Assembly: GCF_000179775.1 (NCBI RefSeq)
Contig: NZ_AEEB01000017.1
Location: forward strand, 62,001-126,000
Length of the DNA stretch: 64,000 bases
Direction of reading: 5' to 3'
DNA from: Ahrensia sp. R2A130
GTDB taxonomy: Bacteria > Pseudomonadota > Alphaproteobacteria > Rhizobiales > Rhizobiaceae
The translations under genes were made by a program, and so were the position numbers. Under the pieces are notes generated by a model, which ran no database searches, was not told the origin of the DNA, and saw nothing but the letters and a program-made list of their open reading frames with translations. This document shows positions 1 to 64,000 of the stretch, one piece after another. Each line of letters begins with the position of its first letter. Positions within the stretch are counted from its first letter, which is position 1.

Positions 1-92
1 GGAATAATGATGCCGCCGGCCGTTTTCGTATCGGCTTCCACGCGGCGCACTACGACGCGGTCGTGGAGCGGGCGAAATTTCGTTTTTGCCAT
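1..92 (-). CDS. groES: GroES co-chaperonin, 5' part only (cut by window edge)
   Basis: Reading leftward from an ATG at 90-92, the peptide begins [17 protein letters not shown] and continues into TAGGIIIP, the unmistakable N-terminus of the 10-kDa chaperonin, including the start of the mobile-loop region that contacts GroEL. Only about 30 codons are inside the window; the rest, and presumably groEL, lie to the left. GroES caps the cytoplasmic GroEL folding chamber. A CIRCE operator lies about 70 bases upstream of the start, so heat-inducible HrcA repression is expected. Confidence 0.95.
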
Positions 93-164
93 GTTGTAGC
101 AATCCTGTATTTCGTGGCGTCCTCCGGTTGAAGGTCGCCTGTTCTGTCGAAGATGGATGGATCG

Positions 165-191
165 TTAGCACTCCCCTAAGATGAGTGCCAA
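165..191 (-). promoter_or_regulatory. CIRCE operator (HrcA binding site) for groES
   Basis: TTAGCACTC (165-173), nine spacer bases, then GAGTGCCAA (183-191). This matches the CIRCE consensus TTAGCACTC-N9-GAGTGCTAA with one mismatch in the right arm. It lies upstream of the leftward groES start. CIRCE is the known binding site of the HrcA repressor. The symmetric site could also overlap control signals of the rightward gene, but its spacing to groES is the usual one. Confidence 0.92.
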
Positions 192-487
192 CGGACCCGG
201 TTGAGATAGTGAGGCGGTCCGCCGTCGTCAAGAAGCGCTCGGAATTTTTCGACTCCTGGACGCTCTCAACTTGCCTTCAAAGCACCGTGTCGTGGTTACC
301 AAAGCCTTCCTCAATACCCGGATGTTTAACCACTTCTCGAAACCGGGCGGAAACCCGGCGTGTGCATTATGGGTCTTCGACGGCAACGCCATCGGTGCGT
401 CCAGCAACAAGTCTATCACGGGGATGTGAGGGCGGGGACGGATCGGACGAGCAGGGTGGCTGCCAGTTAGAATTAAGAAAGCGGAGC

Positions 488-2572
488 ATGAAGATGTCCA
501 TCTCTACCCACAAAGCTAAATCGTTGGTGCAGCGCAGCCGGGCAGTGCTGTCGAACACGGTAAAACGGTTCCGTGATGATGAACGTGGCAACGTCTTCGT
601 CTTCACGGCGCTTTCTTTGCCGGTGATGTTGATGGCCATTGGTGCTGGTGCAGATTATGCTGAACTTTACCGTGCCCGCGTAAATTTTCAGAGCGCTGTG
701 GACGCGGGTGCGATCGCTGCTGCTAAAAACCTTGCTGCCACCGGTCAGGTGCAGACATCCAAGGACATCGGTGAAGAAGTCTTCCGTTCCAACCTTTCCC
801 ATCTGGGTGAAAAGGCTGTTCGTGAGGGCCAGATCAATTTTGACATGGGTGATGGCGATTGTGCAGTGCAGGGTGTCATCACCACTGCCACGCTTCCCCA
901 CGATCGTTTCTTCAGCCTGTCCTTTGTCGATCAATCCCAGCAAAAAGGGTTTGGTGCCAACAAAATCGTCAAGGGTCAGGAAGAGTTTATTCTCAGTGCG
1001 TCGTCCACGGTGGAGTGTGGTAACGATACGATCGAGATCGCACTCGTGCTCGACAATTCCGGTTCTATGCGCTGGAACGGCAAGATTGGTACTTTGAGAC
1101 AGGCGTCAAACAGCCTTGTCGAAACGCTGCACACCACCATGGGTTCAGCCAACAAGGCTATCCAGTTCTCGGTTGTGCCATTCGCGGCCACCGTGAATGT
1201 CGGCACCAACAACCGCAACGAACCATGGATGGACACGCAGGGCCGTTCCAGCACCCACTGGGAAATGATTGATCCGTCTACATCTACTGATTTCTCGTTC
1301 TCGGGCGGCCGTTATCTTCAGTCCAACGGGCAGGCGCTCAGCCGATTCACGCTTTATGATAGCTTGCCGAACACAAGCTGGCAGGGCTGTGTCGAACAGC
1401 GCCCACATCCTTACCACACACAGGATGATACGCCGTCGATCTCTAACCCGGATACGCTGATCGTGCCGTCCTTCGCGCCGGATACACCGGACAACTGGGA
1501 TAATGATTACAACAAGCGATTGAGCAACATCGTGGTTGGTGCGGATCCCCATTGCACGCGCTTCCAGGGTAGCAAAAACGGGCGTCGCACCATTCGCTAT
1601 TGCAACCGTTGGAGCGATAATCGCCGCGGCCGCGAGCATTACACCAATCCTTCCTACCGCCCACACTGGGACGACCGGATTGAATACAACCGTGGCAATC
1701 TGATCCGCCCGACCAACACCCAGCAGGTGTGGGAAGACTACCAGCGCATCGACGAGAAGGATTTCCAGAACAACTATCTGGATGATGCGCATAATTTCGA
1801 CGATAAAAATGGTGCTGATCACGTCAAGTCCGAAGCGAACACCGGCTACGCCAGTGGCAACCAGTACAAGCGTCAGGAGTGGATCAATAAATATTTCACC
1901 GATGACGGCGGCAATCGTCCAAGTGTTGGTAACAGCAACCCGCTGGGTATGGGCGCAGGTCCAAACAGCATGTGTTCTTCTGTTTCGGTCTCGGATCTGA
2001 CGGACAACAAGAATACGACACAGGCCAAGCTAACCTCAATGCAGGCGTCTGGTGCGACCAACGTTCAAATGGGCGTGGCTTGGGGTTGGCGCACGCTTTC
2101 GCCGGGTGAACCCTTCACCGAGGGCCGCCCCTATGACGCCGAAGACAACAAGAAGATCATGATCATCATGACCGACGGTAACAACACGTATTACCCGACG
2201 AACATCTACGGCAATCAATATGCTCAGGATAACAAAAGCTTCTATGGTGGCCATGGTCACTCGGTGAAGGGCCGCATCTTTGATGGTTACGATGGTGAAG
2301 CCAACCCTGGTCACAACAGCCAGACCTTCACCAAAGCCATGGATGAACATCTTACGGAGACCTGCACGAACGCCAAGAACGCCGGGATCACGATCTATTC
2401 GATCGCCTTTGACGTTCCAAACGGTTCCAGCGTGAAAGCGACTTTGGAAGACTGTGCATCTTCAGACGTTGGTGGTGGCAAGCTCTACTTCGACGCTAAC
2501 AACAATGCCGCTCTGATCGATACGTTCGAGAAGATCGCCGAGCGCCTCGCAGATCTGCGCATCAGCAAGTAA
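488..2572 (+). CDS. TadE/TadG-type pilus-assembly protein with von Willebrand factor A domain
   Basis: A protein of about 694 residues. The N-terminus has the Tad signature: a short basic stretch, the motif DERGNVFVFTAL, one hydrophobic segment (about residues 37-55), then a helix rich in small residues (AVDAGAIAAAK), as in TadG-like minor pilins or tethered surface proteins. A vWA fold follows from about residue 178: IEIALVLDNSGSM carries the MIDAS DxSxS motif, and IMIIMTDGNNTYY supplies the strand near the C-terminal half. Between them is a long Asn/Asp/Tyr/Arg-rich insertion. No other tad/flp genes are visible, so it is an orphan copy here. The start is uncertain: GGAG at 483-486 fits the ATG at 494 better than that at 488. 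The reading frame is open further upstream, but that part does not look coding. A hairpin terminator follows. Confidence 0.85.
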   Translation: MKMSISTHKAKSLVQRSRAVLSNTVKRFRDDERGNVFVFTALSLPVMLMAIGAGADYAELYRARVNFQSAVDAGAIAAAKNLAATGQVQTSKDIGEEVFRSNLSHLGEKAVREGQINFDMGDGDCAVQGVITTATLPHDRFFSLSFVDQSQQKGFGANKIVKGQEEFILSASSTVECGNDTIEIALVLDNSGSMRWNGKIGTLRQASNSLVETLHTTMGSANKAIQFSVVPFAATVNVGTNNRNEPWMDTQGRSSTHWEMIDPSTSTDFSFSGGRYLQSNGQALSRFTLYDSLPNTSWQGCVEQRPHPYHTQDDTPSISNPDTLIVPSFAPDTPDNWDNDYNKRLSNIVVGADPHCTRFQGSKNGRRTIRYCNRWSDNRRGREHYTNPSYRPHWDDRIEYNRGNLIRPTNTQQVWEDYQRIDEKDFQNNYLDDAHNFDDKNGADHVKSEANTGYASGNQYKRQEWINKYFTDDGGNRPSVGNSNPLGMGAGPNSMCSSVSVSDLTDNKNTTQAKLTSMQASGATNVQMGVAWGWRTLSPGEPFTEGRPYDAEDNKKIMIIMTDGNNTYYPTNIYGNQYAQDNKSFYGGHGHSVKGRIFDGYDGEANPGHNSQTFTKAMDEHLTETCTNAKNAGITIYSIAFDVPNGSSVKATLEDCASSDVGGGKLYFDANNNAALIDTFEKIAERLADLRISK

Positions 2573-2599
2573 TCGTTCTTGCAAGCCGGACGACAGGAG

Positions 2600-2630
2600 C
2601 CCGTCCCGACATCAGTCGGGGCGGGTTTTT
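2600..2630 (+). terminator. Rho-independent terminator after the TadG/vWA gene
   Basis: An 11-bp GC-rich stem (2600-2610 with 2615-2625, loop ATCA) is followed by TTTTT. It lies 28 bases after the vWA stop codon and before the convergent EAL gene. Confidence 0.88.
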
Positions 2631-2677
2631 GCATTTTGGTGCGAAATTCTGAGTGAGATTGAAGCAGTTGCCGAGAG

Positions 2678-3964
2678 CTACGAAGCTTTGCGCACTTCGG
2701 TCTCATCACTCGGCTGTGAACCTGCGCCGGAGCTATTCTCGAGCAACTCGCGCTTGACGGGGCGTGGCGGTGAAAACAGCACTCCACGTGCCAGCGATAC
2801 ATCGGTATCGATCACGCTGATAGCCTGATTTTCACGGTCCACCTGCGTGGCGATGACGGTAATGTCATGCTGCGCCATGCGTTGCGCCAGCCCGTGAGCG
2901 GGTACAAGGCCGTTGCCATCATCCATATCGCCATGCAGCAGGATCGCGGCCTGAACAGACAGATAACGGAAGCCTTGGGCGGCGATCACCGCGGGATCGA
3001 CTGTGAGGTCGGCCACATCACCCAGCGACAATTCGTAACCCAACTCTGCCAACTGTCCGAGGCGGTCACGTTCGGCGCGCTTCATCTCGCGGTACCCATG
3101 CTGCGGCAATTCAAGAACGAGCGATTTTGTAAGACGACGATTGGCATCAAGAAAGTCGTAAATCTGAGAAAAGACCCGGCCGTCGGACAGCGTGTGGCGC
3201 GACAGGCTGCAAAGCAGGCCTGTGCTTTGCTGGTCGCCACCAAGGGCCTGCAGCATACGCACCGACATGAAGAGAACCTTCTTGTCGATCAGTGGCATCA
3301 ATCCGCCGGTTTCGGCCATGCGCACGAATTCCGGCTGTGGCATATGCGACTCGCCCTGAGCGTCTGGTTTCGCCAAACGCAGGCGCATGGTGGCCTGGAA
3401 AAATCGTGGCGTTCTGTCGGAAAGTGTCACGATGGGTTGAAGGTGCAAACGCAGATCATCGTTGGACACGGCCACAGGAAGCGCGATGCCGGATGCGGAG
3501 TTAGATTCCGTTCTTTCTGCATCTGGTGCTTCGGTATCAGCCGCAACATCAGCAGATTGTTCGGTTTGGACAAGATGCGGCTTTGTTTTTTCGCCAGCAA
3601 TCATCATGCGGCGAAGCTGGGCCATTTCGCCCTGCATATGGTCCAGCCGCGAAGACAAAACATCACTTTTGTCGGGTTGTCTCGTTGCGCTTTGTAACAC
3701 GTCGATTTGCGCAGAAAGTTGTGACACGCGGCGGCTGATATCGCTTTCATAGCCGGCTTCATCACGCGATTGTTTGCGCAGCATCTGAAGACTGCGGCCC
3801 TGCGAAAAAAGCGTCACCGTCACCAGCACCGCAAAGACCAGTGCCGCGCATACAAGCAAGACGGAAAGTGCAGATATGCCGAGCAAACTTGTCGCGTAAA
3901 ACCCGACCACAGCGATGATGAGCACTGCCGCCACCGCAAGAAGTATGCGTTTCACCAATGACAT
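2678..3964 (-). CDS. Membrane-anchored degenerate EAL-domain protein
   Basis: About 428 residues, starting at the ATG at 3964 (the frame also has a TTG 12 bases upstream). Two N-terminal membrane segments (about residues 5-27 and 30-55) are followed by a coiled-coil-like, Gln/Arg-rich linker and a C-terminal domain that aligns with EAL phosphodiesterases: LQPIVTLSDRTP resembles the QPIVDL start and SLVLELPQ the central motif. The catalytic EAL triplet is replaced (QATMRLR), the DDFGTG metal-loop motif is reduced to LSLGDVADL, and the catalytic Lys region reads YLSVQAA. c-di-GMP hydrolysis is therefore unlikely; a c-di-GMP-binding, scaffold or regulatory role is inferred. It is convergent with the vWA gene and divergent from the HAD-ribF cluster. 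Confidence 0.78.
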   Translation of the reverse strand: MSLVKRILLAVAAVLIIAVVGFYATSLLGISALSVLLVCAALVFAVLVTVTLFSQGRSLQMLRKQSRDEAGYESDISRRVSQLSAQIDVLQSATRQPDKSDVLSSRLDHMQGEMAQLRRMMIAGEKTKPHLVQTEQSADVAADTEAPDAERTESNSASGIALPVAVSNDDLRLHLQPIVTLSDRTPRFFQATMRLRLAKPDAQGESHMPQPEFVRMAETGGLMPLIDKKVLFMSVRMLQALGGDQQSTGLLCSLSRHTLSDGRVFSQIYDFLDANRRLTKSLVLELPQHGYREMKRAERDRLGQLAELGYELSLGDVADLTVDPAVIAAQGFRYLSVQAAILLHGDMDDGNGLVPAHGLAQRMAQHDITVIATQVDRENQAISVIDTDVSLARGVLFSPPRPVKRELLENSSGAGSQPSDETEVRKAS

Positions 3965-4246
3965 TTTGCCGTCCAAGCCCGATCCCCCAAGCCTTATCCA
4001 TCAAGCAAGTCGATCCCGGCAGCGTTGAGCTTCCGGCGATCATGCGCGCAAGATTTTCAATGAAAACAGGCAGGCAATGGCACCTTGATAGCCTGCGACC
4101 TTCAAGGTGGAAAGGTTTCGTTTACCATGATGGGTGGCTGTCCAGTGTTCGTTGCCACTGTGTGCCCAACCTTGACCGGCTCGAAGGTTCATCCTACCGC
4201 GTCTTCATCCCACGCCCGCAGACAGAAATCAGGTAGATCGGTGACG

Positions 4247-5125
4247 ATGACCACGTCTTTTCCAAAGATCAGCGACGGCCTTTCCGCCATTGCAAAAACC
4301 CACGACGCGCTGCTGTGCGACGTGTGGGGCGTGCTGCACAACGGCGTGAATGTTTATGTAGACGCTGCCGATGCCTTGCAGCGCTTCCGCGCGCAGGGCG
4401 GCAAGGTCGTGATGATCACCAATTCCCCGCGCCCCAGCCCAGGCGTCATCGCGCAGTTCGCTGAACTCGGTGTGCCGGATGGTGTGTGCGATGCGGTGGT
4501 GACGTCTGGCGACGTGACACGCACTTTGATCGAACAAGCAGAAGGCTCCGTTTGGCTTTTGGGGCCGGAACGCGATGAGCCACTATTCGATGGTCTTGCG
4601 GTAAAGCGCGGCGACGAAGCCTTCTGCAACACCATCGTTTGCACCGGCCTGTTCCACGACGAAGTCGAAACACCTGAAGATTACCGCACCCGGCTGACAG
4701 TGTTGGCCGCCCGCAAAGTACCGATGATCTGCGCCAACCCCGATCTCATCGTCGAGCGCGGCGACCGTATGATCCATTGCGCCGGATCGCTGGCAAAACT
4801 CTATGCAGAACTTGGCGGCGAGGTTCGCATCGCAGGCAAGCCCCACGCGCCGATCTATGCACTTGCGCGCAAGACGCTGGCGGAACTGCCGGGCGACGCC
4901 GTCGACCCATCGCGCATCATTGCAGTTGGCGACGGCATGCCGACAGACGTGAAAGGCGCGGTCGATAACGGCGTCGATCTTCTCTATATTTCCGCCGGCA
5001 TTCATTCCGCAGAATACGGCCCGGCGGACAATCCCGATGCAGCAGCTCTTGAAGCGTTTATGGCAGCGCAGGGCGTGACGCCCACCGCATGGATGCCACG
5101 CCTCACATGGCAGCGAAACGGCTGA
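4247..5125 (+). CDS. HAD superfamily IIA phosphatase-like protein (TIGR01459 type)
   Basis: About 292 residues from the ATG at 4247. Motif I is LLCDVWGVLHNG, characteristic of the alphaproteobacterial HAD-IIA group in which the second Asp of DxD is Trp. The ITNSPRP motif II, the AGKPHAPIYALA lysine motif and the IAVGDGMPTDVKGA acidic motif IV are all present. NagD relatives dephosphorylate small phospho-metabolites; the substrate here is unknown. ribF begins three bases after the stop, so the two are probably cotranscribed, which suggests but does not prove a role in flavin or nucleotide metabolism. A GTG two codons upstream is an alternative start. Confidence 0.88.
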   Translation: MTTSFPKISDGLSAIAKTHDALLCDVWGVLHNGVNVYVDAADALQRFRAQGGKVVMITNSPRPSPGVIAQFAELGVPDGVCDAVVTSGDVTRTLIEQAEGSVWLLGPERDEPLFDGLAVKRGDEAFCNTIVCTGLFHDEVETPEDYRTRLTVLAARKVPMICANPDLIVERGDRMIHCAGSLAKLYAELGGEVRIAGKPHAPIYALARKTLAELPGDAVDPSRIIAVGDGMPTDVKGAVDNGVDLLYISAGIHSAEYGPADNPDAAALEAFMAAQGVTPTAWMPRLTWQRNG

Positions 5126-5128
5126 GCC

Positions 5129-6115
5129 ATGAGCGCATTCCAGCTCCATAACCTGACGGAAAACGTACCCGACAGCCTAGCTGGCGGCGTTGTTGCCATC
5201 GGGAATTTCGACGGTGTCCATCGCGGCCATCAAGTCGTGCTGGGCCGCGCGTTGAATGAAGCCCGCAAGGCTGGTGTGCCCGCACTCGCACTCTCATTCG
5301 AGCCCCATCCGCGCACATTGTTCAAACCGCAATCCCCCGTCTTCCGCCTCACCGCAGAGCAGGACAAGGCGGGTATTGTGGAAGCCTTCGGCATGGACGG
5401 ATTGCTGACATTGCCGTTCACCAAGGAACTTGCGGGCACGGAAGCGGAAGCCTTCGTTACCGACATTCTGCGCGGTCGTGCTGCCGCGTCGCACCTCGTT
5501 ACCGGCTTCAATTTTCACTTCGGCAAGGGCCGCGCAGGTTCACCTGAATTCCTACAGGAGGTCGGACAGCGGGACGGTTTCGGCGTCACCACCGTGGAGG
5601 CTGAAGAAGAGGGCGGTGATGCGATTTCATCCTCCCGCATCCGCCGCCAGCTCGGGGCTGGCGATGTGGCCGCCGCAGCTGATCTACTCGGCTATCGCTG
5701 GCGCGTTGGCGGTACGGTCGTGAAAGGCGCGCAGCTTGGCCGCACGCTGGGCTACCCCACCGCCAACCTTGCATTGGCAGAAAACTGCCGCCTTGCCCAC
5801 GGCATCTACGCCGTCCGCCTGCGCCGCGCCGATGGCTCCCTACACGATGGCGTCGCCAGCTTCGGACGTCGCCCGACTTTCGACAACGGGGCGCCGCTGC
5901 TGGAAACATTCGTCTTCGACTTTTCAGATGATCTCTACGGCGAGCGCATCGAGGTAAGCCTGTTCGAACATCTGCGCGGCGAGGAGAAATTCGATAGCGC
6001 AGAAGCACTGGTCGAGCAGATGGACCGCGACAGCGAAGCCGCCCGCAAGGCACTGGCTGCTGCCACCCCGCTTTCAAATCTGGACGAACGCCTGTCCTTC
6101 GACCGAAACGTCTGA
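5129..6115 (+). CDS. ribF: Bifunctional riboflavin kinase / FAD synthetase
   Basis: 328 residues. The N-terminal FMN adenylyltransferase half carries GNFDGVHRGH (nucleotidyltransferase HxGH-type motif) and the later ISSSRIRRQL. The C-terminal riboflavin kinase half carries GRTLGYPTANL and the GIYAVRLR / SFGRRPTF strands. It converts riboflavin to FMN and then FAD in the cytoplasm. It sits three bases after the HAD gene, and its TGA overlaps the ATG of the next gene (TGATG), indicating translational coupling. Length and domain order are normal for RibF. Confidence 0.96.
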   Translation: MSAFQLHNLTENVPDSLAGGVVAIGNFDGVHRGHQVVLGRALNEARKAGVPALALSFEPHPRTLFKPQSPVFRLTAEQDKAGIVEAFGMDGLLTLPFTKELAGTEAEAFVTDILRGRAAASHLVTGFNFHFGKGRAGSPEFLQEVGQRDGFGVTTVEAEEEGGDAISSSRIRRQLGAGDVAAAADLLGYRWRVGGTVVKGAQLGRTLGYPTANLALAENCRLAHGIYAVRLRRADGSLHDGVASFGRRPTFDNGAPLLETFVFDFSDDLYGERIEVSLFEHLRGEEKFDSAEALVEQMDRDSEAARKALAAATPLSNLDERLSFDRNV

Positions 6116-6852
6116 TGGCAAAGCCCGAACCGCGCCCCCACACGATCCTCGTCACCGGCGCTACCGATGGCATTGGCCTATGGCTTGCCAAATCCTATGC
6201 CGGTCGTGGTCACAAAGTGTTGGCAACCGGGCGGCAGGCCATAGCAGATGATGCCGCTTTTTTCGGCGCATCCAACATAGCTTACGTCCGCGCCGACCAG
6301 TCCGCGCCGGATGAGGCAGCAACTCGTATCGCCGCCGCGATGGCAGGCCTTGGCTGGCAGCAGTTGGACCTCGGAATTCTGAACGCCGGTCTCGGTTGGG
6401 CGGGCGATCCCGCAGATGAACCGGTGGCTGAAATCGAGCGCCAGATCGCGGTGAATTTCACTGCCAACGTGCTCATCACCAAGGCGCTGGCCCCGTGGCT
6501 TTTCATCGGCAAAGGCCGCCTCGCCATCATCGGTTCCACCGCTCACACGGGCGCGAAGGGCTTTGCCACCTATGCTGCGACCAAGGCCGCAATGGCGGGC
6601 TTTGCAAAATCGCTCCGCAGCGAGTGGCAGGGCAGGGCAGAGGTAACGCTGGTTCACCCCGGCCCAACGCGCACATCCATGCACCACAAAGCTGGTCTTT
6701 CGCTGGGCGCGGTGCGGGCCATGTTCATGTCCACCAAGCGCGCGGGCAAAAGCATCGAGAAATCCATCCGCAAGGGGGATGATACGCGCAAACTGTCCCG
6801 CACATTCGGTTGGCGCTCGGCCATGTCGAACCCCAAGGAGTTCCAACTGTGA
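6115..6852 (+). CDS. Short-chain dehydrogenase/reductase
   Basis: 245 residues with a Rossmann start ILVTGATDGIG (TGxxxGIG, NAD(P) binding), the NAG motif (LGILNAGLG), a catalytic Ser in IIGSTAHTG and YAATKAA (YxxxK). It is a classical SDR whose substrate cannot be inferred. The start overlaps the ribF stop as TGATG. The next SDR begins with a GTG inside this gene's final codons, so the two probably form a coexpressed pair, possibly a heterodimer or the product of an old duplication. Confidence 0.88.
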   Translation: MAKPEPRPHTILVTGATDGIGLWLAKSYAGRGHKVLATGRQAIADDAAFFGASNIAYVRADQSAPDEAATRIAAAMAGLGWQQLDLGILNAGLGWAGDPADEPVAEIERQIAVNFTANVLITKALAPWLFIGKGRLAIIGSTAHTGAKGFATYAATKAAMAGFAKSLRSEWQGRAEVTLVHPGPTRTSMHHKAGLSLGAVRAMFMSTKRAGKSIEKSIRKGDDTRKLSRTFGWRSAMSNPKEFQL

Positions 6853-7610
6853 GGGCGCTCGTCACAGGCGCGGCCCACGGCCTTGGCCGGTCGTTGATAG
6901 AGCAATTGCTGGCCGATGGTCACGACGTGATCGCCGTCGACCGTGACATCGACCCGTTGGAAGAACTGGTGGTTTCCAGCCGTGGCGCCTGCCGCGCATA
7001 CCTCGTCGATATGGCGAACCCCGAAAGCATTTCCCGCTTCTTCGACCGCACCCGCGAGATGACATTCGATCTGGTGATCCTCAACGCAGGCATCAGCGCC
7101 ACCGGTAAGTTTGAGGACATTCCGTCCGGCGCTTATGAACGCCTGATCGCGGTCAACGCCACCGCGCCCATCCGCTTGGCGGCGCAACTTGTGGGCGGTG
7201 GGCAAATGAACCCGAAAAGCCGCATCGTCTTCGTCTCTTCGCTGTCCCACGCCGTGGGCTACCCCGGTGCAAGCGTTTATGCGGCCACGAAGGACGCGAT
7301 TGCGATCTACGCGAAATCCGTCCGCAAGCCGTTCAAGAAGCGCGGCACCCGAGTGCTGACAGTCTTCCCCGGCCCCATCCGCACCGACCATGCCGAAAAA
7401 TATGCGCCAGCAGGTGCAAAAGCCTCCAAACGCATGGATCCCGAAAAGCTGGCTGCAATGATATTGAAAGCCGCCAAAAGCAAGTCGTGGGAGCTTTGGC
7501 CCGGCACCGCCGCGCAGTTGGCGAAGATGGCCGCGTCCATGGCACCCGGGCTCACGCTTTCCGCCATGCGAAAAGCGATATTCGATAAGTTGAACGGGCC
7601 TGTTTTTTAA
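6849..7610 (+). CDS. Short-chain dehydrogenase/reductase (GTG start)
   Basis: About 253 residues. The GTG at 6849 overlaps the stop of the preceding SDR and gives a perfect Rossmann start, ALVTGAAHGLGRSL. NAGIS, the SSLSHAVG serine motif and YAATKDA (YxxxK) follow in order. The C-terminal region after PGPIRTDH is basic and amphipathic. It is related to the upstream SDR and probably acts in the same unknown pathway. Confidence 0.87.
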   Translation: MRALVTGAAHGLGRSLIEQLLADGHDVIAVDRDIDPLEELVVSSRGACRAYLVDMANPESISRFFDRTREMTFDLVILNAGISATGKFEDIPSGAYERLIAVNATAPIRLAAQLVGGGQMNPKSRIVFVSSLSHAVGYPGASVYAATKDAIAIYAKSVRKPFKKRGTRVLTVFPGPIRTDHAEKYAPAGAKASKRMDPEKLAAMILKAAKSKSWELWPGTAAQLAKMAASMAPGLTLSAMRKAIFDKLNGPVF

Positions 7611-7812
7611 GCTGCACCTTTGCTAGAAGCGCGCCATGTTGTGCCACACCATCATCATATGTTCGGGCCGAATTACAGGCCCGGTCCGGCAGCTTTTCAC
7701 AAGCTGAACCGGCCCGGGCGTTTGCACTCGTTTTCAGGTTGGCGCAGTTCGCGCCGCCTTCATTTTTTGAAAATATCGAGCGGAAAAATTCCGCAGACAC
7801 GGACCGAAGACT

Positions 7813-10800
7813 ATGGCTGAACCACGCAATTACACCGACACATTGAATATGCCGCAGACGGATTTTCCCATGCGCGCGGGCCTTCCCAAGGCGGAACCAG
7901 AGCATGTGAAACGCTGGCAGGAAGACGGCCTGTACAAACAGCTGCGGGAAGACTCAAAAGGTCGCCCGAAATATGTGCTGCACGATGGCCCGCCCTACGC
8001 CAACGGCAATCTGCATATCGGCCACGCGCTGAACAAAATCTTGAAAGACATCATCACCCGCTCGTTTCAGATGCGCGGTTATGACAGCAATTACGTGCCC
8101 GGCTGGGACTGCCACGGCCTGCCCATCGAGTGGAAGATCGAAGAGCAATACCGCGCCAACAACCGCAACAAGGACGACGTGCCGATCAACGAATTCCGTC
8201 AGCAATGCCGTGAGTTTGCCAAAAAATGGGTCGACATCCAGTCCGAAGAATTCCTGCGCCTCGGCGTAACGGGCGACTTCGACAATCCGTATCTGACGAT
8301 GAATTATCAGTCCGAAGCGATCATCGCCGACGAACTGATGAAATTCGCCAAGAGCGGCCAGCTTTACCGTGGCTCGAAACCGATCATGTGGAGCGTGGTC
8401 GAACGCACCGCGCTGGCAGAGGCCGAGATCGAATACGAGATCATGGAAAGCGACACGGTTTGGGTAAAGTTTCCTGTCGTGCCGCGTTTGGTCGATACCA
8501 AAGTTCAGCCGGGCAAACCGGTGGCTCAAGTCGATTTATCAGATCCGGAAATGACTGGATCAACTGTGGTCATCTGGACAACTACGCCATGGACAATACC
8601 TGCGAACCGGGCAGTCTGTTTTTCGCAGCGGGTCGAGTACGGTAACTACATGGTTATGAAAGCGGAAAATGATTTCGGGCCGCAGCCAGGCGAGTACTTT
8701 GTCGCTGCTAAAGCTTGTGTAAATGCGATGGCTGAAAAAGCGGCTATCGAAGTGCAGTGGATGGGTCAGGTTACGGCAGAGAAACTTGCAAATATGGTGC
8801 TGATGCACCCCCTTCGGAACATGGATGTCAACGGGTATGATTTCTTGATCCCGATGCTGGCAGGCGATCACGTCACGGATGAAGCCGGTACCGGCTTCGT
8901 CCATACCGCTCCCGGTCATGGCCGTGATGACTTCGAAATCTTCGTCAACTCGCGCGAACATATCGAAGCGCTCGGTATCGATGCTTCCATCCCGTTCTGC
9001 GTGGATGACGGTGGCTACTACACCGAAGACGCGCCCGGCTTCGGACCGGACACCGATAAGCCAGCCCGCGTCATCGATGACAAGGGCAAGAAGGGCGATG
9101 CTAACCAGCGCGTCATCACCGCTCTCATCGGCACCAACAACCTGTTCGCCCGTGGCCGCGTGAAGCATGAATATCCGCATTCATGGCGCTCGAAAAAACC
9201 CATCATCTTCCGCAACACGCCCCAGTGGTTCGTCCACATGGACAAGGAAGGTGTGCTTGGCGGCGCAGGTTCCAACCACGGCACGTTGCGCCAAACGGCG
9301 CTTGCGGCCATCGAAGAGACCCGTTTCGTCCCGCCGCGCGGCGAGGCTCGCCTGCACGGCATGATCGCGGATCGCCCCGACTGGGTGCTGTCGCGCCAGC
9401 GCGCATGGGGCGTGCCGATCTCCGTCTTCCGCAATGAAGAAACCGGTCAGGTCGCGCCCGGCCCGGACTTCGATAGCTCCGACGAACTGGCCGCAAAAAT
9501 CAAAACCGCCTTCGCCGCAGAAGGCGCTGACGCCTGGTATGCAGAGGGCGCAAAGGAACGCTTCCTCAGCGGCTTCGTGGACGATCTCGACGGCTGGCAG
9601 AAGGTCGATGACATTCTCGACGTGTGGTTCGATTCTGGCTCCACTCACGCCTTTTGCCTGCAGCAACGCGACGATCTGAAATGGCCCGCCGATCTTTATC
9701 TCGAAGGCTCCGACCAGCATCGCGGCTGGTTCCACTCTTCGCTGCTGGAAAGCTGCGGCACACGTGGTCGCGCGCCTTATGATGCGGTGCTGACCCACGG
9801 TTTCGTCATGGCCGAAGACGGCACCAAGATGTCGAAATCCAAAGGCAACACCGTCACGCCGCAAGATGTCATCAAACAATCGGGCGCTGATATTCTGCGC
9901 CTGTGGGTGTCGTCTGCCGATTATTCCGAAGACCTGCGTCTCGGCAAAACCATCCTGCAAACCAACATCGATGCCTACCGCAAATTGCGGAACACGCTGC
10001 GCTGGATGCTCGGCACATTGGCGCACGACAAAGGCGCAGACGTCGCCCACGCCGACATGCCGGAACTCGAACGCCTTATGCTTCACCGCCTGTCGGAACT
10101 CGATGTGGTGGTGCGCGAAGGCTACGACGCCTTCGACTTCAAGCGCATCTTCGCAGCGCTTTCCAACTTCATGAACCTTGAACTTTCGGCCTTCTATTTC
10201 GATATCCGCAAGGACGCGCTTTATTGCGATGGTGACGATAGCGTGCGCCGCCAGTCCGCCATGCGTGTCGTCTCCCACCTGTTCGATTGTCTGGTGAAAT
10301 GGATGGCCCCGATGCTGGCCTTCACCATGGAAGAAGCGTGGCTGTCGCGTCACCCCGATGGTCGCTCGGTCCACCGTGAGCAGTTTCCTGACATTCCCGC
10401 CGAATGGAATCAGCCGGAACTGGCCGCACGCTGGAAGAAGGTTCGCTCCGTGCGCCGTGTCATCAACGGCGCGCTGGAGGTCGAACGTAGCCTGGACAAA
10501 GAAGACCCACGCCACATCGGCAAGTCGCTGGAAGCCGCACCGCAGGTGTTCATCGTAGATGTTGATTTGCTGGCAGCCGTCGAAGGTCTTCCGATGGAAG
10601 ACATCGCGATTACCAGCGCTATCGAAATCGTGCAGGGTGAGGGTCCGGCAGACGCTTTCCGTCTGAACGAAGTGCCGGGCGTTGCCGTGGTCAACCGCCG
10701 CGCAGAAGGCACACGCTGCGCTCGTTCGTGGCGTGTTCTGCCTGAAGTCGGCAGCGACCCGGACTACCCGGATCTGTCGCTCCGCGATGCCGCCGTTATG

Positions 10801-10821
10801 CGGACCATCGACGCGGCCTGA
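7813..10821 (+). CDS. ileS: Isoleucyl-tRNA synthetase
   Basis: 1002 residues, class I synthetase. It contains the HIGH motif in PYANGNLHIGHALNK, the CP1 editing region (about residues 215-480; WTTTPWTIPANR, then GTGFVHTAPGHGRDD), the WDCHGLPIE segment and the KMSKS loop as GTKMSKSKGN. It charges tRNA-Ile with isoleucine and edits valine. The C-terminal zinc finger is eroded: the usual CxRCW is RCARSWRV, and the second CxRC is replaced by SLRD, so only one of four Cys ligands remains. No T-box or other leader was recognised in the roughly 200 bases upstream. Confidence 0.97.
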   Translation: MAEPRNYTDTLNMPQTDFPMRAGLPKAEPEHVKRWQEDGLYKQLREDSKGRPKYVLHDGPPYANGNLHIGHALNKILKDIITRSFQMRGYDSNYVPGWDCHGLPIEWKIEEQYRANNRNKDDVPINEFRQQCREFAKKWVDIQSEEFLRLGVTGDFDNPYLTMNYQSEAIIADELMKFAKSGQLYRGSKPIMWSVVERTALAEAEIEYEIMESDTVWVKFPVVPRLVDTKVQPGKPVAQVDLSDPEMTGSTVVIWTTTPWTIPANRAVCFSQRVEYGNYMVMKAENDFGPQPGEYFVAAKACVNAMAEKAAIEVQWMGQVTAEKLANMVLMHPLRNMDVNGYDFLIPMLAGDHVTDEAGTGFVHTAPGHGRDDFEIFVNSREHIEALGIDASIPFCVDDGGYYTEDAPGFGPDTDKPARVIDDKGKKGDANQRVITALIGTNNLFARGRVKHEYPHSWRSKKPIIFRNTPQWFVHMDKEGVLGGAGSNHGTLRQTALAAIEETRFVPPRGEARLHGMIADRPDWVLSRQRAWGVPISVFRNEETGQVAPGPDFDSSDELAAKIKTAFAAEGADAWYAEGAKERFLSGFVDDLDGWQKVDDILDVWFDSGSTHAFCLQQRDDLKWPADLYLEGSDQHRGWFHSSLLESCGTRGRAPYDAVLTHGFVMAEDGTKMSKSKGNTVTPQDVIKQSGADILRLWVSSADYSEDLRLGKTILQTNIDAYRKLRNTLRWMLGTLAHDKGADVAHADMPELERLMLHRLSELDVVVREGYDAFDFKRIFAALSNFMNLELSAFYFDIRKDALYCDGDDSVRRQSAMRVVSHLFDCLVKWMAPMLAFTMEEAWLSRHPDGRSVHREQFPDIPAEWNQPELAARWKKVRSVRRVINGALEVERSLDKEDPRHIGKSLEAAPQVFIVDVDLLAAVEGLPMEDIAITSAIEIVQGEGPADAFRLNEVPGVAVVNRRAEGTRCARSWRVLPEVGSDPDYPDLSLRDAAVMRTIDAA

Positions 10822-10829
10822 ACCGAGCC

Positions 10830-10858
10830 TGTGGCGCAGCACTTGTAGTTGCGCCACA
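10830..10858. terminator. Inverted repeat after ileS, possible terminator
   Basis: TGTGGCGCA (10830-10838) pairs perfectly with TGCGCCACA (10850-10858) across an 11-nt loop, nine bases after the ileS stop. There is no clear T-run, so it may act as a 3' end-stabilising hairpin or a weak terminator. Confidence 0.55.
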
Positions 10859-11036
10859 CATCTTAACCAAATGCCGCAATCCTGTTTCCTGTGATTGTCA
10901 GGCAACAGGCCACGGGTTAGTTTGGTCAAAGCCAAGATGCAGCAGATTCCGGCCACATTTATGTGGCGAGCCATTTGCATGCGCCCGTTCCTGCATCAGC
11001 ATGTGCTGGCACAGGTCCGTTTGGGGAAGGATGATG

Positions 11037-11708
11037 ATGATGAAAATGTTCACAACCGCCACGATGTTACTGGCCGCCGCCGCGCTGGCAGGCTGCACAG
11101 GTGCCTCCACATACGGCACCGGTAAGAACCAGAGCGCTGAAACGTTGACCGGCATCACTGATATGCTGAGCATCGGCGCACCTGGCCGGACCAAAACTGT
11201 GATCGATTATTCTGCTCGTCCGAAACTGGTGAAAGCGCCTTCTGATGGATCGCTGCCTACACCTGCTGAGACAGTGTCGACCTCCGATGGTTATTTTCCG
11301 GTAGATCCTGAAGCTCGACGCGCTCGTTTGCGTGCAGAAGCTGCAGAAGGTGGTGCCCAAGCCGCCGATGGAGATTCGCCTGAACTGCTTCAGATGAAAG
11401 CCGAAGCTCGTGAGCGCGCCAAACTGGACAACCGCCCCGACTACAACATGATTGTTGATGACCGCTACAATTCGGAACCCTATTCGGAAATCGTGAAGAA
11501 GCGTGAGGCACGCGGCAAGCGGCAGGCAGAACTGGCCAAGCTTGGTGCTGCGCCTAAGGCGCGCAAATATCTTACTCAACCGCCGACGGAATACCGTGTG
11601 CCGTCTGACACAGCTCCGATCGGCGAATTGGGTGAAGAAGAAGTCGATCCAAATCGTAAGGCAAAGCGCAACAAATCCGGCGCATTCCGCGATATTTTCG
11701 GCGGCTAA
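11037..11708 (+). CDS. Predicted lipoprotein of unknown function
   Basis: About 223 residues. The N-terminus is a textbook lipoprotein signal peptide, a hydrophobic stretch ending in ALAGC (lipobox, Cys at about residue 20), so the mature protein is probably lipidated and anchored on the periplasmic face. The rest is hydrophilic and charged (AEARERAKLDNRPDYN, SEIVKKREARGKRQ) with a basic tail, RKAKRNKSGAFRDIFGG. Four ATGs run in tandem from 11031; a strong GGGGAAGG ending at 11030 favours 11037. No enzymatic motif was recognised. It converges with tadA, six bases away. Confidence 0.75.
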   Translation: MMKMFTTATMLLAAAALAGCTGASTYGTGKNQSAETLTGITDMLSIGAPGRTKTVIDYSARPKLVKAPSDGSLPTPAETVSTSDGYFPVDPEARRARLRAEAAEGGAQAADGDSPELLQMKAEARERAKLDNRPDYNMIVDDRYNSEPYSEIVKKREARGKRQAELAKLGAAPKARKYLTQPPTEYRVPSDTAPIGELGEEEVDPNRKAKRNKSGAFRDIFGG

Positions 11709-11714
11709 GCCCGC

Positions 11715-12176
11715 CTAGCGCCGCGCGGCGAAAAAGCTGCGAAGCAATTCTCCCGCCTCCACCTCGCACATGCCGGAATAGACTTCCGGTTCATGGTGGC
11801 ACGTGGGTTGGTCAAAAAACCGCACGCCATTGGTAACCGCGCCGCCCTTCGCGTCGTCAGCTGCAAAATACACGCGGCGGATGCGGGCAAATGAGATGGC
11901 GGTCGCGCACAACGTGCAGGGCTCCAGCGTGACGTAGAGATCGCAGTCCGGCAGCCGCTGGCTTTTCGCAGCCGCGCAGGCTTGGCGGATGACCAGCAGC
12001 TCAGCGTGGGCGCTGGGGTCATGCAGTTCCAGTGTCCGGTTTCCAGCTTTCGCTACCACCTCGCCATCACGCACCAGCACTGCCCCCACAGGCACTTCGC
12101 CACGTTCAGCAGCGGCCCGTGCTTCCACCAATGCCTGCTCCATGAAACTTGCCACGTCGTAATTGTCCTTCGTCAT
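11715..12176 (-). CDS. tadA: tRNA-specific adenosine-34 deaminase
   Basis: 153 residues with the zinc deaminase signature: HAE (in PSAHAELLVI, zinc His plus the proton-shuttle Glu) and PCTLCATAI (PCxxC, two zinc Cys). NRTLELHDPSAHAE and VTLEPCTLC are typical of TadA rather than cytidine deaminases. It makes inosine at the wobble position of tRNA-Arg(ACG) and is usually essential. The chosen ATG at 12176 is preceded by GGAAG; the frame stays open upstream across the divergent rluB region, but that stretch has no family similarity. It is divergent from rluB. Confidence 0.94.
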   Translation of the reverse strand: MTKDNYDVASFMEQALVEARAAAERGEVPVGAVLVRDGEVVAKAGNRTLELHDPSAHAELLVIRQACAAAKSQRLPDCDLYVTLEPCTLCATAISFARIRRVYFAADDAKGGAVTNGVRFFDQPTCHHEPEVYSGMCEVEAGELLRSFFAARR

Positions 12177-12222
12177 TTGCTTCCAGCAGTTGTGCGACGG
12201 CACGGCAGTGATAGGAAGGGCC

Positions 12223-13257
12223 ATGACCACATCTTCTTCCTCCGCACCCACCTCTGACGAGAAACCCGCAGACGCCGAGCGCATCGCTAAACGCATGGCC
12301 CGCGCGGGCCTGTGCTCGCGCCGCGATGCCGAACGCTGGATCGAGGCGGGGCGCGTAAAAGTGAATGGCAAGTTGCTCACCACACCGGCCCATACCGTTA
12401 CGCCCCGCGACCGCATCGAGGTGGATGATAAACTTCTGGGCGGGCCTGAGCGCACACGACTTTGGCTGCTGAACAAGCGGTCCGGTCTCGTCACAACCAA
12501 CAAAGACCCGGAAGGCCGCACCACGATTTTCGAGCGCCTGCCGGATGATCTGCCGCGCGTGTTGTCCGTAGGCCGTCTCGACATCAACACCGAAGGGCTG
12601 CTGTTGTTGACCAACGATGGCGGTTTGGCACGCGTGTTGGAACTGCCCACAACCGGCTGGCTGCGTCGTTACCGTGTGCGCGCCCACGGCCAGACCACGC
12701 AGGAAGAGTTGGATAAGCTCGCCGACGGTATCGCTGTGGATGGCGTCCTTTACGGTGCCATCGAAGCCGAACTGGAGCGACAACAAGGCACCAATGTATG
12801 GCTGACATTTGCCATGCGCGAAGGCAAAAACCGCGAGGTGAAAAACGTCCTGTCAGCGCTGGGTTTGGAAGTGAACCGCCTGATCCGCATTTCATATGGA
12901 CCGTTCCAGCTTGGTGATCTTGCCAGCGGCGAGGTTCAGGAGGTGCGTGGCCGCATGTTGCGCCAGCAATTGGGTGCAAAACTTATCTCAGCCTCTGGTG
13001 CCGACTTCGATGCGCCGCTGGCTGCGACCGCGCCAAAGAATAATCCGGTCGGTGAAAAGATCGAAAAAGCGCGGCCCAACAAACGTGGCACCAACACACC
13101 ACGTAAGGCTGATCCGTTGGAACGCCTTACAACACAGAAGCCCACCCAAAAACCTGGTACGAAACCCAGTGACGGTCGAGGCAGGGGAGCAAAAGACAAA
13201 TCTTCGAACAAGCCCGGCAACAAACAAGGTGGACGCGGTGCGGATCGTCGGCGGTGA
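12223..13257 (+). CDS. rluB: 23S rRNA pseudouridine synthase (RluB/RsuA family)
   Basis: 344 residues from the ATG at 12223 (AGGAAGGG upstream). An S4 RNA-binding domain (about residues 18-75, MARAGLCSRRDAERWI) precedes the catalytic domain with VGRLDINTEGLLLLTNDG, where the Asp of GRLD is the nucleophile. The REGKNREVKN loop fits RluB/E/F-type enzymes. A long basic, Lys/Arg/Pro-rich tail (about 90 residues, ending GGRGADRRR) is typical of alphaproteobacterial members and probably binds rRNA. rsmD starts within its last codons, so both rRNA modifiers are coupled. Confidence 0.9.
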   Translation: MTTSSSSAPTSDEKPADAERIAKRMARAGLCSRRDAERWIEAGRVKVNGKLLTTPAHTVTPRDRIEVDDKLLGGPERTRLWLLNKRSGLVTTNKDPEGRTTIFERLPDDLPRVLSVGRLDINTEGLLLLTNDGGLARVLELPTTGWLRRYRVRAHGQTTQEELDKLADGIAVDGVLYGAIEAELERQQGTNVWLTFAMREGKNREVKNVLSALGLEVNRLIRISYGPFQLGDLASGEVQEVRGRMLRQQLGAKLISASGADFDAPLAATAPKNNPVGEKIEKARPNKRGTNTPRKADPLERLTTQKPTQKPGTKPSDGRGRGAKDKSSNKPGNKQGGRGADRRR

Positions 13258-13795
13258 TTTAAAAGGCCGCCGCCTCGCTACCCCGAAGACCGACGCCACC
13301 CGCCCCACAACCGATCGTAACCGCGAGATGTTGTTCAACATTCTCGCCCACGCTTATACTGAACAGTTGCGCGGCAACGTACTGGATCTGTTTGCAGGCA
13401 CAGGCGCGCTGGGTTGTGAAGCGCTTTCCCGCGGTGCGCGCTCTTGCGCGTTTGTGGAAAACACCGCTGCAGGCCGCGCCCTGTTGCACGAGAATATCGA
13501 ACAATTGGGCCTCGCCGGTCGCGCCCATATTTTGCGCCGCGATGCCACCAAACTCGGCTCCCGCGACAGCCTTCCAACTGCGACCTTGGCGTTTGCTGAC
13601 CCTCCTTATGGCAAAGGCCTCGGCGAGTTGGCTGCTGCTAGTCTGACTGCCCACGACTGGCTCAGTCCGGGCGGCCTTTTTGTGCTGGAGGAGCGCGCAT
13701 CATCCTTGCCGCAAAGTCTGCCCGGCTTCACCTTCCAGCAACGGCGGGAAGCGGGCGAGGGCGCCTTCGGTTTCTTCTTGCGCGACGCCGCATGA
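13238..13795 (+). CDS. rsmD: 16S rRNA (guanine-966 N2)-methyltransferase
   Basis: 185 residues from a GTG at 13238 that overlaps the end of rluB by 20 bases. RIVGGDLKGRRL is the standard RsmD N-terminus. The SAM-binding motif is LDLFAGTGALGCEALSRGA and the catalytic motif IV is DPPYGKG, as in exocyclic amino N-methyltransferases. It methylates G966 of 16S rRNA. The rluB-rsmD arrangement recurs in alphaproteobacteria. Confidence 0.93.
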   Translation: MRIVGGDLKGRRLATPKTDATRPTTDRNREMLFNILAHAYTEQLRGNVLDLFAGTGALGCEALSRGARSCAFVENTAAGRALLHENIEQLGLAGRAHILRRDATKLGSRDSLPTATLAFADPPYGKGLGELAAASLTAHDWLSPGGLFVLEERASSLPQSLPGFTFQQRREAGEGAFGFFLRDAA

Positions 13796-13943
13796 ACAGG
13801 CCTGATGCGGCAGTAATAGTGCGGCCAAGTGGCAGATGACGAAATTGTAAGATGCGCTGCCCCGCTGCTGCCCCATATGAAACCAACAGTTCTTCACCGA
13901 CGTTTTTATACCAACGCCCCAGCTGAGAGATACGAACCGCCCC

Positions 13944-15356
13944 ATGATGATGCGCCACGCCACTCCGGCCCGCCTTCTCACCGCTTGCCTTCTTTTGGGC
14001 ACTGCATTTTCCGCTCCCTCGTTTGCTGAAACGACCAAGCCTGCCACGCAAGCCAGTGCGTCTGAAAAAGCGGGGCCACAGGTTACGGCGTTCACGCTCG
14101 ATAACGGCATGAAAGTGGTCATCATTCCAGACCGTCGCGCGCCGGTCGTCACGCATATGGTGTGGTATAAGGCGGGTGCGGCTGATGAGCCGCCCGGAGT
14201 TTCTGGCATCGCGCATTATCTCGAACACTTGATGTTCAAAGGAACAAAGACGGTAGAGAGCGGCGAGTTTTCCGCCAAGGTTGCTGAGATCGGCGGACAG
14301 GAAAATGCCTTCACCAGCCAGGATTACACAGCCTACTTCCAGCGCGTAACACCAGAAGTGTTGCCGGAAATGATGCGGTTGGAAGCCGACCGGATGGAAA
14401 ATCTGGTGCTGGAACAAGCCAAAATTCTGGCCGAACGTGACGTGGTGATCGAAGAGCGTAACGCCCGCACCGAGAACAACCCAGGGTCATTACTGCGCGA
14501 GGCAATGGCCGCCACGCTTTACAAGAACCACCCTTACGGAATTCCCGTCATCGGTTGGGCGCATGAGGTTGATGCGTTGACGAAAGATGACGCCATCGCC
14601 TTCTACGATAAGTTCTACACCCCAAATAACGCGATCCTTGTCGTCGCTGGTGACGTGGAGCCGGACGCCGTGAAGGCACTGGCTGAAGAGACATATGGCA
14701 AGGTGAAACGCCGTGCCGAACCCGGTGTCCGCAAGCGCCCAACCGAGCCGGAACCGCGCGCGGCTCGCCGCGTGGATATGGCGGACCACCGTGTCCGCAC
14801 ACCGTCTTTCCAGCGGCTTTACCTCACACCATCTTACAACACCGATGAAAACGGCGAAGCCGAAGCGCTGGAAGTGCTGTCGGAAATCCTTGGCTCTTCC
14901 ACTGGCCGCATCTATCGCTCGTTGGTAATCGACCAAAAAGTCGCTGTATCCGCCGGTGCATGGTATCAGGGCGGCTCTCTCGACAGCACGGAATTCGGTT
15001 TTTTCGCCAGCCCTGCACAGGGCAAAACTCTGGCCGAAGTAGAAGCTGCGACAAACGCTGAAATCGAAAAGCTGGTGAAAGATGGCGTAACTTCCGAAGA
15101 GGTGACCCGCGCCAGCAGCCGCCTTGTGCGCTCGGCTGTATTTTCGCAGGACAGCCAGTCTTCGCTGGGCCGCATCTATGGCGGGTCGCTCTCGTTGGGC
15201 GCGACCATCGAGGACATTGAACAATGGCCGGAACGCATCAGCGCGGTGACGCCAGAAGCGGTGAATAAAGCTGCCCGCACCTACCTTAAAATGCGTCGCT
15301 CGGTAACGGGGACACTGGTTCCCGGCCCGAACCTAGACACCCAGAAAGAGGGTTGA
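13944..15356 (+). CDS. M16 family zinc metallopeptidase, catalytic member
   Basis: 470 residues. A signal peptide (ends near PSFAET, about residue 29) indicates periplasmic location. The inverted zinc motif HxxEH is present as H91-YL-E94-H95 within GIAHYLEHLMFKGT, and a downstream Glu lies in the ERNARTENN region, as in pitrilysin/processing peptidase relatives. A C-terminal M16 domain follows (VDMADHRVRTPSFQRLYLTP). It is followed four bases later by a second M16 protein without the zinc motif. By analogy with characterised bacterial two-subunit M16 proteases, the pair probably forms a heterodimer with one active half. Confidence 0.92.
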   Translation: MMMRHATPARLLTACLLLGTAFSAPSFAETTKPATQASASEKAGPQVTAFTLDNGMKVVIIPDRRAPVVTHMVWYKAGAADEPPGVSGIAHYLEHLMFKGTKTVESGEFSAKVAEIGGQENAFTSQDYTAYFQRVTPEVLPEMMRLEADRMENLVLEQAKILAERDVVIEERNARTENNPGSLLREAMAATLYKNHPYGIPVIGWAHEVDALTKDDAIAFYDKFYTPNNAILVVAGDVEPDAVKALAEETYGKVKRRAEPGVRKRPTEPEPRAARRVDMADHRVRTPSFQRLYLTPSYNTDENGEAEALEVLSEILGSSTGRIYRSLVIDQKVAVSAGAWYQGGSLDSTEFGFFASPAQGKTLAEVEAATNAEIEKLVKDGVTSEEVTRASSRLVRSAVFSQDSQSSLGRIYGGSLSLGATIEDIEQWPERISAVTPEAVNKAARTYLKMRRSVTGTLVPGPNLDTQKEG

Positions 15357-15360
15357 TCCG

Positions 15361-16695
15361 ATGACGACTTACCTCACGAAAACGGCCCTGCGCGGTGCCG
15401 CAACACTGTTTGCCATATTGGCATTCGTTACCCACGCCTTCGCCGTAGATATTAAAACGGTGACCAGCGACAAGGGCATCACAGCGCTGCTGGTGGAAGA
15501 TTACACCGTGCCGCTGGTGGCCATGTCCTACAGCTTCAAGGGCGGTTCCACGCAAGACGTGGTGGGCAAAGAAGGCACGTCTGAATTGCTGACGAACACG
15601 CTGGATGAGGGTGCAGGCGACATCACCAGTCAAGACTTTCAGGAGCGCTTGTCCGATAACGGCATGAGTTACTCGTTCAACTCTGGCTACGAAGATTTTT
15701 CCGGTTCCATCAAAGCGCTGGCCGCAGAAAAAGACGAGGCCTTCGAACTGCTTCGCCTGATGCTCAATGAGCCACGCTTTGACGAAGAGCCGGTTGGCCG
15801 CATGAAGGCATCCCGCCTGAACGGCCTGAAGCGGCAGGAAACCAACCCTCAGGCGATTGCAGGCAAAGCGTTCCGCGAAAATGTGTTTGCCGACCACCCC
15901 TACAGCCGTCCCTCGGAAGGCACGTTGGAAACCATGCCCGCGATCACGGGTGAAGATCTTGAATCCTACCGCAAGCGCGTTTTTGCCCGCGATAATCTCG
16001 TCATTGGGGTCGTTGGCGCGATTTCGCCAGACGAGTTGAAAGCTGCATTGGACAAGATTTTCGGCGATCTGCCTGAAAAAGCGCAACTGGAAGAAGTCGC
16101 TCCGCTTGCTATTTCAACGGGTGAAACCATCCATATCGACCTGGCTACCCCGCAGACCAACATCCGTCTCGCTCTGCCCGGTATCAAGCGCGATGATCCG
16201 GATTTCTTCACCGCCTATCTGGTGAACTACGTGTTGGGTGGCGGTTCATTTTCCTCGCGTCTTTATGATGAAGTGCGTGAAAAACGTGGCCTTGCCTACG
16301 GTGTCTATTCCTATCTGGGCACCTATGATGTTGGGGGTATTATAGGTGCAGGCTCTGCCACGCGCTCCGATCGTGCGCAGACCACGGTGGATATTATTCT
16401 GGCCGAAATGAAGCGTATGGCCGAAGAGGGGCCGACGGCGGAAGAGCTTGAAAAAGCCCGTAAATACATCACGGGCAGCTATGCGATTGCCAACCTCGAT
16501 ACATCGAGCAAGATCGCCAGCGTGTTGGTGGCCATCCAGCAATCCGACCTCGGCATCGATTATATCGACCGCCGCAAGGACTATTTGGCAGCCGTTACGC
16601 TGGAAGATGCAAAGCGCGTTGCAAAGCGTCTTTACGGTGGGAAGCCAACGGTTATCACCGTGGGTCAAAAGCCAAAGAAACCTGACGCTGGCTAA
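15361..16695 (+). CDS. M16 family protein, non-catalytic partner
   Basis: 444 residues with a signal peptide (cleavage near THAFAVD). The fold is M16 throughout, but at the zinc-site position the sequence reads GTSELLTNTLDEGAG, so HxxEH is absent and the protein cannot be a zinc peptidase by itself. The C-terminal half keeps the substrate-clamping signature REKRGLAYGVYSYL and the glycine-rich LGGGSFSSRLYDE, typical of non-catalytic M16 subunits. It is adjacent to and probably cotranslated with the active subunit. A strong symmetric hairpin follows the stop. Confidence 0.9.
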   Translation: MTTYLTKTALRGAATLFAILAFVTHAFAVDIKTVTSDKGITALLVEDYTVPLVAMSYSFKGGSTQDVVGKEGTSELLTNTLDEGAGDITSQDFQERLSDNGMSYSFNSGYEDFSGSIKALAAEKDEAFELLRLMLNEPRFDEEPVGRMKASRLNGLKRQETNPQAIAGKAFRENVFADHPYSRPSEGTLETMPAITGEDLESYRKRVFARDNLVIGVVGAISPDELKAALDKIFGDLPEKAQLEEVAPLAISTGETIHIDLATPQTNIRLALPGIKRDDPDFFTAYLVNYVLGGGSFSSRLYDEVREKRGLAYGVYSYLGTYDVGGIIGAGSATRSDRAQTTVDIILAEMKRMAEEGPTAEELEKARKYITGSYAIANLDTSSKIASVLVAIQQSDLGIDYIDRRKDYLAAVTLEDAKRVAKRLYGGKPTVITVGQKPKKPDAG

Positions 16696-16705
16696 GCGTC
16701 CTGAA

Positions 16706-16728
16706 CGGCGGGACTAACTGTCCCGCCG
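16706..16728. terminator. Hairpin between convergent M16 and MATE genes
   Basis: CGGCGGGAC (16706-16714) pairs perfectly with GTCCCGCCG (16720-16728) around a TAACT loop. It lies 10 bases after the M16 stop and overlaps the last codons of the convergent MATE gene. There is no T-run; a role as a bidirectional end signal is inferred. Confidence 0.6.
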
Positions 16729-18201
16729 GTCCCTGTCACTGTCAGAATTGCCGCTATTGGAATTGATACCAAATATGGCGCCTTTTCCCGATGTGAATGC
16801 GGAATTGGCAGTGGGTGGCAAGGGAGGTCTGTCCTCGTCGACTGAACGTTCAGCCTCCCGTGCGGGTAGCGTTCCGATCAGGCGGAACGCCATCACCATC
16901 GCAGCTATGCCGAAGACAACCGCGCCTGCGCCCCAGCCAATCATCACGCCGCTGGAGCCCCAAGTTTTCCCAAAATAAACGAAGGGAATGACTCCCAGCG
17001 TTGCACGACCCCAGTTGAAGATCGTGGCGTAAAACGGAAAGCCAAGATTGTTGAAGGCCGCATTGGCAACAAACAGCGCTCCGTTGAACAGGAACGAACC
17101 GGCGACGATAAGGCAGAACAGGCGCACCAGTTCCGCAGCCTCGCCCGTCGCACCGAACAGGCCGACGATCCAAGGGTTCGCAATCGCCAGCAGTGCCCAG
17201 ACAGCCAGACAATATATCAGCGTGAAGGTGAGAGCATCCCGCATGGTGGCCATTACGCGATCGTAGAGTTTCGCACCAAGATTTTGCGACAGAATCGGAC
17301 CTACCGCACCCGATAGCGCGAAGATTACGCCGAACGCGACCGGCAAAAGGCGTCCGACAATTGCCCAGCCCGCAACCGCATCATCACCGAATTCTGCAAT
17401 CGCGCTGGTGACGTAGGCGTTGCCCACGGGCGTGGCCAATTGGGTGGCGATGGCGGGCAGGGCGATGGTCATGAAAGGCGCAACGCTGGCGCGAATCTCG
17501 TCCACATGTGGCGCGCCCAACATGCGGTGCACTTTGTGGACACCGTGCAAGCCGACGATCACAAGGATTGCGCGAACGCAGACGGTCGCGGTTGCAGCGC
17601 CCATAATGCCCATGTCGAGGCCGAAGATAAAAATTGGGTCCAGCACCAAAGCAGCCGCGCCACCGGACAGCGTGACGAACATCGCCCGCTTGGGATCACC
17701 CTTCGCTCGCAGCAATGCGCCCAGCACCATGCCCATGCCGAGGAGCGGGATGGAAGGCACGACGATCTGCATAAAATCGAGCGCCATCTCCAGCGTCTCG
17801 CCCCTCGCGCCCAGCAGTTCTAAACACCATCGCAGCGAGGGATAAAGAAGAGCGGCAAACAGCGAACTGAGTAGAACGAGATAGACCAACGAAGCTGTCG
17901 CCATGCGTTTTGCACGTTCGTCCTCACCAGCACCAAGCGCTCGTCCCACCAGTGCTGCAGCAGCGATTGCGATGCCGATGCACAGTGAGATCGAGAAGAA
18001 CATTATCGTCGCCGCATAGCCGATGGCAGCGGCGAGTTCCTGCTGACCGAGCAGTGAGATGTAGAACAGATTGAGCGCGTCCACCGCGAAAATAGACACC
18101 AGCCCCACCGACGACGTTGCCGTCATAACGACGACGTGGCGCATGGTAGAGCCGGTGGTGAAGACGGCTGGTTTCTTGGAAGCTGTGGCGGTTTCCGTCA
18201 A
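16714..18201 (-). CDS. MATE family multidrug efflux transporter
   Basis: About 495 residues with twelve predicted membrane segments in two six-helix halves. GRALGAGEDERAKRMA and GAVGPILSQNLGAKLYDRV are the paired loop signatures of the NorM/DinF group, placed symmetrically in both halves. It exports cationic drugs or metabolites using an ion gradient; the substrate is unknown. The frame begins with a TTG at 18201; a more conservative start is the ATG at 18144, just before the first helix. A Ser/Asp/Asn-rich hydrophilic tail follows the last helix. Confidence 0.9.
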   Translation of the reverse strand: MTETATASKKPAVFTTGSTMRHVVVMTATSSVGLVSIFAVDALNLFYISLLGQQELAAAIGYAATIMFFSISLCIGIAIAAAALVGRALGAGEDERAKRMATASLVYLVLLSSLFAALLYPSLRWCLELLGARGETLEMALDFMQIVVPSIPLLGMGMVLGALLRAKGDPKRAMFVTLSGGAAALVLDPIFIFGLDMGIMGAATATVCVRAILVIVGLHGVHKVHRMLGAPHVDEIRASVAPFMTIALPAIATQLATPVGNAYVTSAIAEFGDDAVAGWAIVGRLLPVAFGVIFALSGAVGPILSQNLGAKLYDRVMATMRDALTFTLIYCLAVWALLAIANPWIVGLFGATGEAAELVRLFCLIVAGSFLFNGALFVANAAFNNLGFPFYATIFNWGRATLGVIPFVYFGKTWGSSGVMIGWGAGAVVFGIAAMVMAFRLIGTLPAREAERSVDEDRPPLPPTANSAFTSGKGAIFGINSNSGNSDSDRDRRDS

Positions 18202-18231
18202 AATTTGGCGATCATTTGGAAAATACCGGCT

Positions 18232-18669
18232 TTATTTCGCAAACAATGACGACATGTCGGCGAAAGCTTTGAATTCCAGGGCGTTGCCTGAAGGATCGAG
18301 CAGAAAGAACGTCGCCTGTTCGCCGGGTTCACCTTTGAAGCGGACGCGTGGCTCAATCACCCAGCGGGTGTCGTCACGGGTTTTCAGGCGGGCGCTCATG
18401 GCGTTCCATTGGTCCATGGTCAGCACCACGCCGAAATGCGGAACCGGCACCTCGTCGCCATCCACCGCGTTGGAATGGACCACGCCTGTCTCCATACCTT
18501 CTTTGTAATGCGCCACAATCTGGTGGCCGTGGAGATCGAAATCGATCCAATGGTCACTCTCGCGCCCCGTGCCGCAGCCTAGGCCGTTTGTGTAAAAGTC
18601 ACGGGCTTCTTCGAGATCGTGGACAGGGAAGGCCAAGTGGAAAGGCGTGATGTCGGGCATTGTGGTCAT
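18232..18669 (-). CDS. VOC-superfamily (glyoxalase/dioxygenase fold) protein
   Basis: 145 residues forming two beta-alpha-beta-beta-beta modules: [19 protein letters not shown] opens the first with a His metal ligand, and [13 protein letters not shown] opens the second. The ending [16 protein letters not shown] supplies the usual terminal Glu ligand. The chemistry cannot be assigned from sequence; related proteins are lyases, dioxygenases or resistance proteins. It lies between the MATE and K+ antiporter genes on the same strand, but the gaps do not prove an operon. Two nearby ATGs (18669, 18660) are possible starts. Confidence 0.85.
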
Positions 18670-18690
18670 GGTTTTTTCCGTATCGTGAGG

Positions 18691-20559
18691 TCAGTCTTTT
18701 GCGGGAGGCACATCGGCGTCCGGCGGTTCGTTACCGTCAGCTTCTTCCATCCCGGGAACGGTGTCCACCGAATGATCTTTGCGGCTGTGGCGCGGTTGAA
18801 CCAACGGTTCGGGAACAGGCTTGGTGTGCAGCGTTTCGCGCCCTGCCATTATGCCTTCCTTGATCTGAAGTTCGAGGCGGGCAAGGTCGCGGTGGCGCAC
18901 ATCATCGACCACTGCATGCGCATCGCTTTCGTTCATGCCTGTGCCTATCAGCAGTGCACCTCCCAGCTTCAGAGCGCTCTCGAAGGTCTCGCGGACCTGC
19001 CAAATGTCCGGACGTTGTAACAGGTCGATGGCATGGCCACGGTCGTAGCTGCGTACAAAAAGCTTCGCATGCGGATATTCAGACGCGATCAGCTCGACGA
19101 TTTTATCGGTCGTCTCGCGGTCGCGGGTACAGACGGCGACAATTTTCGCCTTCTCGATACCGGCAGCCCGCAGCACATCCTTGCGGGTGCCATCGCCGAA
19201 ATAGATACGGAAGCCGAAGCGTTCGGCTTGCCGCATACGGTCTGCAGAATTGTCGATCACGGTAACGTCGCAGCCACCGGCCAGCAGTGTTTGCGAGGCG
19301 ATTTGGCCCATACGGGAAAACCCGACCATAAGAACACTGGAGCCTGCGCCCTCGAAGTCCTCGTCCATTTCTTCCTTTTCAGCGCTTTTCAAAAACCGCT
19401 GACCCAGCATGACGGTCAGCGGCGTTAGCGCCATGGACAGCGTCACGCCTGCGATAAGGAAGGATGACAGTTCACGGTCCAGCAAGCCTGCAGCGACGGC
19501 TGCGGAGAACAGCACAAAACCGAACTCACCATGTTGCGGCAGCAAGGCTGCCATCCGCACGGAATCGTTATGATCGCTGCCAAAAAGGCGCGCAGCCGCA
19601 TAGATGACAGCAGCCTTAAGCGCCAAAGCCGCAGGGACCAGAAGTGCGATCCACAGCAGATTATCCCAGACGATTTGCAGATCGACCGACAGGCCCACCG
19701 CGATGAAGAACAGACCGAGCAGAATGCCACGGAAGGGTTCGATGTCGGCTTCCAGCTCATGCCGGTAACTGGATTCAGCCAGCAACACGCCCGCGATGAA
19801 CGCCCCCATCGCCATGGAAAGCCCCGCATATTGCATCAACACCGCTGACCCGATGACGATGAAAAGCGCTGCCGCAATCATAGCTTCGCGCGCGCCCGTG
19901 GCGGCGATAATGCCAAAGAGCGGGTTCATGAGATAAAGACCCGCAAGCACAAGCGCTACCACCGCGCTGATGGCGATCGCGACTTGCCAGAGGCCGCCTG
20001 CCGTGACTTCCATCGTGCCTGCCGCCAACAGCGGCACGGCAACCAGCAGCGGTGCGATGGCAAGGTCTTGAAACAGCAGGATTGAAAACGCTTTCTTGCC
20101 CCACCGCGTGCGGTCGTCGCCTTCTTCTTCCAATATTTGCAGCGCAAAAGCGGTGGACGAAAGCGCAAGACCGAAGCCGATAACAAAGGACGTGGCAGCG
20201 CCAAAACCGGCCACCATGGCGCAAACCATCAACAACAGGCCAGACGCGATAACCTGTGTTGCACCGAGGCCGAAAATCTCCTTGCGCATGCTCCACAGCA
20301 GAGCAGGTTTAAGCTCCAACCCAACGAGAAACAGCAGCATGACGACGCCGAGTTCGGCCACATGCAGCACATCTTCACCGTCGCCGGTAAAGCTTAGAAC
20401 CAGACCGAACACGGAGTAGAGAACCGGGCCGAGTAAAACGCCGACCGCCAAATAGCCAAGCACGGTGCCTAGCCCGATTCGTTTGAAAAGCGGTGCCGCA
20501 ACGGCAGCGCCCCCCAACAAAACAACAGCTTCCAGAAAGACATTTGGGCCATCAGCCAT
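18691..20559 (-). CDS. Kef-type K+/H+ antiporter (CPA2) with RCK domain
   Basis: 622 residues. The first 380 or so form the CPA2 transporter core with about 12 membrane segments; ILLFQDLAIAPLL contains the ion-binding Asp motif and FFIAVGLSVDLQ the conserved KefB/C loop. A TrkA-N/RCK domain follows (VLMVGFSRMGQIASQTLL then VTVIDNSADRMRQ), which in KefB/C binds nucleotide and gates transport. An acidic, disordered tail ends the protein. It probably expels K+ during electrophile or osmotic stress. No ancillary KefF/G gene is adjacent. Confidence 0.92.
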   Translation of the reverse strand: MADGPNVFLEAVVLLGGAAVAAPLFKRIGLGTVLGYLAVGVLLGPVLYSVFGLVLSFTGDGEDVLHVAELGVVMLLFLVGLELKPALLWSMRKEIFGLGATQVIASGLLLMVCAMVAGFGAATSFVIGFGLALSSTAFALQILEEEGDDRTRWGKKAFSILLFQDLAIAPLLVAVPLLAAGTMEVTAGGLWQVAIAISAVVALVLAGLYLMNPLFGIIAATGAREAMIAAALFIVIGSAVLMQYAGLSMAMGAFIAGVLLAESSYRHELEADIEPFRGILLGLFFIAVGLSVDLQIVWDNLLWIALLVPAALALKAAVIYAAARLFGSDHNDSVRMAALLPQHGEFGFVLFSAAVAAGLLDRELSSFLIAGVTLSMALTPLTVMLGQRFLKSAEKEEMDEDFEGAGSSVLMVGFSRMGQIASQTLLAGGCDVTVIDNSADRMRQAERFGFRIYFGDGTRKDVLRAAGIEKAKIVAVCTRDRETTDKIVELIASEYPHAKLFVRSYDRGHAIDLLQRPDIWQVRETFESALKLGGALLIGTGMNESDAHAVVDDVRHRDLARLELQIKEGIMAGRETLHTKPVPEPLVQPRHSRKDHSVDTVPGMEEADGNEPPDADVPPAKD

Positions 20560-20698
20560 GGGCAGGAATCCGTGCGTGTGCTTTCATCACCATGTAGGCC
20601 GCCCGAAGTGACGCCTGCAACCTCGCCTATCGACTTGTGAAGCGCAGCAGCCCTGCTTACACCCGTAGCGACACTCACTTTCCCCGAATTGCAATTCC

Positions 20699-22042
20699 AT
20701 GCCCACCGCGCCAGACCTCGACCACCTGCAAAGCCGTGCCGCAGACCTTGTGACGGCTGCGAAAAAAGCCGGTGCCGATGCAGCAGACGCGGTGGTGGCG
20801 ATCTCGTCTTCCACCGGTGTGTCTGTGCGCGAGGGCAAGGTGGAGGACACGGAAAGCGCGCAGAACAATGCTTTCTCGCTGCGCGTCTTCGTCGGTGATC
20901 GTGTGGCGTCTGTTTCCGCCAATCAGAGCGACGCTATCGACGATCTCGCTGCCCGCGCGGTGGCCATGGCGAAGGTCGCCCCGCCAGACCCGCATACCGG
21001 CCTTGCGCCACCGGATCGCTTGGCGAAAAACTGGCCCGATCTCGATTTGCTGGACGAAGCGGAACCGGATTTCGACATGATGCGCGATCTGGCACTGGCC
21101 TGCGAAGAGGCTGCGCTCGCGGTCGATGGCGTATCGAAATCCAGTGGTGCCGGTTTCGGTTACGGCCTCGGAGGCAGCGTATTGGCAACGAGCGACGGTT
21201 TCAGCGGTGCTTACAGCGCCAGCCGGTTTTCGCTGTCGGTATCCGCCGTGTCCGGTGAGGGCGCCGGCATGGAGCGTGACTACGATTTCGATAGCCAGCG
21301 CCATTTCAAAGATTTGCGCTCGCCGCAATCCATCGGAGCAGAAGCTGGCAGGCGCGCCGCACGCCGTCACGCCCCGCGCACAGTGCCAACCGGCACCGTG
21401 GCCTGCCTGTTCGAGCCCCGCATGGCCCGCAGCCTCGTTGGCCATCTGGCAGGAGCGTTGAACGGCGCATCCGTCGTGCGCGGCACCAGTTTCCTGCGTG
21501 AGAAAATGGGAGAGCAGATTTTTGCATCCGGTTTGAAAATCACCGACGACCCTCACATCATGCGTGGCACAGCGTCTCGTCCCTTCGATGGCGAAGGCGT
21601 TGGCGGCGCGGCTTTCGATCTTGTGGAAGACGGACGCATCGCAAGCTGGTTGCTGGACAGCACCAACGCAAAGCAGTTGGGCATGGAAACCAACGGTCGT
21701 GCCAGCCGTGGTGGGTCCTCCACCAGCCCGTCATCATCGAACCTCATCCTGCATCCCGGCAGCCGCTCGCCGGACGATATGATGAAGGCGATGGGCACGG
21801 GCCTGCTGGTCACGGAACTGATCGGGCAGGGCGTGTCCCTCGTCACCGGCGACTATTCACGAGGTGCATCCGGCTTTTGGGTCGTGAACGGCGAGATCGC
21901 TTTTCCGGTGTCGGAAATCACCATCGCATCGAACCTCACCGCTATGTTCGCGGCAATGGAACCGGCAAATGATATCGACTACCGCCAGTCCATCGCGACG
22001 CCCAGCATTTTGATCGAAGGCATGACCCTTGCAGGAAAATAG
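20699..22042 (+). CDS. pmbA: TldD/PmbA-family metalloprotease subunit (PmbA/TldE)
   Basis: 447 residues without signal peptide. VVAISSSTGVSVREGKVEDTES is the typical N-terminal strand pair, and the C-terminal half has the conserved GEGVGGAAFDLVEDG and YSRGASGFWVVNGEIAFPVSEITIA blocks of the PmbA branch. PmbA partners with TldD, which carries the HExxxH zinc motif; this subunit lacks it, as expected. The complex degrades unfolded peptides such as microcin precursors and CcdA. No tldD is visible in this window. The next gene overlaps its 3' end. Confidence 0.93.
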   Translation: MPTAPDLDHLQSRAADLVTAAKKAGADAADAVVAISSSTGVSVREGKVEDTESAQNNAFSLRVFVGDRVASVSANQSDAIDDLAARAVAMAKVAPPDPHTGLAPPDRLAKNWPDLDLLDEAEPDFDMMRDLALACEEAALAVDGVSKSSGAGFGYGLGGSVLATSDGFSGAYSASRFSLSVSAVSGEGAGMERDYDFDSQRHFKDLRSPQSIGAEAGRRAARRHAPRTVPTGTVACLFEPRMARSLVGHLAGALNGASVVRGTSFLREKMGEQIFASGLKITDDPHIMRGTASRPFDGEGVGGAAFDLVEDGRIASWLLDSTNAKQLGMETNGRASRGGSSTSPSSSNLILHPGSRSPDDMMKAMGTGLLVTELIGQGVSLVTGDYSRGASGFWVVNGEIAFPVSEITIASNLTAMFAAMEPANDIDYRQSIATPSILIEGMTLAGK

Positions 22043-22853
22043 TGGGCAGGACGATAGTGACGATCAAGCACTGCTGGAGCGATTGGGCCGCGAAGCGGGC
22101 CAACTGGCCATGCGCTGGTTCGGACCAGCCGCCGCCGACAGCCCCGAAGTTTGGATGAAGGAAGGCGACAGCCCCGTCAGCCAGGCCGATTTTGCGGTGG
22201 ATGAATTCCTCAAACGCGAGTTGCTTGCCGCCAGACCAGACTACGGTTGGCTTTCGGAAGAGACCGAAGATGATGGCTCGCGACGCGACGCAAAGCGAAC
22301 ATTCGTCATCGACCCCATCGACGGCACACGCGGTTTCCTCAACCACATGCGCCAATGGTGCGTCAGCCTCGCGGTGGTGGAGAACAATCGCCCAATCGCC
22401 GCCGTTCTGGAATGCCCTGCGCTGGGCGAAACGCTGACCGCAACCTACGATGGTCCGGCCTTATTGAACGGCGAACCGATAGAAGCCTGCGCCTTCAGCG
22501 ACGGCACAACACTGCGTGTCACCGGCCCCCGCGCGACCCAAACCGCGCTGATGAAATTGGAGCCGCATACGGTGGAGCGCATGGATTTCGTGCCCTCGCT
22601 TGCCTACCGCATCGCCATGGTTGCCATGGGCCGTGCCGACCTGATCGTGGCGCGCGGCTCCGCCAAGGATTGGGATCTCGCCGCCGCCGATCTGATCTGT
22701 CATCGCGCCGGTGGCAAGTTGACGGATCGTGAGGGGCGCACACTTTCCTATAATTGCAGCGATGTGCGCCACGGCCAGCTGGTCGCGTCATGCGCCACGC
22801 GCCATGATGAAATGCTTGATCTCGCAAGGCGGGCCATTGATAAGGCGTCCTAA
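22029..22853 (+). CDS. Inositol monophosphatase / CysQ-family phosphatase
   Basis: About 274 residues, probably from a TTG at 22029 that overlaps the 3' end of pmbA. It has the lithium-sensitive phosphatase signature: WLSEETEDD (metal-binding Glu pair), DPIDGTRGFLN (DPIDGT metal motif) and KDWDLAAADLICHRAGG (WDxAA). Family members hydrolyse inositol-1-phosphate or 3'-phosphoadenosine 5'-phosphate. Position before DUF4170 and the Kdo genes is a conserved rhizobial arrangement, in which this gene is often called a 3'(2'),5'-bisphosphate nucleotidase. The exact substrate is unresolved, and the start codon is uncertain. Confidence 0.88.
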   Translation: MQENSGQDDSDDQALLERLGREAGQLAMRWFGPAAADSPEVWMKEGDSPVSQADFAVDEFLKRELLAARPDYGWLSEETEDDGSRRDAKRTFVIDPIDGTRGFLNHMRQWCVSLAVVENNRPIAAVLECPALGETLTATYDGPALLNGEPIEACAFSDGTTLRVTGPRATQTALMKLEPHTVERMDFVPSLAYRIAMVAMGRADLIVARGSAKDWDLAAADLICHRAGGKLTDREGRTLSYNCSDVRHGQLVASCATRHDEMLDLARRAIDKAS

Positions 22854-22905
22854 GCGCCAGCACTAAACAGTCTTTGCGGCAGCACCACATAAGAAGGAGC
22901 CTGTC

Positions 22906-23142
22906 ATGGCCATCGAAACAGAAAACAAGCAGCTTCTTCATCTCGTCTTCGGCGGTGAGCTGGAATCGCTCGAAGGCGTCACGTTCCGCGATCTCGAAAA
23001 GCTTGATATCGTGGGTATCTACCCCAATTACGAGACGGCCCGCGCGGCCTGGAAAGCCAAGGCGCAAGCCTCGGTCGACAACGCCCACATGCGCTATTTC
23101 TGCGTCCACCTGCACCGCTTTCTCGAGCCTGAAAACGCATAA
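22906..23142 (+). CDS. DUF4170 family small protein
   Basis: 78 residues, preceded by an AAGGAG ribosome site. Characteristic segments are LLHLVFGGELESL, LDIVGIYPNYETA and the ending MRYFCVHLHRFLEP. The family is restricted largely to alphaproteobacteria and its function is unknown. Its conserved position between the phosphatase and waaA suggests a link with lipopolysaccharide or envelope synthesis, but no experimental role is known to me. Confidence 0.88.
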   Translation: MAIETENKQLLHLVFGGELESLEGVTFRDLEKLDIVGIYPNYETARAAWKAKAQASVDNAHMRYFCVHLHRFLEPENA

Positions 23143-23266
23143 GGCGCAAACACTGCAGGTATCGACGTGCGTTTCCGTCTCTTCAAAATGCCGCAATGGC
23201 AGCCCATCACACTGGCCCGTCGCAGGGTTTGCGGCGCTGCAGTTCCACATGTGAAACGGGCGATAG

Positions 23267-24637
23267 ATGTCTGACGTTTGGGCAAACACAACCTTGCGCC
23301 TTTACCGCGGCGTCGGCTCCGCGCTTTACCCGTTTGCCGGTCCGTTTTTGCGCGCCCGCGCAAGGCGCGGCAAGGAAGATCGCGACCGCCGCGCTGAACG
23401 TTACGGCTATGCGGCGTGGGAGCGCCCCGCCGGCCCATTGGTCTGGCTGCACGCTGCAAGCGTCGGCGAGGCGCTGGCGATCATGCCGCTCATCGAACGG
23501 TTGGACACGTTTTCGATCAACGTCGTCCTCACCACCGGTACGGTCACATCTGCTGAAATCGCCAGTGCAAAATTGCCCAAGGGCGTCATCCATCAATATG
23601 TGCCGCTCGACATGAAGCGCGCTGCCGGTCGCTTCCTCGACCATTGGATGCCGGACCTTGCGATCTTCGCCGAGTCGGAACTTTGGCCCACTACCATGAC
23701 CGAGCTTCAGGCGCGAAAAATTCCACAGGTTCTGGTCAACGCCCGCGTGTCGGATCGTTCCAACACCCGTTGGTCCAAACGCCCGCGATTGGCCCGTGCG
23801 ATCTTTTCCAAACTGTCTGCAGTCTTCGCCCAATCCACCGTCGATGCAGACCGGTTCCGCGCTTTGGGAACGGCCAATGTGTCCGTCATGGGCAACCTGA
23901 AACTCGACACGTCGCCACCCGCATATGACGCAGCAGCCGTTGCCGTGTTGAAGCAGCAGATCGGCGACCGGCCCGTGTGGGTGGCGGTGTCCACCCACGA
24001 CGGTGAAGAGCAGACCGTCGCCCGCGTGCACCGCGCCTTGTTGAAGCATTTGCCCGATCTGCTGACCGTTATCGTTCCCCGCCACCCGGACCGGGGCGAT
24101 GCGTTGTCATCAATGCTGGCTGCGGAAAACCTGTCTTGCGCGAGACGTTCCAAAGACGAAGAGATCGTGCCCGATACAGCCATTTTGCTGGGCGACACGA
24201 TCGGTGAAATGGGCCTCTATCTTGCTCTGGCCCGCGTGGCGTTCATGGGCAAGTCCCTCAGCGAAACCGGCGGGCAGGGCGGGCAGAACCCCATCGAACC
24301 CGTCATGGCAGGCCTTGCCGTTTTGTCTGGTCGTTACGTGCAGAATTTCCGCGACACCTATCAAGCGCTTGTCGATGCAGGCGGGGTAAAGCTGGTGCGT
24401 GATGAGGCCATGCTGGCCTCCCACGTCGCTTATCTTTTGCAGCATGATGAAGTTGTGCAAACAATGCAGCAGTCTGGCCAGAAAGCCGTAACATCGCTGG
24501 CCGGTGCATTGGACAAATGCGTGGCCGGTCTCGACCCCTACATCACCCCGCTGCGCCTGCGCGCCGGTCTTGATCGTCGGGCAGAGATGGCAGCAAAGGC
24601 CCTGGCCGAGAAGCAATTGCTGGATCAACAGAAATGA
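23267..24637 (+). CDS. waaA: 3-deoxy-D-manno-octulosonic acid (Kdo) transferase
   Basis: 456 residues. The N-terminus has one hydrophobic patch (TTLRLYRGVGSALYPFAGPFL) for inner-membrane association, then a GT-B fold: VWLHAASVGEALA with the conserved catalytic Glu region, FAESELWPTTM, and the donor-binding GGQGGQNPIEPVMAG. It transfers Kdo from CMP-Kdo to the lipid A precursor on the cytoplasmic face. It overlaps lpxK by ATGA. A GTG-started micro-frame between DUF4170 and this gene (23167-23277) has no convincing support. Confidence 0.94.
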   Translation: MSDVWANTTLRLYRGVGSALYPFAGPFLRARARRGKEDRDRRAERYGYAAWERPAGPLVWLHAASVGEALAIMPLIERLDTFSINVVLTTGTVTSAEIASAKLPKGVIHQYVPLDMKRAAGRFLDHWMPDLAIFAESELWPTTMTELQARKIPQVLVNARVSDRSNTRWSKRPRLARAIFSKLSAVFAQSTVDADRFRALGTANVSVMGNLKLDTSPPAYDAAAVAVLKQQIGDRPVWVAVSTHDGEEQTVARVHRALLKHLPDLLTVIVPRHPDRGDALSSMLAAENLSCARRSKDEEIVPDTAILLGDTIGEMGLYLALARVAFMGKSLSETGGQGGQNPIEPVMAGLAVLSGRYVQNFRDTYQALVDAGGVKLVRDEAMLASHVAYLLQHDEVVQTMQQSGQKAVTSLAGALDKCVAGLDPYITPLRLRAGLDRRAEMAAKALAEKQLLDQQK

Positions 24638-25695
24638 GCGACGCCCCATCATGGTGGTACCGCCCCGGCGGGGTCGCGGCATGGGCGCTGTCACCGTTTT
24701 CGGCCATTTTCGGACATATCGGCGCAATGCGAATGGCCGCGCCGCCCAAGGCTGTCAGTCGTCTTCCGGTTCTCTGTGTCGGTAATTTCGTGGCCGGTGG
24801 TGCGGGCAAAACACCGACTGCAATCGCTATAGCAAAGCAAGTGCGCGCCATGGGCCTTCGCCCCGGTTTTCTGTCGCGTGGCTATGGCAGCAACGCAAAA
24901 GGCGCGGTGCTGGTGGATGTGAAGGTCCATAACTCGCGCGACGTCGGCGACGAACCGATGATACTTGCGCTCTACGCCACGACGGTGGTTTGCGCAGATC
25001 GGGTGGCCGGTGCTGCACTTCTGCAAAGTTGCGATGTGGACTTCATCATCATGGATGACGGGTTTCAAAATCCGACGCTGCGGAAGGACATGAATGTCGT
25101 CGTTGTGGATGGTGGCCGTGGTGTCGGCAACGGATTTCCCATGCCGTCCGGTCCGTTGCGCGCAACCCTTGCCAAGCAAATGACCATGGCAGACCGCATC
25201 CTGCTCATCGGCAGCGGCGCAGCCAGTGGTGATGTCGTGCGCCGCGCAGCACGAATGGCGAAGCCCATCATGCAGGCCGATATCGCGGTGCGGCAGGGCG
25301 AGCGTTTCGATGGCAGCAAGGTCATGGCCTTTTGCGGCTTGGCCGACCCTGAGAAATTTTTCGCAACGCTGAAAGCGCTGGGCGCAGATGTGGTGGAAGA
25401 GCAGGCTTTCGGCGACCACCACGCCTATTCCGCCGGTGAGTGCCGTGAGTTGATGAGCCGCGCGTCGGAACTTGGAATGCCGCTGGTGACCACGCAAAAA
25501 GACGAGGTCCGCCTCGTCCGTGCCGGTGAAGCGCAGGCTGAACTGCGCAAGGCCATCGACGTGTTGGTGATAGACCTGTTGTTCGAAACCGAGCGCACCG
25601 TCACGTCGCTGATCGAAGACACACGTAAACGCGCTGCAACATATAGATTGAAAAATCCCGCAAATATCGCAGATGCGGCACAGCCCGAAAGCTAG
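24634..25695 (+). CDS. lpxK: Tetraacyldisaccharide 4'-kinase
   Basis: 353 residues; its ATG overlaps the waaA stop (ATGA). The Walker A motif lies in VGNFVAGGAGKTPTAIAIAK, preceded by a short hydrophobic N-terminus that docks to the membrane. DDGFQNPTL is the LpxK-specific segment with catalytic Asp residues, and FGDHHAYS and TTQKDEVRL are further family blocks. It phosphorylates the 4' position of the disaccharide to make lipid IVA. It is convergent with the DUF2093 gene, with six bases between stops. Confidence 0.95.
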   Translation: MSDAPSWWYRPGGVAAWALSPFSAIFGHIGAMRMAAPPKAVSRLPVLCVGNFVAGGAGKTPTAIAIAKQVRAMGLRPGFLSRGYGSNAKGAVLVDVKVHNSRDVGDEPMILALYATTVVCADRVAGAALLQSCDVDFIIMDDGFQNPTLRKDMNVVVVDGGRGVGNGFPMPSGPLRATLAKQMTMADRILLIGSGAASGDVVRRAARMAKPIMQADIAVRQGERFDGSKVMAFCGLADPEKFFATLKALGADVVEEQAFGDHHAYSAGECRELMSRASELGMPLVTTQKDEVRLVRAGEAQAELRKAIDVLVIDLLFETERTVTSLIEDTRKRAATYRLKNPANIADAAQPES

Positions 25696-25701
25696 GTCGT
25701 T

Positions 25702-25923
25702 TTAAGCCAGCCGACCCGCTTTACGTTCGGCTTCGACGGAGGCTTCCACATCGACATAGGCTTCCTGTCGGGCGAAGCTCCAATACTTCAACTCATCGAG
25801 CGGGATGTTGTCGCCGGTAATCGCGCAGACCACATGGGTGCCGGGGGCCAGAACCGTATAATCCGCCTCTGCGTAACGCAGGGTGGCGGCTTGAGGCACG
25901 GCGATGTTGACGCGATTTAGCAT
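25702..25923 (-). CDS. DUF2093 family protein
   Basis: 73 residues from the ATG at 25923, which has GGAG at good spacing; an ATG 24 bases further upstream lacks a ribosome site. Family blocks LRYAEADYTVLAPGTHVVCA and IPLDELKYWSFARQEAYVD are clear. The Cys in VCAITG plus the compact all-beta look suggests a small binding module, but function is unknown. Placement between lpxK and mutL is the usual alphaproteobacterial order. Confidence 0.88.
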   Translation of the reverse strand: MLNRVNIAVPQAATLRYAEADYTVLAPGTHVVCAITGDNIPLDELKYWSFARQEAYVDVEASVEAERKAGRLA

Positions 25924-26001
25924 TTCAGCTCCCAAATGATGCAACATTTGTCATAACCATCGCTGCCGCTCACGTCCAGTTGAACAGATCCATAAAGAGC
26001 G

Positions 26002-26099
26002 GTTCAAGCTTTGCTTGAACTGCGAAGCGATCAAGTATCCCTCGGCACTTACGTGCCGCCCACGCGGAGCGAAGGCTGTTGAGCCGACAGCGTGAGCGC
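26002..26099. repeat. Hairpin-rich 3' region after mutL sharing a 16-nt match with 41057-41072
   Basis: Three hairpins are evident: GTTCAAGC/GCTTGAAC (26002-26020), CGGCAC/GTGCCG (26043-26058) and GGCT/AGCC (26074-26085). The minus-strand sequence GCGCTCACGCTGTCGG (26084-26099), eight bases after the mutL stop, is identical to 41057-41072 just after the SCP2 stop. Both copies lie immediately 3' of a coding region in the transcript direction, suggesting a dispersed 3'-UTR element. Nothing coding is seen in the gap. Confidence 0.5.
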
Positions 26100-26106
26100 A
26101 AAAACT

Positions 26107-27969
26107 TCAGCTTCTGCCGAAAAGCCGCTCGATATCGCTAAGCTTCAGTTCCACATAGGTCGGACGACCATGGTTGCATTGGCCGGAATTCGGCGTCGCT
26201 TCCATATCGCGCAACAGTGCGTCCATTTCTTGCGGGCGCAAGCGGCGACCGGAGCGCACCGAACCGTGACAGGCCATGGTCGCGGCCACATGGTCGATGC
26301 GTTCGCGCACCGTTGTTGCTGTGCCCCATTCTGCGATTTCATCGGCAAGGTCTTGCAGCAAAGCGGCAGCGTTCACTTCGCCCAACAACGTAGGCGTCTC
26401 CCGCACGGCCAATGTACCGGGGCCGAATTCTTCAAAACACAGGCCCAGTTGCGCGAGTTCGACGCTGTGATCGAGCAAGCGCGCGGCGTCATCTTCGGCT
26501 AGATCGACGATCTGCGGAATGAGCAACATCTGCGCTTCGACGCCCTTTTCCGCGATCTGCGCTTTCATGCGCTCATAGACTAGCCGCTCGTGAGCTGCGT
26601 GTTGATCGACGATGACGAGACCGCCCTCCGTCTGCGCGATGATATAATTCTCGTGCACCTGCGCCCGCGCAGCGCCCAGTGGGTTGGCGAGATAGGTGTC
26701 GGTATTTTCTGAAGGACGCTGATCTGCTGATGGCGCGCCGGTCATGTCGAAAGTGGCCGGCGCTTCCTGCAAGCCTATCGGGCCGGCTTGAACGGGTCGG
26801 TTCGGCGATTGCTGCCAATCGTGGTTGGCGTTGCCCGGCGAAGTGTATCCCGTCTGGTCGAAATGGCCCGCAGCGTTTTCTGCAAGGCCACCAGCCGCTG
26901 CCCGCACCGCCTGTTCACCGAGTCCGCCCGGCGTGAAGGCTGCCATCATATCGACGCCGCCTCGGCTCGATGCGCGGTGTCCCGCAGCTTCGATGGCCTG
27001 ACGCAATGCACCGACGATCAGCCCGCGCACGAGGCCGGGGTCACGAAACCGCACTTCGGACTTTGCAGGGTGAACATTCACGTCCACCAGCTCCGGTTCG
27101 ATGGCGATATCGAGGCTGACCATCGGGTGCCGCCCCCGCGCGAGGTGGTCCATGTATGCACCACGAATGGCACCGGTGAGCTGGCGATCTTTCACGGATC
27201 GTCCGTTCACGGTAACGAACTGCGACAGGGCATTGCCTCTGTTGAAGGTCGGCAGCGCCGCCAGCCCCGTCAGCCGGACGCCCTCGCGTTCAGCATCTAT
27301 CGTCAGCGCGTTCTCTGCAAAATCTACCCCCAACACCTGCCGCGCACGGTGCAGCCAGGCATCGTCCCCCTGCGCTGCCGGGTGGTCCACCGGCTGCCTG
27401 TCCGGCCCGCCGAGCGAGAAGTGAATTTCCGGATGGGCCAGCGCCGCGCGGCGCAGCACGTCCAATATCGCGGTGGTTTCCGCCCGTTCGGTTTTCAGGA
27501 ATTTCAGCCGCGCGGGCGTGGCGTAAAACAGGTCCGCGACTTCGACCACCGTGCCGCGATTGAAAGCGGCGGGCCGCACCTGCGTGATCTTGCCGCCATC
27601 GACAGAAATCTCGTAGCCGCTATCAGAACCGTCTTGCCGTGTGCGAATGGTCAACCGCGATACGGACCCGATGGATGGCAGCGCCTCGCCTCGAAAACCC
27701 AGCGTGTGAATATCCAGCAGATCGTCGGTCAGCTTCGATGTGCAATGACGCTCCACCGCGAGTGCCAGATCGTCTGCATCCATGCCACGACCATCATCCG
27801 TTACCCGTATCAATCCTTTGCCACCACTTGCGATGACGAGATCGATACGCTTCGCGCCCGCATCGATTGCATTGTCCAACAGCTCGCGCACAACGCTGGC
27901 GGGCCGCTCTACGACCTCACCGGCGGCGATCTGGTTGACGATGGTCTCGTGGAGACGGCGAACGGGCAT
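26107..27969 (-). CDS. mutL: DNA mismatch repair protein MutL (endonuclease type)
   Basis: 620 residues. The GHKL ATPase domain carries [28 protein letters not shown] (Glu29 retained; the E. coli Glu32 position is Asp), DDGRGMD and [15 protein letters not shown]. After a low-complexity linker (about residues 340-430), the C-terminal domain has [12 protein letters not shown], fitting the DQHA(x)2E(x)4E nicking-endonuclease motif, plus ACHGSVRSG and CNHGRPT. MutL therefore nicks DNA itself, as in bacteria without MutH. The gene is alone on its strand, followed by the DUF2093 gene after a 183-base gap. Confidence 0.96.
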
Positions 27970-28097
27970 GGGAACAACAGGTTGAAGGAATCAATTCCTT
28001 CTTCTGCCCGACAATCGGCTCTGCATAAAGGCAATGCTGGACACCGCCCCCAACGCTACCGATAAAGCGGTGGACTTCATCAATTTCGGATCGCACC

Positions 28098-29189
28098 ATG
28101 ACACAAGCACTTCAACTCGCCATCCTTCCCGGAGACGGTATCGGTGAGGAAATCACCCGACCATGCGTCGAGCTTGTTCAACAGGCGCTGCGTCAGGTGG
28201 GTGAGCCTGAAGCGGTGGAAAACTGGCTGGAAGCCGGTGCTGGCACCTACACCAAAACGGGCAATGCCCTGCCGGATGAGACAATCGCCGGATGCCGCTC
28301 GGCGGACGCTATTTTGCTCGCCGCGATGGGCGATCCGAACGTGCGCTATGAAGATGGCACGGAAATCGTGCCGCAGATCGAACTGCGCTTTATCCTCGAT
28401 CTCTATGCAGGCATGCGCCCCGCGCGGTCCGTGCCGGGTGTGGCCGGTCCGCTGGCAGACCCGCGCGGCAACGAGTTGGATATCGTGCTCATCCGCGAAT
28501 CCACCGAAGGCCTGTTCGACCCGTCCGAACCCGGAACGCGGGATGCTGATCGCGCTACAGACACTCAGATCATCACCCGCAAAGGCACAGCCCGCGTCAG
28601 CGAATTCGCGTTCAAACTGGCACAGCAGCGCAAGGCCAAGGGCTATCGGGGGCATGTCACGAGCGTTGATAAAGCCAACGTTTTCAAATCCATGGCTTTC
28701 TGGCGCGATGTGTTCGATGAGGCTGCCGCGAACCACCCCGACATCGAAAAGGGCTACGGCTATATCGATGCTGTCGCCATGGAGATGGTGCGCCGCCCTT
28801 GGATCTACGACGTGATGGTCACCGAAAATATGTATGGTGACATTCTTTCAGACCTTGCAGCCGGTCTGATCGGAGGGCTTGGCTATGCGCCATCCGCCGA
28901 TATTGGCGACGACCACGCGGTGTTCCAGCCGTGCCACGGCTCCGCGCCGGATATTGCTGGCAAAGGCATCGCCAACCCCACGGCCATGTTCCTGTCCGGC
29001 GCGATGATGCTGGATTGGCTGGCGGTGGAAAAGAGCAACGACAACTATGCCAAGGCCGCTGCGCTTCTGACGAAGGCGGTGGATGATGCTTTCCGTGATG
29101 GCACGCTGGTCTCCACCGAGCGTGGCGGCGATGCGGGTGTCGAAGCGATCACGTCCGCGGTTCAGACGGCCTTGTCGTCGCAGGCTTAA
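28098..29189 (+). CDS. Isocitrate/isopropylmalate dehydrogenase-family decarboxylating dehydrogenase
   Basis: 363 residues. LAILPGDGIGEEI, the substrate Arg segment LYAGMRPARSV, IRESTEGLF, the catalytic-Tyr block DAVAMEMVRRPWIYDVMVTENMYGDILSDLAAG (metal Asp residues) and HGSAPDIAGKGIANPT mark the NAD-dependent beta-decarboxylating dehydrogenase family. It is not a typical LeuB (no LLLPGDGIG start, and no leucine genes nearby). Tartrate/malate-type or homologous 2-hydroxyacid substrates are possible. It is a single gene between divergent mutL and the sigma factor gene. Confidence 0.82.
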   Translation: MTQALQLAILPGDGIGEEITRPCVELVQQALRQVGEPEAVENWLEAGAGTYTKTGNALPDETIAGCRSADAILLAAMGDPNVRYEDGTEIVPQIELRFILDLYAGMRPARSVPGVAGPLADPRGNELDIVLIRESTEGLFDPSEPGTRDADRATDTQIITRKGTARVSEFAFKLAQQRKAKGYRGHVTSVDKANVFKSMAFWRDVFDEAAANHPDIEKGYGYIDAVAMEMVRRPWIYDVMVTENMYGDILSDLAAGLIGGLGYAPSADIGDDHAVFQPCHGSAPDIAGKGIANPTAMFLSGAMMLDWLAVEKSNDNYAKAAALLTKAVDDAFRDGTLVSTERGGDAGVEAITSAVQTALSSQA

Positions 29190-29284
29190 CCTCACCGGCA
29201 AGCGTCACTGGTACCGCCACAAATGGCTTGCTAGAATAAGTTTCAAGGGAGCCTGCGTAGCGGGTGAAAAGTGAGGCATCGCCG

Positions 29285-29857
29285 ATGGTGGCGCAAAAGA
29301 CAGCCGGACGAGCGGGTGACGAAGTAACGCTGGAAAGCCTGATGGCGGCTACCGCTGCGGGCGACCGCGCGGCATTCCGCACATTATACGAACGAACGAG
29401 CGCGAAACTCTTCGGCGTGGTGCTGCGTATCTTGCGTAACAGGTCGAAAGCGGAAGACGCCCTCCAAGACGTTTACGTGAAGATTTGGCAGAAGGCCGGG
29501 CAGTACGACTCCAAGCAGGGCAGGCCGATCACCTGGATGGCCACGGTGGCGCGCAACCGCGCTATCGACATCGTTCGTGCCACGCGGCCCGAACAGACTG
29601 TGGACGAGCCGGGTGATGAAGAAGAGATTTTTCGTCTCGGTGGTTCGGCCAACGAACAGGTGGATGTGACGGAGCTCGAAACGCTTCGCACCTGCCTGAG
29701 CGAAATGAAGGAAGACGACCGGAACTACGTTTTGCTGGCCTATTATGAGGGCTGGTCGCGCGATGAACTGGCGGAACGGTTCGCCATTCCATCGGGAACG
29801 GTAAAAACCAGATTGCGACGCGGGCTTATTCAGCTTCGTACCTGTTTGGAGAATTAA
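29285..29857 (+). CDS. ECF (extracytoplasmic function) RNA polymerase sigma factor, SigK-like
   Basis: About 190 residues. Region 2 spans KLFGVVLRILRNRSKAEDALQDVYVKIWQ and WMATVARNRAIDIVR (-10 recognition and core binding); region 4 spans CLSEMKEDDRNYVLLAYYEGWSRDELAERF and IPSGTVKTRLRRGL (helix-turn-helix for -35). The ATG at 29285 has GAGG at good spacing; a GTG at 29264 is an alternative start. It directly precedes an RskA-type membrane anti-sigma factor. This pairing fits the SigK/RskA class, so it should be held inactive until an envelope signal releases it. Confidence 0.93.
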   Translation: MVAQKTAGRAGDEVTLESLMAATAAGDRAAFRTLYERTSAKLFGVVLRILRNRSKAEDALQDVYVKIWQKAGQYDSKQGRPITWMATVARNRAIDIVRATRPEQTVDEPGDEEEIFRLGGSANEQVDVTELETLRTCLSEMKEDDRNYVLLAYYEGWSRDELAERFAIPSGTVKTRLRRGLIQLRTCLEN

Positions 29858-29909
29858 GGCCCACCGCATTGCACACGCGAACAGGGTTCAGAGGGAAGAC
29901 GAGGCAGGC

Positions 29910-30713
29910 ATGGACGACGACACCATGACAAAAGACGAGCGCAGCGCCACCGCTGCCGAATATGTAATGGGCACGCTGCCGGTCGGTGAACGCAAGGCCG
30001 TGCGTCTTGCGCTGGAAACCGACGAGGCGCTGCTTGATGAGGTTCACACGTGGGAACGCCATTTCGGCGCGCTCAACGCATCCATCGCACCAGAAATTCC
30101 CCCGCCCTCCTTGTGGGACCGTATCGAGCGGTCGCTGCCGGAAGCGGAAACCGCCGTGGGCTCGACACCCGTGGTCACTGCTGCACCCGCTGCTGCAAAT
30201 GACAACGCGCTGCGCCGCAGCCGCAACCGCTGGCGCTTGGGTACGATGGCAGCTGCATTAGCTGCTGCCTTGTTCGGTGCAATCGTGGTGCAGGATGCGC
30301 CCGGCGGTATTTCAGGTGTTGGCCAGAAAGTCGCTGGTCTGTTCCAAAGCGGCGATCCCTATGCGCCTGCCGCACTCGATGGCCGTCAATTCGTAGCCGT
30401 TGTGAACGCAGATGGTGGTGCATCGCCATCGCTGGTGGTTTCCGTGGATGGTGCAACTGGCGAAGTGAAAGTTCGCAGCCTCGGCGTCACGCGCCCGGAC
30501 GGGAAAAGCCTCGAAGTCTGGTATGTGCCGGATGGCGAAAAAGCTGTGTCTGTCGGCCTGTTGGGCGAAGGTGAGATCGACCTGAAGACACTGGAAGCGA
30601 AGAACGGCGATTTGTTTGCCATCTCGCTTGAACCGTCCGGTGGCTCACCCACAGGAACGGCAACGGGTCCGGTAATTTACAGTGGTAAGTTGGTGGAAGA
30701 GCCGACGGAGTAG
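29910..30713 (+). CDS. RskA-family transmembrane anti-sigma factor
   Basis: 267 residues. The cytoplasmic anti-sigma domain (TAAEYVMGTLPVGERKAV, then WERHFGALN and PPSLWDRIE) is followed by a single membrane helix (about residues 110-128, LGTMAAALAAALFGAIVV) and a periplasmic RskA C-terminal domain with SLEVWYVPDGEKAVSVGLL and FAISLEPSGGSPTG. No zinc-binding HxxxCxxC motif is present, so it is not a ChrR-type ZAS protein. It sequesters the upstream sigma factor at the membrane. The 52-base gap suggests cotranscription. Confidence 0.91.
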   Translation: MDDDTMTKDERSATAAEYVMGTLPVGERKAVRLALETDEALLDEVHTWERHFGALNASIAPEIPPPSLWDRIERSLPEAETAVGSTPVVTAAPAAANDNALRRSRNRWRLGTMAAALAAALFGAIVVQDAPGGISGVGQKVAGLFQSGDPYAPAALDGRQFVAVVNADGGASPSLVVSVDGATGEVKVRSLGVTRPDGKSLEVWYVPDGEKAVSVGLLGEGEIDLKTLEAKNGDLFAISLEPSGGSPTGTATGPVIYSGKLVEEPTE

Positions 30714-30738
30714 CGTTCGAGCGCTTCCACTACCACCG

Positions 30739-30879
30739 CTGTCATCCCCGCGCAGGCGGGGACCCACTTCTCAACAAACTCCACTCTTTGTAGCTCATTT
30801 CGATGCTACAATGTCGCCCTATTATGCCCACTTCATCATTCGACTGATAAGTGGGTCCTCGCCTGCGCGGGGATGACAG
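30739..30879. repeat. Palindromic repeat, copy 1 (convergent gap)
   Basis: Conserved inverted arms of about 30 nt begin CTGTCATCCCCGCGCAGG and end CCTGCGCGGGGATGACAG, enclosing a variable centre. Length is 141 bases. It fills the gap between convergent rskA and msrB. In the phase used by the intragenic copy the frame closes at TAG inside the centre. It would form a long hairpin in either RNA strand. Confidence 0.9.
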
Positions 30880-30906
30880 TGGAGTGAGTGTCTAGCGAGG
30901 AAGCCC

Positions 30907-31452
30907 CTAAGCCACATCCGGCTTGAACGTCATCGCCACACCGTTGATGCAATGCCTATTCCCCGTCGGCTTAGGCCCATCGGTGAAGATGTGACCCTGA
31001 TGGCCTTCGCAACGGATGCAATGTACTTCGATGCGCGGCAGAAAGAGGCCGAAGTCCTTCTTCGTGGCTACAGCGCCTTTGATGGCTTCGTAAAATGACG
31101 GCCAGCCGGTGCGGGAATCAAACTTCGTTTCCGAACGGTAGAGCGGCAGATCGCAGCCTGCACAGTGGAATGTCCCAGTGCGTTTTTCATTGTCCAGTGG
31201 GCTCGTGAACGGACGTTCCGTCGCTTCCTGGCGCAACACGGCGAACTGCAATTCGTTCAATTCCGCCTGCCATTCCGCCGGTGTTTTAACCACCTTCTCG
31301 ATGGTGTCGGGCATTAGGTCGTGGCCATAGGTGGTCGCGGTGGCGAGTGGCCCTGTGGAGGCCACAGCAACGCCTTGGCGACCAGCGGCGGCAAAGACCA
31401 GCGCGCCGGTTGCTGCGGCTGTTCCCAAAAGAAAAGTACGACGGTTCAACAT
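30907..31452 (-). CDS. msrB: Peptide-methionine (R)-S-oxide reductase with Tat signal
   Basis: 181 residues from the ATG at 31452 with an AGGAG site. The N-terminus NRRTFLLGTAAATGALVFA is a twin-arginine signal, so the enzyme is probably exported folded to the periplasm. The MsrB domain has both zinc CxxC pairs (CAGC and CIRC), the SRTGWPSFYE and GQGH-like segments, and GNRHCINGVAMTF with the catalytic Cys. It repairs R-methionine sulfoxide in envelope proteins. Its position beside the sigma/anti-sigma and fasciclin genes fits an oxidative-stress role. Confidence 0.94.
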   Translation of the reverse strand: MLNRRTFLLGTAAATGALVFAAAGRQGVAVASTGPLATATTYGHDLMPDTIEKVVKTPAEWQAELNELQFAVLRQEATERPFTSPLDNEKRTGTFHCAGCDLPLYRSETKFDSRTGWPSFYEAIKGAVATKKDFGLFLPRIEVHCIRCEGHQGHIFTDGPKPTGNRHCINGVAMTFKPDVA

Positions 31453-31582
31453 GGTGGACGCTCCTGAATGTCTTGTCTTGAACACATATAAGCGTTCGGC
31501 CTGCCTCTTGTGAGGCATATTGATGAATTCGGCGACAGGTTGCACTCACAAACACTGCACGTTCGCGTGAGCACAAAAGCAC

Positions 31583-31614
31583 AAGGCCGAAAGCGTTTTC
31601 ACACTTCCGGCCTT
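31583..31614 (-). terminator. Inverted repeat downstream of the fasciclin gene
   Basis: AAGGCCG (31583-31589) pairs with CGGCCTT (31608-31614) across an 18-nt loop. Read on the minus strand it follows the fasciclin stop and is followed by a T-containing stretch. It is a weak terminator candidate before msrB. Confidence 0.4.
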
Positions 31615-31671
31615 CGCAGCGCGTCGCCCCGCGCTAGTCAGACATTCGCGTCTGATGGGTTACCCGTCGGT

Positions 31672-32214
31672 TTACTTGGGCAGCAGCACTTTATCGATCA
31701 CGTGAATAACGCCGTTCGAGGCTGCAACATCTGTGGACACAACATTGATGACGTTCTGCGACTCATCGAACATGTAAACTTTGCCCGATGGCGTGGCGCG
31801 TGCGGTGACGGTGTCGCCGGACACCATGGTCACATTGACGTAGCCGTGGCCTTTTTTGATGAGGCCGGTCAGCGTTGCTGCATCAACCTTGCCTGCAACG
31901 ACGTGCGAGGTGAGGATTTTGACCAGCTGGTCTTTGTTTTCGGGCTTCAAAAGCGTTTCCACTGTGCCTTCCGGCAAGGCAGCGAATGCATCGTTGGTCG
32001 GCGCGAAAACGGTGAACGGGCCATCACCGGACAATGTCTTTGCCAGATCACCCGCTTTCACAGCAGCGACCAGCGTGGAGAATGTGTCGTTACCGGCGGC
32101 AACTTCAACGATGTTCTTGCTGTGACCATCAGCAAAGGCGGACGTGGCTGGTGCGGAGACAGCAAGTGCAAGTGCGGTCGCGCCAGCGGCGAGAATGGTT
32201 TTGATACGGGTCAT
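31672..32214 (-). CDS. Secreted fasciclin (FAS1) domain protein
   Basis: 180 residues: a signal peptide (cleavage near SAFADG) followed by one FAS1 domain. The H1 motif GPFTVFAPTNDAFAALPEGTV and the H2 region NGVIHVIDKVLLP with the YH-like centre are clear, and LTSHVVAGKVDAATL is the linking helix. FAS1 proteins mediate adhesion or surface interactions. In mycobacteria, FAS1 proteins MPT70/MPT83 are targets of SigK/RskA, and here the gene lies near a SigK/RskA-like pair. A 10-bp inverted repeat separates it from the upstream DUF2177 gene. Confidence 0.94.
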   Translation of the reverse strand: MTRIKTILAAGATALALAVSAPATSAFADGHSKNIVEVAAGNDTFSTLVAAVKAGDLAKTLSGDGPFTVFAPTNDAFAALPEGTVETLLKPENKDQLVKILTSHVVAGKVDAATLTGLIKKGHGYVNVTMVSGDTVTARATPSGKVYMFDESQNVINVVSTDVAASNGVIHVIDKVLLPK

Positions 32215-32287
32215 GGGGAAGTCCTACTAAGAAAAGTGCCTTTGATCAGGCTAACCCTTCTATCTACGGACCTTACCGCGATCCGGT

Positions 32288-32317
32288 TTGGGGTGCGGCG
32301 ATTGTGTCGCACCCCAA
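32288..32317. terminator. Perfect 10-bp inverted repeat between DUF2177 and fasciclin genes
   Basis: TTGGGGTGCG (32288-32297) pairs exactly with CGCACCCCAA (32308-32317), loop of 10 bases, no T-run. It follows the minus-strand DUF2177 stop and lies about 75 bases before the fasciclin start, so it could be either an end hairpin or a protein-binding operator. Confidence 0.5.
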
Positions 32318-32358
32318 GTCTGAAGCGGCTTGGTGTTAGCTGGTTATTTTCCCAAGGC

Positions 32359-32763
32359 TTAGCCGGTGATCTTCATTGTGATCCACGTCCCCAAGAACGC
32401 AGACGTACCCGTCAGGAACGTGCCCCAAGCGAGGTCCACCAACGCGACGGTGGTGGTGTAGCCCTTCAGCGTAGCAAGGTTTGTGAAGTCGTAGGTCGCG
32501 TAACAGAAGAAGCCGAACAGCGCGCCATACAGCGCGGCCTTGCCCACCGACCCCGCTTCCAACGCCGGGTTCACGGCAAAGAAGATCAGGCCGATGATAT
32601 AAACAAGATAGAACACCACCGCGACGGTCACGTTGAACTCGTCTAGCAGCAGCGGCCCTATTTGTCCCTGATAGAAGTCCTTGGCGACAGTGCCGAGCCA
32701 AACGAAGTCGATAGCGAAGAAAACGATGACGGTAGCGATATATGCAATAATGAGTTTGGTCAT
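32359..32763 (-). CDS. DUF2177 family membrane protein
   Basis: 134 residues with four predicted membrane helices. The first helix region has FFAIDFVWLGTVAKDFYQ, and the mid region GALFGFFCYATYDFTNLATL with VDLAWGTFLTG are hallmark DUF2177 segments. Function is unknown; relatives often occur in ECF-sigma-controlled photo-oxidative stress loci with fatty-acid-modifying genes. Its location beside the fasciclin, MsrB and sigma factor genes is consistent with the same response. Coregulation is not shown by any shared promoter motif I could see. Confidence 0.88.
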   Translation of the reverse strand: MTKLIIAYIATVIVFFAIDFVWLGTVAKDFYQGQIGPLLLDEFNVTVAVVFYLVYIIGLIFFAVNPALEAGSVGKAALYGALFGFFCYATYDFTNLATLKGYTTTVALVDLAWGTFLTGTSAFLGTWITMKITG

Positions 32764-32899
32764 GAGGTGCTTCTGAGCCTGAAATGATGGTCGATTGTGA
32801 AAGAAACGCGCCGACCCCGCAATCGGTTCGCCACATCGCTTGCATGCGGCAAAAAATGCCGCCAGCGTCGGTCAGCTGAATCACTCGTCAGGCCCCACC

Positions 32900-33811
32900 A
32901 TGCCGTTAGAAATGAACCGTGACGTTTTCATCACCTGCGCCGTCACCGGCTCCGGTGCCACGCAAGACCGTAGCCCCCACGTGCCGCGTTCGCCAAAGCA
33001 GATAGCCGACAGCGCGATTGCCGCCGCCAAGGCAGGCGCCGCTGTAGTCCACTGCCATGTGCGTGACCCTGAAACCGGTGTGCCGTCGCGTGATCCCAAA
33101 ATGTTCCGCGAGGTCACCGACCGCATCCGTGATGCCGACGTCGATGTGGTGCTGAACCTCACCGCCGGCATGGGTGGTGACATGGTGTTCGGCGACACCG
33201 AAAACCCGCTGCCGGTGAACGAATTCGGCACCGACATGGCCGGCGCCACCGAGCGCGTGGCACATGTTGCCGAATGCCGCCCGGAAATCTGCACGCTGGA
33301 TTGCGGCACCATGAATTTCGCAGAGGCCGACTACGTGATGACCAACACACCCGGCATGTTGCGCGCCATGGGCACGATGATGACGGAGCTTGGCGTGAAG
33401 CCCGAAATCGAAGCCTTCGACACCGGCCACCTGTGGTTCGCCAAGGAGTTGGTGAAGGAGGGTGTGTTGGAGAAGAACGCCCTCGTGCAGCTGTGCATGG
33501 GCGTGCCGTGGGGCGCACCGGACGACCTGAACACCTTCATGGCCATGGTCAATAATGTGCCGGATACGTGGACATGGAGCGCCTTCGCACTTGGCCGCAA
33601 CCAGATGCCGTTCGTCGCAGCGTCCGTCCTGGCAGGCGGCAACGTGCGTGTCGGGCTGGAAGACAATCTCATGTTGGGCAAAGGCAACCTCGCCACGAAC
33701 GAGCAGCTTGTGACCCACGCCAAAGGCATCATCGAAAGCCTTGGTGCGAGTGTGATTGGACCTAATGCGGTGCGGGAGAAACTGGGCCTGAAGAAGCAGG
33801 CTGCGGTCTGA
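32900..33811 (+). CDS. Beta-keto acid cleavage enzyme (BKACE, DUF849)
   Basis: 303 residues from the ATG at 32900. It shows the BKACE TIM-barrel pattern: VVHCHVRDPETGVPSRD (zinc-binding HxH), the NLTAGMGGDM segment, the Glu near PEIEAFDTGHL, and VGLEDNLMLGKGNLATNEQLV. The family cleaves a beta-keto acid plus acetyl-CoA to acetoacetate and a CoA ester; known substrates include 3-keto-5-aminohexanoate and dehydrocarnitine. Its operon partners (CaiD-like hydratase, acyl-CoA dehydrogenase, acyl-CoA synthetase) favour a carnitine-like substrate. The stop overlaps the next ATG (TGATG). Confidence 0.91.
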   Translation: MPLEMNRDVFITCAVTGSGATQDRSPHVPRSPKQIADSAIAAAKAGAAVVHCHVRDPETGVPSRDPKMFREVTDRIRDADVDVVLNLTAGMGGDMVFGDTENPLPVNEFGTDMAGATERVAHVAECRPEICTLDCGTMNFAEADYVMTNTPGMLRAMGTMMTELGVKPEIEAFDTGHLWFAKELVKEGVLEKNALVQLCMGVPWGAPDDLNTFMAMVNNVPDTWTWSAFALGRNQMPFVAASVLAGGNVRVGLEDNLMLGKGNLATNEQLVTHAKGIIESLGASVIGPNAVREKLGLKKQAAV

Positions 33812-34992
33812 TGAACTTCGATCTCACCGAAGAACAATCCGCCGTTGTCGAAACGACCCGCGCCTTTGTCGAAAACGAACTCTATCCGCACGAGGCGGAG
33901 GTTGAACGCACCGGCCATCTCGACATGGATCTCGTTCGCGAAATCCAACAGAAAGCAATGGAGGCAGGCCTCTACGCGGCCAACATTCCGGAAGAATTCG
34001 GCGGCGGTGGCCTCGATACGCTGACTTGGCTGCTCTACGAAAAAGAGCTGGGTCGCGCCAACTACGCCCTGCACTGGACTGCCGTTGCCCGCCCGTCGAA
34101 CATCCTGTGTGCGGGCACCGAGGACCAGCGCAAACGCTATCTCGAACCATGTCTAAAAGGTGAGACATGGGACTGCCTCGCCATGACCGAACCCGGCGCG
34201 GGGTCCGATCTGCGCGGCATGAAGGCGACCGCAAAGCAGGATGGCACCGACTGGATCCTCAACGGCACCAAACATTTCATCAGCCACGCCGATATCGCGG
34301 GCTTTGCCATCTGCTTCATGAAATCCGGCGAGGTGGAAACCCCACGCGGCACGAAGGCTGAAATTACCGCGTTTTTCGTCGACAAGTTTGCTGAAGGCGG
34401 GGGGACAACGCCGGGTTTCACCGTACGCGATGGCTATAACAACGTTTCCCACCGCGGCTACACCAACGCCGTGCTGGAATTCGACGATTGCCGCGTGCCT
34501 GCTGAAAACGTTTTGGGCGAAGTGGGCAAGGGGTTCGAGGTTGCCAACGACTGGCTGGGCGCGACCCGCCTGCAGGTCGCCGCCACCTGCCTTGGCCGCG
34601 CCGACCGCGCCTTCCAGCACGCGCTGTCCTTCGCCACCGAGCGCAAACAGTTCGGCCAACAGATCGGCAAGTTTCAGGGCATCTCGTTCAAACTCGCCGA
34701 CATGGCGATGGAGTTAAAGGCGGCTGAATTGCTGACATGGGAAGCCGGCAGCAAGTTCGACACCGGCGGCTGCACCGACATGGATATGGCCATGGCGAAA
34801 CTGAAAGCGTCCGAAGTGCTCGCGATGATCGCCGACGAAGCACTGCAAATCCACGGCGGCATGGGGCTGATGGACGAGCTGCCGCTGGAGCGCATCTGGC
34901 GCGACGCCCGCATCGAACGCATCTGGGAAGGCACCAGCGAAATCCAACGCCACATCATCAGCCGCGCCCTGCTGCGGCCACTAGGAGGATAA
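33811..34992 (+). CDS. Acyl-CoA dehydrogenase
   Basis: 393 residues. MTEPGAGSDLRGMKATA and GTKHFISHADIA are the FAD-contacting blocks; RKQFGQQIGKFQGI and QIHGGMGLMDELPLERIWRDARIERIWEGTSEIQR hold the C-terminal motif with the catalytic Glu in WEGTSE. It introduces an alpha,beta double bond into an acyl-CoA and passes electrons to ETF. It starts inside the BKACE stop (TGATG). It may act on a trimethylammonium-bearing acyl-CoA, as CaiA/CaiD-type operons do, but the substrate is not visible in sequence. Confidence 0.94.
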   Translation: MNFDLTEEQSAVVETTRAFVENELYPHEAEVERTGHLDMDLVREIQQKAMEAGLYAANIPEEFGGGGLDTLTWLLYEKELGRANYALHWTAVARPSNILCAGTEDQRKRYLEPCLKGETWDCLAMTEPGAGSDLRGMKATAKQDGTDWILNGTKHFISHADIAGFAICFMKSGEVETPRGTKAEITAFFVDKFAEGGGTTPGFTVRDGYNNVSHRGYTNAVLEFDDCRVPAENVLGEVGKGFEVANDWLGATRLQVAATCLGRADRAFQHALSFATERKQFGQQIGKFQGISFKLADMAMELKAAELLTWEAGSKFDTGGCTDMDMAMAKLKASEVLAMIADEALQIHGGMGLMDELPLERIWRDARIERIWEGTSEIQRHIISRALLRPLGG

Positions 34993-34995
34993 ATC

Positions 34996-35370
34996 TTGTC
35001 CCAAATGCTCACCACCACCGACGGTCTTGCCGCTCTCATCGTCCTCGTCATTTTCCCGCTGCTGCTCATCGCTTTCGCGATCTGGATGGAGCTTTCACGT
35101 TCCTCCGGCACTCGCGGTGGGGCGGTGGAAATGGTGGTGGGGGAAGCCGTGCGAACGCTGTTGCTCGTCGTGCTGCTGTCCATATTGCCATCGCTGGTGA
35201 ACGGCCTGTCCAGTATCATCCAGCTTGGTTTCCGGCCTGATGGCGGCGGCTGGTTCGTGTTCCCGAACCTGACATTTCTCATCGGTCCGCTGGCATGGCT
35301 TACCATCGTCGCGCTGGTGGTGCGCAGGGTGATCGCCATCAACCGCTGGCTGAAAATCCTGCGCGGCTGA
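34996..35370 (+). CDS. Small polytopic membrane protein, unknown function (TTG start)
   Basis: 124 residues with three predicted membrane helices (about residues 10-33, 44-66 and 88-110) and a positively charged C-terminus (RRVIAINRWLKIL). A perfect AGGAGG (34983-34988), inside the last codons of the acyl-CoA dehydrogenase gene, is seven bases before the TTG at 34996. That supports this rare start over the ATG at 35005. No family was recognised. Its place inside the catabolic operon suggests a membrane accessory role, such as uptake or an electron-transfer anchor, which is inference only. Confidence 0.75.
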   Translation: MSQMLTTTDGLAALIVLVIFPLLLIAFAIWMELSRSSGTRGGAVEMVVGEAVRTLLLVVLLSILPSLVNGLSSIIQLGFRPDGGGWFVFPNLTFLIGPLAWLTIVALVVRRVIAINRWLKILRG

Positions 35371-35374
35371 ATCC

Positions 35375-37582
35375 GTGCCTGATCCGTCACGCCTGCTGCG
35401 TCTTATTCGTCCGCGTACCATCACCGTGATAGGCGGCAAGGAATGTGAGCGCGTGGTGGAGCAATGCGATCGCTTGGGCTTCGACGGCACGATCTGGCCC
35501 GTCCACCCGACGCGCGAAACGCTGGGCGGGCGCAAGTGCTTCCGCTCCATCGCAGACCTGCCCGAAGCACCGGATGCAGCCTATGTCGCGGTGAACCGCG
35601 AACGCACGATCTCCGTTGTCGCCGACTTGGCAATGCGCGGTGCGGGTGGCGCAATCTGCTACGCGGCAGGGTTTGCCGAAGCCAGTGCGGAAGACGCGGC
35701 TAGCGCCAATCTGCAAACGCGTCTCGTCGAAGCCGCAGGCGACATGCCCATCGTCGGCCCCAACTGCTACGGCCTAATCAACGCACTGGATGGGGCCGCG
35801 CTCTGGCCGGACCAGCATGGCGCAGCCCGAGTGGAAAACGGCGTGGCGATCATCACGCAATCGTCGAACATCGCCATCAATATGACGATGCAAAAGCGCG
35901 GCTTGCCGATTGCGATGGTCCTGACCGCAGGCAATCAGGCGCAGCTCGGCCTGTCCGATCTCGGTGCGGCGATCATCGAAGACGAACGCATCACCGCGCT
36001 TGGCCTGCATATCGAAGGGCTGGACGACGTCCATGCTTTCGAGCGCCTCGCGCTACGTGCCCGTGAATTGGGAAAGCCCATTGTGGCCATCAAGGTCGGG
36101 CGGTCGGAACAGGCGCAGGCGGCAACGATCACCCACACGGCATCTCTCGCCGGAAGTGATGCCGCCCACGATGCATTGTTCACCCGCCTCGGCATCGCCC
36201 GCGTGGATGATATCGCGACCTTTCTGGAAACGCTAAAACTGCTGCACGTCCACGGCGCGTTGCCCGGCGGTGATGTGTTGTCACTATCCTGCTCCGGCGG
36301 CGAGGCGTCGTTGATGGCTGACACTGCTCTGCCCACAGGTCTGGACTGGCGGAGGTTCACGGAAGCAGAAACGGGCGCGCTCCGCACTGAACTTGGCCCG
36401 ATGATCGGCATCGCTAATCCGCTCGACTACAACACCTTCATCTGGGGCGATTGGCCCGCGATGATCCGCATGTACGAGGCGGCGCTCGCACCCGATTTCG
36501 ACCTCGCCATGCTGGTAATTGACATTCCCCCCGCCGACCGTTGCGACCCGGCAGACTGGTTGGGGGCAACGAACGCGTTCATCGCCGCGATGAAGCAAAC
36601 CGGCGCTCGTGCCGCAGTGGTGTCCAGCCTGTCTGAGACGATGCCGGAGGAATTGGCGCAAGATTTGATGGCGAAGGGAATAGCGCCGTTGTGCGGGTTG
36701 GATGCTGCGGTGAGGGCGGCAGACGCAGCGAGATTTATCGGGGAAGTGTGGTCGCGGCCTTTGCCACTTCCCTTACTCCAAACTTCCCCCACACCCAGCT
36801 GTCATCCCCGCGCAGGCGAGGACCCACTCATCAACGAAACGGATGATGCTTTTATTTCTGCGTCTGACAATATGAGTGGCACCACCTCGCAGCCAACACC
36901 TAGTGGAGCGCCCTCAGAAGTGGGTCCCCGCCTGCGCGGGGATGACAACTGTGATGATGAGATGCTGGACGAATATAGGTCGAAGTACGAACTCGCGGCC
37001 TATGGTTTGATCGTTCCGAAGGGCATCAATTTATCTGCTGATGAGGCGGTGAACTTCGGCGACCTCACCCAGCCCTTCGCGCTCAAAGCCCTCGGTATCG
37101 CTCATAAATCCGAAGCCGGTGCCGTGCGTCTGAATCTGACTACAAACGCCGAAGTCGAAGCCGCCCGCAATGACATGGCTGACCTCTCCAGCCGTTTCCT
37201 ACTCGAAGAAATGGCCCCCAAGCCACTCGCCGAGCTCCTCGTGGGCATCACCCGCGACCCCACGGTTGGCCTCATGCTAACCATCGGTGCAGGCGGGGTA
37301 CTGACGGAACTGCTGGACGATGTGGCGAACCTTCTTCTACCCGTCACCGAGGCGGATATTCGCCGCGCCTTGGGTGGCCTAAAAATCGGTCGCCTGCTCG
37401 ACGGCTACCGCGATAGCGATGCGACTGATATCGACGCACTCATCGCCAACATCATCTGCATCGCCCGCTACGCCGAAGCCCACGCAGATACGCTGGAAGA
37501 GCTGGACGTGAACCCGCTTTTCGCCACGCAATACGGGTCGGTGGCGGTGGATGCACTCATTATCAAACGGAGACCGCAATGA
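35375..37582 (+). CDS. NDP-forming acyl-CoA synthetase with in-frame palindromic-repeat insertion
   Basis: 735 residues from a GTG start. Domains in order: CoA-binding Rossmann fold (PRTITVIGG, then YVAVNRERTISVV); succinyl-CoA-ligase flavodoxin-like region (VGPNCYGLINA, ITQSSNIAINM) with a candidate phospho-His in ITHTASLAGSDAAHD; a second ligase domain (PLDYNTFIWGD); and a C-terminal ATP-grasp domain (KALGIAHKSEAGAVRLNL, IGAGGVLTELLDD). It activates a carboxylic acid to its CoA ester. About 50 residues at 475-525 (SCHPRAGEDP to EVGPRLRGDDN) come from an inserted palindromic repeat that sits exactly in the linker before ATP-grasp, without a stop or frameshift. The stop overlaps the next ATG (ATGA). 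Confidence 0.9.
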   Translation: MPDPSRLLRLIRPRTITVIGGKECERVVEQCDRLGFDGTIWPVHPTRETLGGRKCFRSIADLPEAPDAAYVAVNRERTISVVADLAMRGAGGAICYAAGFAEASAEDAASANLQTRLVEAAGDMPIVGPNCYGLINALDGAALWPDQHGAARVENGVAIITQSSNIAINMTMQKRGLPIAMVLTAGNQAQLGLSDLGAAIIEDERITALGLHIEGLDDVHAFERLALRARELGKPIVAIKVGRSEQAQAATITHTASLAGSDAAHDALFTRLGIARVDDIATFLETLKLLHVHGALPGGDVLSLSCSGGEASLMADTALPTGLDWRRFTEAETGALRTELGPMIGIANPLDYNTFIWGDWPAMIRMYEAALAPDFDLAMLVIDIPPADRCDPADWLGATNAFIAAMKQTGARAAVVSSLSETMPEELAQDLMAKGIAPLCGLDAAVRAADAARFIGEVWSRPLPLPLLQTSPTPSCHPRAGEDPLINETDDAFISASDNMSGTTSQPTPSGAPSEVGPRLRGDDNCDDEMLDEYRSKYELAAYGLIVPKGINLSADEAVNFGDLTQPFALKALGIAHKSEAGAVRLNLTTNAEVEAARNDMADLSSRFLLEEMAPKPLAELLVGITRDPTVGLMLTIGAGGVLTELLDDVANLLLPVTEADIRRALGGLKIGRLLDGYRDSDATDIDALIANIICIARYAEAHADTLEELDVNPLFATQYGSVAVDALIIKRRPQ
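36799..36948. repeat. Palindromic repeat, copy 2, inside acyl-CoA synthetase gene
   Basis: 150 bases (50 codons) with the same inverted arms as copies in gaps at 30739, 38410 and 44793 (arms begin CTGTCATCCCCGCGCAGG, with minor changes). In the host frame it encodes CHPRAGEDP at the left arm and VGPRLRGDD at the right arm. The centre contains no stop in this frame, unlike the other copies. It lies between the ligase and ATP-grasp domains. Confidence 0.92.
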
Positions 37583-38388
37583 CCGATATTCTCGACCGAG
37601 ACGAACAACCCATCCGCACCCGCCGCGATGGTGGTGTGCTGCTTGTCACCATCGACCGGCCCAAGGCCAACGCCATCAACCTCGCCACCAGCCGCATCAT
37701 GGGCGATGTGTTTGCAGCCTTCCGCGACGACCCCGATCTGCGCGTGGCAATCCTCACCAGCACAGGCGAAAAATTCTTTTGCCCCGGTTGGGATTTGAAA
37801 GCCGCATCAGGTGACGATGGCGACGCGGTGGATGGCGACTACGGCGTCGGCGGCTTCGGTGGGCTGCAGGAATTGCCGCGTATGAACAAGCCGGTCATCT
37901 GCGCGGTGAACGGCATCTGCTGCGGCGGTGGGCTGGAAATCGCCCTGTCCTGCGACATCATTCTGGCCGCCGATCACGCCAGTTTCGCCCTACCGGAAAT
38001 CCGCTCCGGCACGGTGGCGGATGCGGCGAGCGTGAAACTGCCCAAGCGCATTCCCTACCACATCGCCATGGAAATGCTGCTCACAGGCCGCTGGCTGGAC
38101 GCCGAGGAAGCCAACCGCTGGGGCATGATAAACCACGTTCACCCGACCGCTGATCTGATGGACAAAGCCTGGGAAACCGCACGCCTGCTGGAGACCGGCC
38201 CGCCGCTCGTTTACGCCGCTATCAAAGAGGTCGTGCGCGATGCCGAGGACAGCCGTTTTCAGGACGCCATGAACCGCATCACCACCCGCCAGCTACCCAC
38301 CGTCGACACGCTCTACGGCAGCGACGACATGATGGAAGGCTTCAATGCCTTCGCGGAAAAGCGCGATCCGGTTTGGAAGGGGAAGTAG
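37579..38388 (+). CDS. Enoyl-CoA hydratase/isomerase, carnitinyl-CoA dehydratase-like
   Basis: 269 residues; its ATG overlaps the synthetase stop (ATGA). It is a crotonase fold with the oxyanion-hole strands GEKFFCPGWDLKA and NGICCGGGLEIALSCDIILAADHASFALPE. The C-terminal FAEKRDPVWKGK and the overall pattern match E. coli CaiD more closely than general hydratases. CaiD interconverts carnitinyl-CoA and crotonobetainyl-CoA; a related betaine substrate is inferred. The gene ends the operon and is followed by a palindromic repeat. Confidence 0.88.
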   Translation: MTDILDRDEQPIRTRRDGGVLLVTIDRPKANAINLATSRIMGDVFAAFRDDPDLRVAILTSTGEKFFCPGWDLKAASGDDGDAVDGDYGVGGFGGLQELPRMNKPVICAVNGICCGGGLEIALSCDIILAADHASFALPEIRSGTVADAASVKLPKRIPYHIAMEMLLTGRWLDAEEANRWGMINHVHPTADLMDKAWETARLLETGPPLVYAAIKEVVRDAEDSRFQDAMNRITTRQLPTVDTLYGSDDMMEGFNAFAEKRDPVWKGK

Positions 38389-38409
38389 GCAAACTAACTT
38401 CACCCTCCG

Positions 38410-38559
38410 CTGTCATCCCCGCGCAGGCGGGGACCCACTTATGAATGTGACGGATGCTTGTTTTTGAGATGAGCTGGCAGCCAAGGGCGGCTTCGCATTA
38501 CACACTGTAAATGTTGGAATGCTTTGCGAAGTGGGTCCCCGCCTGCGCGGGGATGACAG
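38410..38559. repeat. Palindromic repeat, copy 3 (convergent gap)
   Basis: 150 bases with the conserved arms (CTGTCATCCCCGCGCAGG, ending GGGGATGACAG). It fills the gap between convergent caiD-like and TVP38 genes. Part of the centre resembles that of the intragenic copy (an ACGGATG...CTT stretch next to the left arm). The phase used inside the synthetase hits TGA in the centre here. Confidence 0.9.
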
Positions 38560-38572
38560 CGGGGTGCGGGGC

Positions 38573-39316
38573 TTACTCCCCCTCGAACTCCGCCATCTTC
38601 GCCTTCGCCTTGCGCGTCACGATCACCGTCACCACCAGCGTCGCCACAATACCCACGCCCAGCACGATCCATTTCGCGAAGCCCGCATCGTCGCCACCGG
38701 CAGCCGCGCTGCCGCCTGCGGAACCGAGCAGCACGTAGAGCAACGTGCCGGGCATGATGCCGAAGAAGGTTGCAATTTGGGCGGGCCAGAAATTCACCGG
38801 CGTGATGCCGAGGAACCAGTTCTGCAGCGAGAAGGGCAGGGCGGGCGATAGACGTAGCAGCCCCACGACCCTCCAACCTTCATCGCGGATGGCCTCGTTC
38901 ACCGCGCGGAATTTCGGATACTCGGCGACCTTTGTTTGCACCTTGTCGTGGAAGGCGTAGCGGGCCGCGAGGAACGACATGGCCGAACCGAGCGTCGCTC
39001 CGAGAATGACCAGCGGAAATCCGCCCAAGCCCCACACGGCACCGGCGGCCAGTGTCATGAACGATCCCGGCACCAGCACGAACGACGTCACCGCATAGAC
39101 CGCGATGAAGATCACCCAGCCCAGCGGTCCGTAACCCTGCACCCATTCCTGAAAGCCCTGCACCCATTCGGAAATCGGCAGGAAGCGGTAGGCGACGAAA
39201 AGCGCCACCGCGCCCAGTGCGATGGCAGCCCATTTCACCCAGGCAGGTTTGGTCTTGGTGGCGGGTTCATCACTCATGGGAGCGTCCGGGTTCGTCATCA
39301 TGTTGGCGTCGCTCAT
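38573..39316 (-). CDS. TVP38/TMEM64 (DedA-like) membrane protein
   Basis: About 247 residues; the ATG at 39316 was chosen, but a GTG at 39331 and an ATG at 39277 are possible. There are five to six membrane helices. VIFIAVYAVTSFVLVPGSFMTLAAGAVWG and LLRLSPALPFSLQNWFLGITPV are the SNARE-associated/VTT domain signatures, with an Arg and Pro motif forming the half-site reentrant loop. Family members act in phospholipid scrambling or flippase-like transport and metal tolerance. It is convergent with the catabolic operon, with a repeat between. Confidence 0.9.
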   Translation of the reverse strand: MSDANMMTNPDAPMSDEPATKTKPAWVKWAAIALGAVALFVAYRFLPISEWVQGFQEWVQGYGPLGWVIFIAVYAVTSFVLVPGSFMTLAAGAVWGLGGFPLVILGATLGSAMSFLAARYAFHDKVQTKVAEYPKFRAVNEAIRDEGWRVVGLLRLSPALPFSLQNWFLGITPVNFWPAQIATFFGIMPGTLLYVLLGSAGGSAAAGGDDAGFAKWIVLGVGIVATLVVTVIVTRKAKAKMAEFEGE

Positions 39317-39444
39317 AGCATATCTGTGCACCGTGTGTGTTCAACACGATGACAGTTAGAGACCGAACGGTCCGCCTGATACCCACCCTCGCGCAGCCGT
39401 GATGAAGTGTCAGCACGGCTGCGTTTTTCGTGATGAAATCGTTA

Positions 39445-40623
39445 CTACAGAACTTCGAACAAGCCTGCCGCGCCCATGCCGCCGCCGACGCACATGGTGC
39501 AGACGACATACTTCACGCCTTGGCGTTTGCCTTCGATCAGCGCGTGGCCGACCATGCGTGCGCCGGACATGCCGTAGGGGTGGCCGACGGAAATTGCGCC
39601 GCCGTTCACGTTCAGCTTTTCATCGGGAATGCCCAGCACATCGGCGCAATGCAGCACCTGCACGGCAAATGCCTCGTTCAATTCCCACAAGCCGATATCG
39701 TCCATTTTCAGGTTGAACCGCTCCAGCAATTTCGGGATGGCGTAGATCGGGCCGATGCCCATTTCGTCCGGCGCAAGACCGGCCACCGACATGCCGCGAT
39801 AAGCGCCCAGCGGGGTGATGCCGCGGCGTTCCGCTTCCTTTGCTTCCATCACGACAGACGCCGATGCGCCATCCGAAAGCTGCGAGGCATTACCGGCGGT
39901 GATCGTCTTGTCCGGGCCGACAACGGGCTTCAAACCCTGCAAGCCTTCCAACGTGGTGGAGGGGCGGTTGCCTTCGTCTTTATCCAGCGTGACCTCGTGT
40001 TCGGAAACCTCTTTGGTTTCCTTGTTCATCATTTTCATGGTGCTGGTCAGCGGCACGATTTCATCGTCGAACTTGCCCGCTTCCTGTGCAGCCGCCGTCC
40101 GCATCTGCGAGCGGTAGGCGTAGTCGTCCATGCGGTCGCGGGAGATGCCGTAGCGGTCTGCCACAACTTCAGCCGTGTTCAACATCGGCATGTGAATGTC
40201 AGGGTGCATTTCCATCAGGGTCGGATCGACGCCCACGCGCATGTCCGGCGTCTGTACCATGGAGATCGATTCCACCCCGCCACCGACGCAGATCGGCATG
40301 TGGTCGTGCACCACCTGTTTGGCGGCAGTGGCAATCGCCATCATGCCGGACGCGCATTGGCGGTCCATCGTCATGCCGGAAACGTTGGTGGGCAAGCCGC
40401 CGCGAAGCGCTGCCTGACGGGCGATGTTCACCGCCTGCACGCCCTGCTGCATGGCGCAGCCGATCAACACATCGTCGATCTCACCGCCTTCGATACCGGC
40501 GCGCTTTACCGCGTGCTCGATAGCGTGGCCGGCCAGTGTGGCGGACGGCGTGGCGTTGAACGCCCCGCGATAGGCTTTGCCGATGGGGGTGCGGGCGGTG
40601 GAAACGATGACGGCTTCGCGCAT
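39445..40623 (-). CDS. Acetyl-CoA acetyltransferase (thiolase)
   Basis: 392 residues from the ATG at 40623. The nucleophilic Cys lies in [15 protein letters not shown], the middle block is [13 protein letters not shown], and the two C-terminal motifs are [21 protein letters not shown] (His) and [16 protein letters not shown] (second Cys), so all catalytic residues are present. It cleaves 3-ketoacyl-CoA or condenses acetyl-CoA. The short [15 protein letters not shown] form resembles degradative thiolases. It is divergent from the SCP2 gene, so a shared promoter region (40624-40722) may control both. Confidence 0.93.
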
Positions 40624-40722
40624 GATGATGTCTCTTGAAATATGAGTGTGCGGGTTTGTGCCACCATGCACCTTACGTTAAGGGAAGACAACGAACGCAC
40701 TCACTCACTTAGGAACAATTCC

Positions 40723-41025
40723 ATGACCCTCGAAGAACTCACCACCAACATGCAGGCCCGCGTCGCAGAAAAAGGCGGCATCGACGGCAAGGTCGTCAAA
40801 TTCGACCTCACCGATGATGGCGTCATCACCATCGATGGCACCGCAACGCCTGCCACCGTCACCAACGAAGACGGCGAAGCAGACTGCACCGTGAGCCTGA
40901 CCAAAGACACATTCGAAGCCGTAGCCTCCGGCGAAGAAAACGCCCAGATGGCCTTCATGTCCGGCAAACTGAAAGTCGACGGCGACATGGGCATCGCCAT
41001 GCAGCTCGGTTCGATCCTCGGCTAA
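40723..41025 (+). CDS. SCP2 sterol-binding domain protein
   Basis: 100 residues from the ATG at 40723 (AGGAAC upstream). The SCP2 fold is seen in VKFDLTDDGVITIDG, DCTVSLTKDTFEAVASGEEN and the ending MAFMSGKLKVDGDMGIAMQL. It is a small soluble protein with a hydrophobic pocket that binds fatty acyl-CoA or lipids. It is divergent from the thiolase gene, suggesting a lipid-oxidation context. A hairpin-rich region and a strong terminator follow. Confidence 0.92.
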   Translation: MTLEELTTNMQARVAEKGGIDGKVVKFDLTDDGVITIDGTATPATVTNEDGEADCTVSLTKDTFEAVASGEENAQMAFMSGKLKVDGDMGIAMQLGSILG

Positions 41026-41040
41026 CGCCGAGCATCGCGC

Positions 41041-41240
41041 GAGCTGCTTTTGGTTCGCGCTCACGCTGTCGGGCTTCGCCCTACGCTCCGCATTTTTGTT
41101 GCTTCGCTGCGCGGGGCGGCTGGATTGCTCGTCAAACGGCTCTTCGCCGTCTGACCATCCCGCAAGGGCGGGGTGGTCTCTTGCAAAGAATTTGCAGTGG
41201 TATTTTAGAACGAAACGGTCCTGCGGGACCGTCTTTTTTT
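41041..41240 (+). ncRNA. Hairpin-rich 3' region or small RNA ending in a strong terminator
   Basis: Four stem-loops in order: GGGC/GCCC (41071-41081), ACGGC/GCCGT (41136-41150), CCATCCCGC/GCGGGGTGG (41155-41176, one G-U) and finally ACGGTCC-TGCG-GGACCGT (41215-41232) followed by CTTTTTTT. The region has no coding frame. It either is the long 3' UTR of the SCP2 gene or an independent small RNA with its own promoter; I see no decisive promoter. It shares the 16-mer GCGCTCACGCTGTCGG with the region after mutL. Confidence 0.5.
41215..41240 (+). terminator. Rho-independent terminator
   Basis: A seven-bp stem (41215-41221 with 41226-41232) with a TGCG tetraloop is followed by CTTTTTTT. This is the clearest intrinsic terminator in the window. 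Confidence 0.9.
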
Positions 41241-41532
41241 AGCTGAAGTCATTAAGCAGTTATGTGAGTTTTTGAACATTGGTTCGAAGCCGATATAAGA
41301 ATGTTCCATATATTCAATTATGCGACTTTGTAGGTTGCTTGGAGCCCAAGCTGGGCGTTGGTCTTGTCCTCGCGTAGATATTTGCAATATCATTTCGACT
41401 ATTTTAGAACTAGGAGTAGAGTGAAAAGTCACATTCATTCATAGTGGGTTCATGCAGCTTGTTGTTAGTTCGCTATGTATTTTTGCTATTCAACATTAAG
41501 CGCCTGCGCGCACTCAGACAAAGGACAGAACA
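41241..41532. other. AT-richer gap without a convincing gene
   Basis: The base composition drops clearly below that of the surrounding genes from about 41180 to 41900. A minus-strand frame of 77 codons (41205-41438) runs over the terminator, has no ribosome site, no recognisable domain and no coding bias like its neighbours. Nothing else is recognised. The composition suggests a recently acquired or non-coding segment. Confidence 0.5.
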
Positions 41533-41775
41533 ATGCGTATAGAATTCAAAATTGTAATGACCGCAATCTTATTTGCAGGCTTTATTTTGCCAACACAATC
41601 TTTTGCTGAAGGCGATCCTCCTACGCCTGTGGCTTACACTCCACCTCCTGCACATATTGCCACAGTTCAGAAAAAAATTGTTTGCAAAGCGGGCGACAAA
41701 AAGTGTTTGAAGAGGGCTCGTTCTTCTGGTCCCAAAAAAAATAATCGCGCAACTTCTGTTCTTGTTAAAAAGTAA
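41533..41775 (+). CDS. Small secreted cationic protein, unrecognised
   Basis: 80 residues with an AAGGA site seven bases upstream. A clean Sec signal peptide (MTAILFAGFILPTQSFA, cleavage about residue 25) precedes a mature chain of about 55 residues: a proline-rich start (GDPPTPVAYTPPPAH), then two Cys four residues apart on a basic ground (CKAGDKKC), and a Lys/Arg-rich tail. The gene is clearly more AT-rich than its neighbours and lies alone in a gene-poor gap, which suggests horizontal origin or an orphan gene. No homologous family was recognised. A periplasmic, cell-surface or toxin-like peptide is conceivable but unproven. Confidence 0.6.
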   Translation: MRIEFKIVMTAILFAGFILPTQSFAEGDPPTPVAYTPPPAHIATVQKKIVCKAGDKKCLKRARSSGPKKNNRATSVLVKK

Positions 41776-42042
41776 TAATTATTAAAATCAATTTTTAAAA
41801 TTAATTGCGTGCCTTGATCGTTGAGTGAAAGTCCTGTGTTTAATTTTTAGAACTGTCGCAAAAACCATCGTTTTCGCAACGCCAATCGACAGTGAACGAG
41901 TTCAGTGGGTTAGGCGTCGCAAAAATTGGTCGCAGAACTCTCACGGCTTTCCTGCTAAGGCTCGAAGCCATTATTCGCTTAAGCGTAAACAATCTCTCCC
42001 CGCCTTCTCCACCTCCCGTATTCTGCATCTTCTTTCGCGCAT

Positions 42043-42387
42043 GAGCCGGTCGTCCGGACCGACCTGATGACTGCGCGATTGCGATCCTTCCGTCGCTGAC
42101 CGTGTAACGAACGGCAGAATTTAGACAGCGGGCGGAGCGTTGGAACGCCACACGCCAAACGCCACCAATCAGGCGGTTAACAGGGTAGTGTCGCGGCACC
42201 AGCAATGGTGCGGCCCTGTCGATGCAGGGTCGGGATGGTTCACACTGAACCATTGCCGCGGATGGGTGCCGGCTTGCGAGGCGGAAAACACTCGTGCAGC
42301 AGGATCGAGCGGGGCGAAGGCGTGTGCCTTTTCGCCTGAGACTACAGGCTAACGGCAGACTTCTTCGTCCCGCTGGCTCATTTTTTT
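42043..42387 (+). ncRNA. Unidentified structured RNA candidate with closing helix and T-tract
   Basis: Within an 867-base gap, the first bases GAGCCGG (42043-42049) can pair with CTGGCTC (42373-42379), directly followed by seven T residues. Inside lie consecutive hairpins: GGTCG/CCGACC (42048-42064), GCACC/GGTGC (42196-42211), CCCTG/CAGGG (42214-42229), ATGGTTCA-CAC-TGAACCAT (42235-42253) and GGCGAAGGC/GCC..TTCGCC (42313-42336). A further 9-bp hairpin (42403-42423) lies outside. Hallmarks of RNase P RNA, 4.5S RNA and tmRNA were sought but not found. A long minus-strand frame here has implausible, Arg/Cys/Ser-rich composition and is considered accidental. Confidence 0.5.
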
Positions 42388-42497
42388 GGTCGCGGTCGCT
42401 TACGTCCAAACGGCGTTTGGACGACGACAGCTTGCTCCTCAATCGGACGCGGTAACGCGGGTCGATGCTTTCGCACGTCGTAAATCCAAAACCCGTT

Positions 42498-42530
42498 GTC
42501 ATCCCCACGAAAGCGGGGACCCATTTCGCA
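42498..42530. repeat. Half copy / variant of the palindromic repeat
   Basis: GTCATCCCCACGAAAGCGGGGACCCA-type arm: it resembles the left arm of the other repeats but with ACGAAAG in place of GCGCAGG, and no right arm is found before the mrp start. It is probably a decayed or related repeat. Confidence 0.6.
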
Positions 42531-42642
42531 ACGAAACGAAATTGATGGCGGCCTCCGCCTAAATCCGGCACTCCACCACTTCCCACCGTATTGCAAATCC
42601 CTTACTCCACGAAAGGAATTTTCAAGACGGGCACGACCAATC

Positions 42643-43851
42643 ATGAGCATCACGAGCGAACAGGTTTTGGCGGCGCTTTCCGCCATCAGGCTTCCCAACA
42701 GCGAAGAGAACATCGTGTCGCTGAAAATGGTGTCGGACCCTTTCATTTCGGAAGGGGATGCCGGTTCCAAGATCATGCTGTCGCTCACCGTGCCGGCTGA
42801 TCTGGCGCAACAGCTGGAGCCGGTCCGCGCGCAGGCACAGGGTGCGTTGGAAGCGTTACCGGGGGTCGCGTCCGCCATGGTTGCCATGACGGCAGAGCGT
42901 AAATTGGGACAGGGCGTGTCCAGCGCAGGCATGGCCCCGCCACCGCCGCCCAGAATGAACCCGACCGCAAAAGTCGGACCTGCCGCTACCAAAGCCCCAC
43001 CCGCGCAGCCCGGCCCGCCGCCTCAGGCCGCGCCTCCCAAACCCAACCACGTCGAGGGCGTGAAGCACATCATCGCCGTCGCATCCGGCAAGGGTGGCGT
43101 CGGCAAGTCCACCACCGCGATCAACCTCGCGCTGGGCCTCGTCAATCAGGGGTTGAAGGTCGGCGTATTGGACGCTGATATTTACGGCCCGTCCGTACCG
43201 CGCCTCGTGGGCAGCAACGTGAAACCTGAAGCAGAAGGCCGCGTGTTGCAGCCCATCGAAGCCCACGGGTTGAAGGTCATGTCTATCGGCTTTCTGGTGG
43301 CCGAAGACTCCCCGATGATCTGGCGCGGTCCCATGGTCATTTCCGCGCTCACCCAACTGTTGCGCGAAGTGGCGTGGGGCACGACGGAAAACCCGCTCGA
43401 CGTGCTGGTGGTCGACATGCCGCCGGGCACCGGCGACGCGCAGCTGACCATGGCGCAACAGGTGCCGCTGGCAGGCGCGGTGATCGTATCCACCCCGCAG
43501 GATCTCGCCCTCATCGACGCCCGCAAGGGCATCTCGATGTTCAACAAAGTGTCCGTGCCGATCCTCGGCGTGGTGGAAAACATGTCCACCTTCATCTGCC
43601 CCAAATGCGGTGAACGGTCGGATATTTTCGGCCATGGCGGAGCGGAAGAAGAAGCCAAACGCATCGGCGCGCCGTTCCTCGGTGCAGTGCCGCTGCACAT
43701 GGACATCCGCAGCCAGTCGGACGCCGGAACGCCCGTCACGGTATCCGCGCCGGACGGCCCCCATGCTAAGATTTACAACGAGATAGGCGCGAAGATCGCC
43801 ACCGCCTTGTCAGCAGACCAACCGTCCGGTCCGAAGATCGTGTTCGAGTAA
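42643..43851 (+). CDS. mrp: Mrp/ApbC-type iron-sulfur cluster carrier ATPase
   Basis: 402 residues from the ATG at 42643. An N-terminal MIP18/DUF59-like domain (about residues 1-85, LAALSAIRLPNSEENIVS) is joined by a 45-residue Pro/Ala-rich linker to a P-loop NTPase domain: ASGKGGVGKSTTAINLA (deviant Walker A), VLDADIYGPSVP, VVDMPPGTGDAQLTMAQ and STFICPKCGER (CxxC for cluster binding). It carries or transfers Fe-S clusters in the cytoplasm. The following gene begins at the next base after its stop. Confidence 0.93.
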   Translation: MSITSEQVLAALSAIRLPNSEENIVSLKMVSDPFISEGDAGSKIMLSLTVPADLAQQLEPVRAQAQGALEALPGVASAMVAMTAERKLGQGVSSAGMAPPPPPRMNPTAKVGPAATKAPPAQPGPPPQAAPPKPNHVEGVKHIIAVASGKGGVGKSTTAINLALGLVNQGLKVGVLDADIYGPSVPRLVGSNVKPEAEGRVLQPIEAHGLKVMSIGFLVAEDSPMIWRGPMVISALTQLLREVAWGTTENPLDVLVVDMPPGTGDAQLTMAQQVPLAGAVIVSTPQDLALIDARKGISMFNKVSVPILGVVENMSTFICPKCGERSDIFGHGGAEEEAKRIGAPFLGAVPLHMDIRSQSDAGTPVTVSAPDGPHAKIYNEIGAKIATALSADQPSGPKIVFE

Positions 43852-44775
43852 ATGACCCTCACGCTTTCCGCAGATGATGTGAACCGGCTGGCCGATTGGC
43901 CAGGCCTCATCGAAGCGTTGCGCGCAGGCCATCGCGGGCCGAAAGCGTCCATTGGCGACTCGTTTGTCCACGCTCGCGATAACACCATGTTGGTGCGCTC
44001 CGCATGGGTGCCCGGTCTTGCCGCTGGCGTGAAAGCTGCAACCGTTGTGCCGGAAAATCGCGACCGCGATCTGCCGAGCATACACGCGCAGATCATGTTG
44101 TTCGATGACGCGACAGGCCAACTGACGGCCTTGGTGGATGGCACCGCCGTCACCGCGTGGAAGACGGCTGCCGACAGCGCGCTGGGCTGCGACCTGCTGG
44201 CGCGAAAAGATGCCAAGACTTTGCTGATGGTCGGTGCTGGCGCGATGGCTGCGCCCCTCATCGCCGCGCACCGCACCGCCCGCCCCGGCATCGAACGCGT
44301 GCTGATCTGGAACCGCACGGCGGCCAATGCCGAAGCGCTAGCGCAGACCGACGCGATTTTTGAAGTCGCGAGTGACCTGCCCGCCGCGATGGCGCAGGCT
44401 GACATCATCTGCTGCGCTACGATGAGCAGCGAACCGGTGATACAGGGCGCAAACGTCCGCCCAGGAACCCATGTCGATCTGGTCGGGGCCTACCGAATCG
44501 ACATGCGTGAGGCCGATGACGAATTACATCGGCGGGGAACGTGGTTCGTGGATTCGTTCGATACGACGCTCGACCACATCGGCGAACTGGCGATCCCGTT
44601 GAAGGACGGCACGATCACCCGCGATGCCGTGAAGGGCGACCTTCATGCGCTGGTTGATGGAGTAGTGGGACGGCAGTCGGACGAGGAAATCACGGTGTTC
44701 AAGAATGGCGGTGGAGCGCATCTCGATGTGATGATCGCAATGGCTCTGTGCGAGAAGGCGCGGGCTGAAGGGTAA
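43852..44775 (+). CDS. Ornithine cyclodeaminase / mu-crystallin family protein
   Basis: 307 residues, starting immediately after the mrp stop. RDNTMLVRSAWVPGLAAGVKAATV contains the substrate and NADPH-contact segment of the family, followed by the Rossmann segment TLLMVGAGAMAAPLIAAHRTA and DLVGAYRIDMREADDE. Known activities include ornithine cyclodeamination, delta-1-pyrroline-2-carboxylate reduction and alanine dehydrogenation. Which applies is not decidable from sequence alone. Contiguity with mrp suggests cotranscription by read-through rather than a shared pathway. Confidence 0.86.
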   Translation: MTLTLSADDVNRLADWPGLIEALRAGHRGPKASIGDSFVHARDNTMLVRSAWVPGLAAGVKAATVVPENRDRDLPSIHAQIMLFDDATGQLTALVDGTAVTAWKTAADSALGCDLLARKDAKTLLMVGAGAMAAPLIAAHRTARPGIERVLIWNRTAANAEALAQTDAIFEVASDLPAAMAQADIICCATMSSEPVIQGANVRPGTHVDLVGAYRIDMREADDELHRRGTWFVDSFDTTLDHIGELAIPLKDGTITRDAVKGDLHALVDGVVGRQSDEEITVFKNGGGAHLDVMIAMALCEKARAEG

Positions 44776-44792
44776 CTGTCACTCAAATTCGA

Positions 44793-44921
44793 TTGTCATC
44801 CCCGCGCAGGCGGGGAACCACTTATCCGCGTATGATGAAATTGCGGTAGGGTGAAGCTGACAACAAAAGCAGTTAAAAGCGTCTGTTGAAAAGTGGGTCC
44901 CCGCCTGCGCGGGGATGACAA
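44793..44921. repeat. Palindromic repeat, copy 4 (convergent gap)
   Basis: 129 bases with the conserved arms (TTGTCATCCCCGCGCAGG, ending GGGGATGACAA) and a shorter centre than the other copies. It fills the gap between the convergent cyclodeaminase and HisD-family genes. In the intragenic phase it is closed by TGA shortly after the left arm. Confidence 0.9.
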
Positions 44922-44942
44922 CCGAAGGTGTTATCAGCGTCC

Positions 44943-46274
44943 CTAACTATTCCGCCGCAGCGCCTTCGCCCGTTTTTCACCCACCGCAGCCGCGTGGGCA
45001 TCGAACCCTTCATACGTTGCAAACACCGCCGTTTTTGGTGCCATTTCGTCATAGCCCTCGCGGGTCAATTCACCCACCGAACACGACTTCATGAAGTTCA
45101 ACACGCCCAGCGGTGAGCGTGTTCGCGCCGCAGCGGACGTCGGTAGCACGCAGTTCGGGCCCATCATGTAGTTGGCGATGGAGCCGGGGGTGTCGTGGCC
45201 CAGTAGAATTTCCGATGCGTTGCGGATGCGGCGCGCGTGGCCGTGCGGATCGTCGGACAGGATTTGCAGATGTTCCGGCGCGTAGTCGTTGATGAAATCA
45301 TAGGCCTGCTCTTCGCTGGCAGACAGCACCACACCGCCGCGCTTGGAGTTCAACACGGTGGATGAATAACCCCGCCGCTCGTCGCTCATATCTGCCCAGT
45401 ATTCGGGAATTTTTGCCCGCGCGGCCTCGGCGACTTCCGCAGAAGTGGTGACGAGGAACACGGAGGAATCATCCCCGTGCTCACTCTCGATGATAGTGTC
45501 GAGGGCGGCGATATCAGCGTTTGCGGTTTCGTCGGCAAAGACGATGGCCTCGCTCGGCCCAGCGGGCATTCCGGGGTCGATGCGGTTGGCGAGCATCACT
45601 TTTGCCGCCGCCAGCCAAGGCGAACCTGGGCCTTCGATTTTCATGCAGCAGGGTATGGTCTGCGTGCCGTACGCTGCAGCGGCCACGGCCTGCGCGCCAC
45701 CGGCTTTGAACACGCGGCGGCAACCCGCAATGTCAGCCGCCACCAGCGTTGCGGCATCCACCTTGCCGTCGGGGCCGGGAGGCGTGAGCACGATGAGGTC
45801 CGGCACGCCAGCCACCACGGCAGGCACGACGCTCATCAACGTGACGGAGGGGAAGGAGCCTTTGCCACGGGGCGAATAAACAGCGACGGAATCGATAGGC
45901 GACCAGCGCTCGCCCACATGGGCACCGGGGCGGATTTCCATGGTCCACTCGTCCTGAGGCAGCTGCACCTCGTGGAAACGGCGGATGTTGTCGGCAGCGT
46001 AGCGCAGCACTTCGATCATCTCGTCGTCGAGTTCTGCATAGGCCGCATCGAAATCCGCGTCGGTTGCGGCGATGGCATCGGCGGTCAGATCTGCGGCCTT
46101 GTCGAATTCCCGCCCAAACCGGGCCAAGGCCTCGTCGCCCTCTTTGCGCACAGCGTCGATGATGGGCGTGATCTTGGCCATCAGCGGCTGCAGGTCGTCT
46201 TCGGCACGCAGCAGAAGTTCGGAGCGTTCGGATTCGCTCATTTTGGAAAGATCGTGAAGGGCGACTTGAGACAT
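44943..46274 (-). CDS. Histidinol dehydrogenase-family protein (role other than histidine synthesis possible)
   Basis: 443 residues. VYSPRGKGSFPSVTLMSVVPAVVAGV, KAGGAQAVAAAAYGT, PGMPAGPSEAIVFADETA and FINDYAPEHLQI follow the HisD fold in order, and the final zinc His lies in FDAHAAAV. At the first zinc-ligand motif (QxxH in HisD) the sequence is ESEHGDDS, so Gln is replaced by Glu. No other his genes are near, and the paralogue sulfopropanediol 3-dehydrogenase (HpsN) shows that this fold oxidises other polyols. It is divergent, with 138 bases between starts, from the GGT-kinase-kynureninase operon. Confidence 0.85.
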   Translation of the reverse strand: MSQVALHDLSKMSESERSELLLRAEDDLQPLMAKITPIIDAVRKEGDEALARFGREFDKAADLTADAIAATDADFDAAYAELDDEMIEVLRYAADNIRRFHEVQLPQDEWTMEIRPGAHVGERWSPIDSVAVYSPRGKGSFPSVTLMSVVPAVVAGVPDLIVLTPPGPDGKVDAATLVAADIAGCRRVFKAGGAQAVAAAAYGTQTIPCCMKIEGPGSPWLAAAKVMLANRIDPGMPAGPSEAIVFADETANADIAALDTIIESEHGDDSSVFLVTTSAEVAEAARAKIPEYWADMSDERRGYSSTVLNSKRGGVVLSASEEQAYDFINDYAPEHLQILSDDPHGHARRIRNASEILLGHDTPGSIANYMMGPNCVLPTSAAARTRSPLGVLNFMKSCSVGELTREGYDEMAPKTAVFATYEGFDAHAAAVGEKRAKALRRNS

Positions 46275-46412
46275 GAAACAGCTTGGGGAGAGAGTTCGCT
46301 TGTGCGCCCTATGCACTTTCGCAGAGTGCAAATCAAAGCCTGCCCTTGCAGCAAACGTCGCACTCGGCGTAGCAATGCCGACACGTCAGACCAGTCGAAC
46401 AGGCACACAACT

Positions 46413-48008
46413 ATGCGCGATCTCGAACGCCCCGGACGCTCCCCCGTCATGTCCACCAATGGTATGGCGGCAACGTCCCATCCGCTGTCGTCCCAAGTGG
46501 CCATTGATATTTTGAAAGCGGGCGGCAATGCGCTGGATGCCGCTATCGCTGCGTGCGCCATGCAATGCGTGGTGGAACCGGGATCGACCGGCATCGGCGG
46601 CGATTGCTTCGCCATGTACGCGCCAGCTGCTCGAACGAAAGACGTGATCTGCTTCAACGGTTCAGGCCGTGCGCCTGCCGCTGCAACACGCGAAAAACTG
46701 GCAGAACTGGGCGTGACCGAATTTACTCGGACTTCCGCACATTCCGTCATCATTCCAGGCGCGATCGATGCCTGGGCAACGCTGAACGCCGATCACGGCA
46801 AACTGCCGCTGGCCGATCTGCTGCAACCGGCCATTGATGCAGCGCGCAACGGCTACCCGATTTCGCAGCGCGTCCATGCTGATTTTGAGAAGAACGCAGA
46901 CCATCTTGATAGTGATGAAAACCTGAAGGCCATCTATAAACCGGGCGGTAAAATTCCCCCGCTGGGTTCCGTCCACAAGAACCCGAAACTAGCCGAGGCC
47001 ATGGCGAAAATCGCTGCCGGTGGGCGTGATGCTTTCTACACCGGCGCATTGGCGCAGGAGATGGTGGACACGCTGCAAGCCAAAGGTGGTCTGCACACGA
47101 TGGAAGATTTCGCCAGCGCGAAAGGCACTTACGAAACGCCGATCAGCACGCAATATGAGGGCAAAACTGTCTTGGAGTGCCCGCCACAGGGACAGGGCGT
47201 CATCGCGCTGTTGATGCTCAATATGGCGTCAAGCACAACGCTTGGTTCCGAAGTTCTGTCAGCGGACCGCATCCATAACGAGCTTGAAATCTGCCGTCGC
47301 GGCTACGCTTCACGCGGCATTTATCTGGCCGATCCCGCGCAGGCGGATGTGCCCGTCGATGGGTTGCTGTCGGCAGAATACGCCCGACAGCTCGTCGATG
47401 ATATCGACCCCGTCCAAGCCAAACATCTCAGCGATGCGTTGAACCTGAAGCCCCACCACGACACGGTTTACATCACAGTGGTGGACAAGGATCGCAACGT
47501 CGCGTCCTTCATCAACACGCTTTTCTGGGGCTTCGGCAGTGGCATCACCACGCCGGAACACGGCATCATTCTCACCAACCGTGGCGAAGGGTTCGTGCTG
47601 GAAGAGGGCCACCCCAACTGCATCGCGCCGGGCAAGCGTCCGCTGCACACGATCATTCCGGGCATGGTCGCGGATGGCGATAAAATCTCCATGGGCTTCG
47701 GCGTCATGGGCGGTGAGTATCAGGCCATGGGCCATCTGCAATTTCTTAGCCGCACCTTGCATGACGGTATGGACGTGCAGGAAGCGCAGGACTGGCCGCG
47801 CTGGATGGTCGATCCCTATACCGGCGAAGTGGAAATCGAAGGCGCGGTTCCTCAAGATGTGTTCGAGGAACTTCAAAAGCGCGGCCACAACATCGCCCGC
47901 GCTACCGGCCCAATCGGCGGTTCGCAGGCCGTGGAAATCGACTGGGAAAACGGCGTGTTGATCGGTGGGTCCGACCCTCGCAAAGACGGTTGTGCGATAG
48001 GTTACTGA
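46413..48008 (+). CDS. Gamma-glutamyltransferase-family Ntn hydrolase
   Basis: 531 residues from the ATG at 46413; upstream the frame stays open but is antisense to the HisD gene. No signal peptide is visible, so it is probably cytoplasmic. The large subunit segment has GGNALDAAIAACAMQCVVEPGSTGIGGDCF; the autoprocessing nucleophile Thr lies in HHDTVYITVVDKDRN, at the large/small subunit junction. This subgroup also contains oxamate amidohydrolase (HpxW), which fits this type as well as a glutathione-cleaving GGT. The stop overlaps the kinase start (TGATG). Confidence 0.88.
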   Translation: MRDLERPGRSPVMSTNGMAATSHPLSSQVAIDILKAGGNALDAAIAACAMQCVVEPGSTGIGGDCFAMYAPAARTKDVICFNGSGRAPAAATREKLAELGVTEFTRTSAHSVIIPGAIDAWATLNADHGKLPLADLLQPAIDAARNGYPISQRVHADFEKNADHLDSDENLKAIYKPGGKIPPLGSVHKNPKLAEAMAKIAAGGRDAFYTGALAQEMVDTLQAKGGLHTMEDFASAKGTYETPISTQYEGKTVLECPPQGQGVIALLMLNMASSTTLGSEVLSADRIHNELEICRRGYASRGIYLADPAQADVPVDGLLSAEYARQLVDDIDPVQAKHLSDALNLKPHHDTVYITVVDKDRNVASFINTLFWGFGSGITTPEHGIILTNRGEGFVLEEGHPNCIAPGKRPLHTIIPGMVADGDKISMGFGVMGGEYQAMGHLQFLSRTLHDGMDVQEAQDWPRWMVDPYTGEVEIEGAVPQDVFEELQKRGHNIARATGPIGGSQAVEIDWENGVLIGGSDPRKDGCAIGY

Positions 48009-49444
48009 TGTATCTCGCACTTGATATCGGCACGTCCGGCCTAAAGGCTCTGCTGGTTGATGACGGACAGGCCATTGTGGCTGAAACAACGGCGCCGCTT
48101 TCCGTTCAGCGCCCGCATGCGGGATGGTCGGAACAAAATCCGGCTGATTGGATCGTGGCCTGTGAAACGGTTCTGGACAGCCTCAAGGCATCGCATCCCG
48201 GCGGACTTTCCGCTGTCCGCGCCATCGGTCTGTCGGGCCAGATGCACGGCGCGACCTTGCTGGGCGAACGCGATGAAGTTCTGCGCCCTTGCATGTTGTG
48301 GAACGACACCCGCAGCCATGCGCAGGCAGCAAAACTCGACGCCGATCCTTGCTTCCGCGCCATTTCCGGCAACATCGTCTTCCCCGGCTTCACCGCGCCG
48401 AAACTGCAATGGATGCGCGAAAACGAACCGGAAATTTTTGCCCGCACGAAACGCGTTCTGCTGCCCAAGGATTACCTGCGCCTTTGGCTTTCTGGTGAGG
48501 CGATGTCCGATATGTCGGACGCTGCGGGCACCGGCTGGCTGGATGTGGCGAAGCGCGAATGGTCGCCGGATTTGCTGGCCGCCACCGGCTTCGACATCTC
48601 GCACATGCCGATATTGGCAGAGGGCAGCGAAGCCGCGGGGCGCATGCGACCGGAACTGGCAAGCCGCTGGGGAATGAAGTCCTGCATCATCGCGGGCGGG
48701 GCAGGCGATAATGCCGCCTCCGCCATCGGACTTGGCGCGGTGTCCGGTGGCCAAGGCTTCGTGTCGCTCGGCACATCTGGCGTCTTGTTCGCAGCCACCG
48801 ACAGCTATCTGCCGAAGCCGCAAAGCGCCGTCCACGCTTTCTGCCATGCCGTGCCTGATACGTGGCACCAGATGGGCGTGTTCCTGTCCGCCACCGACAG
48901 CCTGAACTGGTGGGCGGGCGTGGCAGGTGCCGACGTTGCAACGCTGGTGGCCGAAGCGGAAGCTGCACCCACGGCCGATACACCGACTTTCCTGCCCTAC
49001 CTCGCCGGTGAACGAACGCCCCACAACGACGCTTCCATACGCGGCGGTTTTATCGATCTCGACCACGCCCATGACCGTGCGGCGATGACGAACGCCGTAT
49101 TGAGCGGCGTCGCTTTCGCGTTGCGCGACAGTCTCGATGCGCTTACCGCCGCGGGCACCCTCTTAGAGAGCGTGCTGGCGGTCGGCGGGGGAACGCGGTC
49201 GGATCACTGGTTGCAAATCATCGCAGACGCTTTGGACATACCGGTCGAACTGCCCGCCAGCGGAGAGCTGGGCGCAGCCTTCGGTGCGGCCCGTTTGGCG
49301 ATGATGGCGGATGGCGCAGGCGCACCTGAAACCATCGCCACCACTCCTGCCGTCGCCAAACGCTTCGAACCAAAATCGGATATGAGCGCCCAGCTATCAC
49401 GCTACCGCGCGCTCTATCCTGCCCTGAAAGGCATCACACCATGA
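48008..49444 (+). CDS. FGGY-family carbohydrate kinase, xylulokinase-like
   Basis: 478 residues from the ATG at 48008. The ATPase start YLALDIGTSGLKALLVDD, GLSGQMHGATLLG, LWNDTRSHAQA, the phosphate-loop AGGAGDNAASAIGLGAV and GGGTRSDHWLQIIADALDIPVEL follow xylulokinase order. GQMHG is the typical XylB signature, but no xylose transporter or isomerase is nearby, so the actual sugar is uncertain. It is translationally coupled to genes on both sides. Confidence 0.87.
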   Translation: MYLALDIGTSGLKALLVDDGQAIVAETTAPLSVQRPHAGWSEQNPADWIVACETVLDSLKASHPGGLSAVRAIGLSGQMHGATLLGERDEVLRPCMLWNDTRSHAQAAKLDADPCFRAISGNIVFPGFTAPKLQWMRENEPEIFARTKRVLLPKDYLRLWLSGEAMSDMSDAAGTGWLDVAKREWSPDLLAATGFDISHMPILAEGSEAAGRMRPELASRWGMKSCIIAGGAGDNAASAIGLGAVSGGQGFVSLGTSGVLFAATDSYLPKPQSAVHAFCHAVPDTWHQMGVFLSATDSLNWWAGVAGADVATLVAEAEAAPTADTPTFLPYLAGERTPHNDASIRGGFIDLDHAHDRAAMTNAVLSGVAFALRDSLDALTAAGTLLESVLAVGGGTRSDHWLQIIADALDIPVELPASGELGAAFGAARLAMMADGAGAPETIATTPAVAKRFEPKSDMSAQLSRYRALYPALKGITP

Positions 49445-50628
49445 GCGGCCATTTTCGCGATCTGTTCCAGCTGCCCGGTGGCATAGTTTATCTCGATGGA
49501 AATTCTCTCGGTCCGTTGCCGAAATCCGTACCTGCTGCACTCGAGCGTGTGGCGCGGGACGAATGGGGTACGATGGCGATCGGCGGCTGGAACCGCGCCG
49601 GTTGGATGGCGCAGCCTTCTTCGCTGGGCGATGAAATCGGCAAGTTGATCGGCGCGCCCGCAGGCAGCGTTGTCACCGGCGACACGCTGTCGATCAAGGT
49701 CTATCAGGCGCTTGCGACGGCGCTTTCACTGCAGCCGGAACGGCGTGTGGTCTTGTCCGATAATGGCAACTTTCCAACCGACCTATATATGGCTGACGGC
49801 CTGCTCCGAAGCCTCGACAAAAGCCACGAATTGCGGATCGTTTCGCCCGAAGATGTGTTGGATACCATCACGGAAGACGCCGCTGTTGTGATGCTGACGC
49901 AAGTGGATTATCGCACTGGTCGCATGCACGACATGGCGGCCATCACGGCCAAAGCGCACGCCTGTAGCGCGTTGGTGATATGGGACCTCGCCCATTCAGC
50001 CGGTGCCGTGCCGGTGGATCTGGCAGGCTGCGAGGCCGATTTTGCGGTGGGCTGCACCTACAAATATCTCAACGGCGGCCCCGGCGCGCCGGCCTTTATT
50101 TTCGTCCGTTCCGACCACGCGGAAAAGGCCCAACCGGCGCTGGCAGGTTGGCTCGGTCACGAAGCCCCCTTTGCTTTCGATCTCGATTATCGCCCCGGCG
50201 CAGGTATCGAGCGTTTCCGCGTCGGCACACCATCCGTGTTGCAGATGGCGGCGCTTCAGGCGTCGATGGATATCTGGGCGCAAGCGGACATGGTGGATTT
50301 GCGCGAGCAATCCATCGCTTTGTCACAACATTTCATTGCGCTGGTGGAGGCGGATTCCCCCGATTTGAAACTGACCAGCCCGCGCGACCCAGCGCAGCGC
50401 GGCAGCCAGGTGTCGTTTGCCTTCGAGCATGGCTACGCGGTCATGCAAGCGCTGATTGCGCGGGGTGTGGTGGGCGATTTCCGTGCGCCAAATCTTATCC
50501 GCTTCGGTTTTGCGCCGCTCTACAACACGATGGGCGATGTCGACCTTGCGGCGGACACGCTCGCTGACATTATGAAGAGCGCCGCTTGGGACAGGCCGGA
50601 ATTTCACCAGCGCCAGAAGGTGACGTGA
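49441..50628 (+). CDS. kynU: Kynureninase
   Basis: 395 residues; its start overlaps the kinase stop (ATGA). IVYLDGNSLGPLPKSV, FPTDLYMADGL, VIWDLAHSAGAVPVDL (PLP-contact Asp) and CTYKYLNGGPGAPAF (Schiff-base Lys) match kynureninase. It cleaves kynurenine to anthranilate and alanine with PLP. Kynurenine-forming genes (kynA/kynB) are absent from the window, so the pathway entry must lie elsewhere or the substrate differs. The GGT-kinase-KynU set is an unusual combination. Confidence 0.94.
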   Translation: MSGHFRDLFQLPGGIVYLDGNSLGPLPKSVPAALERVARDEWGTMAIGGWNRAGWMAQPSSLGDEIGKLIGAPAGSVVTGDTLSIKVYQALATALSLQPERRVVLSDNGNFPTDLYMADGLLRSLDKSHELRIVSPEDVLDTITEDAAVVMLTQVDYRTGRMHDMAAITAKAHACSALVIWDLAHSAGAVPVDLAGCEADFAVGCTYKYLNGGPGAPAFIFVRSDHAEKAQPALAGWLGHEAPFAFDLDYRPGAGIERFRVGTPSVLQMAALQASMDIWAQADMVDLREQSIALSQHFIALVEADSPDLKLTSPRDPAQRGSQVSFAFEHGYAVMQALIARGVVGDFRAPNLIRFGFAPLYNTMGDVDLAADTLADIMKSAAWDRPEFHQRQKVT

Positions 50629-50709
50629 CTTCCCCCATGCTGCCAATCTGGTAAGACAGCATCACGCGGGCCGCACACCCGCATCCGAATTCTTGAGGGG
50701 CCACGCAGA

Positions 50710-51684
50710 GTGACACAATTTCTTATCGCCACGCGCAAAAGTAAAATGGCGCTCGCGCAGGCCAATCATGTTGCCGATCTTCTGCGCGAAGCCGTGCCGG
50801 GCCTCGATGTCGATCTGGCGGAAAATAACCCGCGTGGTGATCGTGATCAGATTTCCAAACTCGACCGCCACGGCGGCAAGGGCGGTGCCTTCGTGGCTGA
50901 AATCCGTGCCGATATCGTCGCCGGTCGCAGCCAGGTTGCCATGCATTCGCTAAAGGATATGCCGGGCAACGAAGAGACGCCCGGTCTCGTTATCGGCGCG
51001 TATCTCACCCGCGATGACCCCACCGATAGCCTCGTGCTGCGCGATGGTATCACCATGGACCAGATGCGCGAAACGCAAGGCGATGGCTTGAAACTCGGCA
51101 CCAATTCCGTGCGCCGCGCCGCCTTCCTGCGCAATCTGTTTCCCAACGCCGAGATCATCCATTTTCGCGGTGCCGCCGATAGCCGCATCGAGAAACTCGA
51201 TAAGGGTCTGATGCAGCAGCTCGTCGATGGTGGCGAGGTCGGCCCTGCTGATGGCATTTTGCTGGCGACTTCCGGCATGGCCCGCGTTGGTGTGTCGGAT
51301 CGCATTTCCCACACGTTCACGACGTCCGAAATGTTGCCCGCTGTCGGCCAAGGCATCGTGGCGGTGGAGTGCGGTTCAAGCGACTGGCAGACCCGCGAAT
51401 GGTTGGCCCGCATCGATGATGCCAACGCCCGCGCCTGCGCCGAAGCCGAGCGCGAGGTGCTGTGGGTGCTGGACGGCCACTGCAACTCTCCCATCGCCGC
51501 GCACTCGGTGATCGAGGGTGACACGATGACGATGGAATCTGCCGTGATGGAGATCGATGGCGACAAGATCATCCGCCACACCGCATCCGGACCAGCGGAA
51601 TATCCGCGCGAATTGGGCCGCACGGTTGGCCTCGCATTGGTGGCAAAAGGCGCACAGGCGATCATCGAGGCCACGCGGGTTTGA
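50710..51684 (+). CDS. hemC: Porphobilinogen deaminase (hydroxymethylbilane synthase)
   Basis: 324 residues from a GTG at 50710. FLIATRKSKMALAQANHVADLL, SLKDMPG, GTNSVRRAAFLRN and LDGHCNSPIAAHS are present; the Cys in the last block binds the dipyrromethane cofactor. It polymerises four porphobilinogens on the path to haem and corrinoids. The stop overlaps the selO start. It lies 1.4 kb upstream of a corrinoid-dependent dehalogenase, though this is probably coincidence. Confidence 0.95.
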   Translation: MTQFLIATRKSKMALAQANHVADLLREAVPGLDVDLAENNPRGDRDQISKLDRHGGKGGAFVAEIRADIVAGRSQVAMHSLKDMPGNEETPGLVIGAYLTRDDPTDSLVLRDGITMDQMRETQGDGLKLGTNSVRRAAFLRNLFPNAEIIHFRGAADSRIEKLDKGLMQQLVDGGEVGPADGILLATSGMARVGVSDRISHTFTTSEMLPAVGQGIVAVECGSSDWQTREWLARIDDANARACAEAEREVLWVLDGHCNSPIAAHSVIEGDTMTMESAVMEIDGDKIIRHTASGPAEYPRELGRTVGLALVAKGAQAIIEATRV

Positions 51685-53102
51685 GCAACCAGAATAAAAT
51701 AAGGTTCGACAATTCCTACGCGCGCCTGCCAGACGCCTTCCACGCCAAATTATCGCCTGAGCCGGTGGCAGAACCATCGTGGTTGGCCTGGAACGGCGAG
51801 CTTGCCAGAGGGCTTGGGCTGGACGGTTGGGGGCAGGATGATGCGACCCTCGCGGTTCTGTCGGGCAATGAAATTGCGGAAGGGTCCGAACCGTTGGCCG
51901 CCGCTTATGCGGGCCAGCAATTCGGAAACTGGTCGCCGCAACTTGGCGATGGTCGCGCTCATTTGCTGGGCGAAGTGATCGCAAACGATGGCCTGCGCTA
52001 CGACGTTCAGTTGAAGGGCTCCGGCCCCACACCGTTCTCTCGCGGTGGCGATGGACGGGCATGGCTTGGCCCTGTGCTGCGCGAATACCTCGTATCCGAA
52101 TTCATGGCGGCCTGCGGCGTACCGACCACACGGGCGCTGGCTGCCATCGCCACCGGCGAGCGCGTGTTGCGTGAAGCGGTATTTCCCGGAGCGGTGTTGA
52201 CGCGAATTGCCCGCAGCCATTTGCGCGTGGGTACGGCGCAGTTTTTCTCCATCCGCAAAGATACGGACAATCTGCGGTTGCTCGTAGATTATACCATCGG
52301 CCGACTGTATCCCGACCTTGCCGAACACGCCAACAAACCGCTGGCGCTGCTGGAACGTGTGGTCGACCGGCAAGCTGGCCTGATCGCAAAATGGATGGGC
52401 CTCGGTTTCATCCACGGTGTGATGAACACCGACAATGTCGCGCTGTCCGGCGAAACAATCGACTACGGCCCATGCGCTTTCATGGACGAGTTCAAGAACG
52501 ACAAAGTGTTCTCATCCATCGACCATGGCGGGCGTTACGCCTACGGCGGCCAACCCCATGTCGGCCACTGGAACATGGTGCAATTCGCGCAATCCCTGCT
52601 GCCGTTGATCGATGATGACGAGGACCGCGCCGTGGAACTGGCGCAAGGCGTGGTGAACGATTTCCCGAAGATCTATGCGCGCCATCACAAGACGATTGCG
52701 AACGCAAAGCTGGGACTTGTGGTGGACCGCGAAGAAGGGCCGCAACTGCCGGCCGATATGTTGACCGCGATGCAGACGGCAGGATCGGATTTCACGAACA
52801 GCTTCGTAGCGCTGGAAGAACAGCGTTTCGACCAGCTGCCTGCTGGCGACTGGCAGGCGGATTTGCGAGATGTTTGGGAGCGGCAAGGTGGCCCGGAATT
52901 CACGCGCTCCAACCCGCAGATCATCCCTCGCAATCACCGCATTGAAGAAGCAATCGCTGCAGCACTCGAAGGTGATATGGCACCGTTCGAAACGCTGCGG
53001 CTTGCTCTTGCCGACCCTTTTGAAGTTGCGCCTGACCATCAGCATCTCACGGCACCACCGGCTGAAAACGAAGCCGTGCTTCAAACGTTCTGCGGCACCT
53101 GA
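51681..53102 (+). CDS. selO: SelO-type protein adenylyltransferase (pseudokinase)
   Basis: 473 residues from a TTG that overlaps the hemC stop (TTGA). YAGQQFGNWSPQLGDGRAHLLGE, DVQLKGSGPTPFSRGGDGRAWLGP and GFIHGVMNTDNVALSGETIDYGPCAFMD are the hallmark blocks; the DYGP in the inverted-nucleotide active site replaces the kinase DFG. The C-terminus ends TFCGT, where the Cys stands at the position of selenocysteine in eukaryotic SelO. It AMPylates target proteins in redox stress. There is a short gap to the dehalogenase gene on the same strand. Confidence 0.95.
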   Translation: MSNQNKIRFDNSYARLPDAFHAKLSPEPVAEPSWLAWNGELARGLGLDGWGQDDATLAVLSGNEIAEGSEPLAAAYAGQQFGNWSPQLGDGRAHLLGEVIANDGLRYDVQLKGSGPTPFSRGGDGRAWLGPVLREYLVSEFMAACGVPTTRALAAIATGERVLREAVFPGAVLTRIARSHLRVGTAQFFSIRKDTDNLRLLVDYTIGRLYPDLAEHANKPLALLERVVDRQAGLIAKWMGLGFIHGVMNTDNVALSGETIDYGPCAFMDEFKNDKVFSSIDHGGRYAYGGQPHVGHWNMVQFAQSLLPLIDDDEDRAVELAQGVVNDFPKIYARHHKTIANAKLGLVVDREEGPQLPADMLTAMQTAGSDFTNSFVALEEQRFDQLPAGDWQADLRDVWERQGGPEFTRSNPQIIPRNHRIEEAIAAALEGDMAPFETLRLALADPFEVAPDHQHLTAPPAENEAVLQTFCGT

Positions 53103-53133
53103 CCGGAAGGCTTTCGCCTGCTAGGCTTCGACC

Positions 53134-56100
53134 ATGCGTTTCTTTTCTGACAAAGACCGACCGGTTCATCTTGGCCCATATCCGCTGGAGCGGCTGGAAC
53201 GGCGTGATGATCTCGACCTGAGCAATGTGCCGGAGTTCGACCCCGTTTCGTTCTCCCGCCCCGAGCATCCGCTGTCCATCATCAACGCCATGGCCCCGCA
53301 TCAGGCTATGCTGGACGCCATCCGCGATGGGTTGGTGAACAAAGCTGTTGCTGAATGTCCCACCGATCCGGTCGCCCGGGCGAACCATCTCAAGGGTTTC
53401 GGCTATTTTAGCGACGCCTCCATGGTCGGCATCTGCAAAATTCCCGCAGAAGCGCATCTGCGTGAGGCTGTTCGCAACCCTGACATTGACGCGCTGGCGG
53501 AAGACCTTCGCACCCGTCAGACCACGACGTTGGCGGCCGGTATCGATCTTATCATGGCCGATCTGCGCGAAAGCATGGACACGCCGCCCGCCACAATCGA
53601 CGGCCACACCCATGCACTGGTGTTTCTCGTGGAATATCCACGCGATCCAAAGGCGGACGAGCCCGGTGGCGAGTGGCTGCAAGATGCACAAGCGCAGCGG
53701 GCCTGTTTGCGGGCCAGCGAAACGGCGGTGGTGATCGCCAATTACATCCGCATTCTGGGCCACGACGCCCGCGCCCATACCGGCACCACCAGCGAGGTAA
53801 ATCTGCACACTCTCACGGTCGCCGCTGGGTTGGCTACGGTGGAAGACGGCGTGCTGGTGAACCCATATCTAGGCACCCGTTTTGGCGTAGCGGTGGTGAC
53901 TACGGCGTTCGAAATCGCGCCTGACCGCCCGCTTGTGCCGCTGGCCGAACAGCCGCGAACCCGCACCCATGGCGTCGCGTGGCAGGTGGGCAAGGGATTT
54001 GCGAAAAACGCCTTCAACCGTGAGCCGTTTGCCAAGCGCCGCTACGTCGACGGCGCTCACCCGTTCGAAACATTGAAGCGCGTGGATGAACCCACAACCT
54101 ATATCGACGAGGAGCGCGTGGCCCGCGTGCCGAAGCGCGCCGATATGTTCGCCCGCGCGCAGTTCGGCGACATGGGCAAGACAAATCAGGCGGCGGCAAC
54201 CGCTGGCAAATATGTTCGCAAGGCCGCGCCATCTTCCGCCCAGCGCCGCGCATTGGGTGCCTTTGTTCTGCTCCAGGGTGGGGAAGGTGAAGGCGCGAAA
54301 GCAACACCGGAGCCGCAGAACCACGCTGACGCTATCAAGGCGGCCAGCTACTTTCTTGGCGCCGATGCTGTGGCCATGTCGCGTTGTCCGGATTGGACCT
54401 GGTACAGTCACAACGCGCTGGGTGAAGAGATCAATCCGCCCCACGATCAAGCCATTTCCATGATTATCGACCAGGGTTACGAGACCATGGAAGGCGCATC
54501 TGGCGACGATTGGATTTCGGTTGCCCAGTCCATGCGCGCCTATCTGCGCTTCTCGATGCTGGGCGGTATCATCGCCCGCCAGATCCGCAACCTGGGTTAT
54601 CCGGCCAAGGCCCATAGCGTGATGGATGGTGAGGTTTTGCAGCCACCGCTTCTGCTGTTGTCCGGTCTTGGCGAAGTGTCGCGTATCGGTGAGGTCATTC
54701 TCAATCCGTTTCTCGGGCCACGCCTGAAGTCCGGCGCGGTCACCACCACGCTGCCGTTGGCGCACGACAAGCCAATCGATTTTGGCATGCAGAAATTCTG
54801 CAACTCTTGCCTCAAATGCGCCCGCGAATGTCCGTCCGGTGCGATCACCGCCGGGCCGAAGCTGATGTTCAACGGCTACGAAATCTGGAAGTCCGACAGC
54901 CAAAAATGCGCTACCTATCGCATCACCACCAAGGGCGGCTCCATGTGCGGGCGTTGCATGAAAACCTGCCCGTGGAACCTGGAAGGCCTGTTTGCCGAAA
55001 AACCGTTTCGTTGGGCAGCCATGAACGTGCCAGCTGCCGCACCCTATCTAGCGAAACTGGACGACATGGTGGGCAATGGTAGGCTGAACCTCACCAAAAA
55101 GTGGTGGTGGGATTTGGAGTTGGAAGACGATGGCGGCTACCGTCCGACCAAACACCCGCTCAACGAGCGCGATCTGCAACGCGACCTAGACCTGAAATAT
55201 GAAGATCAAACACTCGCCGTATATCCCGCACCGCTGGCCCCGCACCCGTGGCCGTTCCCGTTTCCAATGGATCGCGAGAAGGGCATCGAAGCCTATCAGG
55301 CGATGGTCACTGCACAGGAATACAAGGCTGCAATCGCGCGGGGCGATGAGGCAGATGTCGTCCACGAATATCGTATAGATGGCGACGCGCCCGTCATCCG
55401 TGTCGAGGTGGTGAAAGCCGAACCCATGGCTGATGGTGTGACGAAATATGAGTTCGCTTCGCTGGACGGTTCACCGCTGCCAGCATGGCAGGCGGGCGCG
55501 CATCTCGATATCGTTGTCGCGCCGGAATTCTTGCGGCAATACTCCATGAGTGGTGATCCGGCAGACCGTAGCCGCTATCAGATCGGGGTGTTGCGCGAGG
55601 ACGAGGGGCGGGGCGGGTCTGCGCTGCTGCACCGGATTTTTACCAAGGGCCGCAAGGTTTTCATCTCACGCCCGATCAATCATTTTCCGCTGCATGGTGA
55701 AGCCACGAAGACGTTTCTCATGGGTGGCGGTATCGGCATCACGCCGATGATCGCAATGGCCCATGAGGCCCACGCTAAGGGCATGAATTTCGAGGTTCAC
55801 TACTCCATGCGGTCGCGCCGTTCGGCGGGTTATCTCGATGATCTCGCGAGCATGCCATGGGCTGACCGCATTCATCTGCATGTCTCCGACGAAGGCAGCC
55901 GCGCCGATTTCAACGCGCTGTTTACGGGCGCGGAGGAGGGCGCTCACGTCTATACCTGCGGTCCTGATATCTACATGGGCGCGGTGATGGATGCAGCCGA
56001 ACGGGCGGGCGTGTCAGAAGATAATCGACATCTCGAATATTTCTCCGTGCCAGAACAGCCGGACTACGAGAACAATGATTTCGAGCTGAAGCTCGCCCGC

Positions 56101-56340
56101 AGCGGCAAGACGCTTACGGTGCCAGCTGATCGTGTGGCGACCGATGTTTTGGCCGAGGCAGGCATTCATCTGGACGTGAAATGTGCCGATGGCATTTGCG
56201 GTGTCTGCCGCTGCGGTCTTGTGTCGGGCGAGGTCGAGCATCGCGATTTCGTGCTGTCGAAAAAGCAGCGGGAAACCTCCGTCATCCTGTGCCAATCCCG
56301 CGCTGCGAAAGCGGGCGGAACCATCGAGGTGGACCTATGA
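53134..56340 (+). CDS. Self-sufficient reductive dehalogenase fused to ferredoxin-type reductase
   Basis: 1068 residues. About 1-270: a degenerate copy of the cobalamin fold (TSEVNLHTLTVAAGL to PYLGTRFGVAVVTTAFE), repeated at about 380-550 as the functional one (MDGEVLQPPLLLLSGL to NPFLGPRLKSGAVTTTLP). Two [4Fe-4S] sites follow: C556-C559-C562-C566 and C592/C605-C608-C612. About 735-1068 is an NAD(P)H reductase: FMN/FAD motif R801-Q-Y803-S804, nucleotide loop GGGIGITPM (864-872) and a plant-type [2Fe-2S] (C1017, C1022, C1025, C1053). No Tat signal or RdhB anchor is present, so it is cytoplasmic and catabolic. This is the BhbA-like fused architecture for removing halogens from aromatic acids. 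The stop overlaps allA. Confidence 0.93.
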   Translation: MRFFSDKDRPVHLGPYPLERLERRDDLDLSNVPEFDPVSFSRPEHPLSIINAMAPHQAMLDAIRDGLVNKAVAECPTDPVARANHLKGFGYFSDASMVGICKIPAEAHLREAVRNPDIDALAEDLRTRQTTTLAAGIDLIMADLRESMDTPPATIDGHTHALVFLVEYPRDPKADEPGGEWLQDAQAQRACLRASETAVVIANYIRILGHDARAHTGTTSEVNLHTLTVAAGLATVEDGVLVNPYLGTRFGVAVVTTAFEIAPDRPLVPLAEQPRTRTHGVAWQVGKGFAKNAFNREPFAKRRYVDGAHPFETLKRVDEPTTYIDEERVARVPKRADMFARAQFGDMGKTNQAAATAGKYVRKAAPSSAQRRALGAFVLLQGGEGEGAKATPEPQNHADAIKAASYFLGADAVAMSRCPDWTWYSHNALGEEINPPHDQAISMIIDQGYETMEGASGDDWISVAQSMRAYLRFSMLGGIIARQIRNLGYPAKAHSVMDGEVLQPPLLLLSGLGEVSRIGEVILNPFLGPRLKSGAVTTTLPLAHDKPIDFGMQKFCNSCLKCARECPSGAITAGPKLMFNGYEIWKSDSQKCATYRITTKGGSMCGRCMKTCPWNLEGLFAEKPFRWAAMNVPAAAPYLAKLDDMVGNGRLNLTKKWWWDLELEDDGGYRPTKHPLNERDLQRDLDLKYEDQTLAVYPAPLAPHPWPFPFPMDREKGIEAYQAMVTAQEYKAAIARGDEADVVHEYRIDGDAPVIRVEVVKAEPMADGVTKYEFASLDGSPLPAWQAGAHLDIVVAPEFLRQYSMSGDPADRSRYQIGVLREDEGRGGSALLHRIFTKGRKVFISRPINHFPLHGEATKTFLMGGGIGITPMIAMAHEAHAKGMNFEVHYSMRSRRSAGYLDDLASMPWADRIHLHVSDEGSRADFNALFTGAEEGAHVYTCGPDIYMGAVMDAAERAGVSEDNRHLEYFSVPEQPDYENNDFELKLARSGKTLTVPADRVATDVLAEAGIHLDVKCADGICGVCRCGLVSGEVEHRDFVLSKKQRETSVILCQSRAAKAGGTIEVDL

Positions 56341-56819
56341 AGACGATCATCGCGCAGCCGCTAACCGCAGAGGCTTTCCAGCCGTTCGGCGAAGTTATCG
56401 AATTGGATGCCAGCGAGCAGATCGCAATCAATCGCGGCAAATGCATCCGTCACCACAGGCTTGCGACAGCGGATGTGGAAGGCGATGTAGGCCTGTCGAT
56501 CTTCGCAGGCCAACCCTACGCGCTGCCCCATACGGTCGATCTGGTAGAGCGTCATCCATTGGGTTCGCAGGCATTCTATCCGCTAGGCCAACACGATTGG
56601 CTGGTGGTTGTGTGTGAAGATGACGTCGGGCAGCCCACGCGTCCGCAGGCTTTTTTGGCGACAACTGGGCAGGGCGTGAACATCGCCCGTAACGTCTGGC
56701 ACGGTGTGCTGACACCGCTTTATGAACCGTCGAATTTTATCGTGATGGATCGGGTCAGCGATGGACGCAATCTTGAAGAGTTCGACCTGCCGGAACCGTT
56801 CGCGGTGGCGTTACCCTAG
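56337..56819 (+). CDS. Ureidoglycolate lyase-family protein (AllA)
   Basis: 160 residues; its ATG overlaps the dehalogenase stop (ATGA). It is a cupin-like fold with AFQPFGEVIEL, ERHPLGSQAFYPLGQHDWLVVV, ATTGQGVNIARNVWHGVLTPL and FIVMDRV, the blocks of AllA. AllA releases urea from ureidoglycolate in allantoin breakdown, but no other allantoin gene is nearby. The coupling to a dehalogenase suggests an alternative role on a dehalogenation product; this is inference. Its TAG shares CTAG with the modC stop. Confidence 0.88.
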   Translation: MKTIIAQPLTAEAFQPFGEVIELDASEQIAINRGKCIRHHRLATADVEGDVGLSIFAGQPYALPHTVDLVERHPLGSQAFYPLGQHDWLVVVCEDDVGQPTRPQAFLATTGQGVNIARNVWHGVLTPLYEPSNFIVMDRVSDGRNLEEFDLPEPFAVALP

Positions 56820-57904
56820 TCGCGTTCAACCACATATGCGCGGGGCAGGCTGGTGAATTTGATGATGGCGTAAGCAACCGTGTCCGGCTTCAATTCCAAC
56901 GCTACCGCCGCGCGCTTTGTGACGCGTGCCAACAGGCGTTCATCGCCAAGCCGAAGCGAAACCATCACTTCACCATCGGGTCGTTCGATCACCTGGTCCA
57001 CGACAGTCGACAGAATGTTCTGCGCTGAAAGGCCTGTTGGTTTAGCAGTCGCCAAAATAACGTCGCTGGCCTTGATCCGCAGTCGCACCTTGGTTCCATG
57101 CGGTGCATCCATCTTGCCAAGTTGCAACTCGTGCCCACCAACATCGATTGCGGTCACGGCGTTGTCGTTTCGGGAGACCGTACCGTTCAGAACCGCACCT
57201 GCTTCTTCCGCACCCAACATTCCAGCAAGGTCTGGATTGGCGAAAATGTCTCTCGCTGCGCCGCTATGCTCGACGCTGCCATTGGCCAACAACACCAGCG
57301 TATCGGCAAGCAGCGCTACCTCGCTGACGGAATGGCTAATGTGGATCATGGGCAGTGCGGCACGGTCACGAAGTCTTTCTAGTGCCTGCAATATTTGCTC
57401 TCGCCGTGCGCCGTCGAGACCGGTGAGCGGTTCGTCTAGAACCAACAGGCGAGGAGCTGACAAAAGTGCGCGACCGATAGCAACGCGCTGTTTCTCACCG
57501 CCCGAAAGATCACGTGGGCGACGTTTCAATAGCGGTTGAAGATCGAGAAGATCGACGGTTTCGTCGAAGCTCAATTGCGGTGTGCGACCGCCTAAAAAGC
57601 GGCTTGCAAAATTGAGATTGGCGGTCACATCATAATGGGGGAACAGCCGTGCTTCCTGAAAAACCACGCCGATATTGCGCTGGTGCGGCGCGGTGTTCGC
57701 TCCGCCTGTAGTGTCTAGGAGAACGTCGCCATCAACCACGATACGCCCTTGCTTCACTTTGCGAAGACCCGCGATGCTTTGCGCTATCGTTGTCTTGCCG
57801 GCACCCGAACGTCCGAACAACGAGATGCAGCCCGATGGCGCGTCGAAGGAAACGTCTAGCGTAAAGTCGCCAAAGGAACCTTTGAGATCGACCTCGACAC
57901 TCAT
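56816..57904 (-). CDS. modC: Molybdate ABC transporter ATP-binding protein
   Basis: 362 residues from the ATG at 57904, which overlaps the modB stop (ATGA); an in-frame ATG 39 bases upstream lies in modB and is unlikely. It has Walker A FGRSGAGKTTIAQSIAG, the ABC signature DLSGGEKQRVAIGRALL, Walker B LLVLDEPLTGLD and the H-loop IHISHS. The C-terminal Mop/TOBE domain (about 290-355, KVRLRIKASDVILAT) binds molybdate and is diagnostic of ModC. The 3' end meets allA at CTAG. Confidence 0.93.
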   Translation of the reverse strand: MSVEVDLKGSFGDFTLDVSFDAPSGCISLFGRSGAGKTTIAQSIAGLRKVKQGRIVVDGDVLLDTTGGANTAPHQRNIGVVFQEARLFPHYDVTANLNFASRFLGGRTPQLSFDETVDLLDLQPLLKRRPRDLSGGEKQRVAIGRALLSAPRLLVLDEPLTGLDGARREQILQALERLRDRAALPMIHISHSVSEVALLADTLVLLANGSVEHSGAARDIFANPDLAGMLGAEEAGAVLNGTVSRNDNAVTAIDVGGHELQLGKMDAPHGTKVRLRIKASDVILATAKPTGLSAQNILSTVVDQVIERPDGEVMVSLRLGDERLLARVTKRAAVALELKPDTVAYAIIKFTSLPRAYVVERD

Positions 57905-58599
57905 CGGCCTGATACCCGTCGCGCGGCCCATTGCGACACCCATTCGGAGATGGCGAGCGCCACAACGGCGATGACCACAGAGATGATGACGAGCCGCATG
58001 GCTGCTTCATCGCCGCCGGGCACCTGCAGGAAAGCGTAAATGGCAGACGGTAGCGTTTGCGTTTCGCCGGGAATGTTGGACACGAACGTGATGGTCGCGC
58101 CAAATTCCGCCATGGCTTTGGCGAAGCCGAGAATAGCGCCGACGATGACGCCCGGCGCGATGAGCGGGCCGGTGACGAGGATGAACCGCCACGGGCCATT
58201 CGCGCCAAGCGTGGCGGCGGCGTCTTCCAGATCGCGATCCACCGCTTCCACCGCCAGCCGGATAGCGCGCACCATGAGCGGGAAACCCATGATGGCCCCG
58301 GCGATGGCAGCGCCCGTCCATCGGAACGCTATGGTAATGCCGAACCAGTCGTAGAGAAATTCACCAACGACGCCCTTGCGCCCGAAGACCATCAGGAGCG
58401 CAAAGCCCGTCACCACAGGCGGCAAAATCAACGGCATATGCACGACCCAGTCGAGCAGTTGGCGACCGTAAAATTTTCCACGCGCCAGTGCAAAAGCTAC
58501 CGCCACTGCCACCGGTAGGCTGAAGATCGTGGCGACGCTGGCGACCTTGAGCGACAGCCATACCGCTTGCCATTCGGCGGGGGACAGCCAGTCGGTCAT
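57901..58599 (-). CDS. modB: Molybdate ABC transporter permease
   Basis: 232 residues with five to six membrane helices. MPLILPPVVTGFALLMVFG and the EAA loop EAVDRDLEDAAATLGANGPWRF with LITGPLIAPG-like continuation match ModB. The ATG at 58599 starts one base after the modA stop, and the 3' end overlaps modC. It forms the inner-membrane channel for molybdate. Confidence 0.94.
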   Translation of the reverse strand: MTDWLSPAEWQAVWLSLKVASVATIFSLPVAVAVAFALARGKFYGRQLLDWVVHMPLILPPVVTGFALLMVFGRKGVVGEFLYDWFGITIAFRWTGAAIAGAIMGFPLMVRAIRLAVEAVDRDLEDAAATLGANGPWRFILVTGPLIAPGVIVGAILGFAKAMAEFGATITFVSNIPGETQTLPSAIYAFLQVPGGDEAAMRLVIISVVIAVVALAISEWVSQWAARRVSGR

Positions 58600-58600
58600 G

Positions 58601-59368
58601 CTAGTTGGCAGGCGGGATTGGGGTGAAGCCGTAGGCGGCGAAGATGGCGGACGATGCTGCAAGATAAGCCACAAATGCGTGTGCCGTTTGTTGCTTGCTG
58701 CTCTCCTTCACAGGGGCTGCGAGATAAAGAATGGGCTTGTGCAGGGCAGGGTCGATACGCCCGCGAACCGTTACGCGCGGTTCTGCGGCGGCGTCCGAAT
58801 TATAGACGATGCCCCACTCGGCTTCGCCGCGAGCCACCAAAACGAGTGCGGCGCGAACATTGTCGGCCTGCGCCAATCGCGGGCGCAGCGCCTCCAGCGC
58901 ACCGAGCGTTTTCAGCGCGTCGGCGGCGTAGAGGCCTGCAGGCACGGAATCGATCAGCCCAACTGCAATGCGTCCGTCGCCGATGAGATTCAGCATGTCT
59001 GTGCCGTCGGCAATGGCAACATCTTCGCCTTTATCAGCGCTGACGAGAACCAAAGTGTTGCTGGCAATGTCCATCACATCAGCGCGCGCCACCGCACCGT
59101 CGTCTACAATCCAGTCCATCCAATCAGTATTAGCGGACAGGAACACATCTGCGGGTGCGCCTTGCGAAATTTGTCTTGCCAAAGTTCCGCTGGAGGCTGG
59201 CGTGAAGACGACTTCATGCCCGGTTTTTTCCGTAAAACCCTTGGCCACCTCTTCCAGCAAATTACGCAGGCTGGCTGCTGCAAACACATTGATGCGTTCA
59301 GCCTGCGCTGGCCCGGTAAAAGGGCTTGCGATGAGGCTTGCAAGAAGGACAAGGGCGAAGCGTAGCAT
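58601..59368 (-). CDS. modA: Molybdate ABC transporter periplasmic binding protein
   Basis: 255 residues: a signal peptide (cleavage near AQAERIN) and the ModA motif INVFAAASLRNLLEEVAKGF, TPASSGTLARQISQGAPADVFLSAN, then VLVSADKGEDV and AEWGIVYNSDA. Ser/Thr residues in SSGTLA contact the oxyanion. It delivers molybdate (or tungstate) to ModB. It begins five bases after the iolE stop, suggesting read-through from that gene. Confidence 0.94.
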   Translation of the reverse strand: MLRFALVLLASLIASPFTGPAQAERINVFAAASLRNLLEEVAKGFTEKTGHEVVFTPASSGTLARQISQGAPADVFLSANTDWMDWIVDDGAVARADVMDIASNTLVLVSADKGEDVAIADGTDMLNLIGDGRIAVGLIDSVPAGLYAADALKTLGALEALRPRLAQADNVRAALVLVARGEAEWGIVYNSDAAAEPRVTVRGRIDPALHKPILYLAAPVKESSKQQTAHAFVAYLAASSAIFAAYGFTPIPPAN

Positions 59369-59373
59369 ATCGG

Positions 59374-60282
59374 TTATGCCGCTTTGCCAGCGTAGGTGTA
59401 GCCCGCTTTATCGAGCGCATCGGTGAGCGCGGCATAGCCGATCTTGGCGTATTCTAATGGGTTTGCCTTGGCCGGGTCCTGCTCGGCTTCCACGACGAAC
59501 CAGCCTTCATAGGATTGGTCGGCCAATGCTTGCACGATGGCTACGAAGTCCAGTGACCCATCACCGGGTACGGTGAATGCGCCCTTGAGGACAGCGTCGA
59601 GAAAGCTCTCCGATGATCTGTCGAGATCGTTGATGATGTCCATCCGCACATCTTTCGTGTGAACGTGGCGGATACGTTTACCATGGTCGGCTACCATACG
59701 TAGCGGGTCGCCGCTGGCGAAGGCGAGGTGGCCGGGGTCGAACAACAGGCCGACAGCTTCGCCAGTCGCATTCATCAGCGCATCGACTTCGTGGTGGGTT
59801 TCGATGGCCGTGCCCATGTGGTGGTGGTGGGCGATCGGCATGCCTTCTTCAGCGCAAAATTCTGCGAACGCCGTCAGTTTGCGGCCATACTCGCGGATTT
59901 GCTCGTCATCCAAAACGCGGCGTGTGGAGAGCGGGCGAGACTGGATGTTTTGAATGGTGCCTGCCGTTTCGCCATAAACGAGGCAGGGGCTGTTCACGCC
60001 GATGAACAGGTCGAGCTGCGCCCGCACCTGATCCTTCTCAGCTTCCAGATCATTGTCGAGCAACGTGCCGGAATACCAGCCGGAACACAGCGTCAGGTCA
60101 TGGGCGGAGAGAACCGCGTTCAACGCATCAGCTTCGCGCGGAAATTTACCGCCCAATTCCACGCCTGCAAATCCTGCTTCGCGCGATTCGGACAGACAGG
60201 TTTCCAGCGGTGTTTCGCCACCGAGCTGTGGAAGGTCGTCATTCGACCAGGCGATGGGGGCGATGCCGAGTTTTGCGTGCAT
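59374..60282 (-). CDS. iolE: Myo-inosose-2 dehydratase (IolE-like)
   Basis: 302 residues from the ATG at 60282. MHAKLGIAPIAWSNDDLPQLGG is the IolE start; the AP-endonuclease-type TIM barrel follows with metal residues in IAHHHHMGTAIE, LLFDPGHLAFASGD, RHVHTKDVR and WFVVEAEQDP. It dehydrates inosose to a diketone in inositol catabolism. It is separated from divergent iolG by 124 bases. No iolB/C/D genes are seen, so a broader inositol or sugar role is possible. Only five bases separate it from modA. Confidence 0.92.
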   Translation of the reverse strand: MHAKLGIAPIAWSNDDLPQLGGETPLETCLSESREAGFAGVELGGKFPREADALNAVLSAHDLTLCSGWYSGTLLDNDLEAEKDQVRAQLDLFIGVNSPCLVYGETAGTIQNIQSRPLSTRRVLDDEQIREYGRKLTAFAEFCAEEGMPIAHHHHMGTAIETHHEVDALMNATGEAVGLLFDPGHLAFASGDPLRMVADHGKRIRHVHTKDVRMDIINDLDRSSESFLDAVLKGAFTVPGDGSLDFVAIVQALADQSYEGWFVVEAEQDPAKANPLEYAKIGYAALTDALDKAGYTYAGKAA

Positions 60283-60406
60283 GACGAGGTCCGTTGGCTG
60301 GAATACGGTAAGTGTTGATGAGCCTTTATTGACAGTGACGGCATGACGCAATCAAGTCCGCTCAACGGCGCGCGATGGCGCATTTTGAATTTCGAAGGCA
60401 ATCACC

Positions 60407-61414
60407 ATGATCACAATCTCCGTCCTTGGCACAGGCCGTATCGGCACCATGCATGCTGATGCCATTGCAGCCCATCCGCGAGCACAGCTTGGTCCGGTCT
60501 TCGACACGCACCAACCGTCTGCACAGACCGTGGCCGACCGTCTCGGCGTGGCGGTTTCGACACCGGAAGCGATTTTTGCCAATAGCGATGTCGATGCCGT
60601 TTTGGTGGCCAGCGCCACGCCGACCCATGCCGATTTCATCGAACAGGCCGTGGCTGCAGGAAAACCTATCCTGTGCGAAAAACCCATAGATTTGTCGCTG
60701 GAACGGGTGAACGCCTGCGCCAAGGCAATCGCGGGCAGCGATGTGCCGGTGCAGATCGGCTTCAACCGTCGTTTCGACCCCGGTCATCGCGCGGCGTACA
60801 ACGCTGTGCGCGAAGGCCGCGTGGGCGATGTGCATCAGGTCATCATCACATCGCGTGATCCTGAGTTGCCGCCACGCTCTTACATGGAAGCGGCGGGCGG
60901 TTTTTTGCGCGACATGACCATCCACGATTTCGACGTTGCCCGGTGGATTTTGAGTGAGGAGCCGGTGGAGGTTTTCGCCTCCGTCAACGCCAAAGGCGAC
61001 CCAGCTCTGCTGGCAGAGTTGAACGAAGTCGACACCGCGATGATCATCATGCGCACGGCGTCCGGCAAGCAGTGCCACATCAACAATTCCCGCTCCGCTA
61101 CCTACGGCTACGACCAGCGCATCGAAGTGTTGGGCGATAAGGGCATGGTGACATCCGGCAATCGCAAGCCGCACGAAATGCAGTTTCACGATGGCAACGC
61201 GGTCGAGGTAAGCGCGCCCTATCTCGATTTCTTCATCGAGCGATACCGGGAAGCCTTCATCAACGAAATCCATGCCTTTGTGGACACCGTGGAAAACGGT
61301 GTGCCGGTGAAAGCCAGTTTCGAAGACGGGCATCGCGCACTTATTTTGGCAGAGGCTGCCTACCGCTCCATCGCTGAAAAGCGTTTGGTGCAGGTGTCTG
61401 AAATCACTGGATAA
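60407..61414 (+). CDS. iolG: Gfo/Idh/MocA oxidoreductase, inositol 2-dehydrogenase-like
   Basis: 335 residues. The Rossmann start ITISVLGTGRIGTMHADAIA, the catalytic-Lys motif CEKPIDLS (EKP), VQIGFNRRFDPGH and FLRDMTIHDFDVARWIL agree with the IolG branch. It oxidises myo-inositol to inosose, the IolE substrate. It is divergent from iolE and probably shares its control region. Other Gfo/Idh substrates cannot be excluded. Confidence 0.88.
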   Translation: MITISVLGTGRIGTMHADAIAAHPRAQLGPVFDTHQPSAQTVADRLGVAVSTPEAIFANSDVDAVLVASATPTHADFIEQAVAAGKPILCEKPIDLSLERVNACAKAIAGSDVPVQIGFNRRFDPGHRAAYNAVREGRVGDVHQVIITSRDPELPPRSYMEAAGGFLRDMTIHDFDVARWILSEEPVEVFASVNAKGDPALLAELNEVDTAMIIMRTASGKQCHINNSRSATYGYDQRIEVLGDKGMVTSGNRKPHEMQFHDGNAVEVSAPYLDFFIERYREAFINEIHAFVDTVENGVPVKASFEDGHRALILAEAAYRSIAEKRLVQVSEITG

Positions 61415-61645
61415 GAGCCGCGCGGATCGGTTTTCGACCACGCCGATAGCATTCCATTATCGACTGTTGGCGACCGGATGTCGCGCTACCACACGTTCCT
61501 TTTCGGGAACCGGAGCGGGGCCGTGCCGTTATTCCAGCTGAAATGCGCTGTTGCAGACACACCGCTCCAGCGACCGGCTTTCACTTCATGTGAAATAGGT
61601 TCCACACACTGAAATCGTGGGCATAACAGCAGAAGGAATACCTCT

Positions 61646-61753
61646 ATGGATAGCTCTTCCCTCATCCCAATGCTCGCAGTTGGAACTTTTGCCGTGGCCA
61701 TTGCTTTTGCAGGCTTCACATTCTTCCGAAACCGTTCGAAGCGTCAGGATTAA
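61646..61753 (+). CDS. 35-residue single-pass membrane protein
   Basis: A short frame with a good ribosome site (GAAGGA about 8 bases upstream). It has a hydrophilic start, MDSSSLIPM, one membrane helix (about residues 9-26, LAVGTFAVAIAFAGFTFF) and a basic tail, RNRSKRQD. The charge pattern predicts N-out/C-in. It is too short for standard callers. No known family is recognised. It sits between iolG and a degenerate HAD gene. Confidence 0.55.
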   Translation: MDSSSLIPMLAVGTFAVAIAFAGFTFFRNRSKRQD

Positions 61754-61855
61754 GCGCCAAATTACGATGATACAGTGCGCTGACATTCGGTCGGCCCACA
61801 AACGATCTCAAGCGCTGACAGCTAAATATCAGCCGATAGCCAAGGACACTTCGTC

Positions 61856-62569
61856 ATGACACTTTCAGCAATCCTCTTTGGTTCTATCGGCACGCTTGTC
61901 GAAACGTCCGAACACCAGCGGGCGGCATTCAACCGTGCCTTCCGCGATAGCGGCTTGGACTGGAACTGGGATCAAAATACTTACCGTGAATTGCTCTCTT
62001 CATCGGGCGGAGCGCAGCGCATTACATCTTACGCAAAGACGCGCGGTGAAGAAGTTGATGCAAATGAGGTCCATCGCCTGAAAACCCAGCACTTTAATTC
62101 CGGTATGGAAATTGGTGGGCTGAAACCGCGACCAGGCGTTTTGGAAATCATGCGGTGGGCTGCAAAAGAAGGCGTAAAAACAGCTTTTGTGACATCCACA
62201 TCGCGTGACAATATCGAGATCACCTTCAAGGCGCTTGGCAATACATTGACCGAAAGCGACTTCAATCTCGTCACTAACGCTGCGATGACCGCAGCGCCCA
62301 AGCCAGCTCCGGATATCTATAATCTTGCGCTTGAGAAACTCGGCATTAGCGCTTCGGAAGCTGTGGCCGTCGAAGACACTGCAACTTCGCTTCAGTCGCC
62401 GCTTGCTGCCCAAATCGCCACTGTTGCCTTTCCCGGCGCAAACAGTCTTGGCCAGAATTACGGACATGCAGCCGCAGTCGTAGATCGGTTATCCGTGGAG
62501 GTGATCACATCTATTTTGCTCTCAGGCGACGCTGCTGGCGCAGATGATCGGCGTGTGGCAGCTGGATAA
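61856..62569 (+). CDS. HAD-superfamily protein lacking the nucleophile
   Basis: 237 residues of CbbY/Gph-like fold. Motif I, DxDGT in active members, reads LFGSIGTLVET, so both Asp residues are lost, whereas motif II (FVTSTSRDN), the Lys motif (APKPAPDIYNLA) and motif IV (VAVEDTATS) are kept. Phosphatase activity by the usual aspartyl-phosphate route is therefore unlikely; a ligand-binding or regulatory function is inferred. The cap domain is between about residues 15 and 90. The gene is alone, downstream of a tiny membrane protein gene. Confidence 0.9.
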   Translation: MTLSAILFGSIGTLVETSEHQRAAFNRAFRDSGLDWNWDQNTYRELLSSSGGAQRITSYAKTRGEEVDANEVHRLKTQHFNSGMEIGGLKPRPGVLEIMRWAAKEGVKTAFVTSTSRDNIEITFKALGNTLTESDFNLVTNAAMTAAPKPAPDIYNLALEKLGISASEAVAVEDTATSLQSPLAAQIATVAFPGANSLGQNYGHAAAVVDRLSVEVITSILLSGDAAGADDRRVAAG

Positions 62570-62761
62570 GGCTGCTGAGTGTAAATGTGCGAAGCGATTT
62601 TTTATTGCTCTGAATTAGCGCAGAATGTCGCAGGCGAAATTCATTGGAACGACGAGTTGCCACATGTCGTTATCCCATCACTGAGGCTATCTTAGCTGAC
62701 CGAAAAGCAGTGATGCAATTTTGAAGCATGCACCGCGCATATGACTTGGATGGGAACTCAA

Positions 62762-63061
62762 ATGGCCCACACGAAGGCACTGCTTCTTCGCAATCGCGAA
62801 TGTATCGATGAATCATCAGGCCAGATCAGTGGCATTGACCGCGTTGCCCGTGCATTTCTCTCCTTAAAATCGTCGGAGAGATTGGCGGTTACTATCTTGG
62901 CGGTATTGGGTCTGTTTGCTCTTTGCGGGCTTGCCGCTTCTGTCGCTCATGGATTTTCCATGCCGGTAGCCACCGGTGCACTTGGGGTGTTGCTGGGTGC
63001 CCCGGGTATCGCTTTGTCGTTCTTTGATCGCAATGCCACTTCGGATTGCGACGAAAGCTAA
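62762..63061 (+). CDS. Small two-helix membrane protein, unrecognised
   Basis: About 99 residues from the ATG at 62762, preceded by GGGAAC; an ATG at 62741 is an alternative. A hydrophilic N-terminus (LLLRNRECIDESSGQIS) precedes two membrane helices (LAVTILAVLGLFALCGLA and ATGALGVLLGAPGIALSFF) and a short acidic tail. No family was recognised. It is convergent with the FAD dehydrogenase gene, five bases away. Confidence 0.6.
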   Translation: MAHTKALLLRNRECIDESSGQISGIDRVARAFLSLKSSERLAVTILAVLGLFALCGLAASVAHGFSMPVATGALGVLLGAPGIALSFFDRNATSDCDES

Positions 63062-63065
63062 CTGT

Positions 63066-64000
63066 TTAAGCTATATTCTTTGACCGGCCAGCGTTGCGGC
63101 CGGAAAAAATACAGCCTCCCAAAAACGTGCCTTCCAGCGAATTGTATCCGTGGTATCCGCCGCCGCCGAAGCCTGCCGCTTCGCCTGCTGCAAACAGGCC
63201 TTTTATGACATTGCCCGATGCGTCGAGCGCACGGCTTTCAAGGTCGGTCTGAAGCCCGCCAAGCGTTTTGCGCGTTATGACATGCAATTTCACAGCGATG
63301 AGTGGACCATTATTCGGGTCAAGAAATTTGTGCGGCTTTGCTGTGCGAATAAGCTTGTCACCGCGATAGTTTCGCGCTGCATGGATCGCCATGATTTGTG
63401 CATCTTTGGAAAACGGATTGTCCACCTGCATGTCGCGGGCAGCGATCTGCCCATGAAGCCTGTCGTGATCGATCAAGCCACCACCGGCAACTTGGTTCAT
63501 GCCTGCCACAAGTTGTTGAAGATCGTTGGCGACGATGAAGTCTTCGCCTTTTTGTTTGAAGGCTTCCACCGCATCGGTCGCACCTTTGCCAAGGCGGCTG
63601 CGAATCACTTCGAGCCACTTCTTCGACGTAAGGTCAGGGTTCTGTTCGGAGCCGGATAGCGCGAACTCCTTTTCGATCACCTTCTGCGTCAGCACGAACC
63701 AGCTGTAATCGTAGCCGGTGGCAAGGATCTGCTTCAGCGAACCTATCGTGTCGAAACCGGGGAGGGCAGGCGGGTTGAGACGATCTCCGGTCGCGGAAAA
63801 CCACATAGAGGACGGGCCTGGCAGAATGCGGATGCCGTGATTGGGCCAGATAGGGTCCCAGTTTTTCACACCTTCCGTGTAGTGCCACATGCGGTCTTTG
63901 TTGATGAGGTTGGCACCAGCTGCGCGCGCAATGTCGATACCTCGCCCATCCACATGGGCCGGTACACCGCAGACTATATCGTTGGGTGCAGGTCCAAGCC
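63066..64000 (-). CDS. FAD-binding dehydrogenase, C-terminal part (cut by window edge)
   Basis: The frame runs leftward from the window edge (LGPAPNDIVCGVPAH... is still open at 64000) to a TAA at 63066, leaving about 311 codons of the C-terminal part. VDNPFSKDAQIMAIHAARNY, TRKTLGGLQTDLESRALDA and LFAAGEAAGFGGGGYHGYNSLEGTFLGGCIFSGR are the FAD- and substrate-domain blocks of the fumarate reductase / 3-ketosteroid dehydrogenase-like group (COG3573). The N-terminal FAD Rossmann region is outside the window. The physiological substrate is unknown. Confidence 0.88.
   Translation of the reverse strand, partial: LGPAPNDIVCGVPAHVDGRGIDIARAAGANLINKDRMWHYTEGVKNWDPIWPNHGIRILPGPSSMWFSATGDRLNPPALPGFDTIGSLKQILATGYDYSWFVLTQKVIEKEFALSGSEQNPDLTSKKWLEVIRSRLGKGATDAVEAFKQKGEDFIVANDLQQLVAGMNQVAGGGLIDHDRLHGQIAARDMQVDNPFSKDAQIMAIHAARNYRGDKLIRTAKPHKFLDPNNGPLIAVKLHVITRKTLGGLQTDLESRALDASGNVIKGLFAAGEAAGFGGGGYHGYNSLEGTFLGGCIFSGRNAGRSKNIA

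Follow-up and report, generated by a model that had tools for sequence, protein, structure and literature searches.

REP sequences of the CGTC and GTAG types are known to occur inside coding genes, and flexible linkers or loops have been suggested as the sites that tolerate them (Di Nocera et al. 2013, PMC3733652). As described in the sections of that report drawn upon here, a CGTC-type REP carries its tag (of which TGTC is a variant) on the outside, forms a stem of 8–9 basepairs in which the first and second pairs are almost always A/T, has a loop of 4–5 bases and an unpaired CCA tail, and is found predominantly in head-to-head dimers, without an associated transposase gene. The same sections place uvr genes among the REP carriers, equate the CGTC repeats found within genes of Rickettsia conorii with RPE-4 and RPE-6, and contain one same-site case, in which different REPs occupy recB in two Xanthomonas (PMC3733652). 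Rickettsia palindromic elements, as presented in the portions of two reports used here, lie in frame within conserved genes and add tens of residues to them (PMC3733652, PMC2759123). Enterobacterial RU elements are small mobile repeats proposed as protein segments (Delihas 2007, PMC2759123), and the QMITE elements of Coxiella are short repeats that sometimes lie in frame within ORFs (PMC5896051). The locus analyzed below is similar to each of these in kind. It differs from the Rickettsia, RU and QMITE elements in its hosts, which belong to the Rhizobiaceae group; the RU and QMITE elements are likened to it by description only, and the RU report, in its sections considered here, describes no recurrence at one linker.

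The locus lies in a 64,000-nucleotide stretch of the genome of Ahrensia sp. R2A130 (hereafter ‘the window’), within a 3.73 Mb assembly of 59 contigs. An ADP-forming acyl-CoA synthetase gene in the window, identified as such by the presence of CoA-binding, ligase and ATP-grasp domains, contains a palindromic repeat element directly upstream of the segment encoding its last domain:

35375..37582, + strand, ADP-forming acyl-CoA synthetase gene (735 codons, GTG start)
35414..35782, + strand, CoA_binding_2 domain (residues 14–136)
35840..36244, + strand, Succ_CoA_lig domain (residues 156–290)
36799..36948, + strand, 150 bp palindromic repeat element, in frame (encodes about residues 475–525)
36800..36829, + strand, left REP arm, begins TGTCATCCCCGCGCAGG
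36918..36947, − strand, right REP arm, inverted
36956..37561, + strand, ATP-grasp_5 domain (residues 528–729)

The original prediction, that a complete copy of a dispersed repeat family sits in this gene, in frame and without a stop, at a permissive site between domains, is borne out on each of these points: the element is an intact 150 bp member with two inverted arms, the 735-residue reading frame stays open across it, and it lies just before ATP-grasp_5. The left arm translates as Cys476-His-Pro-Arg-Ala-Gly. The gene has no frame break, and a 24-sequence alignment displays invariant columns along both of its halves, which argues against a pseudogene. The closest matches to the synthetase in the genome contigs searched (from which its own record was possibly excluded) come from uncultured Rhizobiaceae-group MAGs. 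Searches of the window for Rfam families and for tRNAs gave no match.

The arm pattern occurs nine times in the window, compared with 0.04 occurrences expected from shuffling. Apart from the element in the synthetase gene, the family is represented in the window by the following features:

30739..30879, no strand assigned, further full copy of the family (arm matches 30742–30876)
38410..38559, no strand assigned, further full copy of the family (arm matches 38413–38556)
44793..44921, no strand assigned, further full copy of the family (arm matches 44796–44918)
42499..42519, + strand, single arm of the family with 2 mismatches

A genome-wide search with the insert region returned 96 matches, and 34 sites were extracted from 32 fetched stretches of the genome (one of them, C56:121083, resembles a chance match of the loose pattern used). 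Full two-arm elements make up 26 of the 34 sites; they extend over 127–150 bases from TGTC to GACA, and consist of arms of the form TGTCATCCCCGCGnAGGCGGGGACCCACTT inverted about a variable spacer. In the synthetase gene, both arms of the copy agree with the consensus at 30 of 32 positions; the copy aligns end to end with other members and covers the same unit as the intergenic ones. It measures 148 bases from TGTC to GACA and, with one further base on each side, 150, a length divisible by three. A TGTC-to-GACA length divisible by three together with an open frame, a measure that excludes the in-gene copy itself (148 bases), is found in six of the 26 full copies. Of the 25 other full copies, 19 have at least one of their six reading frames open. 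The further claim, that stops close the intergenic copies in this phase (TGT CAT), is only partly true. It holds for the window's three remaining full copies, but across the genome four of the 25 other full copies are open in that phase as written, or eight of 25 if either orientation is counted.

We also scanned ORFs that span or overlap repeat sites elsewhere in this genome for protein domains. Among ten such ORFs, eight were domainless and two had a single arm before their first domain; among nine more, one contained domains (of SerA type), with the element again located before them. Within the ORFs scanned, which are a part of those over the 26 full copies, just one copy was observed between domains of a gene.

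The family follows most of the published description of CGTC-type REPs (PMC3733652, in the sections cited above). Its arm consensus starts with TGTC; the two-arm elements, which account for most of the sites, have their tags on the outside, as in head-to-head dimers; and by eye the arms show a GnAG loop and the unpaired CCA tail. A search for the Y1_Tnp (RAYT) domain gave no match in the window genome, which is 94.9% complete, and matches in three of 38 genomes, in agreement with the lack of an associated transposase gene as far as Y1_Tnp is concerned. RAYT was dropped as a candidate mobilizer on the same counts. The stem departs from the rule: ATCCCCGC and GCGGGGAC pair at seven of eight positions, and by eye the first pair is A/C rather than A/T. 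We therefore term the family CGTC-like rather than a member of the CGTC type. Given this layout, and the published link between CGTC repeats and RPE-4 and RPE-6, the earlier description of the element as ‘unrelated’ to the Rickettsia palindromes is unsupported as it was put. Going by the grouping in that report, a sequence relation to those elements may exist. A further difference from them is that, within the ORFs scanned, inter-domain insertion was observed for one of 26 full copies.

Comparison within the genus indicates an insertion. Eleven orthologous linkers, including that of the window, were available: nine are 24–32 residues long, that of the window is 75, and that of a second genome (L003) is 43. 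The window insert is absent from all ten of the other orthologues, none of which has the same residues in this linker, and the peptides CHPRAG or GPRLRG were found in the window linker only, among 180 linkers. The arm family itself has matches in four of 14 other genomes of the genus and none in two genomes from outside it. The L003 linker contains a different insert, whose arms, by eye, fit the CGTC REP layout fully; elsewhere in the L003 genome it has five matches, most of them partial.

An AlphaFold model of the synthetase built from 24 sequences (pTM 0.84, mean pLDDT 83) contains a single stretch of three or more residues with pLDDT below 50, at residues 474–526, and this stretch coincides with the insert. 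The ∼50 residues encoded by the element are thus predicted to be disordered, and probably form a floppy stretch between the two halves of the enzyme. Fold matching identified DddX, 4-hydroxybutyryl-CoA synthetase and archaeal ACD1 as solved relatives. In ACD1 of Ca. Korarchaeum the two halves are separate chains, and in structure 9y43 they are in swapped order; both arrangements offer an explanation for the tolerance of insertions at this junction.

What the original prediction had missed, while correctly reading the element as an in-frame dispersed palindrome at a permissive linker, is the many invasions of this linker in relatives by repeats of other families. A short-linker orthologue (L004) was used to search 297 genomes of the family, 220 of which matched. 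The matches listed cover at least 150 places; by eye, 121 of these align end to end and 29 break at the linker, and 27 of the 29 carry an in-frame linker of at least 42 residues (the usual length is 24–26). Four of the 29 were already in our locus set and the other 25 were added. The resulting set of 180 loci is not random, as it comprises loci L001–L030 and L031–L110, the 30 top matches of the L004 search, those 25 broken places, and 15 full-length loci chosen mainly by length; one locus is a duplicate (L198 of L146) and some genomes appear twice. Across this set linkers of 24–26 residues are common, and 36 loci (33 of them distinct) have linkers of 42–85 residues.

The inserts differ in family from one relative to another. 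Multi-copy status was assessed by DNA comparison for four of them, and weakly for L003. The L002 insert has 68 matches in its own genome (G047) and the L059 insert 35; among the matches of the L059 family is also the linker of G049. The L184 insert has 49 matches in G158 and 6–54 in each of eight other genomes, and the L180 insert has 69 in G185 and 9–57 in each of four others. Because the matches are BLAST pieces in which both arms and both strands are counted, the numbers of elements are lower than these figures. Inserts of the same family occur in opposite orientation in different relatives (for example L189 and L191, or L176 and L188), and the L005 insert looks degenerate. Outside the linker, insertions of at least ten residues were seen in two of 112 aligned rows (L014 and the frame-broken L197). 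Since different repeats occupy the same linker in many relatives, selfish DNA seems to have been turned repeatedly into protein linker at this site.

The other two of the 29 broken places have their domains in different frames. L182 (G159:C1:4641424-4643865) has a strongly folding palindrome in its linker, out of frame, that resembles the L175–L188 inserts; this may be a broken gene, or one whose two halves are produced as separate proteins. L197 (G264:C48:4030-6447) has a frame break in a short linker with no palindrome. Both were counted as empty in the tree and folding counts, since their open part reads short. By eye, the linkers of L199, L200 and L207 read like halves or deleted forms of longer inserts, as does a hydantoinase linker (L276) from the survey described below; these short forms suggest decay after insertion.

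We placed the inserts on a gene tree of the two synthetase domains (quick LG+G4, with weak support at 32 of its 105 inner branches; FastTree gave identical counts). It contains 112 of the 180 rows, 54 of the 68 loci L043–L110 and 14 presumed duplicates having been dropped. Presence of an insert requires at least 11 changes among 102 rows when ten rows with linkers of 30–41 residues are left out, and 15 among all 112 if those ten are counted as empty. Broad repeat family requires at least 19 changes, and family together with orientation at least 26; such changes may be gains or losses, and the family labels were assigned by hand. The clade of the window, with its two unlike inserts (L001 and L003), is separate from the insert-rich clade, and a third clade of 37 rows has no inserts.

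Six pairs of relatives share an insert, and the linker is open in both members of every pair. Their dN/dS ranges from 0.03 to 0.24 in the domains versus 0.24 to 1.07 in the linker, so that the genes look functional and the inserts relaxed. Synonymous divergence was unexpectedly low in the linkers of two pairs (L193/L195 and L181/L191), at 0.096 versus 0.40–0.65 in the domains, a four- to seven-fold difference; in the other four pairs it is 0.27–0.55 in the linker versus 0.36–1.13. Gene conversion, re-insertion or a constraint on the nucleic acid could account for the two low values. At the RNA level, linkers of at least 42 residues have a median folding z of −3.6 relative to same-gene windows (n = 33, range −14.1 to 0.6), with 25 of the 33 at or below −2.0, compared with a median of −0.1 for short linkers (n = 69, range −5.2 to 3.1). 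Five of the long linkers have a z of −1.3 or weaker, L005 and L185 show no excess folding, and the linker in the window itself has a modest excess (z of −1.5).

A similar pattern was found in a second enzyme. One of 20 other repeat copies in G158 lies between the two domains of a hydantoinase (L236); the scan covered ten ORFs from seven of the 13 loci with spanning ORFs. We surveyed the corresponding linker at 30 loci in 27 genomes (L253–L282), here with no same-gene windows as reference. Nine of the 30 fold strongly (−0.57 kcal/mol per base or stronger) and have linkers of 49–70 residues with several kinds of repeat-like peptide, distributed across genera; in three of the nine (G158, G229 and G274) the insert coincides with a DNA match of the L184 family. 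Short linkers of 13–25 residues account for 13 loci (two of them from one gene), and the remainder are seven longer linkers (36–53 residues) with weaker folding and one fragment. For 20 other repeat copies in G047, no domain was detected in ten ORFs scanned (from six of 11 loci with spanning ORFs). In a broader scan of L001–L110 ORFs for strong inverted repeats, 28 of 85 merged stretches lie inside long ORFs, some of which are the synthetase itself; seven other such ORFs gave nothing above the Pfam cut-off. The hydantoinase pattern weakens the idea that recurrence is peculiar to the synthetase, and makes it look like the outcome of a general filter for permissive linkers. Such recurrence would be expected if palindromes were supplied steadily and those that proteins tolerate were retained; conceivably, the elements themselves also prefer such linker sites.

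We consider it likely that a REP dimer (two inverted CGTC-like arms and a spacer) was copied into the synthetase linker, presumably by an enzyme acting in trans, and was tolerated there as a disordered linker, and that the same has recurred in relatives, with erosion and replacement. The insert would be tolerated because it keeps the frame, has no stop in phase, and landed between halves that fold on their own, and the peptide, if translated as expected, would act as a disordered linker. In the relatives, dispersed palindromes would land in the linker, the in-frame ones would survive, and the inserts, presumably close to neutral, would evolve under relaxed protein constraint, erode, and give way to others. 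Counting against this account are the search for Y1_Tnp, which yielded no candidate mobilizer in this genome, the modest folding of the window linker relative to its gene, and the lowered linker dS in two of the six pairs, which plain neutral decay does not predict. The low dS also speaks for a reading with fewer insertions, in which an old element in an ancestor of the insert-rich clade served as a landing pad, and later either travelled with the gene or was changed as dispersed copies recombined with it or converted it. The in-gene copies of the L180 kind in five genomes also point this way: their likeness to one another extends further along the sequence than their likeness to dispersed copies, with matches over the full query (76–79%) where other matches in those genomes cover mainly one arm, so that part of the pattern may reflect old shared inserts or gene transfer. 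As a general explanation we regard this as unlikely, given that sister rows contain unlike inserts (L189/L196 and L190/L191), that same-family inserts occur in opposite orientation, that the genus of the window, in its separate clade, has two different inserts, and that 19 changes remain after families are merged.

The two low dS values, and the strong folding of long linkers by comparison with short ones, would equally suit a useful hairpin, in which a strong mRNA structure between the two domain-coding halves delays translation long enough for the first domain to fold ahead of the second, with repeats being recruited time after time for that purpose. We think this very unlikely: linkers of fewer than 30 residues occur in 69 of 112 rows (two of them frame-broken), folding is weaker than z −2 in eight of the 33 long linkers and shows no excess at all in L005 and L185, a hydantoinase has a similar pattern, and the dispersed copies possess such hairpins anyway. 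That the insert is an artefact of assembly or annotation, or belongs to a pseudogene, is exceedingly improbable; the 59-contig assembly and the linker frame breaks in two relatives would allow for it, and are outweighed by a frame that stays open between homologous domains before and after the insert, by long in-frame linkers in many other assemblies (including that of the named isolate Pseudaminobacter soli, L039), and by strong purifying selection on the domains in the six insert-sharing pairs. The repeated, largely neutral insertion that we favor may also be one part of something broader in this part of the Rhizobiaceae group, in which dispersed palindromes are a standing supply of inter-domain linkers, unrelated families across genera enter the same linkers of several enzymes, decay there and are succeeded by others, and hairpins are partly kept for a role of the nucleic acid such as translation pausing between domains; we offer this extension speculatively, and think it quite unlikely to hold in full.

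Intragenic REPs are already known in print. Reports of a single linker being invaded again and again, each time by other families, did not appear in our search of the open-licence literature by title and start of abstract. In the sections of the CGTC REP report cited here (PMC3733652) the synthetase is not named, and the single recB site stands apart from recurrence over many genera and families. With many different repeat insertions at one linker, and short linkers in relatives, the locus amounts to a natural replicate experiment that would allow measurement of which insertions are tolerated, of the rate at which coding sequence derived from selfish DNA is lost or retained, and of whether folding is influenced by hairpins between domains. 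It is also a warning against taking the linkers of such proteins for conserved protein sequence, as they can consist of repeat DNA acquired recently. As a minor observation from the G158 scan, a repeat copy precedes the first domain of a uvrB-type ORF (L233; G158:C1:1753754-1755851), where it could either form an N-terminal extension or lie upstream of the true start.
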